Source: an uncultured Flavobacteriaceae bacterium
GTDB lineage: Bacteria > Bacteroidota > Bacteroidia > Flavobacteriales > Flavobacteriaceae
DNA length: 64,000 nt
Reading direction: 5' to 3'
NCBI GenBank assembly: GCA_943789455.1
Contig: CALSUE010000001.1
Coordinates: forward strand, 127,001-191,000
Shown: positions 1 to 64,000 of the stretch, in pieces
Layout: every line of letters begins with the position of its first letter
Position numbering within the stretch: position 1 is the first letter of the stretch
Translations under genes and position numbers: made by a program
Notes under the pieces: generated by a model
Told to the model about the DNA's origin: nothing
Database searches by the model: none
Seen by the model: only the letters and a program-made list of their open reading frames with translations

Positions 1-1065
1 GATGGTGAAGATACTTTCGCAATTCAGTTTCACCCTGAGGTCTACCATTCTACCGATGGAAAGCAGCTGTTAGAAAATTTTCTTGTTAAAATTGCTGGTA
101 TAAAACAGACATGGACACCAAATTCATTTGTTGAGACAACAGTAGCTAACATTAAGCAAACAGTAGGAGATGACAAGGTAGTTTTAGGGTTATCTGGAGG
201 TGTAGATTCCTCTGTCGCTGCAGTTTTACTTCACAAAGCAATTGGTAAAAACCTGTATTGTATTTTTGTAAACAATGGATTGTTACGTAAGAATGAGTTT
301 GAAAGTGTACTCAATCAATACGAAGGTATGGGATTAAACGTTAAAGGTGTAGATGCATCGGCACGTTTTTTGAAAGCTTTAAAAGGGCTATCTGATCCAG
401 AGAAAAAAAGGAAAGCCATAGGAAACGCATTTATTGAGGTTTTTGATGATGAAGCTCATGAAATAGAAAATGTAAAATGGTTAGCGCAAGGAACTATTTA
501 TCCAGATGTTATAGAATCTGTATCTGTAAATGGAGGTCCATCAGCAACAATTAAAAGCCATCATAATGTAGGAGGCTTACCAGATTTTATGAAGCTGAAA
601 ATTGTGGAACCTTTACGAATGATTTTTAAAGACGAGGTAAGAAGAGTAGGAGCTTCTATGGGAATTGATCCTGAACTATTGGGGAGACACCCTTTTCCTG
701 GTCCAGGATTAGCGATTAGAATTTTAGGAGACATCACTCCAGAAAAAGTTGCTATTCTTCAAGAGGTAGACGCTATTTTTATTAATGGATTAAAAGAAAG
801 TGGTTTATACGATAAAGTCTGGCAAGCTGGTGCTATATTACTGCCAGTAAATTCTGTTGGAGTTATGGGAGATGAAAGAACTTATGAAAAAGTAGTTGCT
901 TTAAGAGCTGTAGAAAGTACTGATGGGATGACGGCAGATTGGGTTAATTTACCCTATGAGTTTTTACAAAAGACATCAAATCAGATTATAAATAAAGTAA
1001 AAGGTGTAAACAGAGTAGTCTATGACATCAGTTCTAAACCACCAGCAACAATTGAATGGGAATAA
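1..1065 (+). CDS. guaA: GMP synthase (glutamine-hydrolyzing), 5' truncated by window
   Basis: Frame is open from base 1 ([14 protein letters not shown].. upstream of the 280 Met). [15 protein letters not shown]-loop; C-terminal PPATIEWE. Confidence 0.97.
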
Positions 1066-1069
1066 ATTT

Positions 1070-2735
1070 ATGAGAAAATTTAAAATCTTAATTATCTTAT
1101 TATTTGTAGTGATTGCATCTTCTTGTGGTCAACAAAAAAAATATATTTCTTATGCCGTTAAAAAAGGTGAAACCCTAAAAGGTATTGCAAAACGTTTAGG
1201 AATTAAAACTAAAGATTTATTGAGTTTAAACCCAGATATAGGAAGAAAACCAGTTCCTGAAACCTTAATTATTATTCCCAATAATGAGTATCAGCAAATT
1301 GAGGAGGCTCCAAACCCTGTTGAAAATAATAATTCAATACCTGTTTCAGATGAGGTTCCTGTAGCGGAAGAATTAATGAACGATTTTGTTCTTCATAAAG
1401 TTGAAAAGGGAGATACTTTTTATAATTTAACGCGTGCTTACAATGTTTCTAAAGATCAATTAAATCAATTGAATCCCTCAATAGATTCACTTGGGCTCCA
1501 ATTGGATATGTTGTTAAAAATAAAACCAATTGCTGATGAAGATTTACTAGTGTTATATAAAGACACTATTCAAGAAGATGCCGTTATTAATTTAGCGATG
1601 CTACTTCCTTTTAGAGCTATTGAATATGATACCATTGACGCTAAAGATATTTTTAAAACAAACAGGTTAGTTAATATTACAACTGATATTTATCTAGGCG
1701 CCTCATTAGCCTTAGACTCTTTAAAAAGCCTTGGTATAGCTATAGAACTATCTGTTTATGATACTGGGAGAAAAGACACTAAATTAGATTCAATACTAGC
1801 AGTTACAGATTTTGACACTGTAGATGCAATTATAGGACCCTTATACTCTGAAGAGGTTCCCAAGGTTGCCAACAGAACTGGAGTTCCTGTTGTGTTTCCT
1901 GTGTATTCAAAAAATCAAACACGTTTTTCTTCTTCAAAAATAATTAAAACCTTTGCAGATAGAGAGGTTCATCAAAAAGCTCTTGTAGATCATATTTTGG
2001 CAAATTATACAAATGAAAATATTTTAGTTATTGGTGATAGTTCAGCGACTTCCATTCGAAATAGTGATCTAATTAAATCTAGATTAGTACAACACGACTC
2101 TATTAATGAAGCTCTTAATCATATATCCAAACGAAGGGTATATTAGAAAAGATTATGTGATTAATGCGCTAAAACCTGATGTTGGAAATTGGGTGATTTT
2201 AGCTACTGATAAACGAGTTATTTCGTCTGATGTAATTAATAGTTTAATTAGTCTTCCAGTTGAAGAACCTGAGGAAGAGGATGATGAAGAGGAAGATGAA
2301 AAAAGTGAAGAAGAAAGCGATGAACCTGAAATGCAAATTCTACCAGAAGATACTGTGATAAAAGTTTTTGGAATTTCTAAATCTTCTCAGTTTGATAAAA
2401 TAGACAATAATAAATTAGCCAAATTAGGCTTTACATTCACTAGTGATACTTTTATTGATGAAAATTCCCCTGAAATTCAATTATTTCATAGCCAGTATTT
2501 AGAGAAAAATTATGCTTATCCCTCTTATTACGCTACAAGGGGGTTTGATATTCTATTTGATATAGGAATGCGATTGGCCTCTGGAAAAAAACTAAAGGAG
2601 ACTTTTAAACAGGGTGTATCCTACAGGTTAGAGAGTAAGTTTGAGTACAGTAAAAGTTTATTCAATACTTCTTCTAATCATGGTATTTATATTTTAAAGT
2701 ATACCCCAGACTTAACCCTGACTAGAATTAAGTAA
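1070..2735 (+). pseudogene. LysM-domain lipoprotein with PBP1-like domain, split by an apparent +1 frameshift near 2088-2146
   Basis: ORF 1 (Met at 1070, lipobox-like SSCGQ, two LysM repeats, then amino-acid-binding-like domain) ends at 2146. ORF 2 from 2106 continues the domain (YPNEGYIRKDYVINALKPDVGNWVILATD) in the +1 frame. Confidence 0.7.
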
Positions 2736-2750
2736 TTTAACCTAAAAGAA

Positions 2751-2781
2751 AAAAAACTCCTGATTTGTCAGGAGTTTTTTT
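2751..2781. terminator. Bidirectional rho-independent terminator
   Basis: AAAAAACTCCTGA-TTTG-TCAGGAGTTTTTTT between convergent genes. Confidence 0.9.
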
Positions 2782-2788
2782 GTGAGAA

Positions 2789-3304
2789 TTATATTTTTTT
2801 CATCTGTTGTTTCATCATTTGCATTTGCTCTTTTAACATACCATGTTTGTCAAGTTTCTTTGCCTCGGCCATTAGGGTAGTGGCCTCACGTTTTCTTCTT
2901 TTTGTCATAGCAATACCCGCCAATTGAAGTTTCGCCATTGCCAAATCATGATCCATAGCTAAACCTAATCGGATGGCTTTTCTTAGAAATTTTTCAGCCT
3001 GAGTCATGTTGGTTTGCGAAAGCATTATACCATGTAAATAATTGTAGTATCCTTCTTGTTTTTGCGTAAGTGCTGCACTTGGGTTTTTTATATAGGTTAA
3101 CCATTTTTGTGCTGCTGGAAAATTTTGCTTTCTTAATTGTAAAAATGATAATAGAATAAATTCATTTTTGAAATACAATAAGATAAACATTCCTGTAAGG
3201 AGTAAAATAGCGATTCCATTACCAATATGTCCTTGCCAAAATTCAAAAACTGACCAAACTATGGTTAAAAAGGCTAATGCTAATTTTATATTTTTATGAA
3301 ACAT
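2789..3304 (-). CDS. Small membrane protein with TPR-like C-terminal half (DUF2892-type)
   Basis: Two N-terminal TM segments, helical repeat region, KKQ-rich tail. Confidence 0.6.
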   Translation of the reverse strand: MFHKNIKLALAFLTIVWSVFEFWQGHIGNGIAILLLTGMFILLYFKNEFILLSFLQLRKQNFPAAQKWLTYIKNPSAALTQKQEGYYNYLHGIMLSQTNMTQAEKFLRKAIRLGLAMDHDLAMAKLQLAGIAMTKRRKREATTLMAEAKKLDKHGMLKEQMQMMKQQMKKI

Positions 3305-3342
3305 ATCTTCTTTATTTGTGGGTACTAAAGTACACTTTTCTT

Positions 3343-6300
3343 TTATTTTTTGTAAAATTTTCGATGTTTAAACCATGCGGCGATTCCAAGTAAAGATATA
3401 AATCCTACAGAATAAAAAACTGAATTTGGAGTAATCACTTGATCACCACTAGCATAGGAATGCAGTCCTGATAAATAAAAATTAACTCCAAAATAGGTCA
3501 TCATTATTGCGCCATATGCTAAAATTGACCAAAGATTGAATGTATACCTACTTCTTAAACCAGGGATCAATCGCATGTGTAATACAAATGCATAAACCAT
3601 AATAGATACTAATGCCCATGTTTCTTTTGGATCCCATCCCCAATAGCGTCCCCAACTTTCATTGGCCCACATGCCTCCTAAGAAATTACCTATGGTTAAC
3701 ATAATTAAACCGATAGTAATGGCCATTTCGTTTATGGTAGTAATTTCTTTAATATTCAAATCCATTTTTTTCTTATTCTTTTCTGTAGTGAAAACGGTTA
3801 AGAATAAGGCGACAATTCCTAAGATCATTCCTAAAGAAAATGGCCCGTAGCTTGCAACAATAATGGAAACATGAACTAACAACCACCAAGAGTTTAATAC
3901 GGGTTGAAGATTTGCAATTTCTGGATCTAACCAATTTTGGTGTGCAAATGCTAAAATAACAGCCGTTAAGAAAGTAGTCGCTGCAATAGTTAATGATGAT
4001 TTTCTTCCGAAGGCTAAACCAAAAAGCATGGTAGCCCAAGCAACATATATAATAGACTCATACGCATTACTCCAAGGAGCATTACCACTAATATACCAGC
4101 GACTTATTAACCCTAATACATGTAAACCAAACAAAAGAATGGTTATTCCAATCAAAAATTTCACAACCAGTCCAATCCATTTTTTGTCATTGAAAATTTG
4201 AAGAATCACAAAAAAGATTAGAAAAATACTCGTAAACCCATAATATTTTGCCAATTTCTTAAAAATCTGCATTTTATTATAAGTTATTTCTAAGTCTATT
4301 TTTTCCTTATTAGGATATACATCTTTACCATAATTTTGTTGGAATTTTTTTATTCCAGCAATTAGCTTATTGGCCTCTGTATAATTTTTAGTTCTTTTGG
4401 CATCCTGTAATAGGCGTATATAAATTGGTAAAGATTGTCTTACAAATAAAGAATCTTTTCCAGTGTAGTTAGCTCTAGATCCCTCTGGGTAAGACACCCA
4501 TTTATTATTTTCGTCATTTAATTTAGGATAGATTCTTAATACACTAAGACTTAGTGCTTGAGAAAATAAATAGATTCTTCTGTCAATTTTAATGACATCT
4601 TTTTCAAATTTGTTTTGAACATTTTTTTTCTGCGCCTCTATGACATATTCACTAATTTTTGATTCAGTTCCCTCGTAAAAATCAGCAAGAGCAGCATGAG
4701 TGACATCTTTATCAACCCCTATAATTTCTCTAATTTCTGTATTTCCTTTTTCTAGATAAATAAAAGGAACATTAAACCAAAGTTTTGAATTCTCTATAAT
4801 AGATAGAAAGACTTGGCTGGGGTCTATTCCTTTAAAATCATCGTCATGAAACACTTTTCGCACAAGTTCAGATGCAAAAGTGTGAGCAGGTTTCATTCGA
4901 CCTCCAACATCTTGAATAATTAGCGTATTAAATTCTTCAGCGTGTTTTAATTCCACTAAGTTTCCTAAAAGAACAGAATCAATTTGTTGATCAGTAATTC
5001 TAGTTAAATGATTTTCTTGAGCTTGAGCTGATCCAGCAATACTTATAAAAAGTCCAATAAAAAGGGGTAAAGCTGCTTTTTTCTTTTTAATTTTTTTCAG
5101 TGTTTTCTTTAAGCTATCAAACCGTGTTCCTGGAGCAAAGAGAATAGAAATCATTCCAATATATAATAATGAATAACCGATATAGCTAATTAAAGTTCCC
5201 CAAAAATCATGATTTACAGACAAATGAGTTTGTTCTACTTCACCAGATAGATCATAACTAGCTTGAAAAAACTTGAAGCCTTTGTGATCTAATATGTGGT
5301 TCATGTAAATTCTATAGTCAAAAGTTTCATCAGCGTCTATCAAAGTAACTTCACTGGCAAAAGCAGCTGCACTCTCAGATCCTGGATATTTTTCTAATTG
5401 AAAATCATTTAGTTTAACTTCAAAGGGTGTTTTTAGCATTTGAGGGCCGTAATCTATTCTAAAATTCAATCCATTTAATGAAAATTCAGTAGGCCTTTGA
5501 GGAGCATATTTACCACCATACAGTTCAATTTGTTTGGTTTCTTTATCTACAGTTATGTCTAATAACAATGCATCTAGTTTTGTATCATCTTTTTTAGCAC
5601 CTCTTACTGTTTTTAATGCACCTTTCTTAACAGGTTCCGGAATTACAAACGGTAGTTCACCAATTCTATATAAAGACCTAAGTTGAAATTCTTGAATACT
5701 GTCTTTAACAATAAATCCCTCAGCTCTGTCAGCCATACGCATCCAACTCCCATTATTTCGCGTTTGAATTTTTAAAATTCCATCTTCTCTGAATAGATTG
5801 ATGGTTCCGGAGTTATTTGGAGCTTCAAACCCTACTAAAACACCATGAATATTTTGTAATTCTCCTTTTTTGATATAATGTTCATGTCTTGATCCGCTAC
5901 TGGATTCTACAATAAATAAATATTCATCTCCAGCTTCCTCTTCAACAAACTGTTCTTCAGCCCATGGAATATATTTAGATAATTTTATAGAAAATTCTTG
6001 ATCTTTAAATTCTTCATCCAAGTTCCAATTGTTGTTTCCCTTGGCAGAGAATAAGGTAGATTTATGAAATGTCTTTTGTACTTCGTTATTGTCAATAACT
6101 ACGTTCAAATATGTGGTTTCAGATAAGAATTCTTCTGAAGTCTGACCTTCGTTAATAAGCATTAGACCTTCATAGCCCACATATCTGGTAATTCCCGCTC
6201 CAATTAAAATTAGAAGAAATGATACATGGAATAGTAAGACAGGCCATTTTTCTTTTCTCAGCAATCGATATCGAAAAATATTACCAAAAAAATTAATAAT

Positions 6301-6471
6301 GAAAAACACCATAATAGCTTCAAACCACCAGGCATTATAAACTAAGGCCTTAGCTGTTTGTGTTCCATAATCATTTTCAATAAAAGTAGCAACTCCCATG
6401 GCTACCGAGTACACGATAAAAAGCACTGCTGTTAATCGGGTAGAGTAGAAAATATCGAATATTTTTTTCAT
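3343..6471 (-). CDS. ccsBA: Fused ResB/CcsA cytochrome c biogenesis protein (CcsBA)
   Basis: 1042 aa; N-terminal ResB-like TMs; CcsA WWD motif WANESWGRYWGWDPKETWALVS. Confidence 0.93.
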   Translation of the reverse strand: MKKIFDIFYSTRLTAVLFIVYSVAMGVATFIENDYGTQTAKALVYNAWWFEAIMVFFIINFFGNIFRYRLLRKEKWPVLLFHVSFLLILIGAGITRYVGYEGLMLINEGQTSEEFLSETTYLNVVIDNNEVQKTFHKSTLFSAKGNNNWNLDEEFKDQEFSIKLSKYIPWAEEQFVEEEAGDEYLFIVESSSGSRHEHYIKKGELQNIHGVLVGFEAPNNSGTINLFREDGILKIQTRNNGSWMRMADRAEGFIVKDSIQEFQLRSLYRIGELPFVIPEPVKKGALKTVRGAKKDDTKLDALLLDITVDKETKQIELYGGKYAPQRPTEFSLNGLNFRIDYGPQMLKTPFEVKLNDFQLEKYPGSESAAAFASEVTLIDADETFDYRIYMNHILDHKGFKFFQASYDLSGEVEQTHLSVNHDFWGTLISYIGYSLLYIGMISILFAPGTRFDSLKKTLKKIKKKKAALPLFIGLFISIAGSAQAQENHLTRITDQQIDSVLLGNLVELKHAEEFNTLIIQDVGGRMKPAHTFASELVRKVFHDDDFKGIDPSQVFLSIIENSKLWFNVPFIYLEKGNTEIREIIGVDKDVTHAALADFYEGTESKISEYVIEAQKKNVQNKFEKDVIKIDRRIYLFSQALSLSVLRIYPKLNDENNKWVSYPEGSRANYTGKDSLFVRQSLPIYIRLLQDAKRTKNYTEANKLIAGIKKFQQNYGKDVYPNKEKIDLEITYNKMQIFKKLAKYYGFTSIFLIFFVILQIFNDKKWIGLVVKFLIGITILLFGLHVLGLISRWYISGNAPWSNAYESIIYVAWATMLFGLAFGRKSSLTIAATTFLTAVILAFAHQNWLDPEIANLQPVLNSWWLLVHVSIIVASYGPFSLGMILGIVALFLTVFTTEKNKKKMDLNIKEITTINEMAITIGLIMLTIGNFLGGMWANESWGRYWGWDPKETWALVSIMVYAFVLHMRLIPGLRSRYTFNLWSILAYGAIMMTYFGVNFYLSGLHSYASGDQVITPNSVFYSVGFISLLGIAAWFKHRKFYKK

Positions 6472-6551
6472 CCTAAAAAGGCTTATAAATAAGTTGCAAA
6501 TTTATGAATTATACAATGAAAAATTCATTCATTATCCTCTTTTTTAAAACT

Positions 6552-6590
6552 AAAAAAATGGTGTTAACTAAAGTTTAACACCATTTTTTT
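6552..6590 (-). terminator. Rho-independent terminator
   Basis: A7-TGGTGTTAA-ctaaagt-TTAACACCA-T7, downstream of the minus-strand M20 gene. Confidence 0.85.
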
Positions 6591-6635
6591 TAACTGAATC
6601 TATTCAGTATGTTTTTAATTAATTAGCCATAAAAC

Positions 6636-8063
6636 TTAATTAATAAGTTTTGGTGGGCCTGGGGGTATTTGAGGTTTATAAACTTTATTTCCTTTTCTTT
6701 CTAAAAATTCTTTTTTTGCACCTGCTATAAGCTTGGGGTTTTTATAAAAATCAAGCATAGTCATGGCTAGTGACTTTGAGGCATATATCATTCCTTTATG
6801 ACCAATTGACATTCCTGTGCACGCAACAACAGCCCATGAATGCCATGGTCCGTCTTTAGCTGCAGTGGTTACCCCCAATCTTACAACTGGAACTACTTGA
6901 CTCACATCACCTACGTCAGTAGATCCTCCTTGAGCGGGGAGTGTTGGCTTTATTGGTTTAAGTTTACCATCAATTCCCTTGAGTTCTTTTCCGGTTTCTT
7001 TAAGAATTGTATTTGCATATTCAATTTCATCATTAGAATACTCTATTTCTCCTAACATTTCGAAATTATTCTGAATAACTTTAGCACCAAATCTATTGGG
7101 TATAATTTCATAGATACCTGAAATCAGACTCAATTCGTAATCAACATTAGCCATCATAGAGGCTCCCTCTGCCATTTTTTTTGCTCTTTCATATAAAATA
7201 TTCACATTCTTTTTGTCGTTTTCTCGAATTCTAGTCCATATTTGTGCATAGTCAGGAACTACATTAACAACATCTCCTGCTTTTTCAATATCATAATGTA
7301 TTCTGGCTGTTGGTCTAATATGCTCTCTGTAATAGTTTAGAGCAGTAGTATATAATTCCATGGCATCAACTGCACTATTCCCATTCCATGGATCTCCTGA
7401 AGCATGAGCAGCATCACCAAAAAATTTCAATCTAAAATCAACTAATGCTTTACTACTTTGTGTACTAGCCTCAATTTCATCTGCAGGGTGCCAGTCCATA
7501 CAGATATCAAGATCATCAAATAGCCCTTCTCGAACCATCCAAACTTTACCAAATATGGTCTCTTCTGCAGGTGTTCCATAAAATCGTACGGTTCCTGATA
7601 TTTCTCCAGCTTCAATCATTTCTTTAATAGCTATCGCTGCACCCAAACTAGCAGTACCAAAAAGATTATGTCCACAACCGTGGCCAGGTGCTCCTTTTTT
7701 AAGAGGGTCTTTAGTAGGTTGTTTTTTTTGAGATATTCCTAGATTTGCATCAAATTCTCCCATAATTCCAATGATTGGTGAACCAGAACCATACTCAGCG
7801 GTAAATGCAGTTTCAATTCCAGCAACACCTTTCTTAACTTTAAATCCATTTGCTTCTGCATAATCTGATAAATAACTTGAAGATTTAAACTCTAAAAGTG
7901 CAGGTTCCGCAGCTTCCCAGATATTATCACTAATTTCAATAAGATTTTTTTTGTGGTTTTCTATGGAATTGACAATTGCCTTTTTATTTTTTGACATTCC
8001 TTTTTGAGCAAAAGAATTCGTTGATACAAGAAGTATCAAAATTAAAAATAGATATTTTTTCAT
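6636..8063 (-). CDS. M20-family amidohydrolase (AbgB-like), secreted
   Basis: Signal peptide MKKYLFLILILLVSTNSFAQ; GHGCGHNLFG and GGSTDVGDVS metallopeptidase motifs. Confidence 0.9.
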   Translation of the reverse strand: MKKYLFLILILLVSTNSFAQKGMSKNKKAIVNSIENHKKNLIEISDNIWEAAEPALLEFKSSSYLSDYAEANGFKVKKGVAGIETAFTAEYGSGSPIIGIMGEFDANLGISQKKQPTKDPLKKGAPGHGCGHNLFGTASLGAAIAIKEMIEAGEISGTVRFYGTPAEETIFGKVWMVREGLFDDLDICMDWHPADEIEASTQSSKALVDFRLKFFGDAAHASGDPWNGNSAVDAMELYTTALNYYREHIRPTARIHYDIEKAGDVVNVVPDYAQIWTRIRENDKKNVNILYERAKKMAEGASMMANVDYELSLISGIYEIIPNRFGAKVIQNNFEMLGEIEYSNDEIEYANTILKETGKELKGIDGKLKPIKPTLPAQGGSTDVGDVSQVVPVVRLGVTTAAKDGPWHSWAVVACTGMSIGHKGMIYASKSLAMTMLDFYKNPKLIAGAKKEFLERKGNKVYKPQIPPGPPKLIN

Positions 8064-8103
8064 GTTTAAAAAATTGAAAATTAAGACTTAAAAGATACTA
8101 TTT

Positions 8104-10194
8104 TTATTTTATAGAATCAATTAAAATAGTGACCATGTCTATGGCAGCTTGTGCTATTTTAGTTCCCGGTCCAAAGACACCAACGGCACCGCAGTCAAAA
8201 AGAAATTGATAGTCTTGCGCAGGGATTACACCTCCAACAATAACCATAATATCTTCACGTTCATATTTTTTCAATTCTGAAATAACTTGAGGAACTAAGG
8301 TTTTATGCCCAGCGGCAAGGGATGAAATTCCTAAGATATGAACATCATTTTCTATAGCTTGTTTAACTGCTTCTTTTGGGGTTTGAAATAGTGGACCGAT
8401 ATCTACATCAAATCCTAAGTCTGCATAACCAGTAGCAACAACTTTTGCTCCTCTATCATGTCCATCTTGTCCCAATTTTGCAATCATAATTCTTGGTCGT
8501 CTTCCTTCAAGCTCTGCAAACTTATCAGTAAGTTCAGTTGCTTCCCTAAATAACGTATTATTTTTTATTTCTTTACTATACACTCCAGAGATGGTTTTAT
8601 GAACTGCTTTATGTCTTCCAAATGCCGCCTCTAAAGCGGTAGAAATTTCTCCTAAAGTTGCTCTTTCTTTAGCAGCTTTGATAGCTAAATCTAACAAATT
8701 TTTTTGATTACCGTTATTTGAAGTACTTACTTGTAAACTTAATTTAGCTGCTTTAGTAATTTCATTGAGCCAATGTTGAACTTTTTTTGAGTTTCTATTC
8801 TCTTTAATCTGAATTAATCTTTTTATCTGAGATTTTCGAACAGCTTCATTATCTACGTCAAGTATCTGAAGAGGATCTTCCTCTTTTAATTGAAATTTAT
8901 TTACACCAACAATAATATCTTGCCCACTGTCTATTCTTGCTTGTTTTTTTGCTGCAGCTTCCTCAATTCTCATTTTAGGGATTCCTTTTTCTATCGCTTT
9001 AGTCATACCACCTAATCCTTCAACTTCTTTTATTAAACTCCATGCTTTGTTTGCAATGGTCTCAGTAAGTTGTTCTAATTCATAACTTCCTGCCCACGGA
9101 TCTACAGTTTTTGTGATCTGAGTTTCATCCTGTAGATATAGTTGAGTATTTCGAGCTATTTTGGCAGAAAAATCTGTTGGTAATGCTATGGCTTCGTCTA
9201 GGGCATTTGTGTGAAGACTTTGAGTTCCTCCAAATGCAGCAGCCATTGCCTCTATGGTAGTCCTTGCAATGTTGTTAAATGGGTCTTGTTCTGTTAAACT
9301 CCAACCACTAGTTTGACAATGTGTTCTTAAAGCTAGTGATTTTGGATTTTTTGGATGAAATTGGTTCACAAGTTTTGCCCATAACATCCTTGCAGCTCTC
9401 ATTTTTGCTATTTCTGTAAAATGATCCATACCTATACCCCAGAAAAAAGATAATCTTGGTGCAAATGCGTCTATATTCATACCTGTTTCTATTCCTTTTT
9501 TTAGGTATTCTAATCCATTTGCTAAAGTATAGGCCAATTCAATTTCAGGAGAGGCACCCGCCTCTTGCATATGATACCCTGAAATTGAAATAGAGTTAAA
9601 TTTGGGCATACTTTTACTGGTATATTCAAAAATATCTGCTATTATTTTCATTGAAGGACTGGGAGGATAGATATATGTATTTCTAACCATGAATTCTTTT
9701 AAGATATCATTCTGTATGGTTCCAGAAAGTTCTGATGCTTTTACTCCTTGTTCTTGTGCAGCTACAATATAAAAGGCTAATATTGGTAATACAGCCCCGT
9801 TCATTGTCATAGAAACAGACATTTTATCTAAAGGAATACCTTCAAATAAAATCTTCATATCTTCAACTGAATCAATGGCTACACCAGCTTTTCCTACATC
9901 TCCCTCTACACGTTCATGATCTGAATCATAGCCCCTATGTGTAGCTAGATCAAAAGCTACGGATAATCCTTTTTGCCCCCCTTTCAAGTTTCTTCTGTAA
10001 AATGAATTACTCTCTTCTGCAGTTGAAAACCCAGCATATTGTCTAATGGTCCAGGGTTTTTTTACATACATAGTAGCATAAGGACCTCTTAAATTTGGGG
10101 CAACACCTGCTACAAAACCTTCATGCTTAAATGTTTTGTGCGCTGTATCTTTAATGAATTTAAGAGATAAGTTTTGAAGCTTTTTTCGGGTCAT
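8104..10194 (-). CDS. Methylmalonyl-CoA mutase large subunit
   Basis: [17 protein letters not shown]-terminal B12-binding [27 protein letters not shown]. Confidence 0.97.
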
Positions 10195-10236
10195 TATGTA
10201 CGTTCCTTTGTGTGTTGTTTTAATTCATATGGAAGG

Positions 10237-11586
10237 CTATTCCATTTTTAATCTATTTTGTTCCAGTTGTTCTGCTAATCGTTTTTGAAGAATTGGCGCA
10301 ATCAAAGTTTTAGTATTTTTTTTCTTTAAAAACGGGTAGATTTGAAGTTCGTCCTTCATAAAATCATTTTCACTGGTTAATTTATTAGTCCCTAATAATA
10401 TGATTTCATTTTGATCGAACTGAGTTTGCTGTTTTTTTGCATTTTCACTTATTTTATTTTGAATGGTTCCTTTTTTAAGTTGCTTTAAAAAACCTCCACT
10501 TTTTTCTATTTGCTTGAATAGTTCTAAGGCCTTCTCTGCAAATTGTTTTTCAATATTTTCAATATAATAAGCTCCATTTGCAAATTTGTGTGCTTCTGAA
10601 AGATAGGCTTCCTCTTTTAAAATTAACAATTGATTTCTAGAAATTCGTTCTCCAAATTCATTCGATTTGTGATAAATTGAATCATAAGAAATATTAGATA
10701 TTGTAGTTGAACCTCCCAGAATTGCACTCATGCATTCAGTAGTAGTTCTCAACATATTTACATTATAATCATATATTGTTTTGTTTCGTAAGCTTGGTTT
10801 CGTGAAAATATGAATGGGTGTGTTTTTCACTCCATGCTCTGTTAGCAGGGCATCGACTAAAAGACGAAAAGCTCTTAATTTTGCTATCTCAAAGAAATAA
10901 TTACTTCCAATAGAAAAAATATAATGAATTTTAGGTGCTATAGACTTTCCAAATAACTCAATATATTCATTAGCATGAGCTAATGCATAAGCTAACTCTT
11001 GAATAATTGATGCTCCAGCATTTTGATATAATGAAGCGTTTACACAAATTGAATTGTTGACAGACTGTATGTACTTGTTTTTCTCATTAAGATCTGAATT
11101 TAAATTAGAAAACCAATTTCCTGTTTTAGCTAAGTTACCTATGATGTCGATCTGAAAATATAGACAATTACTTTTGCAATAGTTATCTATTTCTGAGATA
11201 AAATCAGCATTAAGAAACTCAAAATTTAAGTAAATAAAAATTTCTTTGGTATTAATATTGTCAAATAAATTTTTATAATCAAAACTGGTCTTAGCGATAA
11301 ACTGAATTGCTGAAGCACCCCTATTAATGCTATCTAAAGCTAATTTATTAGCTATAATTACATCATCTATAAATATAGATTGACAGATTTTATATCCATT
11401 TTTAGCTAAAGGGATCGTGTTAGAGTGCCTATCTTCAGCGGAGTAAAATGGTTTTACATCTATGCCTTCATTAGATTTCCAGACCAAGGTTTGATTATAA
11501 TCATCGCCTTTAAGGTCTACTTGAATTTTTTGTTTCCAAGCTGCCGGAGTTAACGTGTTAAATTCATTAAATAAAAAGTCCTCCAT
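10237..11586 (-). CDS. Methylmalonyl-CoA mutase small subunit
   Basis: Mutase-like barrel upstream of the large subunit; no B12-binding domain. Confidence 0.9.
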   Translation of the reverse strand: MEDFLFNEFNTLTPAAWKQKIQVDLKGDDYNQTLVWKSNEGIDVKPFYSAEDRHSNTIPLAKNGYKICQSIFIDDVIIANKLALDSINRGASAIQFIAKTSFDYKNLFDNINTKEIFIYLNFEFLNADFISEIDNYCKSNCLYFQIDIIGNLAKTGNWFSNLNSDLNEKNKYIQSVNNSICVNASLYQNAGASIIQELAYALAHANEYIELFGKSIAPKIHYIFSIGSNYFFEIAKLRAFRLLVDALLTEHGVKNTPIHIFTKPSLRNKTIYDYNVNMLRTTTECMSAILGGSTTISNISYDSIYHKSNEFGERISRNQLLILKEEAYLSEAHKFANGAYYIENIEKQFAEKALELFKQIEKSGGFLKQLKKGTIQNKISENAKKQQTQFDQNEIILLGTNKLTSENDFMKDELQIYPFLKKKNTKTLIAPILQKRLAEQLEQNRLKME

Positions 11587-11916
11587 TTATCTTCTCAAAG
11601 TATCAAATTCTATGATGTAAATATCTTCGTTTTCTTTTTTCATCAAATACTTTTCTCTTGCAAATTTTTCAAGTTGAAGAGAATCTTGTAATTCGGTAAT
11701 TGTATTTTTATCTTTTTTAATTTCTTTTTTATAAAAGTTGATAGTTGTGTTAAGTTCCTTTATTTCTTTTTTAAATTCATTATTAAGTTGAACATTAGCA
11801 TCAAAGAAAAACATCCATATTAAAAAAGCAATTAAAATGACGATGTATTTATTCGTTAAAAATTTAAATATTTTATTTTCTTTTATTTTTTTTGCAACCA
11901 TATTATAAACGTTCAC
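11587..11916 (-). CDS. FtsB/DivIC-type septum formation initiator
   Basis: Single TM plus coiled coil, then LEKFAREKYLMKKENEDIYIIEFD. Confidence 0.88.
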   Translation of the reverse strand: MNVYNMVAKKIKENKIFKFLTNKYIVILIAFLIWMFFFDANVQLNNEFKKEIKELNTTINFYKKEIKKDKNTITELQDSLQLEKFAREKYLMKKENEDIYIIEFDTLRR

Positions 11917-12508
11917 TTATTACTGTTCTAACAATATCAATTGCAACGGTATTGTAACGATCGTTAGGAATAATGATGTCTGCAAAACTTTTAGTGGGTT
12001 CTATAAATTGCTGATGCATTGGTTTTAGTGTGTTTTTATAGCGATCTAAAACTTCATCAATATCTCTCCCTCTTTCTTTAATATCTCGTCTTACTCGTCG
12101 TATTAGTCTTTCATCAGCATCAGCATGAACAAATATTTTGATGTCAAATAAATCCAGTAATTCTTTACTGTTAAAAATAAGGATGCCTTCAATGATTACT
12201 ACTTTTCTGGGATGGGTTTCAATATGATCTTTTGTTCTGTTGTGCGTAACAAAGGAATAAACGGGTTGCTGAATTATTTTGCCTTTTTTAAGATCTGATA
12301 TGTGTGTTTCTAATAACTCAAAATCTATAGCTCTGGGATGATCAAAGTTGATTTTTATTCGCTCTTCGTAAGTGAGTGAATCTGTAGCCTTGTAATAAGA
12401 GTCTTGAGAGATAACACAGACTTCATTTTCAGGTAATTCATTAATAATTTGGTTTACAACAGTGGTTTTACCACTTCCCGTACCTCCAGCTATTCCAATT
12501 ACAAGCAT
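11903..12508 (-). CDS. udk: Uridine kinase
   Basis: GGTGSGKTTVV P-loop; SQDSYY; FDHPRAIDFELL. Confidence 0.95.
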   Translation of the reverse strand: MLVIGIAGGTGSGKTTVVNQIINELPENEVCVISQDSYYKATDSLTYEERIKINFDHPRAIDFELLETHISDLKKGKIIQQPVYSFVTHNRTKDHIETHPRKVVIIEGILIFNSKELLDLFDIKIFVHADADERLIRRVRRDIKERGRDIDEVLDRYKNTLKPMHQQFIEPTKSFADIIIPNDRYNTVAIDIVRTVISERL

Positions 12509-12654
12509 ATTTTAATTTTAAATAATGACGTAAAACAAATTTAACAAAATATACGTGACTATGCAGAAAAATAATTTTTTTCAATCACTTGTAAGCTTAA
12601 TAATCAAACTAAAAAATTTACTTAGGAAAGTATCCTTTCTGGGAATTTGTGCAG

Positions 12655-12679
12655 TTTAATTTGTCAGGACGAGAAGATT
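12655..12679. repeat. Degenerate direct repeat of the tRNA-Pro 3' end and its flank
   Basis: TTTAATTTGTCAGGACGAGAAGATT vs 12692-12716 TTTATTTTGTCGGGATGAGAGGATT, 21/25 identical. Confidence 0.5.
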
Positions 12680-12700
12680 ACTTCATGATCCTTTATTTTG

Positions 12701-12775
12701 TCGGGATGAGAGGATTCGAACCTCCGATCTCTGGTCCCCCAGACCAGCACTTTAACCGGACTAAGCTACATCCCG
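12701..12775 (-). tRNA. tRNA-Pro(GGG)
   Basis: Minus strand CGGGATG..CTGGT-CTGGGGG-ACCAG..GGTTCGAATCC..CATCCCGA; acceptor, anticodon and T arms fold; CCA not encoded. Confidence 0.95.
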
Positions 12776-12811
12776 AATTTTAACAAATATAAAATTAATA
12801 CCACAATATTT

Positions 12812-14110
12812 TTAGGCAAGAGCATCTTTGTAAGTTTTCAGACAACGCTCTCTTGCAAATTTATGATCTACCATTGGGCTTGGGTAGGTAATTTCTTGAA
12901 AATCTGGAACCCATTTTTGAATGTATTTTAACTCTTTGTCAAATTTTTGTATCTGACTAGTGGGATTAAAAATTCTAAAATAAGGTGATGCATCAACACC
13001 AGTACCTGCTACCCATTGCCAATTTCCCACGTTGCTAGACATTTCGTAGTCATGTAATTTTTCAGCAAAATAGGCTTCACCCCAACGCCAATCGATAAGT
13101 AAATGTTTACATAAAAAACTTCCTACAAGCATACGAACTCTATTGTGCATAAATCCGGTTTTATTTAACTGCCTCATTCCAGCATCTACCATTGGATATC
13201 CAGTGTTTCCCTCGCACCATTTTTTAAATTCTTTTTCGTTATTTCTCCAAATAATTCTATCGTATTTTGATTTGAAAGAATTTTTATGGGTTTCAGGAAA
13301 ATGCCATAAAATTTGCATAAAAAATTCCCTCCAAATTAATTCTTTGAGAAAAATTTTATTTTCATGTGCATCTGCTCTAGAAACCATTTGGCGAACACTA
13401 ACGGTTCCAAAACGTAGGTGAGGCCCTAATTTAGATGTATTGTCAAGTGCAGGAAAGTTACGAGTCTCTTCGTATTCGTTAATAATTCTAGAATTAAAAA
13501 TATAGTTTTTTATAGGGATATTAGTCTCAATAAACCCAATATCACTTAGCGTAAGCGTTTCTGATTTTGTTTTTTTGTAAAGTCGATCTAAAAAATCTTC
13601 AGAGGGATAATTTCCAGGTTTATTTGTTTCATATTTCTCCAACCATTTCTTCGAATAAGGCGTATACACCACATAAGGTTTTCCATCTTTTTTTGTTATT
13701 TCGTTTCTTTCGAAAATTACTTGGTCTTTGTAGGTCTGAAAATCAATCTTACTTGATGATACAACTTCTTTTATATCTAAATCTCGTTTTATAGCATAAG
13801 GTTCATAATCATGATTTGTAAACACCTTTACTATAGTATAGTTTTTCATCAGTGACCTAAAAACATCTTTTGGATTTCCATGAAACATTTTTATCTCAGT
13901 TCCAAATGATTCCAAATGCATATTCATAGCCTTTAGCTCTGAGTAAATAAATGAAATTCGGGCATCATCTTTAGGTATTTTTTTTAGTATATCAATATCA
14001 AATATGAAAATTGGGAGTATTTTTTCTTCAGATTGAAGTGCATGAAAAAGTGCTTTATTATCATGTAATCTTAAATCTCTACGAAACCAAAAAATTGAAA
14101 TTTTATCCAT
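12812..14110 (-). CDS. Deoxyribodipyrimidine photolyase (CPD class I-like)
   Basis: FWFRRDLRLHDN; KELIWREFF; DYEMSSNVGNWQWVAGTGVDASPYFRIFNP. Confidence 0.95.
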   Translation of the reverse strand: MDKISIFWFRRDLRLHDNKALFHALQSEEKILPIFIFDIDILKKIPKDDARISFIYSELKAMNMHLESFGTEIKMFHGNPKDVFRSLMKNYTIVKVFTNHDYEPYAIKRDLDIKEVVSSSKIDFQTYKDQVIFERNEITKKDGKPYVVYTPYSKKWLEKYETNKPGNYPSEDFLDRLYKKTKSETLTLSDIGFIETNIPIKNYIFNSRIINEYEETRNFPALDNTSKLGPHLRFGTVSVRQMVSRADAHENKIFLKELIWREFFMQILWHFPETHKNSFKSKYDRIIWRNNEKEFKKWCEGNTGYPMVDAGMRQLNKTGFMHNRVRMLVGSFLCKHLLIDWRWGEAYFAEKLHDYEMSSNVGNWQWVAGTGVDASPYFRIFNPTSQIQKFDKELKYIQKWVPDFQEITYPSPMVDHKFARERCLKTYKDALA

Positions 14111-14576
14111 TATTTATGTGTTTTCCAAAAATTTCCACTAATTTTTGTTGTCTATAGCTAAAAATTTTTTCTAGTTTTGGTTTTACCAACAAGGGATGAA
14201 TAATTCGTCCAAGTATTCCAAAAGGTACTTTATAATCAATAATATCCTCCATTTCTACACCACCATCGATTTCATGAATAAAGTGTTTATGATGCCAAAA
14301 AGCATAAGGGCCGTAGAGTTGAAGATCTACAAAATATTTACCTTCTTCTAAATGTGTGATTTCACTTATCCATTTTGTTTTAATGTTAGCTAGAGGCGTT
14401 ACACTGTATTGAATGATTTGCCCTGCGTACATTTTCTTTTGGTCATCTGAAATGATTGTAAAATTCATTTCTTTTGGTGTTAAAGCAGATAGATTTTTCG
14501 GGTTTGATAAAAACTGCCAAGCTTCATTTGTTGATATTGGTAATTTTTGGGTCCTGTGAAATGTATAAATTTTCAT
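14103..14576 (-). CDS. SRPBCC family protein
   Basis: AWQFLSNPKNLSALTP..; DIIDYKVPFGILGRI. Confidence 0.85.
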   Translation of the reverse strand: MKIYTFHRTQKLPISTNEAWQFLSNPKNLSALTPKEMNFTIISDDQKKMYAGQIIQYSVTPLANIKTKWISEITHLEEGKYFVDLQLYGPYAFWHHKHFIHEIDGGVEMEDIIDYKVPFGILGRIIHPLLVKPKLEKIFSYRQQKLVEIFGKHINNG

Positions 14577-14578
14577 CT

Positions 14579-15046
14579 CTAATTATGTATCAAAATGTAA
14601 AGGTTTAGTGAAGTGGCTATACAAAGCCAAATCATATAGGGGAGTAGTAAGTAACTAACTTTTCTAAGTGCCTTATAGTAATGAAAGAAAAGAAAGAAAA
14701 TTAGTGCTGTTAGAAGTACAATAGAAATGAACGCTATAAAAACCTCATGTTTATTAAAAAATAGATAATTCCAACTAACATTCAATATAAACTGAATACT
14801 GAATAAAAATAGTTTTTTTTGGTTGTAGTTTTTTGTGAAAAGAAAAATTAAATAGATGGAGAAACAAATCATAATGCTAGTCCAAGCAGCACCAAAAACC
14901 CAACCTGGTGGAGTCCAAGGTGCTTTTGTTAGATTTAAATACCAATCTGTATTTGGGCCATTATTCATGAGCCAACTCCCTAATGCTAATCCACCAAAAT
15001 TGATGAATAGAAATAAGATTAAGTATTTAGTTTTATTAGCAATCAC
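14579..15046 (-). CDS. tspO: TspO/MBR family protein (GTG start)
   Basis: Five TMs; NLTKAPWTPPGWVFGAAWTSIM. Confidence 0.93.
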   Translation of the reverse strand: MIANKTKYLILFLFINFGGLALGSWLMNNGPNTDWYLNLTKAPWTPPGWVFGAAWTSIMICFSIYLIFLFTKNYNQKKLFLFSIQFILNVSWNYLFFNKHEVFIAFISIVLLTALIFFLFFHYYKALRKVSYLLLPYMIWLCIATSLNLYILIHN

Positions 15047-15213
15047 TTTTTTTCTAAGGATTCAATTTTTTTTAATATTTGATCTGCCTCAACATACTTT
15101 TGATCACTAGCACTCCGGTCAATAGATTGCAGATCATACCCTTCTTTCATCTTTTTTTTATACAGATTTTCTAATTTTTCTACCTCTGTCTTTTTTTTAA
15201 AAATTCCAAACAT
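15043..15213 (-). CDS. Lacal_2735-type small protein (56 aa), absent from the ORF track
   Basis: Reverse-complement translation MFGIFKKKTEVEKLENLYKKKMKEGYDLQSIDRSASDQKYVEADQILKKIESLEKK*; its TGA overlaps the tspO GTG. Confidence 0.85.
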   Translation of the reverse strand: MFGIFKKKTEVEKLENLYKKKMKEGYDLQSIDRSASDQKYVEADQILKKIESLEKK

Positions 15214-15217
15214 ATTA

Positions 15218-15754
15218 TTATAAGTGTTTTTTGATTTTAGAACTAGTTGGAGAAGTTATTGAATAATAATAATCAATTAATTCACCATGTTCATCAACTA
15301 AATATTTCTGAAAATTCCATTTCACAGAAGAGTTTTTTCTTCCATTTTCAGTTTTAGATGTTAACCATGTATATAAAGGGTGTTGTTCTTTACCTTTTAC
15401 ATCAACCTTTTCAGTGATTAGGAATGATACACCATAATTTACCTGGCAAAATTCTTCAATTTCATTGGAGGTTCCTGGTTCTTGTTTTCCAAATTGGTTA
15501 CAGGGAACGCCAATAACAACTAAAGAATCCTGGTATTGATCATATAATTTTTGTAGGTCTTTATATTGGGGGGTGAAACCACATTTAGAGGCTACATTTA
15601 CAAACAATATTTTTTTTCCTTTGAAAGATGAAAAATCAATTGATTCTCCTTGAAGCGAATCAATTTTGATATCATACAACGATTTTGATGCTGACATTTT
15701 TATAGGATTATTTGTTTTTGATAATGTTTTGACGAAAACGATAAATGGATTCAT
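15218..15754 (-). CDS. Glutathione peroxidase (Cys type)
   Basis: VNVASKCGFTPQYKDLQ; GVPCNQFGKQEP; VKWNFQKYLVD. Start may be the internal MSASKS. Confidence 0.93.
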   Translation of the reverse strand: MNPFIVFVKTLSKTNNPIKMSASKSLYDIKIDSLQGESIDFSSFKGKKILFVNVASKCGFTPQYKDLQKLYDQYQDSLVVIGVPCNQFGKQEPGTSNEIEEFCQVNYGVSFLITEKVDVKGKEQHPLYTWLTSKTENGRKNSSVKWNFQKYLVDEHGELIDYYYSITSPTSSKIKKHL

Positions 15755-15755
15755 T

Positions 15756-16439
15756 TTAGATTTTAAAACTTACAATTCCACAATCCATTTTAATAACTTG
15801 ACCCGAGATAGATGATGATTTTGGTGAGAGTAAGAACTCTGCCATATCTGCTACCTCATTTGGGTTAAGAAATTTTTTGAGCGGGTGTCGTTCTGTAATC
15901 ATATCAATCATTTTATCATTTCTTAGTAGCTTAGATGCTAAATCTGTATCTGTAACAGTAGGGGCAATGGCATTTATTCTGATTGTAGGCGCCAATTCAG
16001 CACCTAATGATTTTACTAATCCTTCAACTGCAGATTTTGCAGCAGCTACACTGGCATGATAAGGCATTCCAAGTGCTGTGGCAACGGTGCTAAAAAGAAC
16101 AACTGAGGGTTGATTTCCTTTTTTTAGAATAGAAAGATATTTTTGTATGGTTTTAACTGCACCGATAACATTTATCTCAAAATCATTTCTAAAATCATCG
16201 AGTTTTAAACGCGATATTGGTTTTAAATTAATACTTCCAGGACAATATATAATCGAATCTGCCTCAGTTATTTCAGGAAGTTCATCGGTTAAAATATCAC
16301 AAGTATAGTGGGTCAAATTAACATGCGACAAGGTTGGCTGTTCCCTGCTAATATTGATAATTTTATGGTCTTCAACTAGCGTGTTAAAAAGAGAGTTTCC
16401 GATTCCTCGACTACCTCCAACAATTATGATTTTTCGCAT
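15756..16439 (-). CDS. SDR family oxidoreductase
   Basis: VGGSRGIGNSL; S-Y-A-A-A-K catalytic region (MPYHASVAAAKSAVEG). Confidence 0.9.
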   Translation of the reverse strand: MRKIIIVGGSRGIGNSLFNTLVEDHKIINISREQPTLSHVNLTHYTCDILTDELPEITEADSIIYCPGSINLKPISRLKLDDFRNDFEINVIGAVKTIQKYLSILKKGNQPSVVLFSTVATALGMPYHASVAAAKSAVEGLVKSLGAELAPTIRINAIAPTVTDTDLASKLLRNDKMIDMITERHPLKKFLNPNEVADMAEFLLSPKSSSISGQVIKMDCGIVSFKI

Positions 16440-16441
16440 TA

Positions 16442-16669
16442 TTAACTAGATGTTAGAGGTCTACCCTTAAGTCTTTTTTCAATTTTTTGCTTAATGACAG
16501 TTAATCTTTTCATTAAATCCATTAAGTCAGGATCTTTACTTTCTTTGTAGATGTCATTAATTTCTAAGATCAATCCTTTAACTTCTCTTGAAGCTATTAT
16601 ACGATCACTTGTAGTAATGAATTTATGTTTTCTGTGCTCAAATTCTGTAGCTCTTTCTATGATGTCCAT
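16442..16669 (-). CDS. Conserved-looking small helical protein (75 aa), unknown
   Basis: ORF embedded with 2-3 nt gaps between folE and the SDR gene. Confidence 0.7.
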   Translation of the reverse strand: MDIIERATEFEHRKHKFITTSDRIIASREVKGLILEINDIYKESKDPDLMDLMKRLTVIKQKIEKRLKGRPLTSS

Positions 16670-16672
16670 TGT

Positions 16673-17371
16673 TTAATCTTTTAAATAGTTCAATAATTCG
16701 TTAATTTTTGATGGAGTATTAAATGCTCCTCCATAATATGAGGTAACTGTTGCAGAAGTATCATCTTTAATACCCCTTGACGATACGCATAAATGTTTAG
16801 CGTCAATAATAACAGCTATATCTTCTGTTTGCAGTGAAGCTTTTAATTCTTCTGCAATTTGATTAGTTAGCCTTTCTTGTACTTGAGGTCTTTTTGCATA
16901 ATACTGAACAATTCGATTCAATTTAGAAAGTCCAATTACTTTTCCTGATGATATGTATGCAATATGCGCCTTACCTATAATTGGTACAAAATGATGTTCG
17001 CAATTAGAGTAGAAAGTAATATTCTTCTCAACCAACATCTGATTGTATTTATATTTATTGTCAAATAAAGCAATTTTTGGCTTATTATTAGGATTTAATC
17101 CAGAAAATATTTCCTCTATATACATTTTGGCTACTCTTTTTGGTGTACCCTTGAGAGAATCGTCTGTGAGATCTAATCCCATCACATCCATGATTTCTCT
17201 GAATAAAATTGCAATTTTTTCCTTCTTTTCTTCATCAGATATGACAAAGGCGTCTGGCTTCATTGGGGTTTCTAATCCAGTGTATAAATGATCATCACCA
17301 ATATCATCGATTGAAAAATCATTGAGTTGACTTCCTTTTTTTAATTCTTTTATTAATCTATTTGTATTCAT
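16673..17371 (-). CDS. folE: GTP cyclohydrolase I
   Basis: YSNCEHHFVPIIGKAHIAYI; IGLSKLNRIVQYYAKRPQVQERLT; DAKHLCVSSRGIKDDTS. Confidence 0.96.
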   Translation of the reverse strand: MNTNRLIKELKKGSQLNDFSIDDIGDDHLYTGLETPMKPDAFVISDEEKKEKIAILFREIMDVMGLDLTDDSLKGTPKRVAKMYIEEIFSGLNPNNKPKIALFDNKYKYNQMLVEKNITFYSNCEHHFVPIIGKAHIAYISSGKVIGLSKLNRIVQYYAKRPQVQERLTNQIAEELKASLQTEDIAVIIDAKHLCVSSRGIKDDTSATVTSYYGGAFNTPSKINELLNYLKD

Positions 17372-17430
17372 ATTTTTATCTTTTTTTTGTGCTGTTTTTA
17401 AGTACTCTAAGCTTAAAACAAAGCACTGGT

Positions 17431-17712
17431 TTATCTTTTTGATATAGAGTTGTTAGATATTTGTCTTTGTCTGGTACATTTAAACCTTCCACTTTCAAAT
17501 TCTCTTAGTTTACTGTGTTTTGTTTTTCTCCCCTGAACTCTTTTTCTCCATAATTTAAAACTTTTTAGTTTCATTTCTTTTCTCATTAGGCTAATGACCT
17601 CCTGTTCACCTAGACCGAACTGAAATTTTATGGCATCAAATGTTGTTCTATCTTCCCATGCCATTTCAATAATTCTATCTATGTCAATATTAGATAATTT
17701 ATTCATAAGCAT
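17431..17712 (-). CDS. TIGR03643/DUF2805 family protein
   Basis: IDRIIEMAWEDRTTFDAIKFQFGLGEQEVISLMRKEMKLKSFKLWRKRVQGRKTKH. Confidence 0.85.
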   Translation of the reverse strand: MLMNKLSNIDIDRIIEMAWEDRTTFDAIKFQFGLGEQEVISLMRKEMKLKSFKLWRKRVQGRKTKHSKLREFESGRFKCTRQRQISNNSISKR

Positions 17713-18130
17713 GATTTAAATACTTTTCTTGATTTACAGCCCTTAAATTAATCATTTTTGAAATGAATTTTTTATTTTCTTTAAAAAGTATATTATTTTT
17801 AAAGCAAATATATTTTCCCTGAGCATGAATACTCAATCTATCTGTTTTGTAGATCACGAGTTGTCTGTAGGGTATAATCCAGTTATAATTGTGTAACCCT
17901 TTGTTTAATAAAACGATAATACCTTCAGGTCTAAGCTCTATGTTCGCGTAATTTATATCAGATATTTTGTTGATGTATTGATGAAAGTTTTGACTAGTTT
18001 CTTCAATAATCATTCTTTTAGAACCTACACCCCCCATTCTTAAGGATTGTAAAAAGGTAAAAGGTAAACCTATTAAATCATCAGTCAATTCTTTTGCCTC
18101 TTTATTCGTATATGTTGTTGTGAATATCAT
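17699..18130 (-). CDS. Hypothetical protein (143 aa)
   Basis: ORF overlaps TIGR03643 gene; preceded by a good Bacteroidetes-type promoter. Confidence 0.75.
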   Translation of the reverse strand: MIFTTTYTNKEAKELTDDLIGLPFTFLQSLRMGGVGSKRMIIEETSQNFHQYINKISDINYANIELRPEGIIVLLNKGLHNYNWIIPYRQLVIYKTDRLSIHAQGKYICFKNNILFKENKKFISKMINLRAVNQEKYLNHAYE

Positions 18131-18135
18131 TTAAT

Positions 18136-18167
18136 CAAATGTAGATTTGTTTAATGACTTTATCAAA
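18136..18167 (-). promoter_or_regulatory. Bacteroidetes sigma-A-type promoter inside the photolyase cluster
   Basis: Minus strand TTTG-N20-TACATTTG, matching the TTTG / TAnnTTTG consensus with canonical spacing. Confidence 0.6.
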
Positions 18168-18216
18168 TAGTTAGACAAAAATTAACAAATAATTAGGGTA
18201 GTTATTTGTTTACTTT

Positions 18217-19719
18217 TTAAGGAGTTAAGCTTTTTATGTTGTCTGTAAGTAGAAGGTTTCTATTGGATAATGTATGCTTAAGAAGTATTCTTTTATTTTC
18301 CTCTTTAACTTGAGCGTTTTTCTTCAAATTCCATAATATATCTGAGGCATTTTTTCTTGTTTTTTTTAAATCAACTATTGGATTTGGGTAATCCTTTCCA
18401 AGTGTAAAATCGTACATCTGTTGCTCAAGTGGTGTCATTAAATAAGGTTCATGAGCAAAATTAGTTTCTAAATCTTTCAATTCTGGAACCCATTTTTTTA
18501 TAAATATTGCGTCTTCATCATGCTCTTTTCCATTTTTTATGGGATTGTAAATTCTGAGATTGTTTATTCCTGTTTCACCTGCTTGCATCTGAAGCTGTGG
18601 GAAATGTATTCCAGGTTCAAAATCTAAAAACATTTGAGAGAGATGTGTTGTTGCATCTTGCCAAGGTTGCCAGAGGATATGTGTAAAAAAAGAAACTGTT
18701 AATGCGCGCATTCTAAAATTTAAATACCCTGTTTCTTGAAGGCATCGCATACATGCATCTACTAAGGGAAATCCGGTTTGTCCTTTAATCCATGCGTCTT
18801 GGTATTTTTTTGAAATGGATTTTTTAAGTTTATGGTACCCTTTGTTTACACTAGCTTTTTCCATAACGTGCTCCATTTCGAACTTTTGTATAAAGTGGGC
18901 TTGCCATCTTAGTCTTGACAAAAATGCTCCTATATTTTTAGTGTTTTTTTTGGTTTTTTCTTTTCTTCCCCTCTGGAATACCTCTCTTACTGAAAGGTTA
19001 CCCCAAGCTAGGTATGGAGATAATCTACTACAGCTAGTTCTTGATAAGGCAGGTTTTGAAATATTAAACATATAATCTTTGTGTCTTTCTTTAAAAAAAC
19101 TATTTAGATATCTATATCCTAAACTTCTACCTCCTTTTTGAAACTTCATATTTGTTGAGGTTTCTAATACTGCTGGATTTGAAATATTTTCTAGTGTTAA
19201 AATATCATCAATATTTAATAACTGATTATCTAGAGGATTAAATACTTCTAATTTTTCATTCATAAATATTTCCCACTCATCAAACCAATTTTCTCTGTGT
19301 TGTAGTCCTCTTTGAACTCCATTGTTTACATTTTCTTTCCAATCAATATTATTATTTCTACAGTATCTTTTAAATTCTTTATCTCTAGTATATGTTGTTA
19401 AAATTCCGGTTTCTTGATGTGAATAGATGGTTTCAATTGTGTAGAAATTTTGAATTTGATTACATAATCCTATGACATCTGAAGCAACAGATAATATTTT
19501 TGACTGATGTTCTTTCAGTTCAGAATTTATGTCTACTAAAGATTGTTTTATAAAGTTCCAATGTCTACTATTATAGTGGGGGTCATTCATCAAAATTTTT
19601 TCAAAAGCATAAAAAATTAAAAATCTTTTTCCATTTTTTATAGCCCTACTTATGGCTTCATTGTCATGCAGCCTTAAATCTCTTTTTAACCAAACTAGAT
19701 TTATTTTTTCTTTATTCAT
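18217..19719 (-). CDS. Divergent cryptochrome/photolyase-family FAD-binding protein
   Basis: LVWLKRDLRLHDN N-terminus; SRLSPYLAWGNLSVREV; FPLVDACMRCL; but FEPGIHFPQLQMQAGETGINNLRIYNP in place of SNxGNWQW. Confidence 0.92.
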   Translation of the reverse strand: MNKEKINLVWLKRDLRLHDNEAISRAIKNGKRFLIFYAFEKILMNDPHYNSRHWNFIKQSLVDINSELKEHQSKILSVASDVIGLCNQIQNFYTIETIYSHQETGILTTYTRDKEFKRYCRNNNIDWKENVNNGVQRGLQHRENWFDEWEIFMNEKLEVFNPLDNQLLNIDDILTLENISNPAVLETSTNMKFQKGGRSLGYRYLNSFFKERHKDYMFNISKPALSRTSCSRLSPYLAWGNLSVREVFQRGRKEKTKKNTKNIGAFLSRLRWQAHFIQKFEMEHVMEKASVNKGYHKLKKSISKKYQDAWIKGQTGFPLVDACMRCLQETGYLNFRMRALTVSFFTHILWQPWQDATTHLSQMFLDFEPGIHFPQLQMQAGETGINNLRIYNPIKNGKEHDEDAIFIKKWVPELKDLETNFAHEPYLMTPLEQQMYDFTLGKDYPNPIVDLKKTRKNASDILWNLKKNAQVKEENKRILLKHTLSNRNLLLTDNIKSLTP

Positions 19720-21187
19720 CTAATTGTTTTATAAATTCTTCAGCATTTCTAAAATGTGATTCTTTTTTATCCTGATTCATTTTATCAAAAGTTCTTATTA
19801 GCATTCCTAACCTTGGATTCTTTAGAAAGAAACTTCGATGCTTATCCATAAAAGTCCAAAATAATCCATCCCATGCTGCCTGCCAATCTCCTTTTTTGTA
19901 ATTACTCATTTTCATGATATAATTACTGCTACTTATATACGGCTTGGTAGACATTAAGCCTCCATCTGCATATAAACTCATCCCATATACATTAGGAACC
20001 ATAACCCAATCATATGAGTCTATGAATAATTCCATAAACCATTGATACACATCGTCTGGATCAAACTCACACAATACCATAAAATTACCCAAAACCATAA
20101 GCCGTTCAATGTGATGGGCATATCCTGTATTTAAAACCTTCTTAATAGCATCATCTATTGGTTCAATTCCTGTAGTCCCGGTGTAGAAAGAAGCAGGTAT
20201 TTTTCTAGAAAACCCCCAAAAGTTTTTTGTGCGTTCTTCAGAACCTTTAACACCATAAACCCCTCTAATAAATTCTCTCCAACCAATTATTTGTCTAACA
20301 AAACCTTCTGTAGAGTTGATTGGAATATCATTTTTTTCTGCAAATTCGAGAGTTTGTTTAATAACCTCCATGGGATTTAATAATCCCACATTAATTAATG
20401 GAGATAAAATACTGTGATTTAAAAAAACTTCTTTTTGAACAATAGCATCTTCATAATCACCAAACTCTTTAAATCTTTTTTCTAAAAACTGGTCAAGCCA
20501 AGCCTGCGAGGTTTTAAAATCTATGGGATAAATAATTGAACTACTTAACTGACCGTAGTGAGAATTAAAATGGTTGTTAACATATTCCTCAGCTTCGATG
20601 TGATAAGGTGTTTTCTCAGGAAAGTTAATTGTAGGCGGCTTTTTGTTTTTTGGATATTTTTTTCTGTTTTCCGAATCAAAAGTTAATTTTCCCCCTACTG
20701 GTTCTCCATTAGACATTAAGATATTTCTTTTTATTCGTTGTTGCTTATAAAAAGAGGTTTGAAAAAATTTCTTTTTTGAAGAACTAAAAAATGTATTAAG
20801 TTCATTTTTAGTATTAATGAATAAAGGGTTATTATACCATGTAATTGAAATGTCTTTTGAAGTGTTTTTGATATGTTTTTCTAACCAATTGTCATTGGGT
20901 TCAATAATATGTAACTCTTCTAAACCTTTTTTAATGAGGTTTGGAATTAATTTCCGAACATCAGAAAGTTCAGAGGTAGCATTTATGTAGGAAACTTTAT
21001 GACCAAGTGAGGTGAGGTAACTAGAATAACTTTTCATGGTGGCTCTATGAAAAGCAATTTTTTGTTTATGAAACTTATAGTGATTAAAAAATAAAAATTC
21101 CTCTACGATATACAATTCACATTTTAAATCTTTAAAAGGTGGAATCTCGAAGAGTTGGTTTGGGAAAACTAATGCAACTGTTTTCAT
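19712..21187 (-). CDS. Cryptochrome/photolyase family protein related to FeS-BCP/CryB (DPRP domain)
   Basis: FPNQLFE start; GWREFIRGVYG; WVMVPNVYGMSLYADGGLMSTKPYISSSNYI. Confidence 0.93.
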   Translation of the reverse strand: MKTVALVFPNQLFEIPPFKDLKCELYIVEEFLFFNHYKFHKQKIAFHRATMKSYSSYLTSLGHKVSYINATSELSDVRKLIPNLIKKGLEELHIIEPNDNWLEKHIKNTSKDISITWYNNPLFINTKNELNTFFSSSKKKFFQTSFYKQQRIKRNILMSNGEPVGGKLTFDSENRKKYPKNKKPPTINFPEKTPYHIEAEEYVNNHFNSHYGQLSSSIIYPIDFKTSQAWLDQFLEKRFKEFGDYEDAIVQKEVFLNHSILSPLINVGLLNPMEVIKQTLEFAEKNDIPINSTEGFVRQIIGWREFIRGVYGVKGSEERTKNFWGFSRKIPASFYTGTTGIEPIDDAIKKVLNTGYAHHIERLMVLGNFMVLCEFDPDDVYQWFMELFIDSYDWVMVPNVYGMSLYADGGLMSTKPYISSSNYIMKMSNYKKGDWQAAWDGLFWTFMDKHRSFFLKNPRLGMLIRTFDKMNQDKKESHFRNAEEFIKQLDE

Positions 21188-21190
21188 GTG

Positions 21191-22510
21191 TTAAAATAGT
21201 GTTTGTTGTAGCCAACGATTTCTAAATAGATGGGCAGGATCGTAACGTTCTGCTTGAAGTTGGGTATTAAACTTTCGATCTCTTGGATCGTTACCTACAC
21301 CAGAAACATACATCCAGTTTCCAAAGTTGCTATGAACATCATAGTCTAGTAATATAGATTCAAAATAGGCCGCACCAATTCTCCAATCTAATGTTAGCTC
21401 TTTGGCAAAATAAGAAGCAACATTTTGTCTTCCTCTATTGCTCATCCAGCCTGTTCGTTTTAATTCTATCATGTTGGCATTCACAAAATCATCTTTTGTC
21501 TCTCCATTAATCCAATTTTGTATAATTTTTCTATTGGAAGACCATGAGTAGTTTTTATTCAAAATTCCACCAATCTTAAAGATATTGTTGCCATGTTTTA
21601 ATGAAATGTATTTAAAATAATCTCTCCAAATCAATTCAAAAATAAGCCAATATGTAGACTGATTTTTTATTTCATCTTTCTCAAATTTTTTAACATTCCA
21701 ATAAATAGTTCTTGCTGAGAGTGATCCATTGGCCAACCAAGGAGAAAATTTAGAGCTGTAGTCTGTACCTATTAATCCATTTCTTGTTTTTTTATAAAAT
21801 CCCAATTTTTTTGTTTCAAAAAAATAATTATGTAACCTTTTCAAGGATTCACTTTCTCCTCCATGAAATGGAAAAGCTGTTTTTTTGTCTTTCTCGAACA
21901 ACTTAAAACCTAGCTCATTTAATGTTGGAATATGATTTGTAGTGTTAATAATATTTGTTGAATTCAATTTTTGAACTTCAGTAGTAGCTCGTATTGCAAC
22001 ATATTTTTCTAGTTTTTTTCTCAAATTAGAAAATACCTGGGGTATATTTTCAATTTTAACATTTACATCTTCAGGATGATATAAAAACTGATTATAAACC
22101 TCTATTATTTGTATAGTATTGTGTATTGATTTTTGAACCTTAATTTTAGAAATATTCTCTTCATGCGTCCATTCTTTCTGTTTGTATATAGCATCAATTT
22201 GATAGCTATCACATATAGTTTTAAGTTTAATTTCTGGTTTGTCTAAGAAAACTAGTAATGAAATATTTTTTGTAAATAATTGGTGTTTAAGATCGTGCAA
22301 TGATTCTAAAAGAAATTGTGCTCTAAATACATCCATTTTTTTAAAACCAAACTCATTTTCTTCAAATAAGCTGGGATCTATAATATAGATACCTATTACT
22401 TTTGAATGGTTTTTAACGGCAAGACTCAGTACATCATTATCATGAATTCTAAGATCATTTCCAAACCAAACGAGCCCCGTAGTATTTTTTATTTCTGTTT
22501 TGTCAATCAA
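21191..22510 (-). CDS. DASH-type cryptochrome
   Basis: LVWFGNDLRIHDN; FELIWRDYFKYISLKHG; SNFGNWMYVSGVGNDPRDRKFN; YDPAHLFRNRW. Confidence 0.94.
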   Translation of the reverse strand: MIDKTEIKNTTGLVWFGNDLRIHDNDVLSLAVKNHSKVIGIYIIDPSLFEENEFGFKKMDVFRAQFLLESLHDLKHQLFTKNISLLVFLDKPEIKLKTICDSYQIDAIYKQKEWTHEENISKIKVQKSIHNTIQIIEVYNQFLYHPEDVNVKIENIPQVFSNLRKKLEKYVAIRATTEVQKLNSTNIINTTNHIPTLNELGFKLFEKDKKTAFPFHGGESESLKRLHNYFFETKKLGFYKKTRNGLIGTDYSSKFSPWLANGSLSARTIYWNVKKFEKDEIKNQSTYWLIFELIWRDYFKYISLKHGNNIFKIGGILNKNYSWSSNRKIIQNWINGETKDDFVNANMIELKRTGWMSNRGRQNVASYFAKELTLDWRIGAAYFESILLDYDVHSNFGNWMYVSGVGNDPRDRKFNTQLQAERYDPAHLFRNRWLQQTLF

Positions 22511-22518
22511 TTTTTAAC

Positions 22519-22650
22519 TTATCTTTTGTTTCTCCTGCATCTTTCACTACAATATTTAACTTGTTCCCAGTTTTTTTCCCATTTTTTTCTCCAGTTAAAT
22601 GGTTTTTCACAAACTGCACAATATTTTACTGGCAAATGCTGTTTTTTCAA
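22519..22650 (-). CDS. DUF2256 domain protein (43 aa, TTG start), absent from the ORF track
   Basis: Translation [43 protein letters not shown]; start abuts the upstream stop (TAG-TTG). Confidence 0.9.
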
Positions 22651-24078
22651 CTATTTTGTTTTAATTATTCTATTAATCATACCGTTAAAAACGAACCAAT
22701 GGAGTGGTGTAACTAAATACCAATATAATCTACCAGCAACTCCTTTGGGTCTAAATGTTGCTGTTTGATATAAAACATTTTTTTCAATTTTAAATTCCAG
22801 CCAAGCTTCACCAGGCAATTTCATTTCTGCATAAAGCAATAATTTTTTTTGGTTCTTATCTGCATATATTACTCTCCAGAAATCTAACGCATCTCCATTA
22901 CGTAATTCTGTTGGACTCCTTCTTCCCCTTCTTAATCCTGTGCCTCCGTAAAACTGATCTATATACCCCCTAATTTTCCATAAAAATGTCCCATAGTACC
23001 ACCCGTTATTTCCACCAATTGACCAAATTTTATTGATGGTTTTTTCTGTATCAATAACATCTCTTTGCTTGAAGTCTTTAAAACATCCATAACTAGGTAC
23101 ATTAATGTATTTGTGTATGTAGTTTTGAAGCTTACCACTACTTATGTATGAATCTTTCCAACTTGATATAATACTGTTTTGTTCAATTTTAATAAAAGCT
23201 AATTCTATAGCTTTTTTGTAATTCATTGGATATATCTCCAGTAATGAATTTATAGATGATTTTTCTCCTATAATCTCTATCCCCATACTATTCACAAGGG
23301 AGGATGCTAATTTATATGAGGTTGACGTAACAAAATATAGCCAGTAAGAAGAAAGTTTTGGTGTCATTATGGGAACTGTAACTATTGTTCTTTTTAGTCC
23401 ACGAAACTTTGCAAATTGCAATAACATTTCTTTATAAGTTAATACCTGAGGTCCAAATATGTCAAAGGATTTATGGTACAATTCTTTTTTACCAATTGCT
23501 TTACTTAAAAAAGACAAAACATCTCTAACTCCTATGGGTTGTGTTTTAGTATTCAGCCATCTTGGTGCGATCATGAAGGGAAGTTTCTCAACTAAATCTC
23601 TTATGATTTCAAAAGAGGAGCTGCCAGATCCAACAATAATTCCAGCTTTAAAAGTAGTTAGAGCATACTGTTTAGACTGAAGTGTTTTTTCGACATTTTT
23701 TCTAGAAAGAAGATGTTTAGATAACTTAGTGTCATTAGTAATACCACTAAGATAAATGACTTGCTTTACCGATGTTTTTTCTAGTGCTCTCTTAAAGTTA
23801 AAAGCACAACGCTCTTCAAGAATATGAAACTCTTTCGCAGAATTAGACATGGAATGAATGAGGTAAAAAGCAATATCAATTTCTGATGGAATTAAACGTA
23901 ATGAATTAGCTTTTAAAAAATCAATTTCAACAAATTCTATTTTTTCATCTTTAGCATATAGATGCTCTATTCTTGCGATATCTCTTACAGTACATATTAA
24001 GTGATGGCCTTCGTTTAATAAAATTGGAATTAAACGTTTTCCTATATAACCTGTTGCACCTGTAATGAGAATTTTCAT
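22651..24078 (-). CDS. SDR/NAD(P)H-binding protein with C-terminal DUF2867
   Basis: ILITGATGYIGKRLIPILL; C-terminal RLYWYLVTPLHWFVFNGMI. Confidence 0.9.
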   Translation of the reverse strand: MKILITGATGYIGKRLIPILLNEGHHLICTVRDIARIEHLYAKDEKIEFVEIDFLKANSLRLIPSEIDIAFYLIHSMSNSAKEFHILEERCAFNFKRALEKTSVKQVIYLSGITNDTKLSKHLLSRKNVEKTLQSKQYALTTFKAGIIVGSGSSSFEIIRDLVEKLPFMIAPRWLNTKTQPIGVRDVLSFLSKAIGKKELYHKSFDIFGPQVLTYKEMLLQFAKFRGLKRTIVTVPIMTPKLSSYWLYFVTSTSYKLASSLVNSMGIEIIGEKSSINSLLEIYPMNYKKAIELAFIKIEQNSIISSWKDSYISSGKLQNYIHKYINVPSYGCFKDFKQRDVIDTEKTINKIWSIGGNNGWYYGTFLWKIRGYIDQFYGGTGLRRGRRSPTELRNGDALDFWRVIYADKNQKKLLLYAEMKLPGEAWLEFKIEKNVLYQTATFRPKGVAGRLYWYLVTPLHWFVFNGMINRIIKTK

Positions 24079-24079
24079 A

Positions 24080-24709
24080 CTACTTCATTGTATTTAATTT
24101 CTTAGGTCTTTGATAACTAAATCTAGTGTTATTGTTTGCAATAGCGTATGCATCTAATCCATTAATAGCCGCTACTTTTCCTTTTGCTAAATCTAAAAAT
24201 CCATCTTCATTTAAAATATCATCTTTTACATACAAATTTTTAATTTCCGCAATGATGTGTATTACATTATTTGATTTGATGTGATACTCTTCTATAAACT
24301 TCATTTCCATTTGAACTGGAGAACCTTTTACAAAAGGGGCAATGCAATCGTTGTAATATTCATCTTCTAGTGTAGTGATATCAAATTCTGATATTGCTTC
24401 TTCATATTTCGCTGATGTGTGATGGGCGTCTTCTATGATGTCTTCAAAAATATGATTAATGGTAAAAACACCAGATTCAAGGATGTTTTTGTAAGTATCT
24501 CTTGGAACTGTTGTTGGTCTTAAAATAAACCCCAGAGTAGGGGGGTTAGAGCCCAAATGAGTTACAGAACTAAAAACAGCTACATTAGTGATTCCTTCTT
24601 TAGAAATTGTTCCTATTAGGTTAGCAGATTTATAGCCTGAGCATGAATTGATTAAGTTAATTTTCTTAATCTTTTCAAGGTCATTTATTTGATCTCTGGT
24701 ATAATGCAT
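24080..24709 (-). CDS. Flavin reductase family protein (FMN-binding split barrel)
   Basis: SVTHLGSNPPTLGFILRPTTVPRDTYKNI. Confidence 0.9.
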   Translation of the reverse strand: MHYTRDQINDLEKIKKINLINSCSGYKSANLIGTISKEGITNVAVFSSVTHLGSNPPTLGFILRPTTVPRDTYKNILESGVFTINHIFEDIIEDAHHTSAKYEEAISEFDITTLEDEYYNDCIAPFVKGSPVQMEMKFIEEYHIKSNNVIHIIAEIKNLYVKDDILNEDGFLDLAKGKVAAINGLDAYAIANNNTRFSYQRPKKLNTMK

Positions 24710-26020
24710 TTATATTATTTTGTAATTATTAATTTTAATTTTATTAGCCTTTAAGTCGAACATTAAATTATAAAGACCAAAGAAAGTTCTATTAATATAA
24801 ATAAAATGTTTTGAACCTCGGTTTCCGTTCATTTTTCTCAATTCAGTACTCTTACTGTATCTTTCTCCAAGTTCTGTGATTTTATTAAAAAATTCAGGGT
24901 CAGAAAAATCAAATTCATCTTGATTAAATGGTTTTGTAAACAGACTTAATAATTCATGAAATAAATCTTTGAAAAATATAATTTCTTCATTTGAGTCGTC
25001 TGCTCTTAAAATTTCTAATTCATACAGTTTTTTTGTAAAAAAATCTGGATTCTTTAAGTTGGCTTCTACTGCTAATTCAAAATAAGGTATATAAAATTCT
25101 GTAGGGATTGATTTCATACAGCCAAAATCTAAGGCTATTAAGTCACCCTCTTTTGATACAAGAAAATTACCTGGGTGTGGGTCTGCATGAACTTTTCTTA
25201 AGTTATGAAGCTGATGCATATAAAAATCCCATAATGCCTGACCGAGTTTATTTGATAACTCTATATTACTATTATACGCAGTAAATTCAGACAGATGTTC
25301 ACCTTTCATCCAGTCCATAGTTATTATTCTATCTGATGAAATTTCTGGATAATAGTTTGGAAATTTTAAGTTTGGAATATGCTTACATTTTTCCACAATT
25401 TCTTTACTTTGATCTAATTCAAGTAAATAATTTGTTTCTTCTACCAATTTATCCTCAACTTCTTTAAAATATTTATCAGAGTCTTTACCTCTAATGTTAA
25501 ACATTTTGACAGCTATTGGTTTTACAAGCGATAAATCTGATGCTATACTATCTGCAACACCAGGATATTGAATCTTTACAGCTAGTTTTTTTCCATATTT
25601 TTCAGCTGCGTGAACTTGGCCAATACTCGCTGCATTTACAGAGGTTGAATTGAATTTGTCATAAATTTGATCAGGATGTTTGCCAAAATATTTTTTAAAT
25701 GTCTTAATCACTAAGGCGGGAGATAATGGAGGAACAGAAAATTGTGCCAATGAAAACTTTTCAACATAAGCTTGAGGTAGAATACTTTTCTCCATACTCA
25801 ACATTTGGGCAACTTTTAATGCGCTTCCTTTCAATTTCTTCAAGCCGTCATAGATGTCTTCTGCATTATTTTCATTGAGCCGTTGTTTAGCCTCTTGCTC
25901 AGTTTTTGTTATTTTATCGCCATAATATTTAATATAATTTACACCAACTTTAGCGCCAGTTTGCACCATTCTTGTTGCTCTTTGAATTTTTGATGTGGGG
26001 ATATTGTCTATGGTTTTCAT
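24710..26020 (-). CDS. ABC1/UbiB (AarF) family kinase-like protein
   Basis: NAASIGQVHAAEKYGKKLAVKIQYPG; KVHADPHPGNFLVSKEGDLIALDFGCMK. Confidence 0.94.
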   Translation of the reverse strand: MKTIDNIPTSKIQRATRMVQTGAKVGVNYIKYYGDKITKTEQEAKQRLNENNAEDIYDGLKKLKGSALKVAQMLSMEKSILPQAYVEKFSLAQFSVPPLSPALVIKTFKKYFGKHPDQIYDKFNSTSVNAASIGQVHAAEKYGKKLAVKIQYPGVADSIASDLSLVKPIAVKMFNIRGKDSDKYFKEVEDKLVEETNYLLELDQSKEIVEKCKHIPNLKFPNYYPEISSDRIITMDWMKGEHLSEFTAYNSNIELSNKLGQALWDFYMHQLHNLRKVHADPHPGNFLVSKEGDLIALDFGCMKSIPTEFYIPYFELAVEANLKNPDFFTKKLYELEILRADDSNEEIIFFKDLFHELLSLFTKPFNQDEFDFSDPEFFNKITELGERYSKSTELRKMNGNRGSKHFIYINRTFFGLYNLMFDLKANKIKINNYKII

Positions 26021-26025
26021 TCGAG

Positions 26026-26682
26026 TTAATTGTTGTGAATTTTTTCTTTAAATAAAAACTTACCAAAATCAATAATACTTTTTAGAGGAGTGGTGTCTAT
26101 AAGATCGAAGCTAGCTTTTACAGATTTTTCAATAAAAATATCAGTTTTTTCAAATGAAGAGGAAGTGTCATCTAACCAAAATTTCATTGTTACCAATAAT
26201 TGAAACCATGCAGATTCTTTTAAGGATCTTAACTGTAGTTTTTCAAGACGTTCTTCTTTAAGATCAATGGTTTGAATATTTAAATTTTCAATGTATCCAG
26301 AAAAAGATTTCTTGAGCTCTGTTAAAGCAGCCATCGATTTGAGTTGATTTTTATTTCCAGCTAAAGCATGGACAACGTAGCTCCTATTTGCAGTTAAGTT
26401 TTCAAAAAAAGTATAGTAAAAACTTAACAATTTATTACGTGAATCAAATTCTGAGTAGTCTTCACTGTTTTTTAAAAGTGTTACTGTGTTGTTAAAAAAG
26501 GCATTAAATACACCTTTCTCAATAGCCTCAAATGAACCATAATAGTTGTAAAATAAACTTTCTTCAAAATTATTTTCCTTAGCGAAACTATAAACAGAAG
26601 AAGGGTTTTTGTTGTGATTTAAGACATAATCCATATACCATGAAGTAATGTCGTTTTGAGTGATTTTTTTCTTTTTTGCCAT
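26026..26682 (-). CDS. TetR/AcrR-family transcriptional regulator
   Basis: N-terminal HTH-like NPSSVYSFAKENNFEESLFYNYYGSFEAIEKGVF; helical C-terminus. Confidence 0.85.
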   Translation of the reverse strand: MAKKKKITQNDITSWYMDYVLNHNKNPSSVYSFAKENNFEESLFYNYYGSFEAIEKGVFNAFFNNTVTLLKNSEDYSEFDSRNKLLSFYYTFFENLTANRSYVVHALAGNKNQLKSMAALTELKKSFSGYIENLNIQTIDLKEERLEKLQLRSLKESAWFQLLVTMKFWLDDTSSSFEKTDIFIEKSVKASFDLIDTTPLKSIIDFGKFLFKEKIHNN

Positions 26683-26712
26683 GACTTTATATTACGCTAT
26701 AAAAATACTAAA

Positions 26713-26742
26713 TGTTTAACGTTTTAAGCAGAATATTAAACA
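26713..26742. promoter_or_regulatory. Candidate operator: 7-bp inverted repeat with 16-nt spacer
   Basis: TGTTTAA-cgttttaagcagaata-TTAAACA, 31 bp upstream of the TetR gene start. Confidence 0.35.
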
Positions 26743-26898
26743 AAAGGATTTGTTAAAATTTATAATAATAATTTAAAGTGTATTGTTATATGTTAATGAG
26801 ATGAATAGTCTCTATCTTTTTCTTCTTAAAAGTTAGTGTGATTTTTAAGGTAATATGTAGTGTTTGAATGTATCTTATATATTGATATATAAAGAAAT

Positions 26899-26920
26899 AA
26901 GCCTTGTTAAAACAAGGCTT
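26899..26920 (-). terminator. Hairpin downstream of tRNA-Pro(TGG)
   Basis: AAGCCTTGTT-AA-AACAAGGCTT; minus strand continues ATTTCTTTAT. Confidence 0.65.
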
Positions 26921-26926
26921 ATAAAG

Positions 26927-27001
26927 TCGGGGTGGCAGGATTCGAACCTGCGACCTCCTCGTCCCAAACGAGGCGCGATGACCGGGCTACGCTACACCCC
27001 G
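26927..27001 (-). tRNA. tRNA-Pro(TGG)
   Basis: Minus strand CGGGGTG..CCTCG-TTTGGGA-CGAGG..GGTTCGAATCC..CACCCCGA. Confidence 0.96.
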
Positions 27002-27163
27002 ATGTTGAATCGGGCTCAAATTTACTGTATTATTTCTATACTCTAAAATTAAAGCCTTAAATAACTGTTTTAATTTCTATTTTTTTTTCTTTTACTAAAC
27101 ATAAAGTTAATAATTAATGTAAAGATTTAATTAAAATACATCTTTTAAAAAAATCAAAAAAAT

Positions 27164-27171
27164 TATATTTG
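27164..27171 (+). promoter_or_regulatory. TAnnTTTG -7 element upstream of trxB
   Basis: TATATTTG 23 bp upstream of the start codon; no clear -33 TTTG. Confidence 0.4.
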
Positions 27172-27193
27172 TATCTCAAAAAATAGAATAATA

Positions 27194-28141
27194 ATGTCTG
27201 AAAGTATTGAAAAAATAAAATGTTTAATTATTGGCTCTGGACCGGCAGGTTATACTGCAGCTATTTATGCAGCGAGAGCAGATATGAGGCCTGTAATGTA
27301 TACAGGTCTTCAAATGGGGGGGCAATTAACTACAACTACAGAAGTTGATAATTTTCCCGGCTATGCAAATGGTACAGATGGAACGGCTATGATGGAGGAT
27401 TTAAAAAATCAAGCAGAACGCTTTGGAACAGAAGTTCGTTTTGGTATGGTAACTGAAGTGGTTTTGAGTAAAGAAATAGGTGGTCTTCATCATGTCACTG
27501 TTGATGGTGCTAAAATTATTGAGGCTGATACTGTTATTATATCTACAGGAGCTACTGCTAAATATTTAGGAATAGAAAGTGAACAACGATTAATTGGTGG
27601 AGGAGTGTCAGCGTGTGCAACTTGTGATGGGTTTTTCTACAAGGGACAAGATGTAGTAGTTGTTGGAGCTGGAGATACGGCTGCAGAAGAAGCTACATAT
27701 TTAGCCAATATTTGTAATAAAGTTACCATGTTAGTTCGTAAAGACTATATGAGGGCATCAAAAGCGATGCAACATAGAGTTAATAAAACTGAAAATATAG
27801 AGGTACTATACAATACTGAATTGGATGAGGTATTGGGAGATAATGTAGTAGATGGTGTAAGAGTTGTCAATAATATTTCAGGAGATAAAAAAGAGATTTC
27901 TGTAATGGGTTTATTTATTGCTATTGGGCACAAGCCTAATACTGACTTGTTTAAAGGAGTGTTGAATATGGATGATACGGGTTATTTAATAACTGAAGGG
28001 AAAACTACTAAGACAAATATTCCTGGAGTTTTTGCTGCTGGAGATGTTCAAGATAAAGAATATAGACAAGCAGTTACAGCTGCAGGAACAGGTTGTATGG
28101 CTGCTCTAGATGCAGAAAGATATTTAGGCGCTTTAGCCTAA
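27194..28141 (+). CDS. trxB: Thioredoxin-disulfide reductase
   Basis: GSGPAGYTAAIYAARA; CATCDGFF redox motif; GVFAAGDVQD. Confidence 0.97.
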   Translation: MSESIEKIKCLIIGSGPAGYTAAIYAARADMRPVMYTGLQMGGQLTTTTEVDNFPGYANGTDGTAMMEDLKNQAERFGTEVRFGMVTEVVLSKEIGGLHHVTVDGAKIIEADTVIISTGATAKYLGIESEQRLIGGGVSACATCDGFFYKGQDVVVVGAGDTAAEEATYLANICNKVTMLVRKDYMRASKAMQHRVNKTENIEVLYNTELDEVLGDNVVDGVRVVNNISGDKKEISVMGLFIAIGHKPNTDLFKGVLNMDDTGYLITEGKTTKTNIPGVFAAGDVQDKEYRQAVTAAGTGCMAALDAERYLGALA

Positions 28142-28246
28142 GTTTTATAAATCCTTTTTACATTAATAGAAGTACTTTGAAATTAATTAAATGTATATTG
28201 TTGTCGAAAATAATATGTATATATTAATGATTAAACAATTTTAATT

Positions 28247-29797
28247 ATGTGGACAAAAATATCTTTAGTTAGAAAATCAATCTTTACTCTTATTTCGCTT
28301 TCATTATTTTTTATTAGTTGTAATAATTCTGAACTAGAGTATACCATTGAAACTACTTTAAATCCAAACAATATTTCGCCATTAACTGCAACTTTACAAA
28401 TAAATACAGACAAGCCTTGTAGTGTTCGCGTAAAAGTTTTAGGAGATATTCCAGTTGAACAATCCATTAAAGATGTTAATACTGCTACTACTGTTTCTGT
28501 TTTGGGACTATATCCAAACCAATTAAATAAAGTAGAAGTCACTCTAAATTTTGATGGAGGGCAACAGGTGGATGTAATAGAAATTCAAACCCAGCAATTA
28601 CCGGATTATTTTCCGTCAGTTAAGGTAGATAAGTTAGAAAAGGAAGCTATGGAGTCTGGTATGCATGCATTAGATATTCATTTTGCTAATTTTGGAAAGT
28701 TTCGTTCAGCTCCAATTATTTTTGATGATCAAGGTAATATTAGGTGGTATTTAGATCTAAGTTTTCACGGAGCGATGTTAGGCCCATTTCAAAAAATTAA
28801 AAATGGAAATATTTTAGTTGCAGGAAGAAGAACAATTTATGAGTTCGATATGATGGGTAAACAAATGGATAAGATTCTAATTGATAATAATTATGGAATT
28901 CATCATGATGTTTTAGAATTACCAAACAGAGATTTGTTGTTGTGTGTGGGAACTAGAGATGCCTATATAGAGATAGACGGTAAAACAATTTTATCTGATA
29001 GCGACTTTATGATTCATTATGACAGGAAGCAATCTAAAGTTGTGAAAAAATGGGATTTAGCAAAACATTTAGATGTCAGTAGAGATGACTTAAACTTCTT
29101 TAGAGGAGGAGATTGGCTTCACATGAATGCATTAGAGTTTGATCCTAGAGATAGTACTATTATAGTATCTGGGAGGAATCAGGGATTATTAAAAGTATCG
29201 TGGGATGATAAACTAAAATGGATCATGTCACCAAAACAACATTGGGGAAAATCTGGAAGAAAAGGGAATGGATATGAAACCAAACCTTATTTATTAACTG
29301 CTGTTAATAGTGAAGGTGTTCCTTATGCTAAGGATATCCAAACAGGTCATAAAAGCGCAGAAGATTTTGACTTTCCTTGGGGGCCACATGCTCCATACTT
29401 ATTGCCTAATGGTAATATCATTGTATTTGATAATGGTCCTTTTAGAAATTACAATAATGAAAATAATTATTCAAGAGCAGTAGAATACGAGATTAATGAG
29501 GTCAATAAAACTTTTAAACAAGTTTGGCAATACGGAAAAAATAGAGGAATAGAATTATTTTCTACTATAGTAAGTGATGTAGATTTTCTTCCTGAAACAA
29601 AAAATATTTTGATGACCTCTGGTTTTGTTAGTCCTAAAAACATACACAGAGCAAAAATTGTTGAAGTGTCTCCAGAAAATAATAAAGAAGTTTTTGAGGC
29701 AACGATATTCTTTAAAAGCACTAATAAAGGTAAGAAGAAAGGTTGGGGTCAAACCGATATTCTGTACAGATCTGAAAGAATGGAATTACAAAATTAG
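28247..29797 (+). CDS. Aryl-sulfate sulfotransferase (ASST) family lipoprotein
   Basis: Lipobox-like FFISCNN; GIHHDVLELPNRDLLLCV; WGPHAPYLLPNGNIIVFDNGPFR. Confidence 0.85.
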   Translation: MWTKISLVRKSIFTLISLSLFFISCNNSELEYTIETTLNPNNISPLTATLQINTDKPCSVRVKVLGDIPVEQSIKDVNTATTVSVLGLYPNQLNKVEVTLNFDGGQQVDVIEIQTQQLPDYFPSVKVDKLEKEAMESGMHALDIHFANFGKFRSAPIIFDDQGNIRWYLDLSFHGAMLGPFQKIKNGNILVAGRRTIYEFDMMGKQMDKILIDNNYGIHHDVLELPNRDLLLCVGTRDAYIEIDGKTILSDSDFMIHYDRKQSKVVKKWDLAKHLDVSRDDLNFFRGGDWLHMNALEFDPRDSTIIVSGRNQGLLKVSWDDKLKWIMSPKQHWGKSGRKGNGYETKPYLLTAVNSEGVPYAKDIQTGHKSAEDFDFPWGPHAPYLLPNGNIIVFDNGPFRNYNNENNYSRAVEYEINEVNKTFKQVWQYGKNRGIELFSTIVSDVDFLPETKNILMTSGFVSPKNIHRAKIVEVSPENNKEVFEATIFFKSTNKGKKKGWGQTDILYRSERMELQN

Positions 29798-29826
29798 ATC
29801 CTTTACATAGATCTTACATGTATATT

Positions 29827-29857
29827 AAGAGGTTGTTTAAACAACCTCTTTTTTTTT
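29827..29857 (+). terminator. Rho-independent terminator
   Basis: AAGAGGTTGTTTAAACAACCTCTTTTTTTTT. Confidence 0.88.
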
Positions 29858-29873
29858 ACACTATGTTTTAAAT

Positions 29874-29900
29874 CTAAAAAAACCGTCAATAAATGACGGT
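29874..29900 (-). terminator. Rho-independent terminator for the fad operon
   Basis: Minus strand ACCGTCATTTATTGACGGTTTTTTT. Confidence 0.85.
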
Positions 29901-29952
29901 CTTCTTAAACAAAAAACTAAATACTTAATTTTTTTAAATCAGAGAATAGCTA

Positions 29953-31761
29953 TTAAAAACAGTACTTATTTTCAGTACTTAATTTCTCTGCTATTTTATT
30001 TCTCAACGCAACTACATTTGGATAATTAGTATACTTAGTGTATCGCTTTAAACCCATTAACATCATACGTTGCTCATCACCCTCTGCAAAAGAAATGATT
30101 CCTTCCTTTCCATTTTTTATAACTATCTCAACTGCATTATAAAGGTAAAGTTTTGCCATGGCTATTTGAATATCTTGTGCATCCTCTCCAAATCTTTTAG
30201 CATTTTTTTCAGCTCTAAGTAGCGTAGATTCGGACATGTAAATTTCATTTAGGATATTTGCCGCTGCCATCAGTAATTGTTGATGTTCTTCTAAATTTGG
30301 CCCGTATTTTTGAATCGCAGAACCTGCTACCATTAAAAACACTTTTTTCATATTAGCAATCATTTCTTTTTCTTCTGCAAATAAAACCGAATAATCAGGC
30401 GTATCAAAGGATGGAATACCCATCAATTCCTCACCAACAGCTGTAGCTGGCCCTAATAAATCTACATGGCCTTTCATTGCCTTTTTAATAAGCATACCTA
30501 CAGAAAGCATTCTGTTGATTTCGTTGGTTCCTTCATAAATTCTAGAAATTCTTGCATCTCTCCAAGCTGCTTCCATTGGAGTTTCCTCAGAAAACCCCAT
30601 TCCACCAAAAATTTGAATACCTTCATCTGCACAGGCTTGTACGTCTTCAGATACGGTTACTTTTAAAATAGAACATTCAATGGCATATTCTTCTACACCT
30701 TTTAATTCTGCTTCACTGTGAGAATTTCCATTGGCTAATCTTGCATTAATTCTATCTTCTATATCTTTTGCTGCCCTATAACTTGCAGCTTCACCCGCAT
30801 AAGTATTGGTAGCCATTTCGGCTAACTTTGATTTGATAGCTCCAAAATTCGATATTGAAGTTTTAAATTGTTTTCTCTCAGTGGCATATTTTAGAGCTAT
30901 TTCTGTAATTCTTCTTTGTGAATCTATACAGGCGGCAGCTAATTTAATTCTACCAACGTTTAAAGCGTTTACGGCTATTTTAAATCCTCCTCCTCTTACA
31001 GAAAGCATATTTTCTATGGGAACAACGGTGTCATTAAAAAATACCTGACGTGTAGAACTAGCTCTAATTCCTAATTTATGTTCTTCTTCACCTAACACAA
31101 TTCCATTAGAATCTGTTGAATCGTATTCTAAAATAAATCCAGTTATATTTTTATCATCTTCAATTCTGGCAAAAACAATCATCAAATTACAAAATCCTGC
31201 ATTTGAGATCCACATTTTCTGACCATTAATTTTATAAGATTTACCATCGTCAGAAAGAGTAGCAGTTGTTTTTCCAGAGTTGGCATCAGAACCTGCTCCG
31301 GGTTCTGTTAAACAATAAGCACCCATCCATTCTCCACTGGCTAGTTTTGGAACATATTTTTGTTTTTGTTCTTCAGTACCATATAATGTAATAGGCATAG
31401 TTCCAATTCCTGTATGAGCACCAAATGCAGTACTTAACGATCCATTTCCACTAGAGATGTACTCACATGTAATCATTGTAGAAACAAATCCCATACCTAA
31501 GCCTCCATATTCTTCAGGGACAGCTACACCTAAAAATCCAAGTTCTCCTGCCTTTTTCATCACCTCTTCGGTTAGCTTGTAATCTTTGGCTTCAAAACGT
31601 TCTCTGTGAGCTACAATTTCTCGATCGTTAAATTCTCTTACCGCATCACGCATCATAACTTGTTCTTCAGTAAAATCTTCTGGAGTAAATACGTCCTCAC
31701 ATTTAGATTCCTTTACTAAAAACTGTCCTCCTCTTAAAATATCTTTTTCTAATGTATCCAT
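29953..31761 (-). CDS. Acyl-CoA dehydrogenase family protein
   Basis: MGAYCLTEPGAGSDANSGKTTA; QIFGGMGFSEETPMEAAWRDARISRIYEGTNEI. Confidence 0.96.
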   Translation of the reverse strand: MDTLEKDILRGGQFLVKESKCEDVFTPEDFTEEQVMMRDAVREFNDREIVAHRERFEAKDYKLTEEVMKKAGELGFLGVAVPEEYGGLGMGFVSTMITCEYISSGNGSLSTAFGAHTGIGTMPITLYGTEEQKQKYVPKLASGEWMGAYCLTEPGAGSDANSGKTTATLSDDGKSYKINGQKMWISNAGFCNLMIVFARIEDDKNITGFILEYDSTDSNGIVLGEEEHKLGIRASSTRQVFFNDTVVPIENMLSVRGGGFKIAVNALNVGRIKLAAACIDSQRRITEIALKYATERKQFKTSISNFGAIKSKLAEMATNTYAGEAASYRAAKDIEDRINARLANGNSHSEAELKGVEEYAIECSILKVTVSEDVQACADEGIQIFGGMGFSEETPMEAAWRDARISRIYEGTNEINRMLSVGMLIKKAMKGHVDLLGPATAVGEELMGIPSFDTPDYSVLFAEEKEMIANMKKVFLMVAGSAIQKYGPNLEEHQQLLMAAANILNEIYMSESTLLRAEKNAKRFGEDAQDIQIAMAKLYLYNAVEIVIKNGKEGIISFAEGDEQRMMLMGLKRYTKYTNYPNVVALRNKIAEKLSTENKYCF

Positions 31762-31781
31762 GTTATAAATTTTACTTTTAT

Positions 31782-32972
31782 TTAACTTAAAAATTCAAAG
31801 ATACCTGCTGCACCTTGACCTGTTCCAACACACATGGTTACCATTCCATATTTGTTTTTCATATTTCTTTTTCTCATTTCATCAAATAATTGAACAGAAA
31901 GTTTTGCTCCGGTACAACCTAATGGGTGTCCAAGAGCTATGGCACCACCATTTACATTGATAATTTCTTTATTTAAATCTAATTCACGAATCACAGCTAA
32001 TGATTGGGAAGCAAATGCTTCATTCAATTCAATTAAATCGATATCATTTTGTTGTAAGCCTGCTTGTTTAAGGGCTTTTGGAATTGCAGCTACGGGACCA
32101 ATTCCCATAATTCTTGGTTCAACACCAGCTGCAGCATAATTTACCATTCTAGCTATGGGCTCTATGTTTAATTCTTTAACCATGTCTTCACTCATCACCA
32201 TAACAAAAGCAGCACCGTCACTCATTTGAGACGAATTCCCTGCAGTTACACTTCCACCAGCTGCAAAAACAGCACGTAGTCTGGCTAATGCTTCTTTGCT
32301 AGTTCCAGCTCTAGGTCCTTCGTCCTTTGTAACGGTATAGGTCTTAGTAGCTTTCTTACCATTTGCATCTAAATAGATTTGGTCTACTGTAATTGGAGCA
32401 ATTTGCTCTTGAAAACGATTTTCAGCTTGAGCTTTTAGGGCTTTCATGTGAGAATGATATGCAAATTCATCTTGATCCTCACGAGAAACTTTAAATTGAT
32501 TTGCAACCGCTTCAGCAGTATTTCCCATTCCCCAGTAATAATCTTCGTGGCCTTGTTTTACTGTATTGTAGTTTAACTCGGGTTTATAACCGGTCATTGG
32601 TACTGCACTCATACTCTCTGCACCACCGGCGATAATACAATCTGCCATTCCAGCCTGAATTTTAGCTGTAGCCATAGCGATAGTTTCTACACCAGACGAG
32701 CAAAATCTATTAACGGTTACTCCAGGAACATCCACACTATTTAATCCCATAAGAGAAATTAAACGTGCCATATTAAGTCCTTGAGATCCTTCTGGCATAG
32801 CATTCCCTACAATGACATCATCAATACGTTTAACGTCTAATTCAGGAAGTTCTTTCATCATGTGCTGAATGGTTTCAGCAGCCAATTCATCTGTTCTTTT
32901 AAATCTAAACAATCCTTTAGGTGCTTTCCCAACGGCCGTTCTGTATCCTTTTACTATATAAGCTGTTTTCAT
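31782..32972 (-). CDS. Acetyl-CoA C-acyltransferase (thiolase)
   Basis: VNRFCSSGVETIAMA; NVNGGAIALGHPLGCTGAKL; CVGTGQGAAGIFE. Confidence 0.97.
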   Translation of the reverse strand: MKTAYIVKGYRTAVGKAPKGLFRFKRTDELAAETIQHMMKELPELDVKRIDDVIVGNAMPEGSQGLNMARLISLMGLNSVDVPGVTVNRFCSSGVETIAMATAKIQAGMADCIIAGGAESMSAVPMTGYKPELNYNTVKQGHEDYYWGMGNTAEAVANQFKVSREDQDEFAYHSHMKALKAQAENRFQEQIAPITVDQIYLDANGKKATKTYTVTKDEGPRAGTSKEALARLRAVFAAGGSVTAGNSSQMSDGAAFVMVMSEDMVKELNIEPIARMVNYAAAGVEPRIMGIGPVAAIPKALKQAGLQQNDIDLIELNEAFASQSLAVIRELDLNKEIINVNGGAIALGHPLGCTGAKLSVQLFDEMRKRNMKNKYGMVTMCVGTGQGAAGIFEFLS

Positions 32973-32976
32973 TTTT

Positions 32977-35382
32977 TTAGTTTCTTAATGGTTTACCAGT
33001 TTTTAACATGTGTTGAATACGTTCTAAAGTTTTTCGTTCTGTTGTTAAACTTAGAAACGCTTCACGTTCAATATCTAAAAGATACTGCTCAGTGACCTTT
33101 GTAGGCTCTGATAAATCTCCTCCAGCCATTACATAGGCGAGTTTATTTGCAATTTTCTTGTCATGCTCTGAAATGTAATGACTTGCTTCCATAGAATCTG
33201 TTCCTACTAAAAACATTCCCAAAGCTTGTTTACCTAATACAAGTACATCCTTACGAGCAGCTGGCTGAGTATAACCCGATTCTGCCATTAATAATGCGTG
33301 TTGTTTTGCTTGAGCAATTTGTCTTTCTTTGTTTACAACCACAACATCTTTTCCTTTTTGGAGTAATCCTATATCAAAAGCTTCATATGCTGAGGTAGCT
33401 ACTTTTGCCATTCCTATAGTTAAAAAGTGATCTTGTAAAACATTTAATTGAACATCTCCTTTTTGGAATAAATCTGATGCTCTAAGCGCCATCTCTTTAG
33501 AACCACCACCACCAGGAATAACACCAACACCAAACTCTACTAAGCCCATATATGTTTCTGCTGCTGCTACTACTTTGTCTGCGTGCAATGAGATTTCACA
33601 ACCTCCCCCTAAAGCCATTCCATGAGGAGCAGCAATTGTAGGGATTGAAGAATAACGCATACGCATCATGGTATCTTGAAAGTATTTGATAGCATAATTT
33701 AATTCATCGTATTCTTGTTCAACAGCCATCATAAAAATCATTCCTATATTGGCTCCAACCGAAAAATTTGCAGCTTGATTTCCAACAACTAATCCTTGGT
33801 AATTTGTTTCTGCTAAATCGATTGCCTTATTGATGGCTGTTAAAACATCAGCACCAATAGTATTCATTTTAGATTGGAATTCTAAATTTAAAATTCCGTC
33901 ACCAATATCTTCAATAACTGCACCAGAATTTTTCCAAACTTCGTTGGTTTTTCTTATGTTGTCTAAAATGATGAATGAATCTTGTCCTGGTTTTTTAAGA
34001 TGTGATTTTGCAGGAATGTCGTAATAGAAAGTGGCGCCTTCTTTTACAGAATAAAAAGAAGTTTCTCCTTTTGCTAACATTTCTGTTACCCATGCTGCAG
34101 GCTCTTTTCCTTCAGCTTTCATAATTTCAACCCCTTTAGCAACTCCTATGGCATCCCAAATTTGAAAAGGACCGTGTTCCCAACCAAAGCCAGCTCTTAA
34201 GCCATCATCAATTCTGTAGAGTTCGTCTGAAATTTCTGGAATTCTATTTTGAACATAAGCAAACATTGCAGCAAAACTTTTTCTGTAGAATTCTCCTGCC
34301 TTGTCTTTACCAGCAACCAATACTTTAAATCGGTCCGCTACATTGTCTATAGATTTTGTTAACTCTAAGGTTTCAAATTTTGCAGATTTTTTTGCTCTAT
34401 ATTCTAGTGTATTTAAGTCTAATGATAAAATTTCTCTCTTTCCATTCGCATTTTTAGTCATTTTGTAAAACCCTTGTTTGGTTTTACTTCCCAACCATTT
34501 GTTCTCCATCATGATATTTACATAGTCTGGAATCACAAATTGATCTCTCATTTCATCATTAGGGCAATTATCTTTAACCCCGTTAGCCGTATGAACTAAA
34601 GTATCTAAACCTACAACATCAATAGTTCTAAAGGTAGCAGATTTTGGACGCCCAATTACAGGACCTGTTAACTTATCAACTTCCTCTATGGTTAGTCCCA
34701 TTTCTTTAACAACATGAAATAGACTCATGATTCCAAAGATTCCAATTCTGTTTCCAATAAAAGCAGGTGTGTCTTTTGCTAGTACAGATGTTTTTCCTAA
34801 AAACTTATCTCCATACATCATTAAAAAGTCAGTAACTTCTTGGTTACATTTTGGACCAGGAACTACCTCAAATAATTTTAAATATCGAGGAGGGTTAAAA
34901 AAGTGGGTTACTGCAAAGTGTTTTTGAAAATCTTCACTTCTTCCTTCATTCATAAACTTTATTGGAATACCCGATGTATTCGACGTAATTAAAGTTCCTG
35001 GGGTTCTATGTTTTTCAATTTTTTCAAAAACTTGCTGCTTTATATCTAATCTTTCAACAACTACCTCCATAATCCAATCTACATCTTTAATTTTGTGTAA
35101 ATCGTCTTCAATATTTCCTGTTGTAATTCTATCAGCAAATTTTTGAGAATAAATAGGGGATGGTTTTGATTTTAGTGAAGTCTTTAACGCTTCGTTAACT
35201 AATCTATTACGAACCACACTGTCTTTTAATGAAAGCCCTTTTGCCTTTTCTTTTTCATTGATTTCTCTGGGTATAATGTCTAATAATAAGACTTCTACAC
35301 CAATATTGGCAAAGTGACATGCAATACCACTTCCCATAATACCGGAACCTACTATTGCAACTTTTTTAATTCTTCTAGTCAT
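32977..35382 (-). CDS. 3-hydroxyacyl-CoA dehydrogenase / enoyl-CoA hydratase
   Basis: VAIVGSGIMGSGIACHFANIGV; HFFNPPRYLKLFEVVPG; C-terminal crotonase domain HGMALGGGCEISLHAD. Confidence 0.96.
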   Translation of the reverse strand: MTRRIKKVAIVGSGIMGSGIACHFANIGVEVLLLDIIPREINEKEKAKGLSLKDSVVRNRLVNEALKTSLKSKPSPIYSQKFADRITTGNIEDDLHKIKDVDWIMEVVVERLDIKQQVFEKIEKHRTPGTLITSNTSGIPIKFMNEGRSEDFQKHFAVTHFFNPPRYLKLFEVVPGPKCNQEVTDFLMMYGDKFLGKTSVLAKDTPAFIGNRIGIFGIMSLFHVVKEMGLTIEEVDKLTGPVIGRPKSATFRTIDVVGLDTLVHTANGVKDNCPNDEMRDQFVIPDYVNIMMENKWLGSKTKQGFYKMTKNANGKREILSLDLNTLEYRAKKSAKFETLELTKSIDNVADRFKVLVAGKDKAGEFYRKSFAAMFAYVQNRIPEISDELYRIDDGLRAGFGWEHGPFQIWDAIGVAKGVEIMKAEGKEPAAWVTEMLAKGETSFYSVKEGATFYYDIPAKSHLKKPGQDSFIILDNIRKTNEVWKNSGAVIEDIGDGILNLEFQSKMNTIGADVLTAINKAIDLAETNYQGLVVGNQAANFSVGANIGMIFMMAVEQEYDELNYAIKYFQDTMMRMRYSSIPTIAAPHGMALGGGCEISLHADKVVAAAETYMGLVEFGVGVIPGGGGSKEMALRASDLFQKGDVQLNVLQDHFLTIGMAKVATSAYEAFDIGLLQKGKDVVVVNKERQIAQAKQHALLMAESGYTQPAARKDVLVLGKQALGMFLVGTDSMEASHYISEHDKKIANKLAYVMAGGDLSEPTKVTEQYLLDIEREAFLSLTTERKTLERIQHMLKTGKPLRN

Positions 35383-35397
35383 TTGTTTTTGATTTGT

Positions 35398-35859
35398 TTA
35401 TACGGTTTTATTAACAGTATCTTCTTTATATATTAATTTATCTGCTATTAATTTGTTTATGGTTGAGGTTACTTTAAAGAAAGCCTCTAATTCTTTGGGT
35501 GATGTATGTTTCTTGACGATATCATTAAAAATAATTACGGATTCTCTTGAGATTTCACGCATCTCCTTTCCAAAGTCAGTAAGTTTAATAATAACGCTTC
35601 TACCATCACTAGGATTTTTCTCTCTAGATATTGCTCCCTTATCTTCCATTGTTTTTAAAATTCGAGATAGGCTAGTGGGTTCCATTCCCATTAATGGGCC
35701 TAAAGCGGTAGAAGGTGTTCCTTTTTCATAATCAATATTTAAAAGTACGAATGCTGTAGCCATGGTACTATCATGTTTAGCGGCACGCTCATTATAAAGT
35801 TTCGCAACAGCTTGCCAGGTAGCTCTTAATTGATGATCTATTGATTTATTTTTATCCAT
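35398..35859 (-). CDS. MarR-family transcriptional regulator
   Basis: Winged HTH: LGPLMGMEPTSLSRILKTMEDKGAISREKNPSDGRSVIIKLTDFG. Confidence 0.93.
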   Translation of the reverse strand: MDKNKSIDHQLRATWQAVAKLYNERAAKHDSTMATAFVLLNIDYEKGTPSTALGPLMGMEPTSLSRILKTMEDKGAISREKNPSDGRSVIIKLTDFGKEMREISRESVIIFNDIVKKHTSPKELEAFFKVTSTINKLIADKLIYKEDTVNKTV

Positions 35860-35880
35860 TATGCCAAAGATATAAAAATT

Positions 35881-35926
35881 TACTATGCATGCATAGTAAA
35901 TTCATAAAAATTATGCATGCATAGTA
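35881..35926. promoter_or_regulatory. Tandem palindromic operators upstream of the MarR gene/fad operon
   Basis: TACTATGCATGCATAGTA (35881-35898, perfect 18-bp palindrome) and TTATGCATGCATAGTA (35911-35926). Confidence 0.85.
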
Positions 35927-36087
35927 TTTTTACATAAAAAAATAGACTTAAAAATTTGAATTAAATTTTAAAACTGCGAATTATTGTAAAAGAGCTAAAT
36001 TTTTTTAAATCAATTTAAATACAAAAATTTGTTGTGTATAATGTATATTACAAGCGAATTATATTTATCATAAAATGAAGCAGTATT

Positions 36088-37251
36088 ATGAGTAAGATTT
36101 TAGTGATTGAAGATGAAGCAGCTATTAGGAGAGTCTTAATTAAGATTATTTCTGAAGAGAGTGATTCCTATGTTGTAGAGGAGGCTGAAAACGGCTTAGA
36201 AGGTATTGAAAAATTTAAAGACAATGATTATGACTTGGTTTTATGTGACATAAAGATGCCTAAAATGGATGGAGTAGAGGTGTTAGAAAAAGCAAAAAAA
36301 ATAAAGCCTGAAATTCCATTTGTTATGATTTCTGGCCACGGAGATCTAGACACTGCTGTAAATACAATGCGATTGGGTGCATATGACTATATCTCAAAAC
36401 CACCAGATTTAAATAGATTGCTAAATACAGTTAGAAATGCTTTAGATAGAAAAGTTTTGGTTATTGAAAACAAGCGATTAAAAAAGAAGGTGAGTGAAAA
36501 TTATGAAATGATTGGTGAAAGTGAGGCTATTATTCATATTAAGGAAATGATTGAAAAGGTAGCAGCTACAGATGCTCGTGTTTTAATTACGGGTTCAAAT
36601 GGAACTGGTAAGGAATTAGTAGCGCATTGGTTACATGAAAAGTCTAATCGTTCAAAATCATCTTTAATAGAAGTTAATTGTGCTGCTATACCGTCTGAAC
36701 TAATTGAAAGTGAGCTTTTTGGTCATGTAAAAGGAAGTTTTACAGGAGCAAATAAAGATAGAGCAGGTAAATTTGAAGCCGCAAATCATGGAACTATTTT
36801 TTTAGATGAAATCGGTGATATGAGTTTATCTGCTCAAGCAAAAGTTCTTCGTGCTTTACAAGAAAATAAAATTCAAAGAGTTGGAAGTGATAAAGACATT
36901 AAAGTAAATGTTAGGATTGTTGCGGCAACAAACAAAGATTTAAAGAAAGAAATTGCAGAGGGAAGGTTTAGAGAAGATTTATATCACAGATTAGCTGTTA
37001 TTTTAATTAATGTACCAGCTTTAAACGACAGAAGAAAAGACATTCCTCTATTAATAGAGTATTTCACCCAGAAAATTGCTACAGAGCAAGGTATAGTTAA
37101 AAAAGAATTTTCTTCAGATGCTATAGCTTTATTACAAGACTACGATTGGACGGGCAATATTAGAGAGTTGAGAAATGTGGTGGAAAGGTTAATAATACTC
37201 GGAGAACAAGAGATTTCTCTAGCTGATGTTAAATTATTTGCAAGTAAGTAA
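36088..37251 (+). CDS. Sigma-54-dependent response regulator (NtrC type) without a visible C-terminal Fis HTH
   Basis: Receiver VLCDIKMPKMDG; AAA+ LFGHVKGSFTGA; ends ELRNVVERLIILGEQEISLADVKLFASK*. Confidence 0.92.
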   Translation: MSKILVIEDEAAIRRVLIKIISEESDSYVVEEAENGLEGIEKFKDNDYDLVLCDIKMPKMDGVEVLEKAKKIKPEIPFVMISGHGDLDTAVNTMRLGAYDYISKPPDLNRLLNTVRNALDRKVLVIENKRLKKKVSENYEMIGESEAIIHIKEMIEKVAATDARVLITGSNGTGKELVAHWLHEKSNRSKSSLIEVNCAAIPSELIESELFGHVKGSFTGANKDRAGKFEAANHGTIFLDEIGDMSLSAQAKVLRALQENKIQRVGSDKDIKVNVRIVAATNKDLKKEIAEGRFREDLYHRLAVILINVPALNDRRKDIPLLIEYFTQKIATEQGIVKKEFSSDAIALLQDYDWTGNIRELRNVVERLIILGEQEISLADVKLFASK

Positions 37252-37345
37252 TTTCAATTTATTTATCTAAACCTAAGCACAAGATTAGCCTAATTACTAA
37301 GTCTTAATATTTTCATTAACTTGTGTTTTTGATTAAATTCTTTTT

Positions 37346-39451
37346 ATGTTAGAAAATAAAATTCATTACAGGACTTGTAATTTATGTGAAGCCATGTGTG
37401 GTTTAAAGATCACCTACAAAGAAAAAAAAGTCATTTCAATTGTAGGTGACAAAAAAGATCCTTTAAGTAAAGGTTATATCTGCCCTAAGTCCCAAGCATT
37501 AAAAGATTTGTATGAAGATTCAGATCGGTTAAAAACACCAATTAAGAGAACAGAAAATGGATGGGAAAAAATTTCTTGGACAGAGGCTTTTGATGAAGTT
37601 GAATATCAAATAAAGAAAATTCAAGAAAAATATGGCAACGATGCAGTTGCTACTTATCAAGGAAATCCAAACGTTCATAATCTAGGAGCAATGTTATATG
37701 GAGGTCCATTTTTAAAAAGTTTAAAAACGAAGCAAAAATATTCTGCTACTTCTGCAGATCAATTACCTCATCATATTGCTTCTTTAAAAATGTTTGGACA
37801 TCAAATGTTAATTCCAATTCCAGACATAGAAAGAACAGATTATTTATTGATATTAGGAGCTAATCCAGGAGCCTCAAATGGAAGTTTATTAACAGCACCA
37901 GGGTTTTCTAAAAAAATAAAAAATATTCAGAAAAGAGGTGGTGAGGTCATAAATATTGATCCAAGATACACCGAGACTTCTAAAATTTCTAGTAATCACT
38001 TTTTTATAAATCCAGGTAAAGATGCTCTTTTATTATTGTCTTTATTACATGTAATTTTTGAGCAAGGAATAGATGAAAAGACACATCTTTCCAATCATTT
38101 AAAAGGTCTAAATGAAATTAAAGAAATTGTTAAAAAATATCCGCCACAAAAAACAGCTTCTATAATTGGGATAGATGATTTTGAGATTCAGAAAATTGCA
38201 AAAGATTTCATAAACTCTGAAACTGCAGTTTGTTATGGAAGAATGGGGGTTTCTACACAAGAATTTGGAGGTATTTGTCAATGGCTAATTAATGTCATAA
38301 ATATTGTTACAAACAATATGGATAAAGTTGGGGGAGCAATGTTTACAAAGCCAGCCATTGATTTGGTATTTATGACAGGGATGCAAGGTAAGGTTGGTAA
38401 TTTTGATAGATATCGAAGTAGAGTTCATGATTTACCAGAGTATTCAGGAGAATTACCTGTAGCTACTCTTGCAGACGAAATGTTAGTAAAAGGTGAGGGG
38501 CAAATTAAAATGTTAATTTCTACTGCAGGAAATCCAGTCTTATCAACACCCAATGGTAAAAAGTTAGAAAAGGCTCTAGAGCAGCTAGACTACATGGTTT
38601 CAATTGATATTTATTTAAATGAAACAAGTAAATATGCAAATATTATATTGCCTTCTACGAATGGATTAGAAACACTACATTATGATTTGGTTTTTCACCA
38701 GTTAGCTATTAGAAATACTGCAAAACTATCTGAAGTTTTATTTGAGAAAGATGAAAATCAAAAACATGATTGGCAAATACTCAACGAATTAACTGAAAGA
38801 ATAACAGGAAATAAGAATTCTTTAACACCAGAAAAGATGTTAGATAGTATGTTTCAATTCTCTTCATATAAAGATGCAAATTTGTCTGTAAAAAAGTTAA
38901 AAGATAATCCTAGTGGTCTAGATTTAGGGGCTTTACAGCCACACTTAACGAAAAGAATTTTCACTACAGATAAAAAAATTAATATTTCACCAAAATTTTT
39001 TATTGATGATTTAAAAAGATTAGATCAAGAGTTGTTTTATGTTGTAGATGAAGATAAAATTAACTACCCTTTTGCTTTGATAGGGAGAAGGCATTTAAGA
39101 AATAATAATTCTTGGATGCATAATTCTGAGTTGCTAATGAAAGGCAAAAATAGATGTACTGTACTTATGAGCTCCAAAGACGCAAATAATCTTTCAATAA
39201 CAAATCACCAACAAATTAGAATAATATCTAATGTGGGTAGTATAGAATTGCCAGTTGAAATTAGTGATGAAATGAAGGAGGGTGTATTAAGTATTCCACA
39301 TGGTTTTGGACACAATAGAGAGGGAACTAAAATAAAATTAGCAGAAGAAAATGCTGGAGAAAGTATTAATGATTTAACCGATGATCATAAGATAGATAGG
39401 CTTACGGGTAATGCTAATTTTAGTGGCACTAGAGTAAAAGTAAGATTATAA
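37346..39451 (+). CDS. Molybdopterin-dependent oxidoreductase with N-terminal 4Fe-4S domain
   Basis: CNLCEAMCGLKI..GYICPKSQ; GRMGVSTQEFGGICQWLINVINIVTNNMDKVGGAMF. Confidence 0.92.
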   Translation: MLENKIHYRTCNLCEAMCGLKITYKEKKVISIVGDKKDPLSKGYICPKSQALKDLYEDSDRLKTPIKRTENGWEKISWTEAFDEVEYQIKKIQEKYGNDAVATYQGNPNVHNLGAMLYGGPFLKSLKTKQKYSATSADQLPHHIASLKMFGHQMLIPIPDIERTDYLLILGANPGASNGSLLTAPGFSKKIKNIQKRGGEVINIDPRYTETSKISSNHFFINPGKDALLLLSLLHVIFEQGIDEKTHLSNHLKGLNEIKEIVKKYPPQKTASIIGIDDFEIQKIAKDFINSETAVCYGRMGVSTQEFGGICQWLINVINIVTNNMDKVGGAMFTKPAIDLVFMTGMQGKVGNFDRYRSRVHDLPEYSGELPVATLADEMLVKGEGQIKMLISTAGNPVLSTPNGKKLEKALEQLDYMVSIDIYLNETSKYANIILPSTNGLETLHYDLVFHQLAIRNTAKLSEVLFEKDENQKHDWQILNELTERITGNKNSLTPEKMLDSMFQFSSYKDANLSVKKLKDNPSGLDLGALQPHLTKRIFTTDKKINISPKFFIDDLKRLDQELFYVVDEDKINYPFALIGRRHLRNNNSWMHNSELLMKGKNRCTVLMSSKDANNLSITNHQQIRIISNVGSIELPVEISDEMKEGVLSIPHGFGHNREGTKIKLAEENAGESINDLTDDHKIDRLTGNANFSGTRVKVRL

Positions 39452-39453
39452 AA

Positions 39454-39486
39454 AAAGCTCTTTGAAATTAGATTTCAAAGAGCTTT
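39454..39486. terminator. Bidirectional hairpin terminator between convergent genes
   Basis: AAAGCTCTTTGAAAT-TAG-ATTTCAAAGAGCTTT, perfect 15-bp stem. Confidence 0.85.
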
Positions 39487-39496
39487 AAATTTTAGT

Positions 39497-41695
39497 TTAC
39501 GCTAAATCAAAACGATCTAAGTTCATTACTTTAGTCCATGCAGCTACAAAATCATTTACAAAACGCTCCTCACCATCATCTGAGGCATAAACTTCACAAA
39601 CGGCTCTAAGTTCTGTGTTAGATCCAAATATTAAATCTGCACGAGTTCCAGTAAAGTGAATTTTACCTGTGTTACGATCTTTTCCTTCAAACAATGTATC
39701 GTCTGAAGAGGTTGCACTCCATGTATAAGATAGATCTAAAACATTTTTAAAGAAATCATTGGTCAATTTCCCAGCGTTTTCTGTAAAAACTCCATGATTA
39801 GAGTTGTCATAATTAGCTCCTAATACTCGTAATCCTCCCACAAGAGCAGTCATTTCAGGAATGGAAAGCGTAAGTAGATTAGCTCTATCTATTAATAAGT
39901 TTTCAGCTGCAATATTTAACCCAGATTTCATATAATTTCTAAACCCGTCTGCTAAAGGCTCTAAATGACTGAAAGATTCTACATCAGTTTGTTCTTGTGA
40001 AGCGTCTCCTCTTCCTCCAATAAAGTCTAGAGAAATATTTCGACCAGCATCTTTAGCGGCTTTTTCAATTCCAGTATTACCGCCTAAAATTATAAGATCT
40101 GCTATAGAAACTTCTTTACTAAATTTTTGCTGAATTTCTTTATATGCATCTAAAACTTTATTTAGTTCATAAGGATTGTTTACAGCCCAACTTCTTTGTG
40201 GCTCTAAACAAATTCTACCTCCATTTGCACCACCTCTTTTGTCTGATCCTCTGAAGGTTGATGCAGAAGCCCATGCTGTTGTAACTAATTGAGCAGTGGT
40301 TAAATTAGCTTCTGAAATTAATTCTTTCAAATTTTTAAAATCTGAATCACTTAAAGAATAGTTAACTTTCGGAATAGGGTCTTGCCAAACTAACTCTTCC
40401 TGAGGAACTTCAGGGCCTAGATATCGTTGAATAGGTCCCATATCCCTGTGTGTTAATTTAAACCAAGCTCTGGCAAAAGCGTCTTCGAAAGCTTTGTGGT
40501 CTTTATGAAAACGTTTAGAAATTTCTAAATAACTAGGATCCATCTTTAAAGCCATATCTGCAGTAGACATCATTAAAGCTTGAGTACCATTTGCATCTCC
40601 AGCTTTTGGAGCTTTTTTTGCATTAGAGTCTTTAGTTGGAGTCCATTGGTGAGCTCCAGCAGGGCTTTTTGTTAGTTCCCAATCGTAATTTAATAAAACT
40701 TCAAAATATTCGTGATCCCATTGTGTTGGATTAGGAGTCCAAGCACCCTCTAAACCACTTGTAATAGTATCATCTAGGACACCACTCTGATAAGTGTTTT
40801 TCCACCCTGTGCTCATTTCTTGAATAGAAGCTCCATGTGGTTCTGCACCTACATATGTATCAGGGTCAGCTGCACCATGAGCTTTACCAAAAGTATGGCC
40901 ACCTGCAACTAAGGCTACAGTTTCTTCATCATTCATTGCCATCCTTCCAAAAGTAACTCTAATATCATGAGCTGATTTTAGTGGATCTGGAACACCATTT
41001 GGTCCTTCGGGGTTTACATAAATTAATCCCATGTGCACAGCACCCAAATGACCTTCTAAGTCTCCGTCACTAGTATCATATCTATCGTCATTATCTAGCC
41101 ATCCAGTTTCAGAACCCCAATAAATATCTTGTTCTGGCTCCCAGACATCTTCTCTTCCGCCCGCAAATCCAAAAGTTTTAAAACCCATAGACTCCAAAGC
41201 ACAATTTCCTGCTAAAACCATTAGGTCTGCCCAAGAAATTTTATTTCCATATTTCTTTTTAACTGGCCATAATAGTAAGCGAGCCTTATCAAGATTCCCA
41301 TTGTCTGGCCAACTATTAAGTGGAGCAAAACGATGTGTTCCCGAAGAAGCGCCACCTCGACCATCACCAACCCTGTAGGTTCCTGCACTATGCCAAGCCA
41401 TACGAATCATAAAAGGACCGTAATGACCATAATCTGCAGGCCACCAATCTTGTGAGTCTGTCATTAAATTGACAACATCTTGTTTTAATTCATTGTAATT
41501 AATACTATTGAATGCTTGAGAATAATCAAAATCTTCTCCCATAGGATTTGATTTTGATGCATTTTGACGTAAAATATTTAACTTTAATTCATTTGGCCAC
41601 CAATCTCTATTACTTGTTCCGGCACCAGCGGTCTTCTTTTGAGCGCCACTCATAAATGGACATTTATTGATGTCTCCAGTGTTGTTGTGTTCCAT
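39497..41695 (-). CDS. katG: Catalase/peroxidase
   Basis: [37 protein letters not shown]; duplicated peroxidase domain. Confidence 0.98.
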
Positions 41696-41836
41696 GGTTT
41701 TTAATAATTTTCTTTATATAAGGAATTCAAATTTACGGACAATCTTTTAATAATTTTTATCTATATTTCCTATTTAATTATAGTTTGTGACTATTGCTTT
41801 AAAACAATAAAAAATTAGCTATAACTTTAGGTTTTT

Positions 41837-41980
41837 TTAACTATTCATTTTTTTAATAATTTCTTTTAAACGCAATTTCTGTTGTTTTTTTTGCTCAGTA
41901 ATTTTTGAAACCTTTTGTTTAATTAGTTTAGTGTGCTTCGCCTTATTTACTGTATTTTTTGCTTTTCCTTTTTTAGGCAT
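41837..41980 (-). CDS. Possible 47-aa highly basic small protein, absent from the ORF track
   Basis: MPKKGKAKNTVNKAKHTKLIKQKVSKITEQKKQQKLRLKEIIKKMNS*. Confidence 0.45.
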   Translation of the reverse strand: MPKKGKAKNTVNKAKHTKLIKQKVSKITEQKKQQKLRLKEIIKKMNS

Positions 41981-42142
41981 TTGGTATATTTTTGACTATT
42001 TCAGTGCTATTTTGTTGAATATCTTTGAGGTTTTAGATGATTGTATTCTCCTCCAATTTTTATTCATAAAAAGATGTATAATTTTTAGATATTTTTACTT
42101 AAAATTCTTTACTTTTAAGGGATAAAAATAACCTTTTTATTT

Positions 42143-42970
42143 ATGGAATTAAAGTTGTTAAAACCCATTGTTTTTTTTGATTTAGAAACTACTGGAATTA
42201 ATATAGGAAACGATAGAATTGTTGAGATTTCTATGCTTAAAATCTTTCCTAACGGAAATAAAGAAAGCAATACATGGTTGGTGAATCCAGAAATAGAAAT
42301 TCCAGCTGAAACCAGTGCAATTCATGGGATTACCAATGAAAGAGTAGTTACAGAACCAACATTTAAAGAATTAGCACAGACGGTTTATGATATGATTTCT
42401 GATGCTGATTTGGCAGGCTTTAACTCCAATCGTTTCGATATCCCATTATTAGCTGAAGAATTCTTGAGAGCAGGGTTAGATTTTGATATGAAGGATAGAA
42501 AGGCGATAGATGTACAAGTAATTTTTCATAAAAAAGAGCAGAGGACACTTAGCGCTGGTTATAAATTCTACTGTGATAAAATATTAGAGGACGCGCATTC
42601 TGCCGAAGCAGATACTAAAGCAACTTATGAGATACTTAAGGCTCAGCTTGATAGATATGATGATATCGAAAATTCTGTAGAAGCTTTAAGTACCTTCTCT
42701 ACGCATTCTAAAAGAGCAGATTTTGCTGGATTTATCTTATTTAATGAAGAGGAACAAGAAATTTTTTCTTTTGGAAAATATAAAGGAAGAACAGTAGAAG
42801 ATGTTTTTAAAGAGAACCCAGGGTACAATGCTTGGATTCAAAATGCAGATTTTCCATTGTATACCAAAAAAGTGTTAAAAGCAATTAAAGAAAGAATGTC
42901 TGTTTCTAAAAAAGGAATGTCTGATTCAGACAAACTTCAAGCATTACAGCAGAAATTTAATTTACGTTAA
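42143..42970 (+). CDS. 3'-5' exonuclease (DnaQ/epsilon-like)
   Basis: VFFDLETTGINIGNDRIVEISM; HSAEADTKATYEIL; C-terminal FSFGKYKGRTVEDV. Confidence 0.94.
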   Translation: MELKLLKPIVFFDLETTGINIGNDRIVEISMLKIFPNGNKESNTWLVNPEIEIPAETSAIHGITNERVVTEPTFKELAQTVYDMISDADLAGFNSNRFDIPLLAEEFLRAGLDFDMKDRKAIDVQVIFHKKEQRTLSAGYKFYCDKILEDAHSAEADTKATYEILKAQLDRYDDIENSVEALSTFSTHSKRADFAGFILFNEEEQEIFSFGKYKGRTVEDVFKENPGYNAWIQNADFPLYTKKVLKAIKERMSVSKKGMSDSDKLQALQQKFNLR

Positions 42971-42975
42971 AAAAT

Positions 42976-43464
42976 ATGTTTGTAAAGTTCGAAAATTTAC
43001 CAATGCATTCAAGAGTTTGGATTTATCAATCTGACAGAAAGTTTACAACTCAAGAAGAAGAGTTTATTTCAGAAAAAGCAATTTTATTTATAGATCAATG
43101 GACTAAACATGGTGCTGACTTACAGGGTTCTTTTGAAATTAAATACAATCAGTTTTTAGTATTGGCTGTAGATGAGGGTTTTAATAATGTTTCTGGTTGT
43201 TCTATAGATTCTTCTGTTCGTTTTGTTCAAGAAATAGAGAAATCATTAAGGGTAGACATGATGAATAAAATGAATATATCCTATAGAGAAGGGGAGTCCA
43301 TTAATAGTGTTAAAATGACTATTTTTAAAGAATATGTTAAAACACAAAAGATAACTTCAAAAACTATTGTTTTTAATAATATGGTTTCAACAAAACAAGA
43401 TTTAAAAACTCTTTGGGAGGTTCCTCTGATAAAAAGTTGGCACAAACGCTTTTTAGTTTCTTAA
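42976..43464 (+). CDS. Conserved hypothetical protein (162 aa)
   Basis: ORF 5 nt after the exonuclease gene, same strand; no Walker A motif. Confidence 0.75.
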   Translation: MFVKFENLPMHSRVWIYQSDRKFTTQEEEFISEKAILFIDQWTKHGADLQGSFEIKYNQFLVLAVDEGFNNVSGCSIDSSVRFVQEIEKSLRVDMMNKMNISYREGESINSVKMTIFKEYVKTQKITSKTIVFNNMVSTKQDLKTLWEVPLIKSWHKRFLVS

Positions 43465-43479
43465 AACTATATCTCATTT

Positions 43480-46404
43480 ATGTTAAAAAAACTCTTTTTT
43501 ATTTCTCTTTTAGTGGTGTATGTCAATACCTGTGGACAAAACTTAGATCCACTGAGGACAGATGATTATTATGCACAAGAACAATGGGTAGATAGTATAA
43601 TGAGTTCAATGACCGTAGACGAAAAGATTGGTCAATTATTTATGGTTCAGGCATATTCAAACCTAGATTCTGTTCACGAGAATGAGATCAAGGAAATGAT
43701 ACAAGAATATCATGTTGGTAATTTGATATTTATGCAAGGAACACCCAACAAACAAGCACAGTTAACAAACACTTATCAATCGTTATCTAAAACCCCTTTA
43801 ATGATAGGTTTTGATGGGGAATGGGGGCTAGATATGCGTTTGCAAGACACGTATAGATTTCCTTGGAATATGACTCTTGGCGCGATTCAAGATAATACGC
43901 TGATTCATAAATTTGGAGAACATCTGGGAAGGCATGCTAAACGAATTGGTATTCATGTAAATTTTGCACCAGTTGTAGATATTAATACAAATCCGCTTAA
44001 TCCAATTATTGGAAATCGTTCTTTCGGAGAAAATAAAAAAAATGTTACTCAAAAGGCTATAGCATTCAGTAAAGGGATGCAAAGTATGGGAGTTTTAGCA
44101 AATGCGAAACATTTTCCAGGACACGGAGATACTGCCACAGATTCTCATTTAAAATTACCTGTCTTAAATTTTAATAGACAACGTTTAGATTCAATAGAGT
44201 TGTATCCTTATAAGAGAGTTTTTGATGCAGGAATGGCTAGTGTAATGACTGCACACCTAAGCATACCAGTATTAGAACCAAACCCAAAATTACCAACCTC
44301 ATTATCATCTAATGTGGTAACAGATTTGTTAAAGTATAAGCTGGGTTTTTTAGGCCTGATTTTTACGGATGGTTTAAATATGAAAGGGGCTGCTAATTAT
44401 TCAAGTCCTTCAGAAATTAATTTAGCGGCAATTCTTGCAGGAAATGACATTTTATTGATTCCACATGATATTCCAGAAACCATAAATTTATTTAAAAACT
44501 CTATACAAACAGGTGTTTTAAGTTATGAAAGAATAGATGAGTCTGTCCGTAAGATTCTGTTAGCAAAGTATAAAGTTGGTCTACACACATACAAACCAAT
44601 TGAATTATTAAATCTAGAAAAAGAGATCAATACTACAGCAGATGAGGTTCTTCATAGAGAATTGGTAAAAAACTCAATGACCCTTATTAAGAATAAAAAA
44701 AAATTACTACCTATCTCCGATTTTAAAAAACTCCATAAAATAGCATATGTGGCATTAGGTGAAGCTAGTCACGATAGTTTTTTTAAAGAACTACAGAAAT
44801 ATTCTGAGATATTTAAAGTAGAAAAAGATAATTTAAATGAAATCATAGAAACACTAGAGGATTTTGATTTGGTGATAGTTGGTTTTCATAAGTCAAATGC
44901 TCATCCTTGGAAACCCTATCAAATCTCAAATAAAGAATCTGTATGGTTACATGAAATTTCTAGAAAAAATAAAACCATTCTCTCTGTTTTTGCAAGCCCA
45001 TATAGTTTGCTTAACATAAAGTCATTCAATAATTTAGAAAGTATTTTAGTTGCTTATCAAAATAGTGCGATAGCTCAAAAAATAGCAGCTCAAACAATTT
45101 TTGGAGCTATTGATGCTAAAGGAGTACTGCCAGTTAGTATTAAAAATAAGTTTCCTGAAGGGACTGGAATTTCAACAAAAGATTTAAAAAGACTTCAGTA
45201 TTCCATTCCAGAATCTGTGGGTATGTCATCAGTTAAATTACAACGAATAGATTCTGTAGCAAATCTTGTACTTGAAAAAAAAATGGCTCCAGGTCTTCAG
45301 GTTTTGGTAGCTAGGCATGGTGTAGTTGTTTATGAAAAAAGTTTTGGTTTTCACACAGATAAAAAAAACAATTCTGTTAAAAGTACTGATGTCTATGATG
45401 TAGCTTCATTAACAAAAATTTTAGCATCATTACCTATGATGATGAAAGCAGAGGAGGATAAGAAAATAAAATTAACGTCTACCATTAAAAGCATATTACC
45501 AACGTTTAAAAATTCTAATAAAGATACATTAACTGTTCTGGAAATATTATCTCATTATGGCCGTTTAAAAGCATGGATTCCTTTTTACAAGCTTACACAA
45601 GATAGCATTACCAATAACAACTTAAAAGAGTTTTATAGTCAAAAGAGGTCTGAAAAATTCTCAAATAAAGTTGCTGATGATTTATATTTGAATAATTCTT
45701 ACAAAGATTCTATTTATAAGTTTATTAGAGATGCTGAGCAAAGGCCTGAGACTGGTTATAAATACAGTGATTTAGGCTATTATCTCTTTAAAGAGGCGCT
45801 AGAAAAGAAATATAAAAATAGTTTAGATAATTTGGTTCAAGAGCAATTTTATGTACCATTAGGTGCAAACAGAATGACTTATTTACCTCTTAATAAATTT
45901 GATAAATCTTCAATTGTTCCCTCAGAAAAAGATACGTATTATAGAAATCAATTATTACATGGTTATGTTCACGACATGGGGGCTGCTATGCTTGGTGGAG
46001 TAGGAGGTCATGCTGGTTTATTTGCAAATGCAAATGATGTTGCAAAAATGATGCAATTATATCTTCAAAAAGGGTATTATGGAGGAAAAAGATATTTTAA
46101 AAAAGAAACTTTCGATAAATTTAATAAGCGATATTTTTCTGATAAAGAAGTCAGAAGAGGTTTGGGGTTTGATAAACCTCAGTTAAATCCAGAAATTAAG
46201 GCAACATGTGGGTGTGTGTCAGACGAAAGTTTTGGTCATAGTGGCTTTACTGGTGCTTACACCTGGGCTGACCCTGAGAGTGGGGTTTTATATGTTTTTC
46301 TTTCCAATAGAGTTTTTCCAACTATGGAGAATTACGGACTCGTAAAAGAAAATATTAGAACAAAAATTCAACAGATTATTCAAGAAGCTATTTTGCCGGA
46401 ATAG
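43480..46404 (+). CDS. GH3 (NagZ-like) glycosidase fused to a class C beta-lactamase-type serine hydrolase
   Basis: GH3: KHFPGHGDTATDSH, FTDGLNMKGA. Serine hydrolase: ASLTK (SxxK), YSDLGY, FGHSGFTG. Confidence 0.95.
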   Translation: MLKKLFFISLLVVYVNTCGQNLDPLRTDDYYAQEQWVDSIMSSMTVDEKIGQLFMVQAYSNLDSVHENEIKEMIQEYHVGNLIFMQGTPNKQAQLTNTYQSLSKTPLMIGFDGEWGLDMRLQDTYRFPWNMTLGAIQDNTLIHKFGEHLGRHAKRIGIHVNFAPVVDINTNPLNPIIGNRSFGENKKNVTQKAIAFSKGMQSMGVLANAKHFPGHGDTATDSHLKLPVLNFNRQRLDSIELYPYKRVFDAGMASVMTAHLSIPVLEPNPKLPTSLSSNVVTDLLKYKLGFLGLIFTDGLNMKGAANYSSPSEINLAAILAGNDILLIPHDIPETINLFKNSIQTGVLSYERIDESVRKILLAKYKVGLHTYKPIELLNLEKEINTTADEVLHRELVKNSMTLIKNKKKLLPISDFKKLHKIAYVALGEASHDSFFKELQKYSEIFKVEKDNLNEIIETLEDFDLVIVGFHKSNAHPWKPYQISNKESVWLHEISRKNKTILSVFASPYSLLNIKSFNNLESILVAYQNSAIAQKIAAQTIFGAIDAKGVLPVSIKNKFPEGTGISTKDLKRLQYSIPESVGMSSVKLQRIDSVANLVLEKKMAPGLQVLVARHGVVVYEKSFGFHTDKKNNSVKSTDVYDVASLTKILASLPMMMKAEEDKKIKLTSTIKSILPTFKNSNKDTLTVLEILSHYGRLKAWIPFYKLTQDSITNNNLKEFYSQKRSEKFSNKVADDLYLNNSYKDSIYKFIRDAEQRPETGYKYSDLGYYLFKEALEKKYKNSLDNLVQEQFYVPLGANRMTYLPLNKFDKSSIVPSEKDTYYRNQLLHGYVHDMGAAMLGGVGGHAGLFANANDVAKMMQLYLQKGYYGGKRYFKKETFDKFNKRYFSDKEVRRGLGFDKPQLNPEIKATCGCVSDESFGHSGFTGAYTWADPESGVLYVFLSNRVFPTMENYGLVKENIRTKIQQIIQEAILPE

Positions 46405-47428
46405 GGTGTAATTTACTATACAATAAAATCAATAACAAAGAGCTAAGTAGGTAAATTGTAGCAGTAGTCCAATTATAAAAATAACTTAATGCATAGGTAA
46501 CTATCATAAAGTTAATACCTACTGTTATAGTATTTATACCATATCTAAATGTATCTATAAATTCAAATTCTTCTATCTTATTTTCAATATATTTCCAGAT
46601 AAACCAAGGAATAATACAATTTAAGATAATAATAGGCTTTATAAAGCCTACGTAATTCATCTTTTTGGTTCTTCCAATTATAGTTTTAGTACTAATCATA
46701 AGGTTTACCTTTTCTATTTCGGTAAAATTTACATTTTTTGAAGTTAATGCAGTTAGGGTTTTTTCATAATTTTCATCTAAAGGAATATGAACAGAAAGTG
46801 TTTTTAATTGAGAACTAATAGCTTCTTTTAAACGTTTAATTTCTGAATGGATAACTTTAGGCTTGTAGTAGTCATTCGCTAATATTGGTGTTCCATAGTG
46901 TATACAAACATTAGATGGATAAATAGAAGGGTTTTGGTAGGTTACTCCAACCGATATAATATGAATTTTTAATGTTGGGTTTCTTTCTAAAGCACCAAAA
47001 ATAATTCTAGAAAACCCTTTGCTAAGGTTTCTGACAGTTCTTTTATGATTGTGGCTACCCTCAGGAAAAATTATTAAAGCTTTGTGCTGATTTAATAAAT
47101 CATAACATTTATTAAAAACTTCTGCATTATTTCCTAACTGTTTAACACCATCTCGCATCCTATAAATTGGCATTAGGTTAAGCGAATTGAGGAATCGCTT
47201 AATTAGAGGTTTTTTAAAACTCGCAGCACGAACAAGAAAATAGTTGGTTCTTGGGTTATTTGTGGTTACTATTAATGGATCAATTAACCCATTAGGATGA
47301 TTAACCATAAATAAAACGGCTCCTTTTTTTGGAATATTTTCTTTTCCTTTTACTATTATTTTTTTTGTGTAGAAAAATAAAGAGAATTTAATAAGAATCT
47401 TAAAAAGATAATACCACAGTGTTTTCAA
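46388..47428 (-). CDS. PlsC-type 1-acylglycerol-3-phosphate acyltransferase family protein
   Basis: VNHPNGLIDPL (variant HX4D); LIIFPEGSHNHKR. Confidence 0.88.
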   Translation of the reverse strand: MKTLWYYLFKILIKFSLFFYTKKIIVKGKENIPKKGAVLFMVNHPNGLIDPLIVTTNNPRTNYFLVRAASFKKPLIKRFLNSLNLMPIYRMRDGVKQLGNNAEVFNKCYDLLNQHKALIIFPEGSHNHKRTVRNLSKGFSRIIFGALERNPTLKIHIISVGVTYQNPSIYPSNVCIHYGTPILANDYYKPKVIHSEIKRLKEAISSQLKTLSVHIPLDENYEKTLTALTSKNVNFTEIEKVNLMISTKTIIGRTKKMNYVGFIKPIIILNCIIPWFIWKYIENKIEEFEFIDTFRYGINTITVGINFMIVTYALSYFYNWTTATIYLLSSLLLILLYSKLHPIPAK

Positions 47429-47447
47429 AGCTCAATTAGTATAATAG

Positions 47448-48371
47448 TTAATTATTTTTTCTTCCCCAGTAGATTCCCAGTAACATGCCAGAGAAAATAT
47501 CCCATATACCCCAGAAAGCTGCAAGTAATGCCATTCCTCCAAGACCATCAAAAAACTGAAAAATCAATAATAATCCCAGGCCACCATTTTGAATTCCGGT
47601 CTCCATAGAAATAGTTTTTTGCTCTCTCTTTTTTAATCCAAAACTTTTTGCTGAATAAAAACCAATAACATAAGCCCCAATATTATGAAAAATAACTAGT
47701 GCAGCAACCAAATGGATATATTCTAAAAAAATTTCAATATTTTCATAAAAAGCAATAGTGATTAAAGCTAAAAAAACAATCATTGAAAAAGGTTTGAGTA
47801 CGGTTTCAATTTTTTTAGCAACATTTTCATAAAAATGATTTAATGTCATCCCAATAATGATTGGTATTCCTAAAATTAATAATATAAGTTTAAATAATTC
47901 AAAAGGATTTAATTCAACTGTTTTTAAAATTTCATTAGTTGGTTCGTATAGCCCGCCGTAAAATTGTAAGTTGAAAGGAGTCATTACAAGACATATAACG
48001 GTTGCAAATGCAGTTAAACTTACAGATAAGGCTGCGTTTCCTTTTGCCATTTTACTAAAAAAATTTGATACATTTCCACCAGGGCATGCTGCAATCATCA
48101 TCATACCGAGAGCAAAACTTGGGTGTGGTTTTATAATTACAATAGCCGCAAAAGTAAGCGCTGGTAATATAATAAATTGTGAAAAAATCCCTACAAATAG
48201 TACCTTTGGATTTTGTAACAATCGCTTAAAGTCTGCGATCTTAATAGATAATGCAACTCCAAACATAATTACTGCTAAAGCAATATTTAAAATCCAAAGC
48301 CCTTCTGTATCAAAGTTGATTTTTATGTTATCTATGGGGATGTTTACATCAATTTCTGAAAGCATATTCAA
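47448..48371 (-). CDS. Bile acid:sodium symporter family protein
   Basis: GMMMIAACPGGNVSNFFSKMAKGNAALSVSLTA; METGIQNGGLGLLL. Confidence 0.93.
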   Translation of the reverse strand: MNMLSEIDVNIPIDNIKINFDTEGLWILNIALAVIMFGVALSIKIADFKRLLQNPKVLFVGIFSQFIILPALTFAAIVIIKPHPSFALGMMMIAACPGGNVSNFFSKMAKGNAALSVSLTAFATVICLVMTPFNLQFYGGLYEPTNEILKTVELNPFELFKLILLILGIPIIIGMTLNHFYENVAKKIETVLKPFSMIVFLALITIAFYENIEIFLEYIHLVAALVIFHNIGAYVIGFYSAKSFGLKKREQKTISMETGIQNGGLGLLLIFQFFDGLGGMALLAAFWGIWDIFSGMLLGIYWGRKNN

Positions 48372-48996
48372 TAATATTTGATCCCATTTGTAAAGCTTTT
48401 ATTCGAGTTTCCATGGGGTTGTTATGAACAGTTGAATCTTCCCATCCATCGCTAAGATCTGACTCATAGTCATAAAAACAAACGAGTCTTCCTTTAAAAA
48501 ATAGTCCAAAACCCTGAGGCACTTTTTTATTATGTTCATGAATTTTTGGTAAGCCTTTATTAAAAGTAAATGTTTGATTAAATATTGGATGTGAGAATGG
48601 AATCTCTTTTAATTCTATTTTAGGGAAAACTTTTTTTAATTGTATTCTTATGTATTTATCAAGACCATAATTGTCCGATATGTGAAGAAATCCTCCAGAA
48701 ATTAAATACACGCGTAAATTTTCAGCCTCCTTATCTGTAAAAAAAACATTTCCGTGACCTGTCATGAATACAATTGGGAAATTAAAAAGATCACTACTAC
48801 CCACTGATACTGACGTTGGATTTTTTGAAATTAGGGTTTTTATATTTTTGTTTGAAAACTCAATTAAATTTGGGATTGCTGTAGGATTAGCATACCAGTC
48901 TCCTCCACCATTATATTTTAATACAGCTACTTCTTGAGCAAAAGTTGAAAAACTGATGCTTAAAAAAAGAATTTTTACGAATCTTATTAGGCGCAA
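48349..48996 (-). CDS. DUF4159 domain protein, secreted
   Basis: VLKYNGGGDWYANPTAIPNLIEF; FFTDKEAENLRVYLISGGFLHISDNYG. Confidence 0.87.
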   Translation of the reverse strand: MRLIRFVKILFLSISFSTFAQEVAVLKYNGGGDWYANPTAIPNLIEFSNKNIKTLISKNPTSVSVGSSDLFNFPIVFMTGHGNVFFTDKEAENLRVYLISGGFLHISDNYGLDKYIRIQLKKVFPKIELKEIPFSHPIFNQTFTFNKGLPKIHEHNKKVPQGFGLFFKGRLVCFYDYESDLSDGWEDSTVHNNPMETRIKALQMGSNIIEYAFRN

Positions 48997-49030
48997 AATA
49001 ATAATGAATTTAAGGGCAAGATAAGGATTC

Positions 49031-49738
49031 TTATTGATTGATAAATGAAATATTCTGAACTGCTACTAAAGCAGCTGTTTCGGCTCTAAGCCTTGTATTA
49101 CCTAGAGTTATTGGAATACATCCAGATTTTATGCCTTTTGATATTTCTTTAGAAGAAAAATCGCCCTCTGGGCCAATTAAAATTGTAACAGACTCTTTTG
49201 GTTTTACATGAGTTTTTAAGAGTTTTTTATCTCCTTTTTCACAATGTGCTATATATACAGCATTCTTGTACTCTTTCTTTAAAAATTCACTAAATGAAAT
49301 TACTTTATTAAGTTTTGGTAATTCAAACTTTAAGGATTGCTTCATTGCAGCAAGAATAATTTTTTCTAATCGTTCAGCTTTTATGAATTTTCTTTCAGAA
49401 TTATCACAGATTACTAGAGTAATTTCATCTATTCCAATTTCAGTAGCTTTTTCTAAAAACCATTCTAACCTATCATTATTTTTTAAGGGAGAGAGTACTA
49501 CATGAAGGTAGTAGTCTCTTGATTGTTTTTTTACTTCTCTACTTATAATCGAAACTAAACACCTTTTATGATTTGCAATAGTAATTTTACAAATAAACAA
49601 CTCTCCTTTCCCATTTGTGATAAAAATTTGATCTCCTTCTTTTTTTCGAAGTACTTTAATAATATGCTTGCTCTCAACTTTATCAAAAGTGATTTCCTTA
49701 GTGTCTCTATCTAGTATTGAATTGTAAAATAATTGCAT
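49031..49738 (-). CDS. rsmE: 16S rRNA (uracil(1498)-N(3))-methyltransferase
   Basis: ILIGPEGDFSSKEI; LGNTRLRAETAALVAVQ. Confidence 0.95.
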   Translation of the reverse strand: MQLFYNSILDRDTKEITFDKVESKHIIKVLRKKEGDQIFITNGKGELFICKITIANHKRCLVSIISREVKKQSRDYYLHVVLSPLKNNDRLEWFLEKATEIGIDEITLVICDNSERKFIKAERLEKIILAAMKQSLKFELPKLNKVISFSEFLKKEYKNAVYIAHCEKGDKKLLKTHVKPKESVTILIGPEGDFSSKEISKGIKSGCIPITLGNTRLRAETAALVAVQNISFINQ

Positions 49739-49772
49739 TTATATTAAAGATTATGGTATTTAAAGTTCAAGT

Positions 49773-50891
49773 TTAGATGTTTTTCCTGTACGTTCTTCTT
49801 TTTTTATGAGTTTTAGGGTCAAAGTTCTTCCATAATTGATGAATGGCAGTATTGTCCTCTAATTCTGGTGTTCTGATAACATTTTTTACTCCAATAGCAT
49901 TAAAACTTGTTGTAAAATCACTAAAAATAATTGCAGTTATCCCTTTGTTTTGATAAGCAGGGTCTACACCGATTAAATAAGATGTTACAGTTTTTGCATT
50001 ATTTTTTGCTTTTAAAAGGTGATAAAACCCAAAAGGGAATAATTTTCCATTTGCTTTTTGAAGTGCCTCAGAAAAAGAAGGCATCATAATTCCAAAAGCA
50101 ACAAGTTTATTATTTTCATCCATTACAAATTTTATAAATTCTGGATTTATAAAACTGATATATTTTTTTTTGAAGTATTCAATTTGATTGTCAGAAATTG
50201 GAACATAGGAGGATAGCTTGGCATACGATTTATTAAATAAATCAAACATCTCAGTTACAAATGGCAGGATATCTTTTGTTTTTGTGAAATTTAATGAGCG
50301 AAGTTTAAACCTATGTTTAATTAAATTTGAAACACGCTTGTAATATGGAGCATTTACCTTTTCTAATTGAAAACTGTTTTCTAAGTATTCTTTTTCTTTT
50401 GTAAAACTTAAGTTTTCCAAATGCTCTTTATAGTGAGGTAATGAATACCATGTTACCATAGTTCCAATATGGTTAAATCCCTCAATCAATACACCAACTT
50501 TGTCAAGGTTTGAAAATCCAACAGGACCCTCCATATAAGCTAGATCATTTTTTTTTCCGATTTCTTCAACTTTTTGAATAAGTACTCTTGAAACTTCTAT
50601 ATCATCAATAACATCATACCATCCAAAACGCATTTTTTTAATCTGTTGTTCTTTTACTTCATACCAATTAATAATTGTAGCAATTCTGCCAACAATTTTA
50701 TTGTTTTTTATAGCAACAAAAAAGCGAGCTTCAGCATTTTCAAAAGCAGGGTTTTTATCTTTGTTAAGAGTTTCTAGTTCCTCAGTTATGATAGGTGGAA
50801 CCCAATAGGGATTGTTCTTATAAATTGAAAAAGGAAACATTACAAATTGTTTCATTTCCTTTTTTGTAATCATTTCTTTTAGTGTAATCAT
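49773..50891 (-). CDS. GNAT-like N-acyltransferase superfamily protein
   Basis: NPYWVPPI; ENAEARFFVAIKNNKIVGRIATIIN; LIGVDPAYQNKGITAIIF. Confidence 0.7.
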   Translation of the reverse strand: MITLKEMITKKEMKQFVMFPFSIYKNNPYWVPPIITEELETLNKDKNPAFENAEARFFVAIKNNKIVGRIATIINWYEVKEQQIKKMRFGWYDVIDDIEVSRVLIQKVEEIGKKNDLAYMEGPVGFSNLDKVGVLIEGFNHIGTMVTWYSLPHYKEHLENLSFTKEKEYLENSFQLEKVNAPYYKRVSNLIKHRFKLRSLNFTKTKDILPFVTEMFDLFNKSYAKLSSYVPISDNQIEYFKKKYISFINPEFIKFVMDENNKLVAFGIMMPSFSEALQKANGKLFPFGFYHLLKAKNNAKTVTSYLIGVDPAYQNKGITAIIFSDFTTSFNAIGVKNVIRTPELEDNTAIHQLWKNFDPKTHKKRRTYRKNI

Positions 50892-50916
50892 AGCACTAAA
50901 TTAGTTGTTGTCTTAG

Positions 50917-52353
50917 TTAATTCCTCTTATTATCATCTTTAACTTCATCTTCCTCATCTTTTTGTTTTCTTTTCTTCTTTGTTTTTTCTTTTTTCTTTTT
51001 TTTAGTTTCTTCTTTTTTTCTTTCTTTTTCTAGCTTCTTATTATCTTTTTTTACTTCTTTTTCTAAATCTTTTATTTCTTTTTCAAGTTCTTTAGCATTT
51101 TTTTCTGAATCATCTTTTTCATCTTTTTCATCCTTTTTTCTTTTTTTCAGAAGATTTAAAAAACCTTTTTTTGATTTATCTTTTTCTACTTTAATTTTTG
51201 AGGGGCTAACTCTTTTTCTTGAAGGTTTAATTCTTAACGATTTTTGTTGTGAATTTTCTTCATTTGTATAACTATTATTGTTGATGGATTGAATAGTTTC
51301 CTTCTTTAGATTAGATTTTTTGGTTGAAACTCTATTCTGTTTTTTTCTAAATAAATTTTTAAATTTATTTGTTAAATTGTTTAAAACCCCTTTTTTACCA
51401 AAAAGTTTTTTCTTTTTTGATGACTTCGTCTTTTTGCCTGAGTTAAGAACTTTATCAACATGTCTGTTTAACCTGTATGAGGCTCCAAATGATGAGTAAA
51501 ATCCTGAAGATTTACCATCTGCTAATAGTCTAAAGGAGCTATTTAATTGAAGATTTCTATTAAATAGGAAAGCAATTCCAGTACCAATGTTTGATTGGTA
51601 TTGGAATTTGTCAAACATTGTTTGATTTTCAATAAAAATAGACCATCTTGGTCTATAGCTATAGGTGGCTGTAATAATATAAGATAATTCAGGTAACTCA
51701 GTACCAATTCTATCATAAAATATGTTTGTAATGATATTAAAATTATCACTTAAATCGTTTTGAAGAAGTATTCCAACCTTTGGAGAAAAACTGTTTGCCT
51801 TATAAATATTTTCTGGAATACCAGTATTTGCTCCGGCATAAATTGCAACTGAGGGGATGAGTCTTTTCCAATCAAAACTATTCCTTGCAACCCAGCTTCT
51901 TATTTCTTTTGATTTATCCTCATATTTTTTTTCAAAGACTAAATATTTAGCTGCAACAATTAACTTACTAATTCCTGCTTTTTGGTAACTTGAATTAAAA
52001 ACATTTTGAAAACCAATTTCCTCATTTTGATAGGCTAAATTTATATTAAACTCTAGTTTTTCATTTAAAAAGCTAGACCTTAATAAGAAATCTACCCCAT
52101 AGGATTGAGGTCTGTAAAAAGTTGGATATTTGTTGGTTTCTCTATAAAATAAACTCGTTTCTAACTGGTATACCCTAGTACCAACTGAATAGGGAGATTC
52201 AGAGAATCCAGGTCTGTTTGAATTGATAACATTAGTAAACTGAGCTATGGTGGTATGTGTTAAAAGTAACATACAAAGCATCAAAAACAGTCTTAGTTTA
52301 TGTATAAAATAATTTAAAGTCAAAAAAAATAATTTTTGGTTTCTCACAAACAT
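50917..52353 (-). CDS. Outer-membrane transporter-like protein with a ~170-aa Lys/Glu-rich C-terminal tail
   Basis: Signal peptide before AQFTNVINSNRPGFSESPYSVG; barrel-like repeats; tail ending KKDNKKLEKERKKEETKKKKKEKTKKKRKQKDEEDEVKDDNKRN. Confidence 0.8.
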   Translation of the reverse strand: MFVRNQKLFFLTLNYFIHKLRLFLMLCMLLLTHTTIAQFTNVINSNRPGFSESPYSVGTRVYQLETSLFYRETNKYPTFYRPQSYGVDFLLRSSFLNEKLEFNINLAYQNEEIGFQNVFNSSYQKAGISKLIVAAKYLVFEKKYEDKSKEIRSWVARNSFDWKRLIPSVAIYAGANTGIPENIYKANSFSPKVGILLQNDLSDNFNIITNIFYDRIGTELPELSYIITATYSYRPRWSIFIENQTMFDKFQYQSNIGTGIAFLFNRNLQLNSSFRLLADGKSSGFYSSFGASYRLNRHVDKVLNSGKKTKSSKKKKLFGKKGVLNNLTNKFKNLFRKKQNRVSTKKSNLKKETIQSINNNSYTNEENSQQKSLRIKPSRKRVSPSKIKVEKDKSKKGFLNLLKKRKKDEKDEKDDSEKNAKELEKEIKDLEKEVKKDNKKLEKERKKEETKKKKKEKTKKKRKQKDEEDEVKDDNKRN

Positions 52354-52447
52354 ACTCTAAAAATTGGACTCATCAAATGCAATAAATACTTTTTTAATGG
52401 AGTTAAATTTTTGTATTCTATTAACGTAACATTTATGTTCAAATTGT

Positions 52448-52455
52448 TATTTTTG
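52448..52455 (+). promoter_or_regulatory. TAnnTTTG-like -7 element
   Basis: TATTTTTG 20 bp upstream of the 52476 ORF. Confidence 0.35.
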
Positions 52456-52475
52456 ATTTTTATTTAATTTTTAAC

Positions 52476-52745
52476 ATGCAACAAGCAGATTTCATGGGTT
52501 TATTAAGAACAATCCTTATTTTTTTAATTGTATATTATAGCTTTCGTTTCTTGGCTAGAATATTTGCTCCTATATTATTAAAAAAAGTAGTTGGGAATAT
52601 GCAAGAAAAAGCTCAGCAAAAACATAAACAACCTCATAATTCATCAACTAAAGAAGGTGAAACTATTATAGATAAAAAACCAAACTCTAATACTCAAGGG
52701 AATAATTCTGTTGGAGAATATGTAGATTTTGAAGAAATAGATTAA
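52476..52745 (+). CDS. DUF4834-type small membrane protein
   Basis: One TM plus KQPHNSSTKEGETIIDKKP and C-terminal GEYVDFEEID. Confidence 0.8.
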   Translation: MQQADFMGLLRTILIFLIVYYSFRFLARIFAPILLKKVVGNMQEKAQQKHKQPHNSSTKEGETIIDKKPNSNTQGNNSVGEYVDFEEID

Positions 52746-52746
52746 T

Positions 52747-55161
52747 ATGAACTTAAAATTTTTTTCAACTCATTTAGTTTCATTTTTAATTTTTATAATT
52801 GCCGCATTATTATACTTCCATCCAGTATTAAAAGGAGAAAAATTATCTCAATCCGATATCACTCAGCACATCGGAATGGCAAAAGAAGTTAATGATTATA
52901 GAATAACAACGGGTTTAGAACCCTATTGGGCAGAAAGTGCTTTTAGTGGTATGCCTACCTATCAAATTGGAACTTATTTCCCACATGATTACCTATCCTA
53001 TTTAGATCGTTTAATTCGGTTTCTTCCAAGACCTGCCGATTATTTATTTTTATATTTTTTAGGCTTTTATGTTCTATTACTTGCTTTTAAAGTAGATTGG
53101 AAATTAGCCATTATGGGATCCCTAGCCTTTGGTTTCTCTACATACCTCATGATCATATTTGGTGCAGGGCATAATGCAAAGGCCCATGCAATTGCTTATA
53201 TGCCTCTAGTTATTGCAGGTGTAATATATGTTTTTAAGAAACAATATTTATTAGGTTTTACTTTAACCGGGTTGGCTACTGCCTTAGAAATTAAAGCAAA
53301 CCATCCTCAAATGACTTACTATTTACTCTTCGCTATTTTTATCTTAGGGATTATAGAACTAATTGAAGCTATTAAAAAAAAGCAATTTACTCAGTTTACT
53401 TCTCAATCTTTAATAATAATTACAGCTATGTTGTTAGCTGTTGGAGTTAATTCAACAAGATTAATGGCTACTAAAGAGTATTCAGATTTTAGTACTCGAG
53501 GGAATACTGAATTAACAATGAACTCAGATGGAACCCCAAAAGAGGTAACCTCAGGACTATCTAAAGACTATATCACTCAATTTAGTTACGGAATTTCTGA
53601 AACTTTTAATTTGTTAGTTCCAAGATATATGGGAGGTGGGACAGTAGAAAGTTTAGATAAAAATTCCAACACCTATAAATATGTCTCTTCAATAGCCAGT
53701 CCTAAACAAGCAGAAGGCTTTACCAAACAAGTTTATACCTATTGGGGAGATCAATTAATTGTTGAAGCTCCTGCTTATATTGGAGCCGTTATCATATTTC
53801 TTTTTTTTCTTGGCATATTTTTAGTAAAAGGGAAATTTAAACATTGGTTAGTGGCATCGACAGTTTTTTCAATACTAATGAGTTGGGGTAAAAACTTTGA
53901 GCTTTTAACTAATTTTTTTATTGATTATATCCCACTATATAATAAGTTTAGGGCCGTGTCTTCTTTTCAAGTAATTGCTGAATTATGTATTCCATTACTA
54001 GGGATCTTAGCAATAAAAGAATTTATTTTTTCTAAACTATCAAAAAAAGAAAAATTAGAGGCTGTTAAAAAAGCATTTTATGTAACCAGTGGTCTAATTA
54101 TTATTGGTTTATTTTATGCTATTTCTTTTTCAACCTTTGAAGGTTTAAGAGATGCTAATTACAGCCAATATGAAGGTTTGTTAGATGCTGTAATAGCAGA
54201 TAGAAAATCATTATTATATAGTGATAGTTTTAGATCTTTAGTTTTGATTAGTGTAAGTTTTAGTATTCTTTGGTTATTTCTAAAGCAACACATAAATAAA
54301 ACCAAAATAATTATTGTTTTTACTTTATTAATACTATTTGATTTAGTTCAGGTAAATTTAAGATATGTAAATGAAGATGATTTTAAACAGGCAAGAAAAA
54401 TAGATAAACCTTTTAGAGCTTCTTCTGCAGATCTACAAATACAAAAAGATAAAAGTCATTACAGAGTTGCAAATTTTACAGGCGATCCATTTCAAGATGG
54501 AAGAACTTCATATTTTCATAAATCAATTGGTGGTTATCATGCTGCGAAAATGGGTAGATATCAAGATTTAATTGAATTTCAGTTAGGAAAACAAAATATG
54601 CAGGTTTATAATATGCTAAATGTAAAATACTTTATAATCCCGGATAATGAGGGAAAAGAACAAATGCAACAGAACCCAAATAATAATGGAAATTCCTGGT
54701 TCATAAAAGATATTAAGTATGTTAAATCCGCAAATGAAGAAATAAAAGCACTAGATAGTTTAAATACAAAAACAACTGTTGTAATCAATGAAAAATCACT
54801 CACTACTTCTGTTAGTTATTCGAAAGAATTAGACTCTTTAGCGACCATAAATTTGGTAAAATATTCATTAAATGCTTTGACTTATGATTCTAATTCAACT
54901 AAAGATGAATTTGCAGTATTTTCTGAAATCTATTACAAAAATGGTTGGAATGCATATATAGATGGAGAACTTAAGCCCCATTTAAATGTTAACTATGTGT
55001 TGAGAGGTCTAGAGATTCCAGCTGGTAAGCATTCTGTTGAATTTAGATTTGAGCCCAAAGTTATTCAAACTGGAAGTACTATATCTTTACTATCTTATGT
55101 ATTTTTATTATTAATTCCGTTAGGTTGGTTTTTTTATGATAAAAACAAAGCAACTCAATAG
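52747..55161 (+). CDS. YfhO-family integral membrane protein
   Basis: Multi-TM; SDITQHIGMAKEVNDYR; C-terminal YYKNGWNAYIDGELKPHLNVNYVLRGLEIPAGKHSVEFRF. Confidence 0.88.
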   Translation: MNLKFFSTHLVSFLIFIIAALLYFHPVLKGEKLSQSDITQHIGMAKEVNDYRITTGLEPYWAESAFSGMPTYQIGTYFPHDYLSYLDRLIRFLPRPADYLFLYFLGFYVLLLAFKVDWKLAIMGSLAFGFSTYLMIIFGAGHNAKAHAIAYMPLVIAGVIYVFKKQYLLGFTLTGLATALEIKANHPQMTYYLLFAIFILGIIELIEAIKKKQFTQFTSQSLIIITAMLLAVGVNSTRLMATKEYSDFSTRGNTELTMNSDGTPKEVTSGLSKDYITQFSYGISETFNLLVPRYMGGGTVESLDKNSNTYKYVSSIASPKQAEGFTKQVYTYWGDQLIVEAPAYIGAVIIFLFFLGIFLVKGKFKHWLVASTVFSILMSWGKNFELLTNFFIDYIPLYNKFRAVSSFQVIAELCIPLLGILAIKEFIFSKLSKKEKLEAVKKAFYVTSGLIIIGLFYAISFSTFEGLRDANYSQYEGLLDAVIADRKSLLYSDSFRSLVLISVSFSILWLFLKQHINKTKIIIVFTLLILFDLVQVNLRYVNEDDFKQARKIDKPFRASSADLQIQKDKSHYRVANFTGDPFQDGRTSYFHKSIGGYHAAKMGRYQDLIEFQLGKQNMQVYNMLNVKYFIIPDNEGKEQMQQNPNNNGNSWFIKDIKYVKSANEEIKALDSLNTKTTVVINEKSLTTSVSYSKELDSLATINLVKYSLNALTYDSNSTKDEFAVFSEIYYKNGWNAYIDGELKPHLNVNYVLRGLEIPAGKHSVEFRFEPKVIQTGSTISLLSYVFLLLIPLGWFFYDKNKATQ

Positions 55162-55190
55162 TTCCTTGTTCTAATCTATACAATATATTT

Positions 55191-55718
55191 ATGGTAGCTA
55201 AACATCATCAAAGAAGATATAATCTAACCTTAAGTTTTTTGCAGAGGGTACTTCCTGCTCCTGCAACCATTTTAGATCTAGGTGTTAGAAATTCTTTTTC
55301 TGAAATAATGGAACAACACGGTTATACCGTATATAATACTAATGGAGAGGATTTAGATCTAGTTCCAGAAATTGTAAAAAAGTATAATGTTGAAGCTGTT
55401 ACAGCTTTTGAAATTTTTGAACATTTAATTGCACCATTCAATATTTTAAATGAAATAAAATCAACGAAGCTAATAGCCTCTGTTCCTCTAAATTTATGGT
55501 TTGCCAAAGCGTATAAAAGTTCAACAGATAAGTGGGATAGACATTACCACGAGTTTGAAGATTGGCAATTTGATTGGTTATTAGAAAAATCTAATTGGGA
55601 AATTGAAAAAAAAGAAAAATGGACAAGTCCAATAAAAAAAATTGGTTTTCGTCCAATCTTGAGAAAGTTTACTCCAAGGTATTATATAATATATGCTACA
55701 AAATCTGTCAAATCATGA
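55191..55718 (+). CDS. SAM-dependent methyltransferase-like protein
   Basis: ATILDLGVRNSFSEIMEQHGYTVYNTNGEDLD; FEIFEHLIAPFNIL. Confidence 0.75.
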   Translation: MVAKHHQRRYNLTLSFLQRVLPAPATILDLGVRNSFSEIMEQHGYTVYNTNGEDLDLVPEIVKKYNVEAVTAFEIFEHLIAPFNILNEIKSTKLIASVPLNLWFAKAYKSSTDKWDRHYHEFEDWQFDWLLEKSNWEIEKKEKWTSPIKKIGFRPILRKFTPRYYIIYATKSVKS

Positions 55719-56899
55719 AAATTGGGATGATTTTAGACGAAGTGTTTCCGCCAGATCCAAGGGTTGAAAACGAAGCAATTACTCTAGCAAATTCTGGGCA
55801 TGATGTTTTTTTATTTTGTTTAACCTATGGAAACCAACTTTTAAATGAAAGTACTAATGGTATTCAAATTAGGAGGTATAAATCGAATAAACTAATCCAT
55901 AAACTTTCTGCGCTTTCCTGTGATTTTTTTGCTTACAAAATGATCATGAAACCAAAGATAGATCATTTTATAAAAAAAAATTCTATAGAAGTTTTGCATA
56001 TACACGATATTAGAATTGCTGAAGCTGTATTTTTATCAAACAAAAAATTTCAGTTAAAAGTAGTTTTAGATCTTCATGACAATATTCCTGAAAACATGAA
56101 GTTCTATCCTCATTTGAATCATTTCCCCGGAAAATACATGATTTCTCCAAATAAGTGGAAAACAAAAGAGAAGGAGTTCATAAAACAATCCAATAAAATT
56201 ATTACCGTTTCTCCAAATTTTGCGAAACAAGTTATTGATTCAAATAATTTAGAGCGTGAAAAGATGGTCCTAGTTCCAAATACGGTTAGAGCATCTTTTT
56301 TCAAGGATTATTCTTATTCTTTAGAAATTAAAAACAAGTATTTAGATAAGTATGTACTTCTTTATTTAGGTGATACTCATGTAAGAAGAGGTTTATTGAC
56401 TGCGATAAGAGCTTCAAAAACTTTATCTAAAACTATTCCTAATTTTAAGTTGGTTATTGTTGGAAGAAATACAACTGATACTATTTTAATTCAAGAAGTA
56501 AAAAGATTAAATTTAGAACCTTATGTTGATTTTGAGGGTTGGAAAGATGTTTCTTTATTTCCTTCATATATCCTATCAAGTAATGTTTGTATTTCACCCC
56601 TAAATAGAAGCATTCAACATGATATAGCGTATGCTAATAAAATTTTTCAGTACATGAGTTTTGCTAAACCCATTTTAGTTAGTAACGCTACAGCTCAAAA
56701 AGAATTAGTTGAAAGAGTATCTAGTGGTCTAGTTCATGAAGAAAAAAATGAAGAAGATTTTTGTTGTAAAGTAATTGAATTATATCAGAATAATGATAAA
56801 GCAGAAAAGTTAGGTAAAAACGGTAAAGAATTTATAGAAAATGAATTTTCTTGGGAAATAACTTCCAAAGCCTTGGTAAAACTATATGATGAGCTCTAA
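55715..56899 (+). CDS. Glycosyltransferase (GT4-like); start revised to 55715
   Basis: MKIGMILDEVFPPDPRVENEAITLANSGHDV; ATGA overlap with the previous stop; LSSNVCISPLNRSIQHDIAYANKIFQYMSFAKPIL. Confidence 0.9.
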   Translation: MKIGMILDEVFPPDPRVENEAITLANSGHDVFLFCLTYGNQLLNESTNGIQIRRYKSNKLIHKLSALSCDFFAYKMIMKPKIDHFIKKNSIEVLHIHDIRIAEAVFLSNKKFQLKVVLDLHDNIPENMKFYPHLNHFPGKYMISPNKWKTKEKEFIKQSNKIITVSPNFAKQVIDSNNLEREKMVLVPNTVRASFFKDYSYSLEIKNKYLDKYVLLYLGDTHVRRGLLTAIRASKTLSKTIPNFKLVIVGRNTTDTILIQEVKRLNLEPYVDFEGWKDVSLFPSYILSSNVCISPLNRSIQHDIAYANKIFQYMSFAKPILVSNATAQKELVERVSSGLVHEEKNEEDFCCKVIELYQNNDKAEKLGKNGKEFIENEFSWEITSKALVKLYDEL

Positions 56900-58175
56900 A
56901 AAGAAAGTATTAATCATAACCTATTATTGGCCTCCGGCAGGTGGTCCTGGAGTTCAACGATGGTTGAAATTCTCTAAATACTTGAGAGATTACGATATAG
57001 AACCCGTTATCTACACAATAGATAACCCAACTTATCCAATTTTAGATTCAAGTTCAGAGAATGAAATACCAAAAGGCATAGAAGTTTTAAAGCAACCTAT
57101 TTTTGAGCTTAATTCTATTCTCTCTTTTTTTGGAGTAAACAATAAAAAAGGAAGTGCTGGTTTTTTAAATCCAAATCCAACTTTATTTGGCAAAATGATT
57201 CAATACATTAGAGCTAATTTTTTCATACCTGATGCACGTAAGTTTTGGATACAGCCTTCCGTAAATTTTTTGAGTAAGTATTTAAAAAATCACAAAATAG
57301 ACGCTGTTATTTCAACTGGCCCTCCTCATAGTGTTCATTTAATTGGGCTAAAGTTGAAAAAACAACTTGGAATTAAATGGATTTCAGACTTTAGAGATCC
57401 CTGGACAGAAATAGATTACTTTAAGCAATTACCTCTCACAAAAAAAGCAACTAAAAAACACCTTCAATTAGAGCGAGAAGTTTTAATAAATTCTGATATG
57501 ACTATTGTAGTTGGTGAAACGATGAAACAAAAGTATCTAAAACATACTAGCAGCATTGAGGTCATCACAAATGGTTTTGATACAATTCAAAATTCATTAC
57601 CTCAAAAATTAGATAGTAATTTTTCTATTACCCATGTTGGCTCAATGAATTCTGATAGAAACCCCCAAATTTTATGGGATGTTTTAAAAGAAATTTGTGA
57701 TAGTAATTCAGATTTTAAAAATGATCTTAGAATTAAATTTATTGGTAAAATTGATGATTCAGTTCTTCAAGATGTTAAGGTATTTGAACAAAAAACAATC
57801 ATAAGAATACCCTATGTAGATCATAAAGATGTGAATTCATATCAAGTTTCTTCTCAGGTCTTATTATTAAGTATTAACAACGTGCCTAGTGCAAAGGGAA
57901 TCATTACGGGTAAAATATTTGAGTATTTACAAGCAAAACGACCTATTTTAGCCATTGGTCCTGAAGATGGTGATGCAGCAACCATATTAAAAAATACAAA
58001 TGCAGGAGAAATTGTAGATTTTAAAAATAAAAAAACATTAAAAGCCCTTATTATAGATTTTTACAATACTTATAAAGAAGGTAATCTTCATGTAAAATCA
58101 AATAATATTAACCAATATCACCGAAAAAATATAACAAGCCAATTAGCGGAAGTAATTAAAAAGGTAGTATATTGA
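56886..58175 (+). CDS. Glycosyltransferase family protein
   Basis: ITYYWPPAGGPGVQRWLKFSKYL; VISTGPPHSVHLIGLKLKKQLGIKWISDFRDPWTE. Confidence 0.92.
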   Translation: MMSSKKKVLIITYYWPPAGGPGVQRWLKFSKYLRDYDIEPVIYTIDNPTYPILDSSSENEIPKGIEVLKQPIFELNSILSFFGVNNKKGSAGFLNPNPTLFGKMIQYIRANFFIPDARKFWIQPSVNFLSKYLKNHKIDAVISTGPPHSVHLIGLKLKKQLGIKWISDFRDPWTEIDYFKQLPLTKKATKKHLQLEREVLINSDMTIVVGETMKQKYLKHTSSIEVITNGFDTIQNSLPQKLDSNFSITHVGSMNSDRNPQILWDVLKEICDSNSDFKNDLRIKFIGKIDDSVLQDVKVFEQKTIIRIPYVDHKDVNSYQVSSQVLLLSINNVPSAKGIITGKIFEYLQAKRPILAIGPEDGDAATILKNTNAGEIVDFKNKKTLKALIIDFYNTYKEGNLHVKSNNINQYHRKNITSQLAEVIKKVVY

Positions 58176-58231
58176 TTTCATAAGAATTAATAATTTAATG
58201 GTATGATACAATCTTATTTATAAGTATACAA

Positions 58232-59314
58232 ATGAAAAAAGTAGTAACTGTCATAGGAGCAAGACCACAATTTGTGAAAGCGGCTGTATTGAGTAAAATT
58301 ATCAAAGAACACAATACAATACAGGAGGTAATTATCCATACAGGGCAACATTTTGATGCTAATATGAGTGCTGTTTTTTTTGAAGAAATGATGATCCCAA
58401 AACCGGCGTATAATTTAGAGATAAACAGTTTGAGTCATGCCGCAATGACTGGGCAGATGATGGGTAAAATTGAAGAAATATTAGAAATTGAACGGCCTGA
58501 AGCACTAATTGTATATGGTGATACGAATTCTACTATAGCTGGTGCTTTAGCTGCCAAAAAAATGAATATTAAAGTAATTCATATTGAAGCAGGTCTTCGT
58601 TCATTCAATATGAAAATGCCTGAAGAAATTAATAGGATCTTAACTGATAGAATTTCTGATTTATTGTGTTGTCCTTCTCAGGGAGCTATCAATAACTTAC
58701 ATAATGAGGGCTTTCAGAATTTACCTGTTTTGATAGAGAATCACGGAGATATTATGAAGGATGCTGTTAGTTATTACAGTCAGTTTTCAGCAAATAAATC
58801 ATCCATCATAAAAGATCAAAAATTACAGAAAAATGAATTTGTTTTAGCTACTATTCATCGTCAAGAAAATACAGATGAAATTTCTAAATTAACAGCTATA
58901 TTTAAAGCATTAGAGGAGATTCATCATACACAAACTGTGATTTTACCTCTTCATCCAAGAACACGCATAGCTCTTGAAAAATTTGACATACAGCCTAAAA
59001 TAAGCCTCATAGACCCTATTGGTTATTATGATATGTTAGAATTATTAAAAAATTGTTCAATGGTGATTACAGACAGTGGTGGATTGCAAAAAGAAGCATT
59101 TTTCGCCAAAAAACAATGTATTGTAGTTAGAGATGAAACAGAATGGGTTGAATTAGCGGCTCATGGATATGCAAAAGTTGTTGGAAGTAATACCAAAAAG
59201 ATCATACAAACGTTTGATACTTTTAAGGCAACGAAAAAAGAGTTTACCATTGATTTGTACGGAGATAATGTTGGTGAGAAAATTTATCAATCTATATATG
59301 AATTAATACATTAA
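58232..59314 (+). CDS. wecB: UDP-N-acetylglucosamine 2-epimerase (non-hydrolyzing)
   Basis: VIGARPQFVKAAV; VYGDTNSTIAGALAAKK; HIEAGLRSFNMKMPEEINR; TDSGGLQKEAFF. Confidence 0.96.
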   Translation: MKKVVTVIGARPQFVKAAVLSKIIKEHNTIQEVIIHTGQHFDANMSAVFFEEMMIPKPAYNLEINSLSHAAMTGQMMGKIEEILEIERPEALIVYGDTNSTIAGALAAKKMNIKVIHIEAGLRSFNMKMPEEINRILTDRISDLLCCPSQGAINNLHNEGFQNLPVLIENHGDIMKDAVSYYSQFSANKSSIIKDQKLQKNEFVLATIHRQENTDEISKLTAIFKALEEIHHTQTVILPLHPRTRIALEKFDIQPKISLIDPIGYYDMLELLKNCSMVITDSGGLQKEAFFAKKQCIVVRDETEWVELAAHGYAKVVGSNTKKIIQTFDTFKATKKEFTIDLYGDNVGEKIYQSIYELIH

Positions 59315-59317
59315 AGT

Positions 59318-60775
59318 TTGGGAATAGTACTTAAGCAATCTTTTATAAATACATTAATTATTTACCTAAGTTTTGCACTTGGTGGAATTAATGTTCTTAT
59401 ACTTTATCCTCAAGTTTTGGAGGGTAAATATCATGGGATTGTTGTGTATTTACTATCAGTGTCAAATATTATAATGCCATTAGCAGCTATAGGTGTTCAT
59501 CATACTATCGTTAAGTATTTTTCTTCTTATGATAATAAAATAGAAAAAGATAAATTTTTATCAAGTATTGTTTTTTTACCCCTTCTAATAGCAATACCAC
59601 TTGGTTTTTTTGTTTCGGAGTTTTATAATCAAATTGGGAATCGTATTTCTCAGCAAAATCCTATTTTAAAGGATTACACCTTTGTTATTTTTATTGTAGC
59701 CATATCAACAACTTATTTTGAGGTTTTTTATTCATGGGCTAAAGTTCAAATGCAATCTATCTTTGGTAATATTTTAAAGGAGTTTTGGAATAGAGCCGTA
59801 GTTTTAATATTATTGATTTCAGTCTTTTTTGATTTTTTAACCAAACCTCAATTTATTTATTATCTAACAGGCGCTTATGTTATTAGAGCTATTGTTATGA
59901 TGTTTTATGCATTTTGGTTGTATTTTCCAAAATTTAGTTTTCACCTTCCAAAGAATTTTAAAGAAGTTTTAAGGTATTCTTTATACATGGTTCTTGCAGG
60001 GAGTGCAGGTGCCATACTTCTTGATATTGATAAGGTAATGATCCCTGATAAAGAAACTGTTGAAATAGCTGCTTATTATGCAGTTGCGGTATTTATAGGA
60101 TCTTTAATAGAAGCACCAGGAAGAGCTATGGCTCAGATTTTACAGCCTATTACCTCTAAAACTATTAATGACAACAATGCTTTAGAGATTGAAAGTTTGT
60201 ACAAAAAAAGTTCTATAAATTTATTATTGGTAAGTGGTCTTCTTTTTTTATTGGTTAATTGTGGAGTTCATGAATTATTCAAATTAATACCTGATAAAGG
60301 ATATGCTGGCGGGGAGTTGGTTGTTTTAATGATTTCAGGAGCTAAAATGTTCACCATGTTTTTAGGAAATAATGGTGCAATTATTAATAATTCTGTATTC
60401 TATAAAATTACACTTCCGTTAAACCTGGGAATGGCTTTTTCTGTATATTATTTAAATATTTGGTTATTTGATCTCTATGGGACTAATGGTTTAGCATTGG
60501 CAACACTTATTGTTATTTTTGTTTTTAATACCATAAAACTTATTATTCTAAAGTTTAATTTGAATATCACACCAATTACTAATAAAACGTTTATATCACT
60601 ATTTTTAATAGTTGGTTTATTTTTTGCTTTCTATTTTTGGAATTTTAAATATCATCCAATTGTTAATATAGCTTTGAAGACCATAATTATCTCAGTGGTC
60701 TACCTTTTAGCCGCGGTAAAATTGAAGATATCTGCTGAGATAAACCAATTATTGTCTAGAATTTTAAAACTTTAG
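59318..60775 (+). CDS. Polysaccharide/oligosaccharide flippase (TTG start)
   Basis: Multi-TM Wzx-like protein, 3 nt after wecB. Confidence 0.87.
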   Translation: MGIVLKQSFINTLIIYLSFALGGINVLILYPQVLEGKYHGIVVYLLSVSNIIMPLAAIGVHHTIVKYFSSYDNKIEKDKFLSSIVFLPLLIAIPLGFFVSEFYNQIGNRISQQNPILKDYTFVIFIVAISTTYFEVFYSWAKVQMQSIFGNILKEFWNRAVVLILLISVFFDFLTKPQFIYYLTGAYVIRAIVMMFYAFWLYFPKFSFHLPKNFKEVLRYSLYMVLAGSAGAILLDIDKVMIPDKETVEIAAYYAVAVFIGSLIEAPGRAMAQILQPITSKTINDNNALEIESLYKKSSINLLLVSGLLFLLVNCGVHELFKLIPDKGYAGGELVVLMISGAKMFTMFLGNNGAIINNSVFYKITLPLNLGMAFSVYYLNIWLFDLYGTNGLALATLIVIFVFNTIKLIILKFNLNITPITNKTFISLFLIVGLFFAFYFWNFKYHPIVNIALKTIIISVVYLLAAVKLKISAEINQLLSRILKL

Positions 60776-61080
60776 AGGTAGCAATCTAAATAATCTGTAA
60801 ACAGGTGAAGTAGGAATGCTATTCCCAGGATTCTACTTTTTTTTGGAATGACCATAAGAATATATGCTCCGGCTGCATAATAAGTATGTAAAGGATGAAA
60901 ATTGATACTACATCTGTTAGGGTCAAATATTGGATTTGCCAATAAGTGATCTAAATCTATTAACATCGTTCCGATAAAAATCAAATATACTTGAATCCAT
61001 TTTTTTTTGTAAAATAATAAGGCAATTGCTATTGGGACTAGGAAATGAAAACTATAGTGTAGTAAAAACTTAAATGACAT
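60772..61080 (-). CDS. DUF6122-type small membrane protein
   Basis: HYSFHFLVPIAIALLFYKKKW..MLIDLDHLLANPIFDPNRCSINFHPLH. Confidence 0.85.
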   Translation of the reverse strand: MSFKFLLHYSFHFLVPIAIALLFYKKKWIQVYLIFIGTMLIDLDHLLANPIFDPNRCSINFHPLHTYYAAGAYILMVIPKKSRILGIAFLLHLFTDYLDCYL

Positions 61081-61188
61081 CTCTTTTTAAATATAAACTC
61101 TAAAAACCAAACCTTGAATTAATATGAATTAGATTGGTTAAATATTTAATGCCAAAAATACAATTCTTTTGATTTCTTAGTATGAAAG

Positions 61189-61863
61189 TTATTTAGTTTT
61201 ATATAAATCCTTTCTGATTCTACTCAATTGAACAGGGGTAATATTTAAATAAGAAGCTATATGATATAATGGTATTAAATTTTCTATACCAGGATTATCT
61301 TTTTTAAACTTCAAATAAAGTTGAGTTGCATTAAGTGACGAAAGTTCATAAAATCGATTTTCTAACTTGATAAAAAGTAATTCTAATAAATTATTATACA
61401 ATTGAAGAATCTCTTGATTTGAATTTGCTAAATTTTTAAATTCTGCAAAATCAACTTCAATTAAATCACAATTGGTAAGACAATCTATGATAACATTTTT
61501 TTCTTTCTTTCTTATTAATGAGCAAAAAGCACCAACAACAGAGTGTTTGGTGTAAATAAATTTTATAAATTCCTTTCCTTTATCATCTGTAATGTATGAT
61601 CTTAAGATGCCTGATTTGACTATATAAAATTTTGTTGAAATATGATTTTTAAAACTTAAAGTTGCTTTTTTCTTGAATTTTTTTTCTTTGAAGATGCCTT
61701 TTAACTGCTCAGAGGAATTTTTAGAAATAGGATATATTTTTCTAATATTTTTTAATAAAGGATCCATTTTATACTCACTCATGTTTGAAGTTTTTATAAA
61801 GGGATTAAACAAAAATAAAAATAAAAATTGAATATTTATAAATTTATATTGTATAATATACAA
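61189..61863 (-). CDS. Crp/Fnr-family transcriptional regulator
   Basis: cNMP-like barrel; C-terminal HTH IASYLNITPVQLSRIRKDL. Start probably the internal MSEYKMDPL. Confidence 0.88.
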   Translation of the reverse strand: MYIIQYKFINIQFLFLFLFNPFIKTSNMSEYKMDPLLKNIRKIYPISKNSSEQLKGIFKEKKFKKKATLSFKNHISTKFYIVKSGILRSYITDDKGKEFIKFIYTKHSVVGAFCSLIRKKEKNVIIDCLTNCDLIEVDFAEFKNLANSNQEILQLYNNLLELLFIKLENRFYELSSLNATQLYLKFKKDNPGIENLIPLYHIASYLNITPVQLSRIRKDLYKTK

Positions 61864-61938
61864 TTAATTTAATAAGGTAAAGGCTTGATTAGTCAATATT
61901 TGGTTATTTTTTTGAAGCAGTGTCTAATCCTTATTTAA

Positions 61939-62535
61939 TTATTTCATGAAATTAATAGAATTTGGTCCTTCCATAAATAATAAATCTAATATGGATAAGT
62001 TTTCTAAAAATCCATTTTCAGCCTCAAACATTTGTATGTAAGGAGTAGATCTACTTTTGTTATCATTTTTAACTACTGCATGATATCTAAAATCATTTAT
62101 GGCATTTTCATTGTATGCTTTTGAAATATTATATTTTTTTGATAGTTCAAGGGCATCATTTATAAAATGAAAAGAATCTATATTGATGTCTAGAAGATAC
62201 TTGTATTTTTTAGTGAAAATAAATTGTAAATCATCTTTATAAAACTCAAAGAAAGGGGAGTGGTTGTATGCTGTTGTCAAAGACTTATAATGTTGTCTTT
62301 GCCAGTTTGAGTTTTCAACGACAACATCCCGCATTTTTATTTTACCAGAAATTTTATTTGTGTTTGAAATAGGAATATTTAGTAGTTGTTTTCCGTTTGC
62401 ACCAAAAATGTAACACCTATTTCTATAACTTTGCTTTTGATAGTTTTCTTCAACTTCAAAAGTTATGGAACTAGAATTTACAATAGATGTATATTGAGCA
62501 ATTGTTGAAAAATATGTAGGAATAAACAGCGCCAT
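61939..62535 (-). CDS. WbqC-family protein
   Basis: PTYFSTIAQYTSIVNSSSITFEVEENYQKQSYRNRCYIFGANGKQLLNIPI. Confidence 0.9.
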   Translation of the reverse strand: MALFIPTYFSTIAQYTSIVNSSSITFEVEENYQKQSYRNRCYIFGANGKQLLNIPISNTNKISGKIKMRDVVVENSNWQRQHYKSLTTAYNHSPFFEFYKDDLQFIFTKKYKYLLDINIDSFHFINDALELSKKYNISKAYNENAINDFRYHAVVKNDNKSRSTPYIQMFEAENGFLENLSILDLLFMEGPNSINFMK

Positions 62536-64000
62536 TATGACACTTTTTTTCTATTTTTTTTAATAAAAGAATATCCAAAATACCCTGCAATTGCAATTAA
62601 AACGTAGAGTAAATAGGAAACTGGCTCTCCATTTCCTCCAACTGTAGTGAAAAGCCTTTCCCAGCGAATTTCTCCATTTTCAATACTAAACCAAATCATT
62701 ACTGGTTTCCCTACCACATGGTCAAAAGGAACATAGCCCCAACTTCTTGCATCTAGAGAGTTTTGTCTATTATCACCCATCATCCAATAATAATCTTGAT
62801 TAAAAGTATATGATGAAGCTTTTTTACCATTTATGAAAATATGTTCTCCAATTACATCCAGTTGATTATTTTCATATTCTTTTATTATTCTTTTATAAAA
62901 AGGTAAAGAATTAATATTTAATTCTATAGTTGATCCTTTTTTGGGAATATATATAGGTCCGTAGTTGTCGGTATTCCATGATAAACTGGACACTTCAGGA
63001 AACATATAATTTCCTTTTACTCCTTTGGGTTTTATAACTTTAATTACACTATCAACTTCTGAATCATTTCTGAGTTTTGCAACAATTTCATCAGTAATAT
63101 TAGCTTTTCTTATTTTAGTACGTATCTCTTTTATATCTAATTTGTAATTACTTATTACCCATTTAGGAATTCCTCCCTCAGAAGTGGTAATCTTAAATTG
63201 GTTATCTTTTATTTTTTCAGGATTATCGGTTACAAAATTCATCACTTTGTCAAATTGATTTTGACTGGTAAAGTTGATGATAAACTTTCGTTCAAACTCT
63301 TTATTTGTGTATCTCAATAGTTTTTTTGTAGACAGGCCTTTGTTGGAGTAAATCTTATTATAAAATAGAAGTTTTGCTCTGTCTGGAAGTATGTTTTGTT
63401 TTCCATTGATAAAAACATATCCATCTCTTACTTCAAGGGTATCACCTGGAATTCCAACGCACCTCTTTACATAATTAGTTTTTTTATCTAAAGGTTTTAA
63501 ATCAGCTCCCTTACTAGGATCCATCCAATGAACTAAGGTATCTACAGGCCAATTAAAAACAACAATGTCATTTCTTTTTATTTTTTGAAAACCAGGAAAC
63601 CTTAAATAAGGTAAAAGAGGCTTGTTTAAATACGATTTAGTGTTTTTTCCACTTATTAATGAAGTTGGTAGACTATCATGAAGCATCGGGGTAGAAATAG
63701 TAGTCGTTGGAACCCTTGCGCCGTAATGGAATTTACTAACAAATAAGTAATCGCCAACTAACAATGTTTTCTCAAGCGAAGAGGTTGGTATAGTATAGGG
63801 TTGCATAATGTAGGTATGCACTAGGGTAGCAGCAATAATAGCATAAGCAATTGAGTGTACCCATTCTCCTAAACCAGTTCTAGGATTTAAACTTCTATTT
63901 ATTTTGTGTGTTGAGTTTGTTGCGTAGTTTATATAGTATAAGTAAAAACCTAGAGTTAGCAGTACTAAAATAGTGTCTTTTCTTTTATTAAAACCAAAAC
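62535..64000 (-). CDS. lepB: Signal peptidase I; reading frame stays open to the window edge (5' truncated)
   Basis: Frame upstream of the listed GTG reads NPRTGLGEWVHSIAYAIIAATLVHTYIMQPYTIPTSSLEKTLLVGDYLFVSK; MMGDNRQNSLDARSWGYVP. Confidence 0.95.
   Translation of the reverse strand, partial: FGFNKRKDTILVLLTLGFYLYYINYATNSTHKINRSLNPRTGLGEWVHSIAYAIIAATLVHTYIMQPYTIPTSSLEKTLLVGDYLFVSKFHYGARVPTTTISTPMLHDSLPTSLISGKNTKSYLNKPLLPYLRFPGFQKIKRNDIVVFNWPVDTLVHWMDPSKGADLKPLDKKTNYVKRCVGIPGDTLEVRDGYVFINGKQNILPDRAKLLFYNKIYSNKGLSTKKLLRYTNKEFERKFIINFTSQNQFDKVMNFVTDNPEKIKDNQFKITTSEGGIPKWVISNYKLDIKEIRTKIRKANITDEIVAKLRNDSEVDSVIKVIKPKGVKGNYMFPEVSSLSWNTDNYGPIYIPKKGSTIELNINSLPFYKRIIKEYENNQLDVIGEHIFINGKKASSYTFNQDYYWMMGDNRQNSLDARSWGYVPFDHVVGKPVMIWFSIENGEIRWERLFTTVGGNGEPVSYLLYVLIAIAGYFGYSFIKKNRKKVS

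Follow-up and report, generated by a model that had tools for sequence, protein, structure and literature searches.

The classes of the cryptochrome/photolyase family (CPF) are mostly sorted by Glu274, Asn378 and the Trp triad (E. coli PhrB numbering), and the question raised by the present locus is what a widespread branch with other residues fixed at these places might do, the more so as three conventional members of the family accompany it in marine bacteria exposed to sunlight. The gene in question lies at 18217-19719 on the minus strand of a 64,000-nucleotide stretch of flavobacterial DNA (hereafter the window), starts with ATG and encodes a photolyase-like flavoprotein of 500 aa belonging to what we call the "PGIH" clade. 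It is part of an 18-gene light/UV operon that runs from 26682 down to 12812; all the genes lie on the minus strand, and the spacing between them ranges from -14 to 86 bases. From the head, Pfam identifies a protein with a TetR-type C-terminal domain (26026-26682), an ABC1/UbiB-like atypical kinase (24710-26020), a flavin reductase-like protein (24080-24709) and an NAD(P)-binding and DUF2867 protein (22651-24078). A small Cys protein follows (22519-22650), presumably of the DUF2256 family to judge by its sequence and recognized by neighbor comparison as a frequent companion of the target family, and then CRY-DASH (21191-22510; TIGR02765 475 bits, cut-off 317) and a prokaryotic (6-4)-photolyase-type protein with Pfam domain PF04244, of the Fe-S-less subtype (19712-21187), which overlaps the target start by 8 bases. 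Downstream of the target, after an 86-base gap, are a conserved hypothetical protein of 143 aa seen in neighbor comparison (17699-18130), a conserved neighbor matching the DUF2805/TIGR03643 profile (17431-17712), GTP cyclohydrolase I (folE, 16673-17371), a 75-aa ORF, an SDR, a glutathione peroxidase, a 56-aa ORF, TspO, a protein without a Pfam match that from its sequence we take to be SRPBCC-like, and, at the far end of the run, a class I CPD photolyase (12812-14110) that keeps Glu, Asn and the Trp triad.

Other flavobacteria share much of this gene order. Among 80 named loci, counted within the fetched flank, the target homolog was accompanied by DUF2256 in 47, DUF2805 in 47, the (6-4)-type protein in 44, DASH in 38 and class I in 38, and DUF2256 adjoins or neighbors the homolog in Tritonibacter, Salinivibrio and Pseudoalteromonas plasmids as well. 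Published work (PMC5932025) already describes a cluster of photolyase genes that is enriched in marine Flavobacteriia bearing proteorhodopsin, and a rhodopsin gene is present in this genome, so the cluster as such is not new. Scans for promoters and terminators returned no more sites than in shuffled sequence. A defense system was rejected, PADLOC giving no match.

The target itself is an intact CPF protein by both Pfam and fold model. It has an N-terminal DNA_photolyase domain (PF00875, residues 8-129, 57 bits) and a C-terminal FAD_binding_7 domain (PF03441, residues 266-461, 206 bits), each above its cut-off, and the AF2 model built with 34 sequences of its own family has a complete photolyase fold at high confidence (mean pLDDT 92.3, pTM 0.91), disordered only at residues 490-500 and lacking a cryptochrome-like C-terminal tail. 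A Foldseek comparison of the model with the PDB returned photolyases and cryptochromes at TM 0.75-0.80 and 17-24% identity, including the class III photolyase 4u63 (the best), 6kii, the Drosophila (6-4) photolyase and others; we found no close solved structure, the best sequence match in the PDB being 2e0i (1e-37), and no characterized member of the clade. Two candidates for a characterized ortholog were dropped. The paper on marine Synechococcus Phr1 likens that protein to the V. cholerae cryptochrome, and Halobacterium Phr1 is 42% identical to Phr2 and is therefore probably class I-like.

Alignment with E. coli K-12 Phr (NC_000913.3) and with the class I photolyase of the window located the changes; target codon n ends at 19719-3(n-1), and near-FAD residues were assigned from the alignment rather than from structural distances. 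In PhrB, Glu274 contacts a dimer base and Asn378 sits at flavin N5. The segment NELIWREF reads SRLRWQAHF in the target, so that Glu274 becomes Arg269, with the codons from Arg269 (18913-18915) to Trp272 at the Trp277 position (18904-18906) covering 18904-18915 on the minus strand. The segment AANNGGWQW reads PGIHFPQLQM, and within E368-M378 (EPGIHFPQLQM, 18586-18618, minus strand) His372 takes the Asn378 position, Leu376 that of Trp382 and Met378 that of Trp384. A sequence-only reading of this DNA had already proposed the exchanges of Glu for Arg, Asn for His and the proximal Trp for Leu, and all three hold in the alignment, but its list was incomplete: N341 is replaced by F335, M345 by A339, R278 by Q273, D374 by E368 and T234 by C230, and the distal W306 is lost, its column holding K300. 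Retained are Y222 (Y216), R236 (R232), S238 (S234), W277 (W272), W316 (W310), R342 (R336), R344 (R338), D372 (D366) and R397 (R389), together with the medial W359 (W353). The same reading was right that the N-terminal domain and the FAD-phosphate region persist, the latter as SRLSPYLAWGNLS with C230 in place of T234. The columns of the E. coli MTHF antenna residues N108 and E109 are not conserved. With the proximal and distal Trp missing and the medial one kept, the exchanges argue against both a classical CPD pocket and a classical Trp triad, as had been suggested from the sequence.

Comparison with the known classes did not supply a home for the protein. With class I (PhrB, and 12812-14110 of the window) it shares the two-domain fold and the W277, W359, R344/D372 and R397 columns, but E274, N341, M345, N378, W382, W384 and W306 are replaced and it falls in a separate clade; class I was rejected because of Glu274, Asn378 and Trp382/359/306 only Trp359 is kept, and NF007955 scores 147 bits against a cut-off of 506. 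The A. tumefaciens class III CPD photolyase PhrA (4u63) is the best fold match (TM about 0.8, 22% identity), but class III homologs tree with class I and keep Glu, Asn and WQW. CRY-DASH shares fold and operon with the target, which nonetheless scores 135 bits with TIGR02765 against a cut-off of 317 and lies outside the DASH clade. The eukaryotic-type (6-4) photolyase was rejected because its two active-site His residues, which we take to occupy the E. coli N341 and M345 columns, are Phe335 and Ala339 in the target. The operon-mate of prokaryotic (6-4)/FeS-BCP type (19712-21187) likewise is without a classical Trp triad, but differs by its PF04244 N-terminal domain, where the target has PF00875, the Fe-S subtype of that class being marked by four Cys in addition; prokaryotic (6-4) photolyases have Tyr or Phe beside FAD and no classical triad (PMC12082625). 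NewPHL and PPL had been raised as possible placements as well. NewPHL is excluded by domain order, since its FAD domain is N-terminal and its Z-domain C-terminal (PMC9426592), an inversion of the arrangement in the target, and neither the ppl1/ppl3 motifs of plant PPL nor the MWQNxG and WRDLAY motifs of plant-CRY-like proteins (PMC9498864) were found in the target. SPL was rejected on the features tested, the target having an N-terminal domain.

Phylogenetic analysis showed instead that the "PGIH" proteins form a group of their own. In a maximum likelihood tree of 73 proteins (LG+C20+F+G4, PMSF) they are united with support 100/100 and stand outside class I, class III and DASH; their nearest relatives are cyanobacterial and haloarchaeal plasmid proteins, the wider group having support 100/99. 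The haloarchaeal and Marinobacter branches are long, and their placement is uncertain. The cyanobacterial and haloarchaeal sisters (L127, L167 and L125) agree with the target clade in having Arg in the 274 column and Phe in the 341 column, but they keep Asp or Asn in the 378 column and Trp in the 382 column, and are thus intermediates. The exchange therefore took place in two steps, beginning with the lesion pocket and reaching the flavin N5 site and proximal Trp afterwards. The clade occurs in 44 of 297 sampled Bacteroidota genomes (about 15%) and 27 of 299 sampled Pseudomonadota genomes (9%), counted at strict thresholds, a handful of the weakest hits in either phylum belonging to class I or III. 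It is also present in Bdellovibrionota and Deinococcus and in at least 586 GTDB contig stretches. A viral origin was rejected, as no relative was found in IMG/VR viral contigs and phage matches cover about half of the query at low identity, resembling FAD-domain or class I matches. To call the gene a divergent paralog is therefore too modest, as it belongs to a separate clade that is both large and highly conserved.

The rebuilt site is maintained by selection. In 101 orthologs picked by best BLAST match alone, with residues not used in the choice, R269, H372, W272, F335, R338, D366 and M378 were invariant (101/101). A wider set of 143 gave R269 in 143 and F335 in 142; the H372 count in that set is not independent, the PGIH motif having served in part to choose its members. 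For the window gene compared with near relatives, dN/dS was 0.04-0.08, which together with the invariance of R269 and H372 means that the site is not a product of chance or decay. One explanation is that this is an ordinary CPD (or ssDNA-CPD) photolyase carrying out the same chemistry through other residues. Relatives are annotated as deoxyribodipyrimidine photo-lyase in their records, the fold, W277 and R344/D372 are kept, and other CPF classes use different electron paths, the prokaryotic (6-4) enzymes managing without the triad (PMC12082625); against it, the genome already has class I and DASH enzymes, and six columns of the lesion pocket or flavin site are fixed for other residues, which makes this explanation unlikely. 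Rather, the presence of class I, DASH and prokaryotic (6-4)-type proteins in the genome suggests that the conserved fourth CPF member has a separate task.

Evidence on what that task might be comes from relatives. In the five Deinococcus plasmids examined, from D. gobiensis, D. psychrotolerans, D. sp. QL22, D. proteolyticus and D. radiophilus, the homologous ORF runs on into a uracil-DNA glycosylase with a GQDPYH motif, recognized as PF03167 at E values of 2e-16 to 9e-14 in the three fusions tested. Four of the five are annotated as a single CDS of about 760 aa, and the annotated start of the D. gobiensis "ung" falls inside the photolyase part; two further Deinococcus matches are annotated as the same kind of fusion. 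The copy of Deinococcus sp. QL22 adjoins dinB and a spore-photoproduct-lyase-family gene. Long ORFs around four other loci (L148, L152, L153 and L117) held no domain beyond the two of the CPF. Cytosine in dimers deaminates fast, and photoreversal then leaves uracil. The fusion would suit photoproducts with deaminated cytosine, and would join photoreversal to removal of the uracil left behind.

A second association is found in the alphaproteobacterial-type branch, whose members frequently have a basic, low-complexity tail ending in QLSLF, QMSLF, QLDLF, QLSLPF, QLKLPF, QLSFDL or similar, endings that we take to match the bacterial sliding-clamp-binding consensus (QL[SD]LF, QLxLxL/F). The pattern was written after the first tails had been inspected and was fixed before the hold-out. 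The first set had the motif in 20 of 28 members (20 of the 23 that are not fused, five of the eight without it being UNG fusions), as compared with 1 of 266 other ORFs from the same loci. In the hold-out it was present in 5 of 14 complete alpha-type members, well under the discovery rate, and in 0 of 18 background ORFs, while three further members ended in QGxLF. Overall, 25 of 37 alpha-type members had the motif against a background of 1/284, and it is thus common in this branch and not universal. It occurred in none of 116 members of the Bacteroidota/gamma branch that holds the target. Our literature search returned no paper with both a photolyase and a clamp-binding motif, which is weak evidence, and no description of the UNG fusion or of the clamp-like tail.

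These associations bear on two further explanations. The target could be a blue-light sensor, that is, a cryptochrome that has lost repair and signals by flavin photoreduction along a non-classical path. The loss of Glu274 and of the proximal and distal Trp, the unusual His in the N5-site column and a regulator-like TetR gene at the operon head would all fit, but the target is without a C-terminal signaling extension, W277 and the DNA-groove Arg positions are kept, and relatives are fused to UNG or end in clamp-like tails. We consider a sensor, which the sequence-only reading had offered beside a distinct enzyme, quite improbable and less likely than a DNA-repair role. The other is a non-catalytic or light-independent binder of damage that marks photolesions for UNG, the clamp and excision repair, for which fusion and tails would serve delivery and in favor of which the loss of the catalytic Glu also counts; since a mere binder would not need the flavin-pocket columns Y222, R236, S238, R344 and D372, which are fixed, we regard this as very unlikely.

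The UNG fusions and clamp-like tails of relatives suggest that the altered lesion pocket serves the repair of DNA and not sensing alone, and the best explanation as a whole, which we think somewhat better than evenly balanced, is that the target is a DNA-repair flavoprotein of a separate CPF clade whose lesion pocket and flavin-N5 site have been remodelled. Taken together, the CPF domains and confident predicted fold, the fixed replaced residues, the retention of W277, R342, R344, D372 and R397, the fusion, the tails and the operon would be consistent with it. Counting against it is that the UNG fusion and clamp-like tails occur in sister branches and not in the Bacteroidota branch of the target, and, as the target has neither the classical Glu nor the classical Trp triad, its activity or photoactivation could be lost or different. 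Under this explanation the photolyase fold and most FAD-binding and DNA-groove positions are kept, and Arg269, Phe335, Ala339, Met378 and His372 in place of Glu274, Asn341, Met345, Trp384 and Asn378 remake the lesion pocket and the flavin-N5 site. The protein most likely binds FAD, and most likely takes a flipped-out UV photoproduct into its pocket, where electron transfer driven by light splits it. Because the proximal and distal Trp are gone, photoreduction would follow a different path, as it does in prokaryotic (6-4) photolyases (PMC12082625), or FAD would be kept reduced otherwise, perhaps by the flavin reductase of the operon. Arg at 274 and His at 378 predict another lesion or another protonation scheme, and the substrate may be a lesion or DNA context beyond those of the adjacent class I, DASH and prokaryotic (6-4) enzymes; one branch is probably tethered to the replication clamp. 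A more specific version is a distinct photolyase class that has His at N5 and a lesion pocket containing Arg. Such enzymes would reverse photolesions derived from cytosine, deaminated and holding uracil, or others that are not T-T; the clamp would deliver them, and in Deinococcus a single polypeptide would also take out the leftover uracil. Taken in full, this version is decidedly doubtful. If the target does repair DNA, photolyase chemistry and lesion range would be wider than the known classes indicate, and the fusion and tails tie photorepair directly, and in a way open to test, to uracil removal and the replication fork.

Several minor observations were made on the neighbors and on individual copies. 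DUF2256 (22519-22650) and DUF2805/TIGR03643 (17431-17712), both of unknown function, accompany the clade across phyla and are possible partners of it. CRY-DASH proteins end in WLQxxLF (RNRWLQQTLF in the window, 21191-22510), and QxxLF, which resembles the clamp motif, stands at the extreme C-terminus in 27 of 45 (loci L027 to L106) and in none of the class I and (6-4)-type neighbors. The Halorubrum sp. BOL3-1 plasmid copy (2920-4518 of locus L163) is annotated as two CDSs, a deoxyribodipyrimidine photo-lyase and an FAD-binding protein, and is probably a broken or frameshifted gene. One close relative genome (G013) has two target copies, 93% and 85% identical to that of the window and each with a DASH-like match nearby, and may be a mixed assembly. 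Finally, the (6-4)-type slot of the operon is filled by two forms about 33% identical, that of the window having no Fe-S cysteines (2 Cys only) and the distant one a CxxC...C pattern in 34 of 36, which looks like in-place swapping of subtypes.
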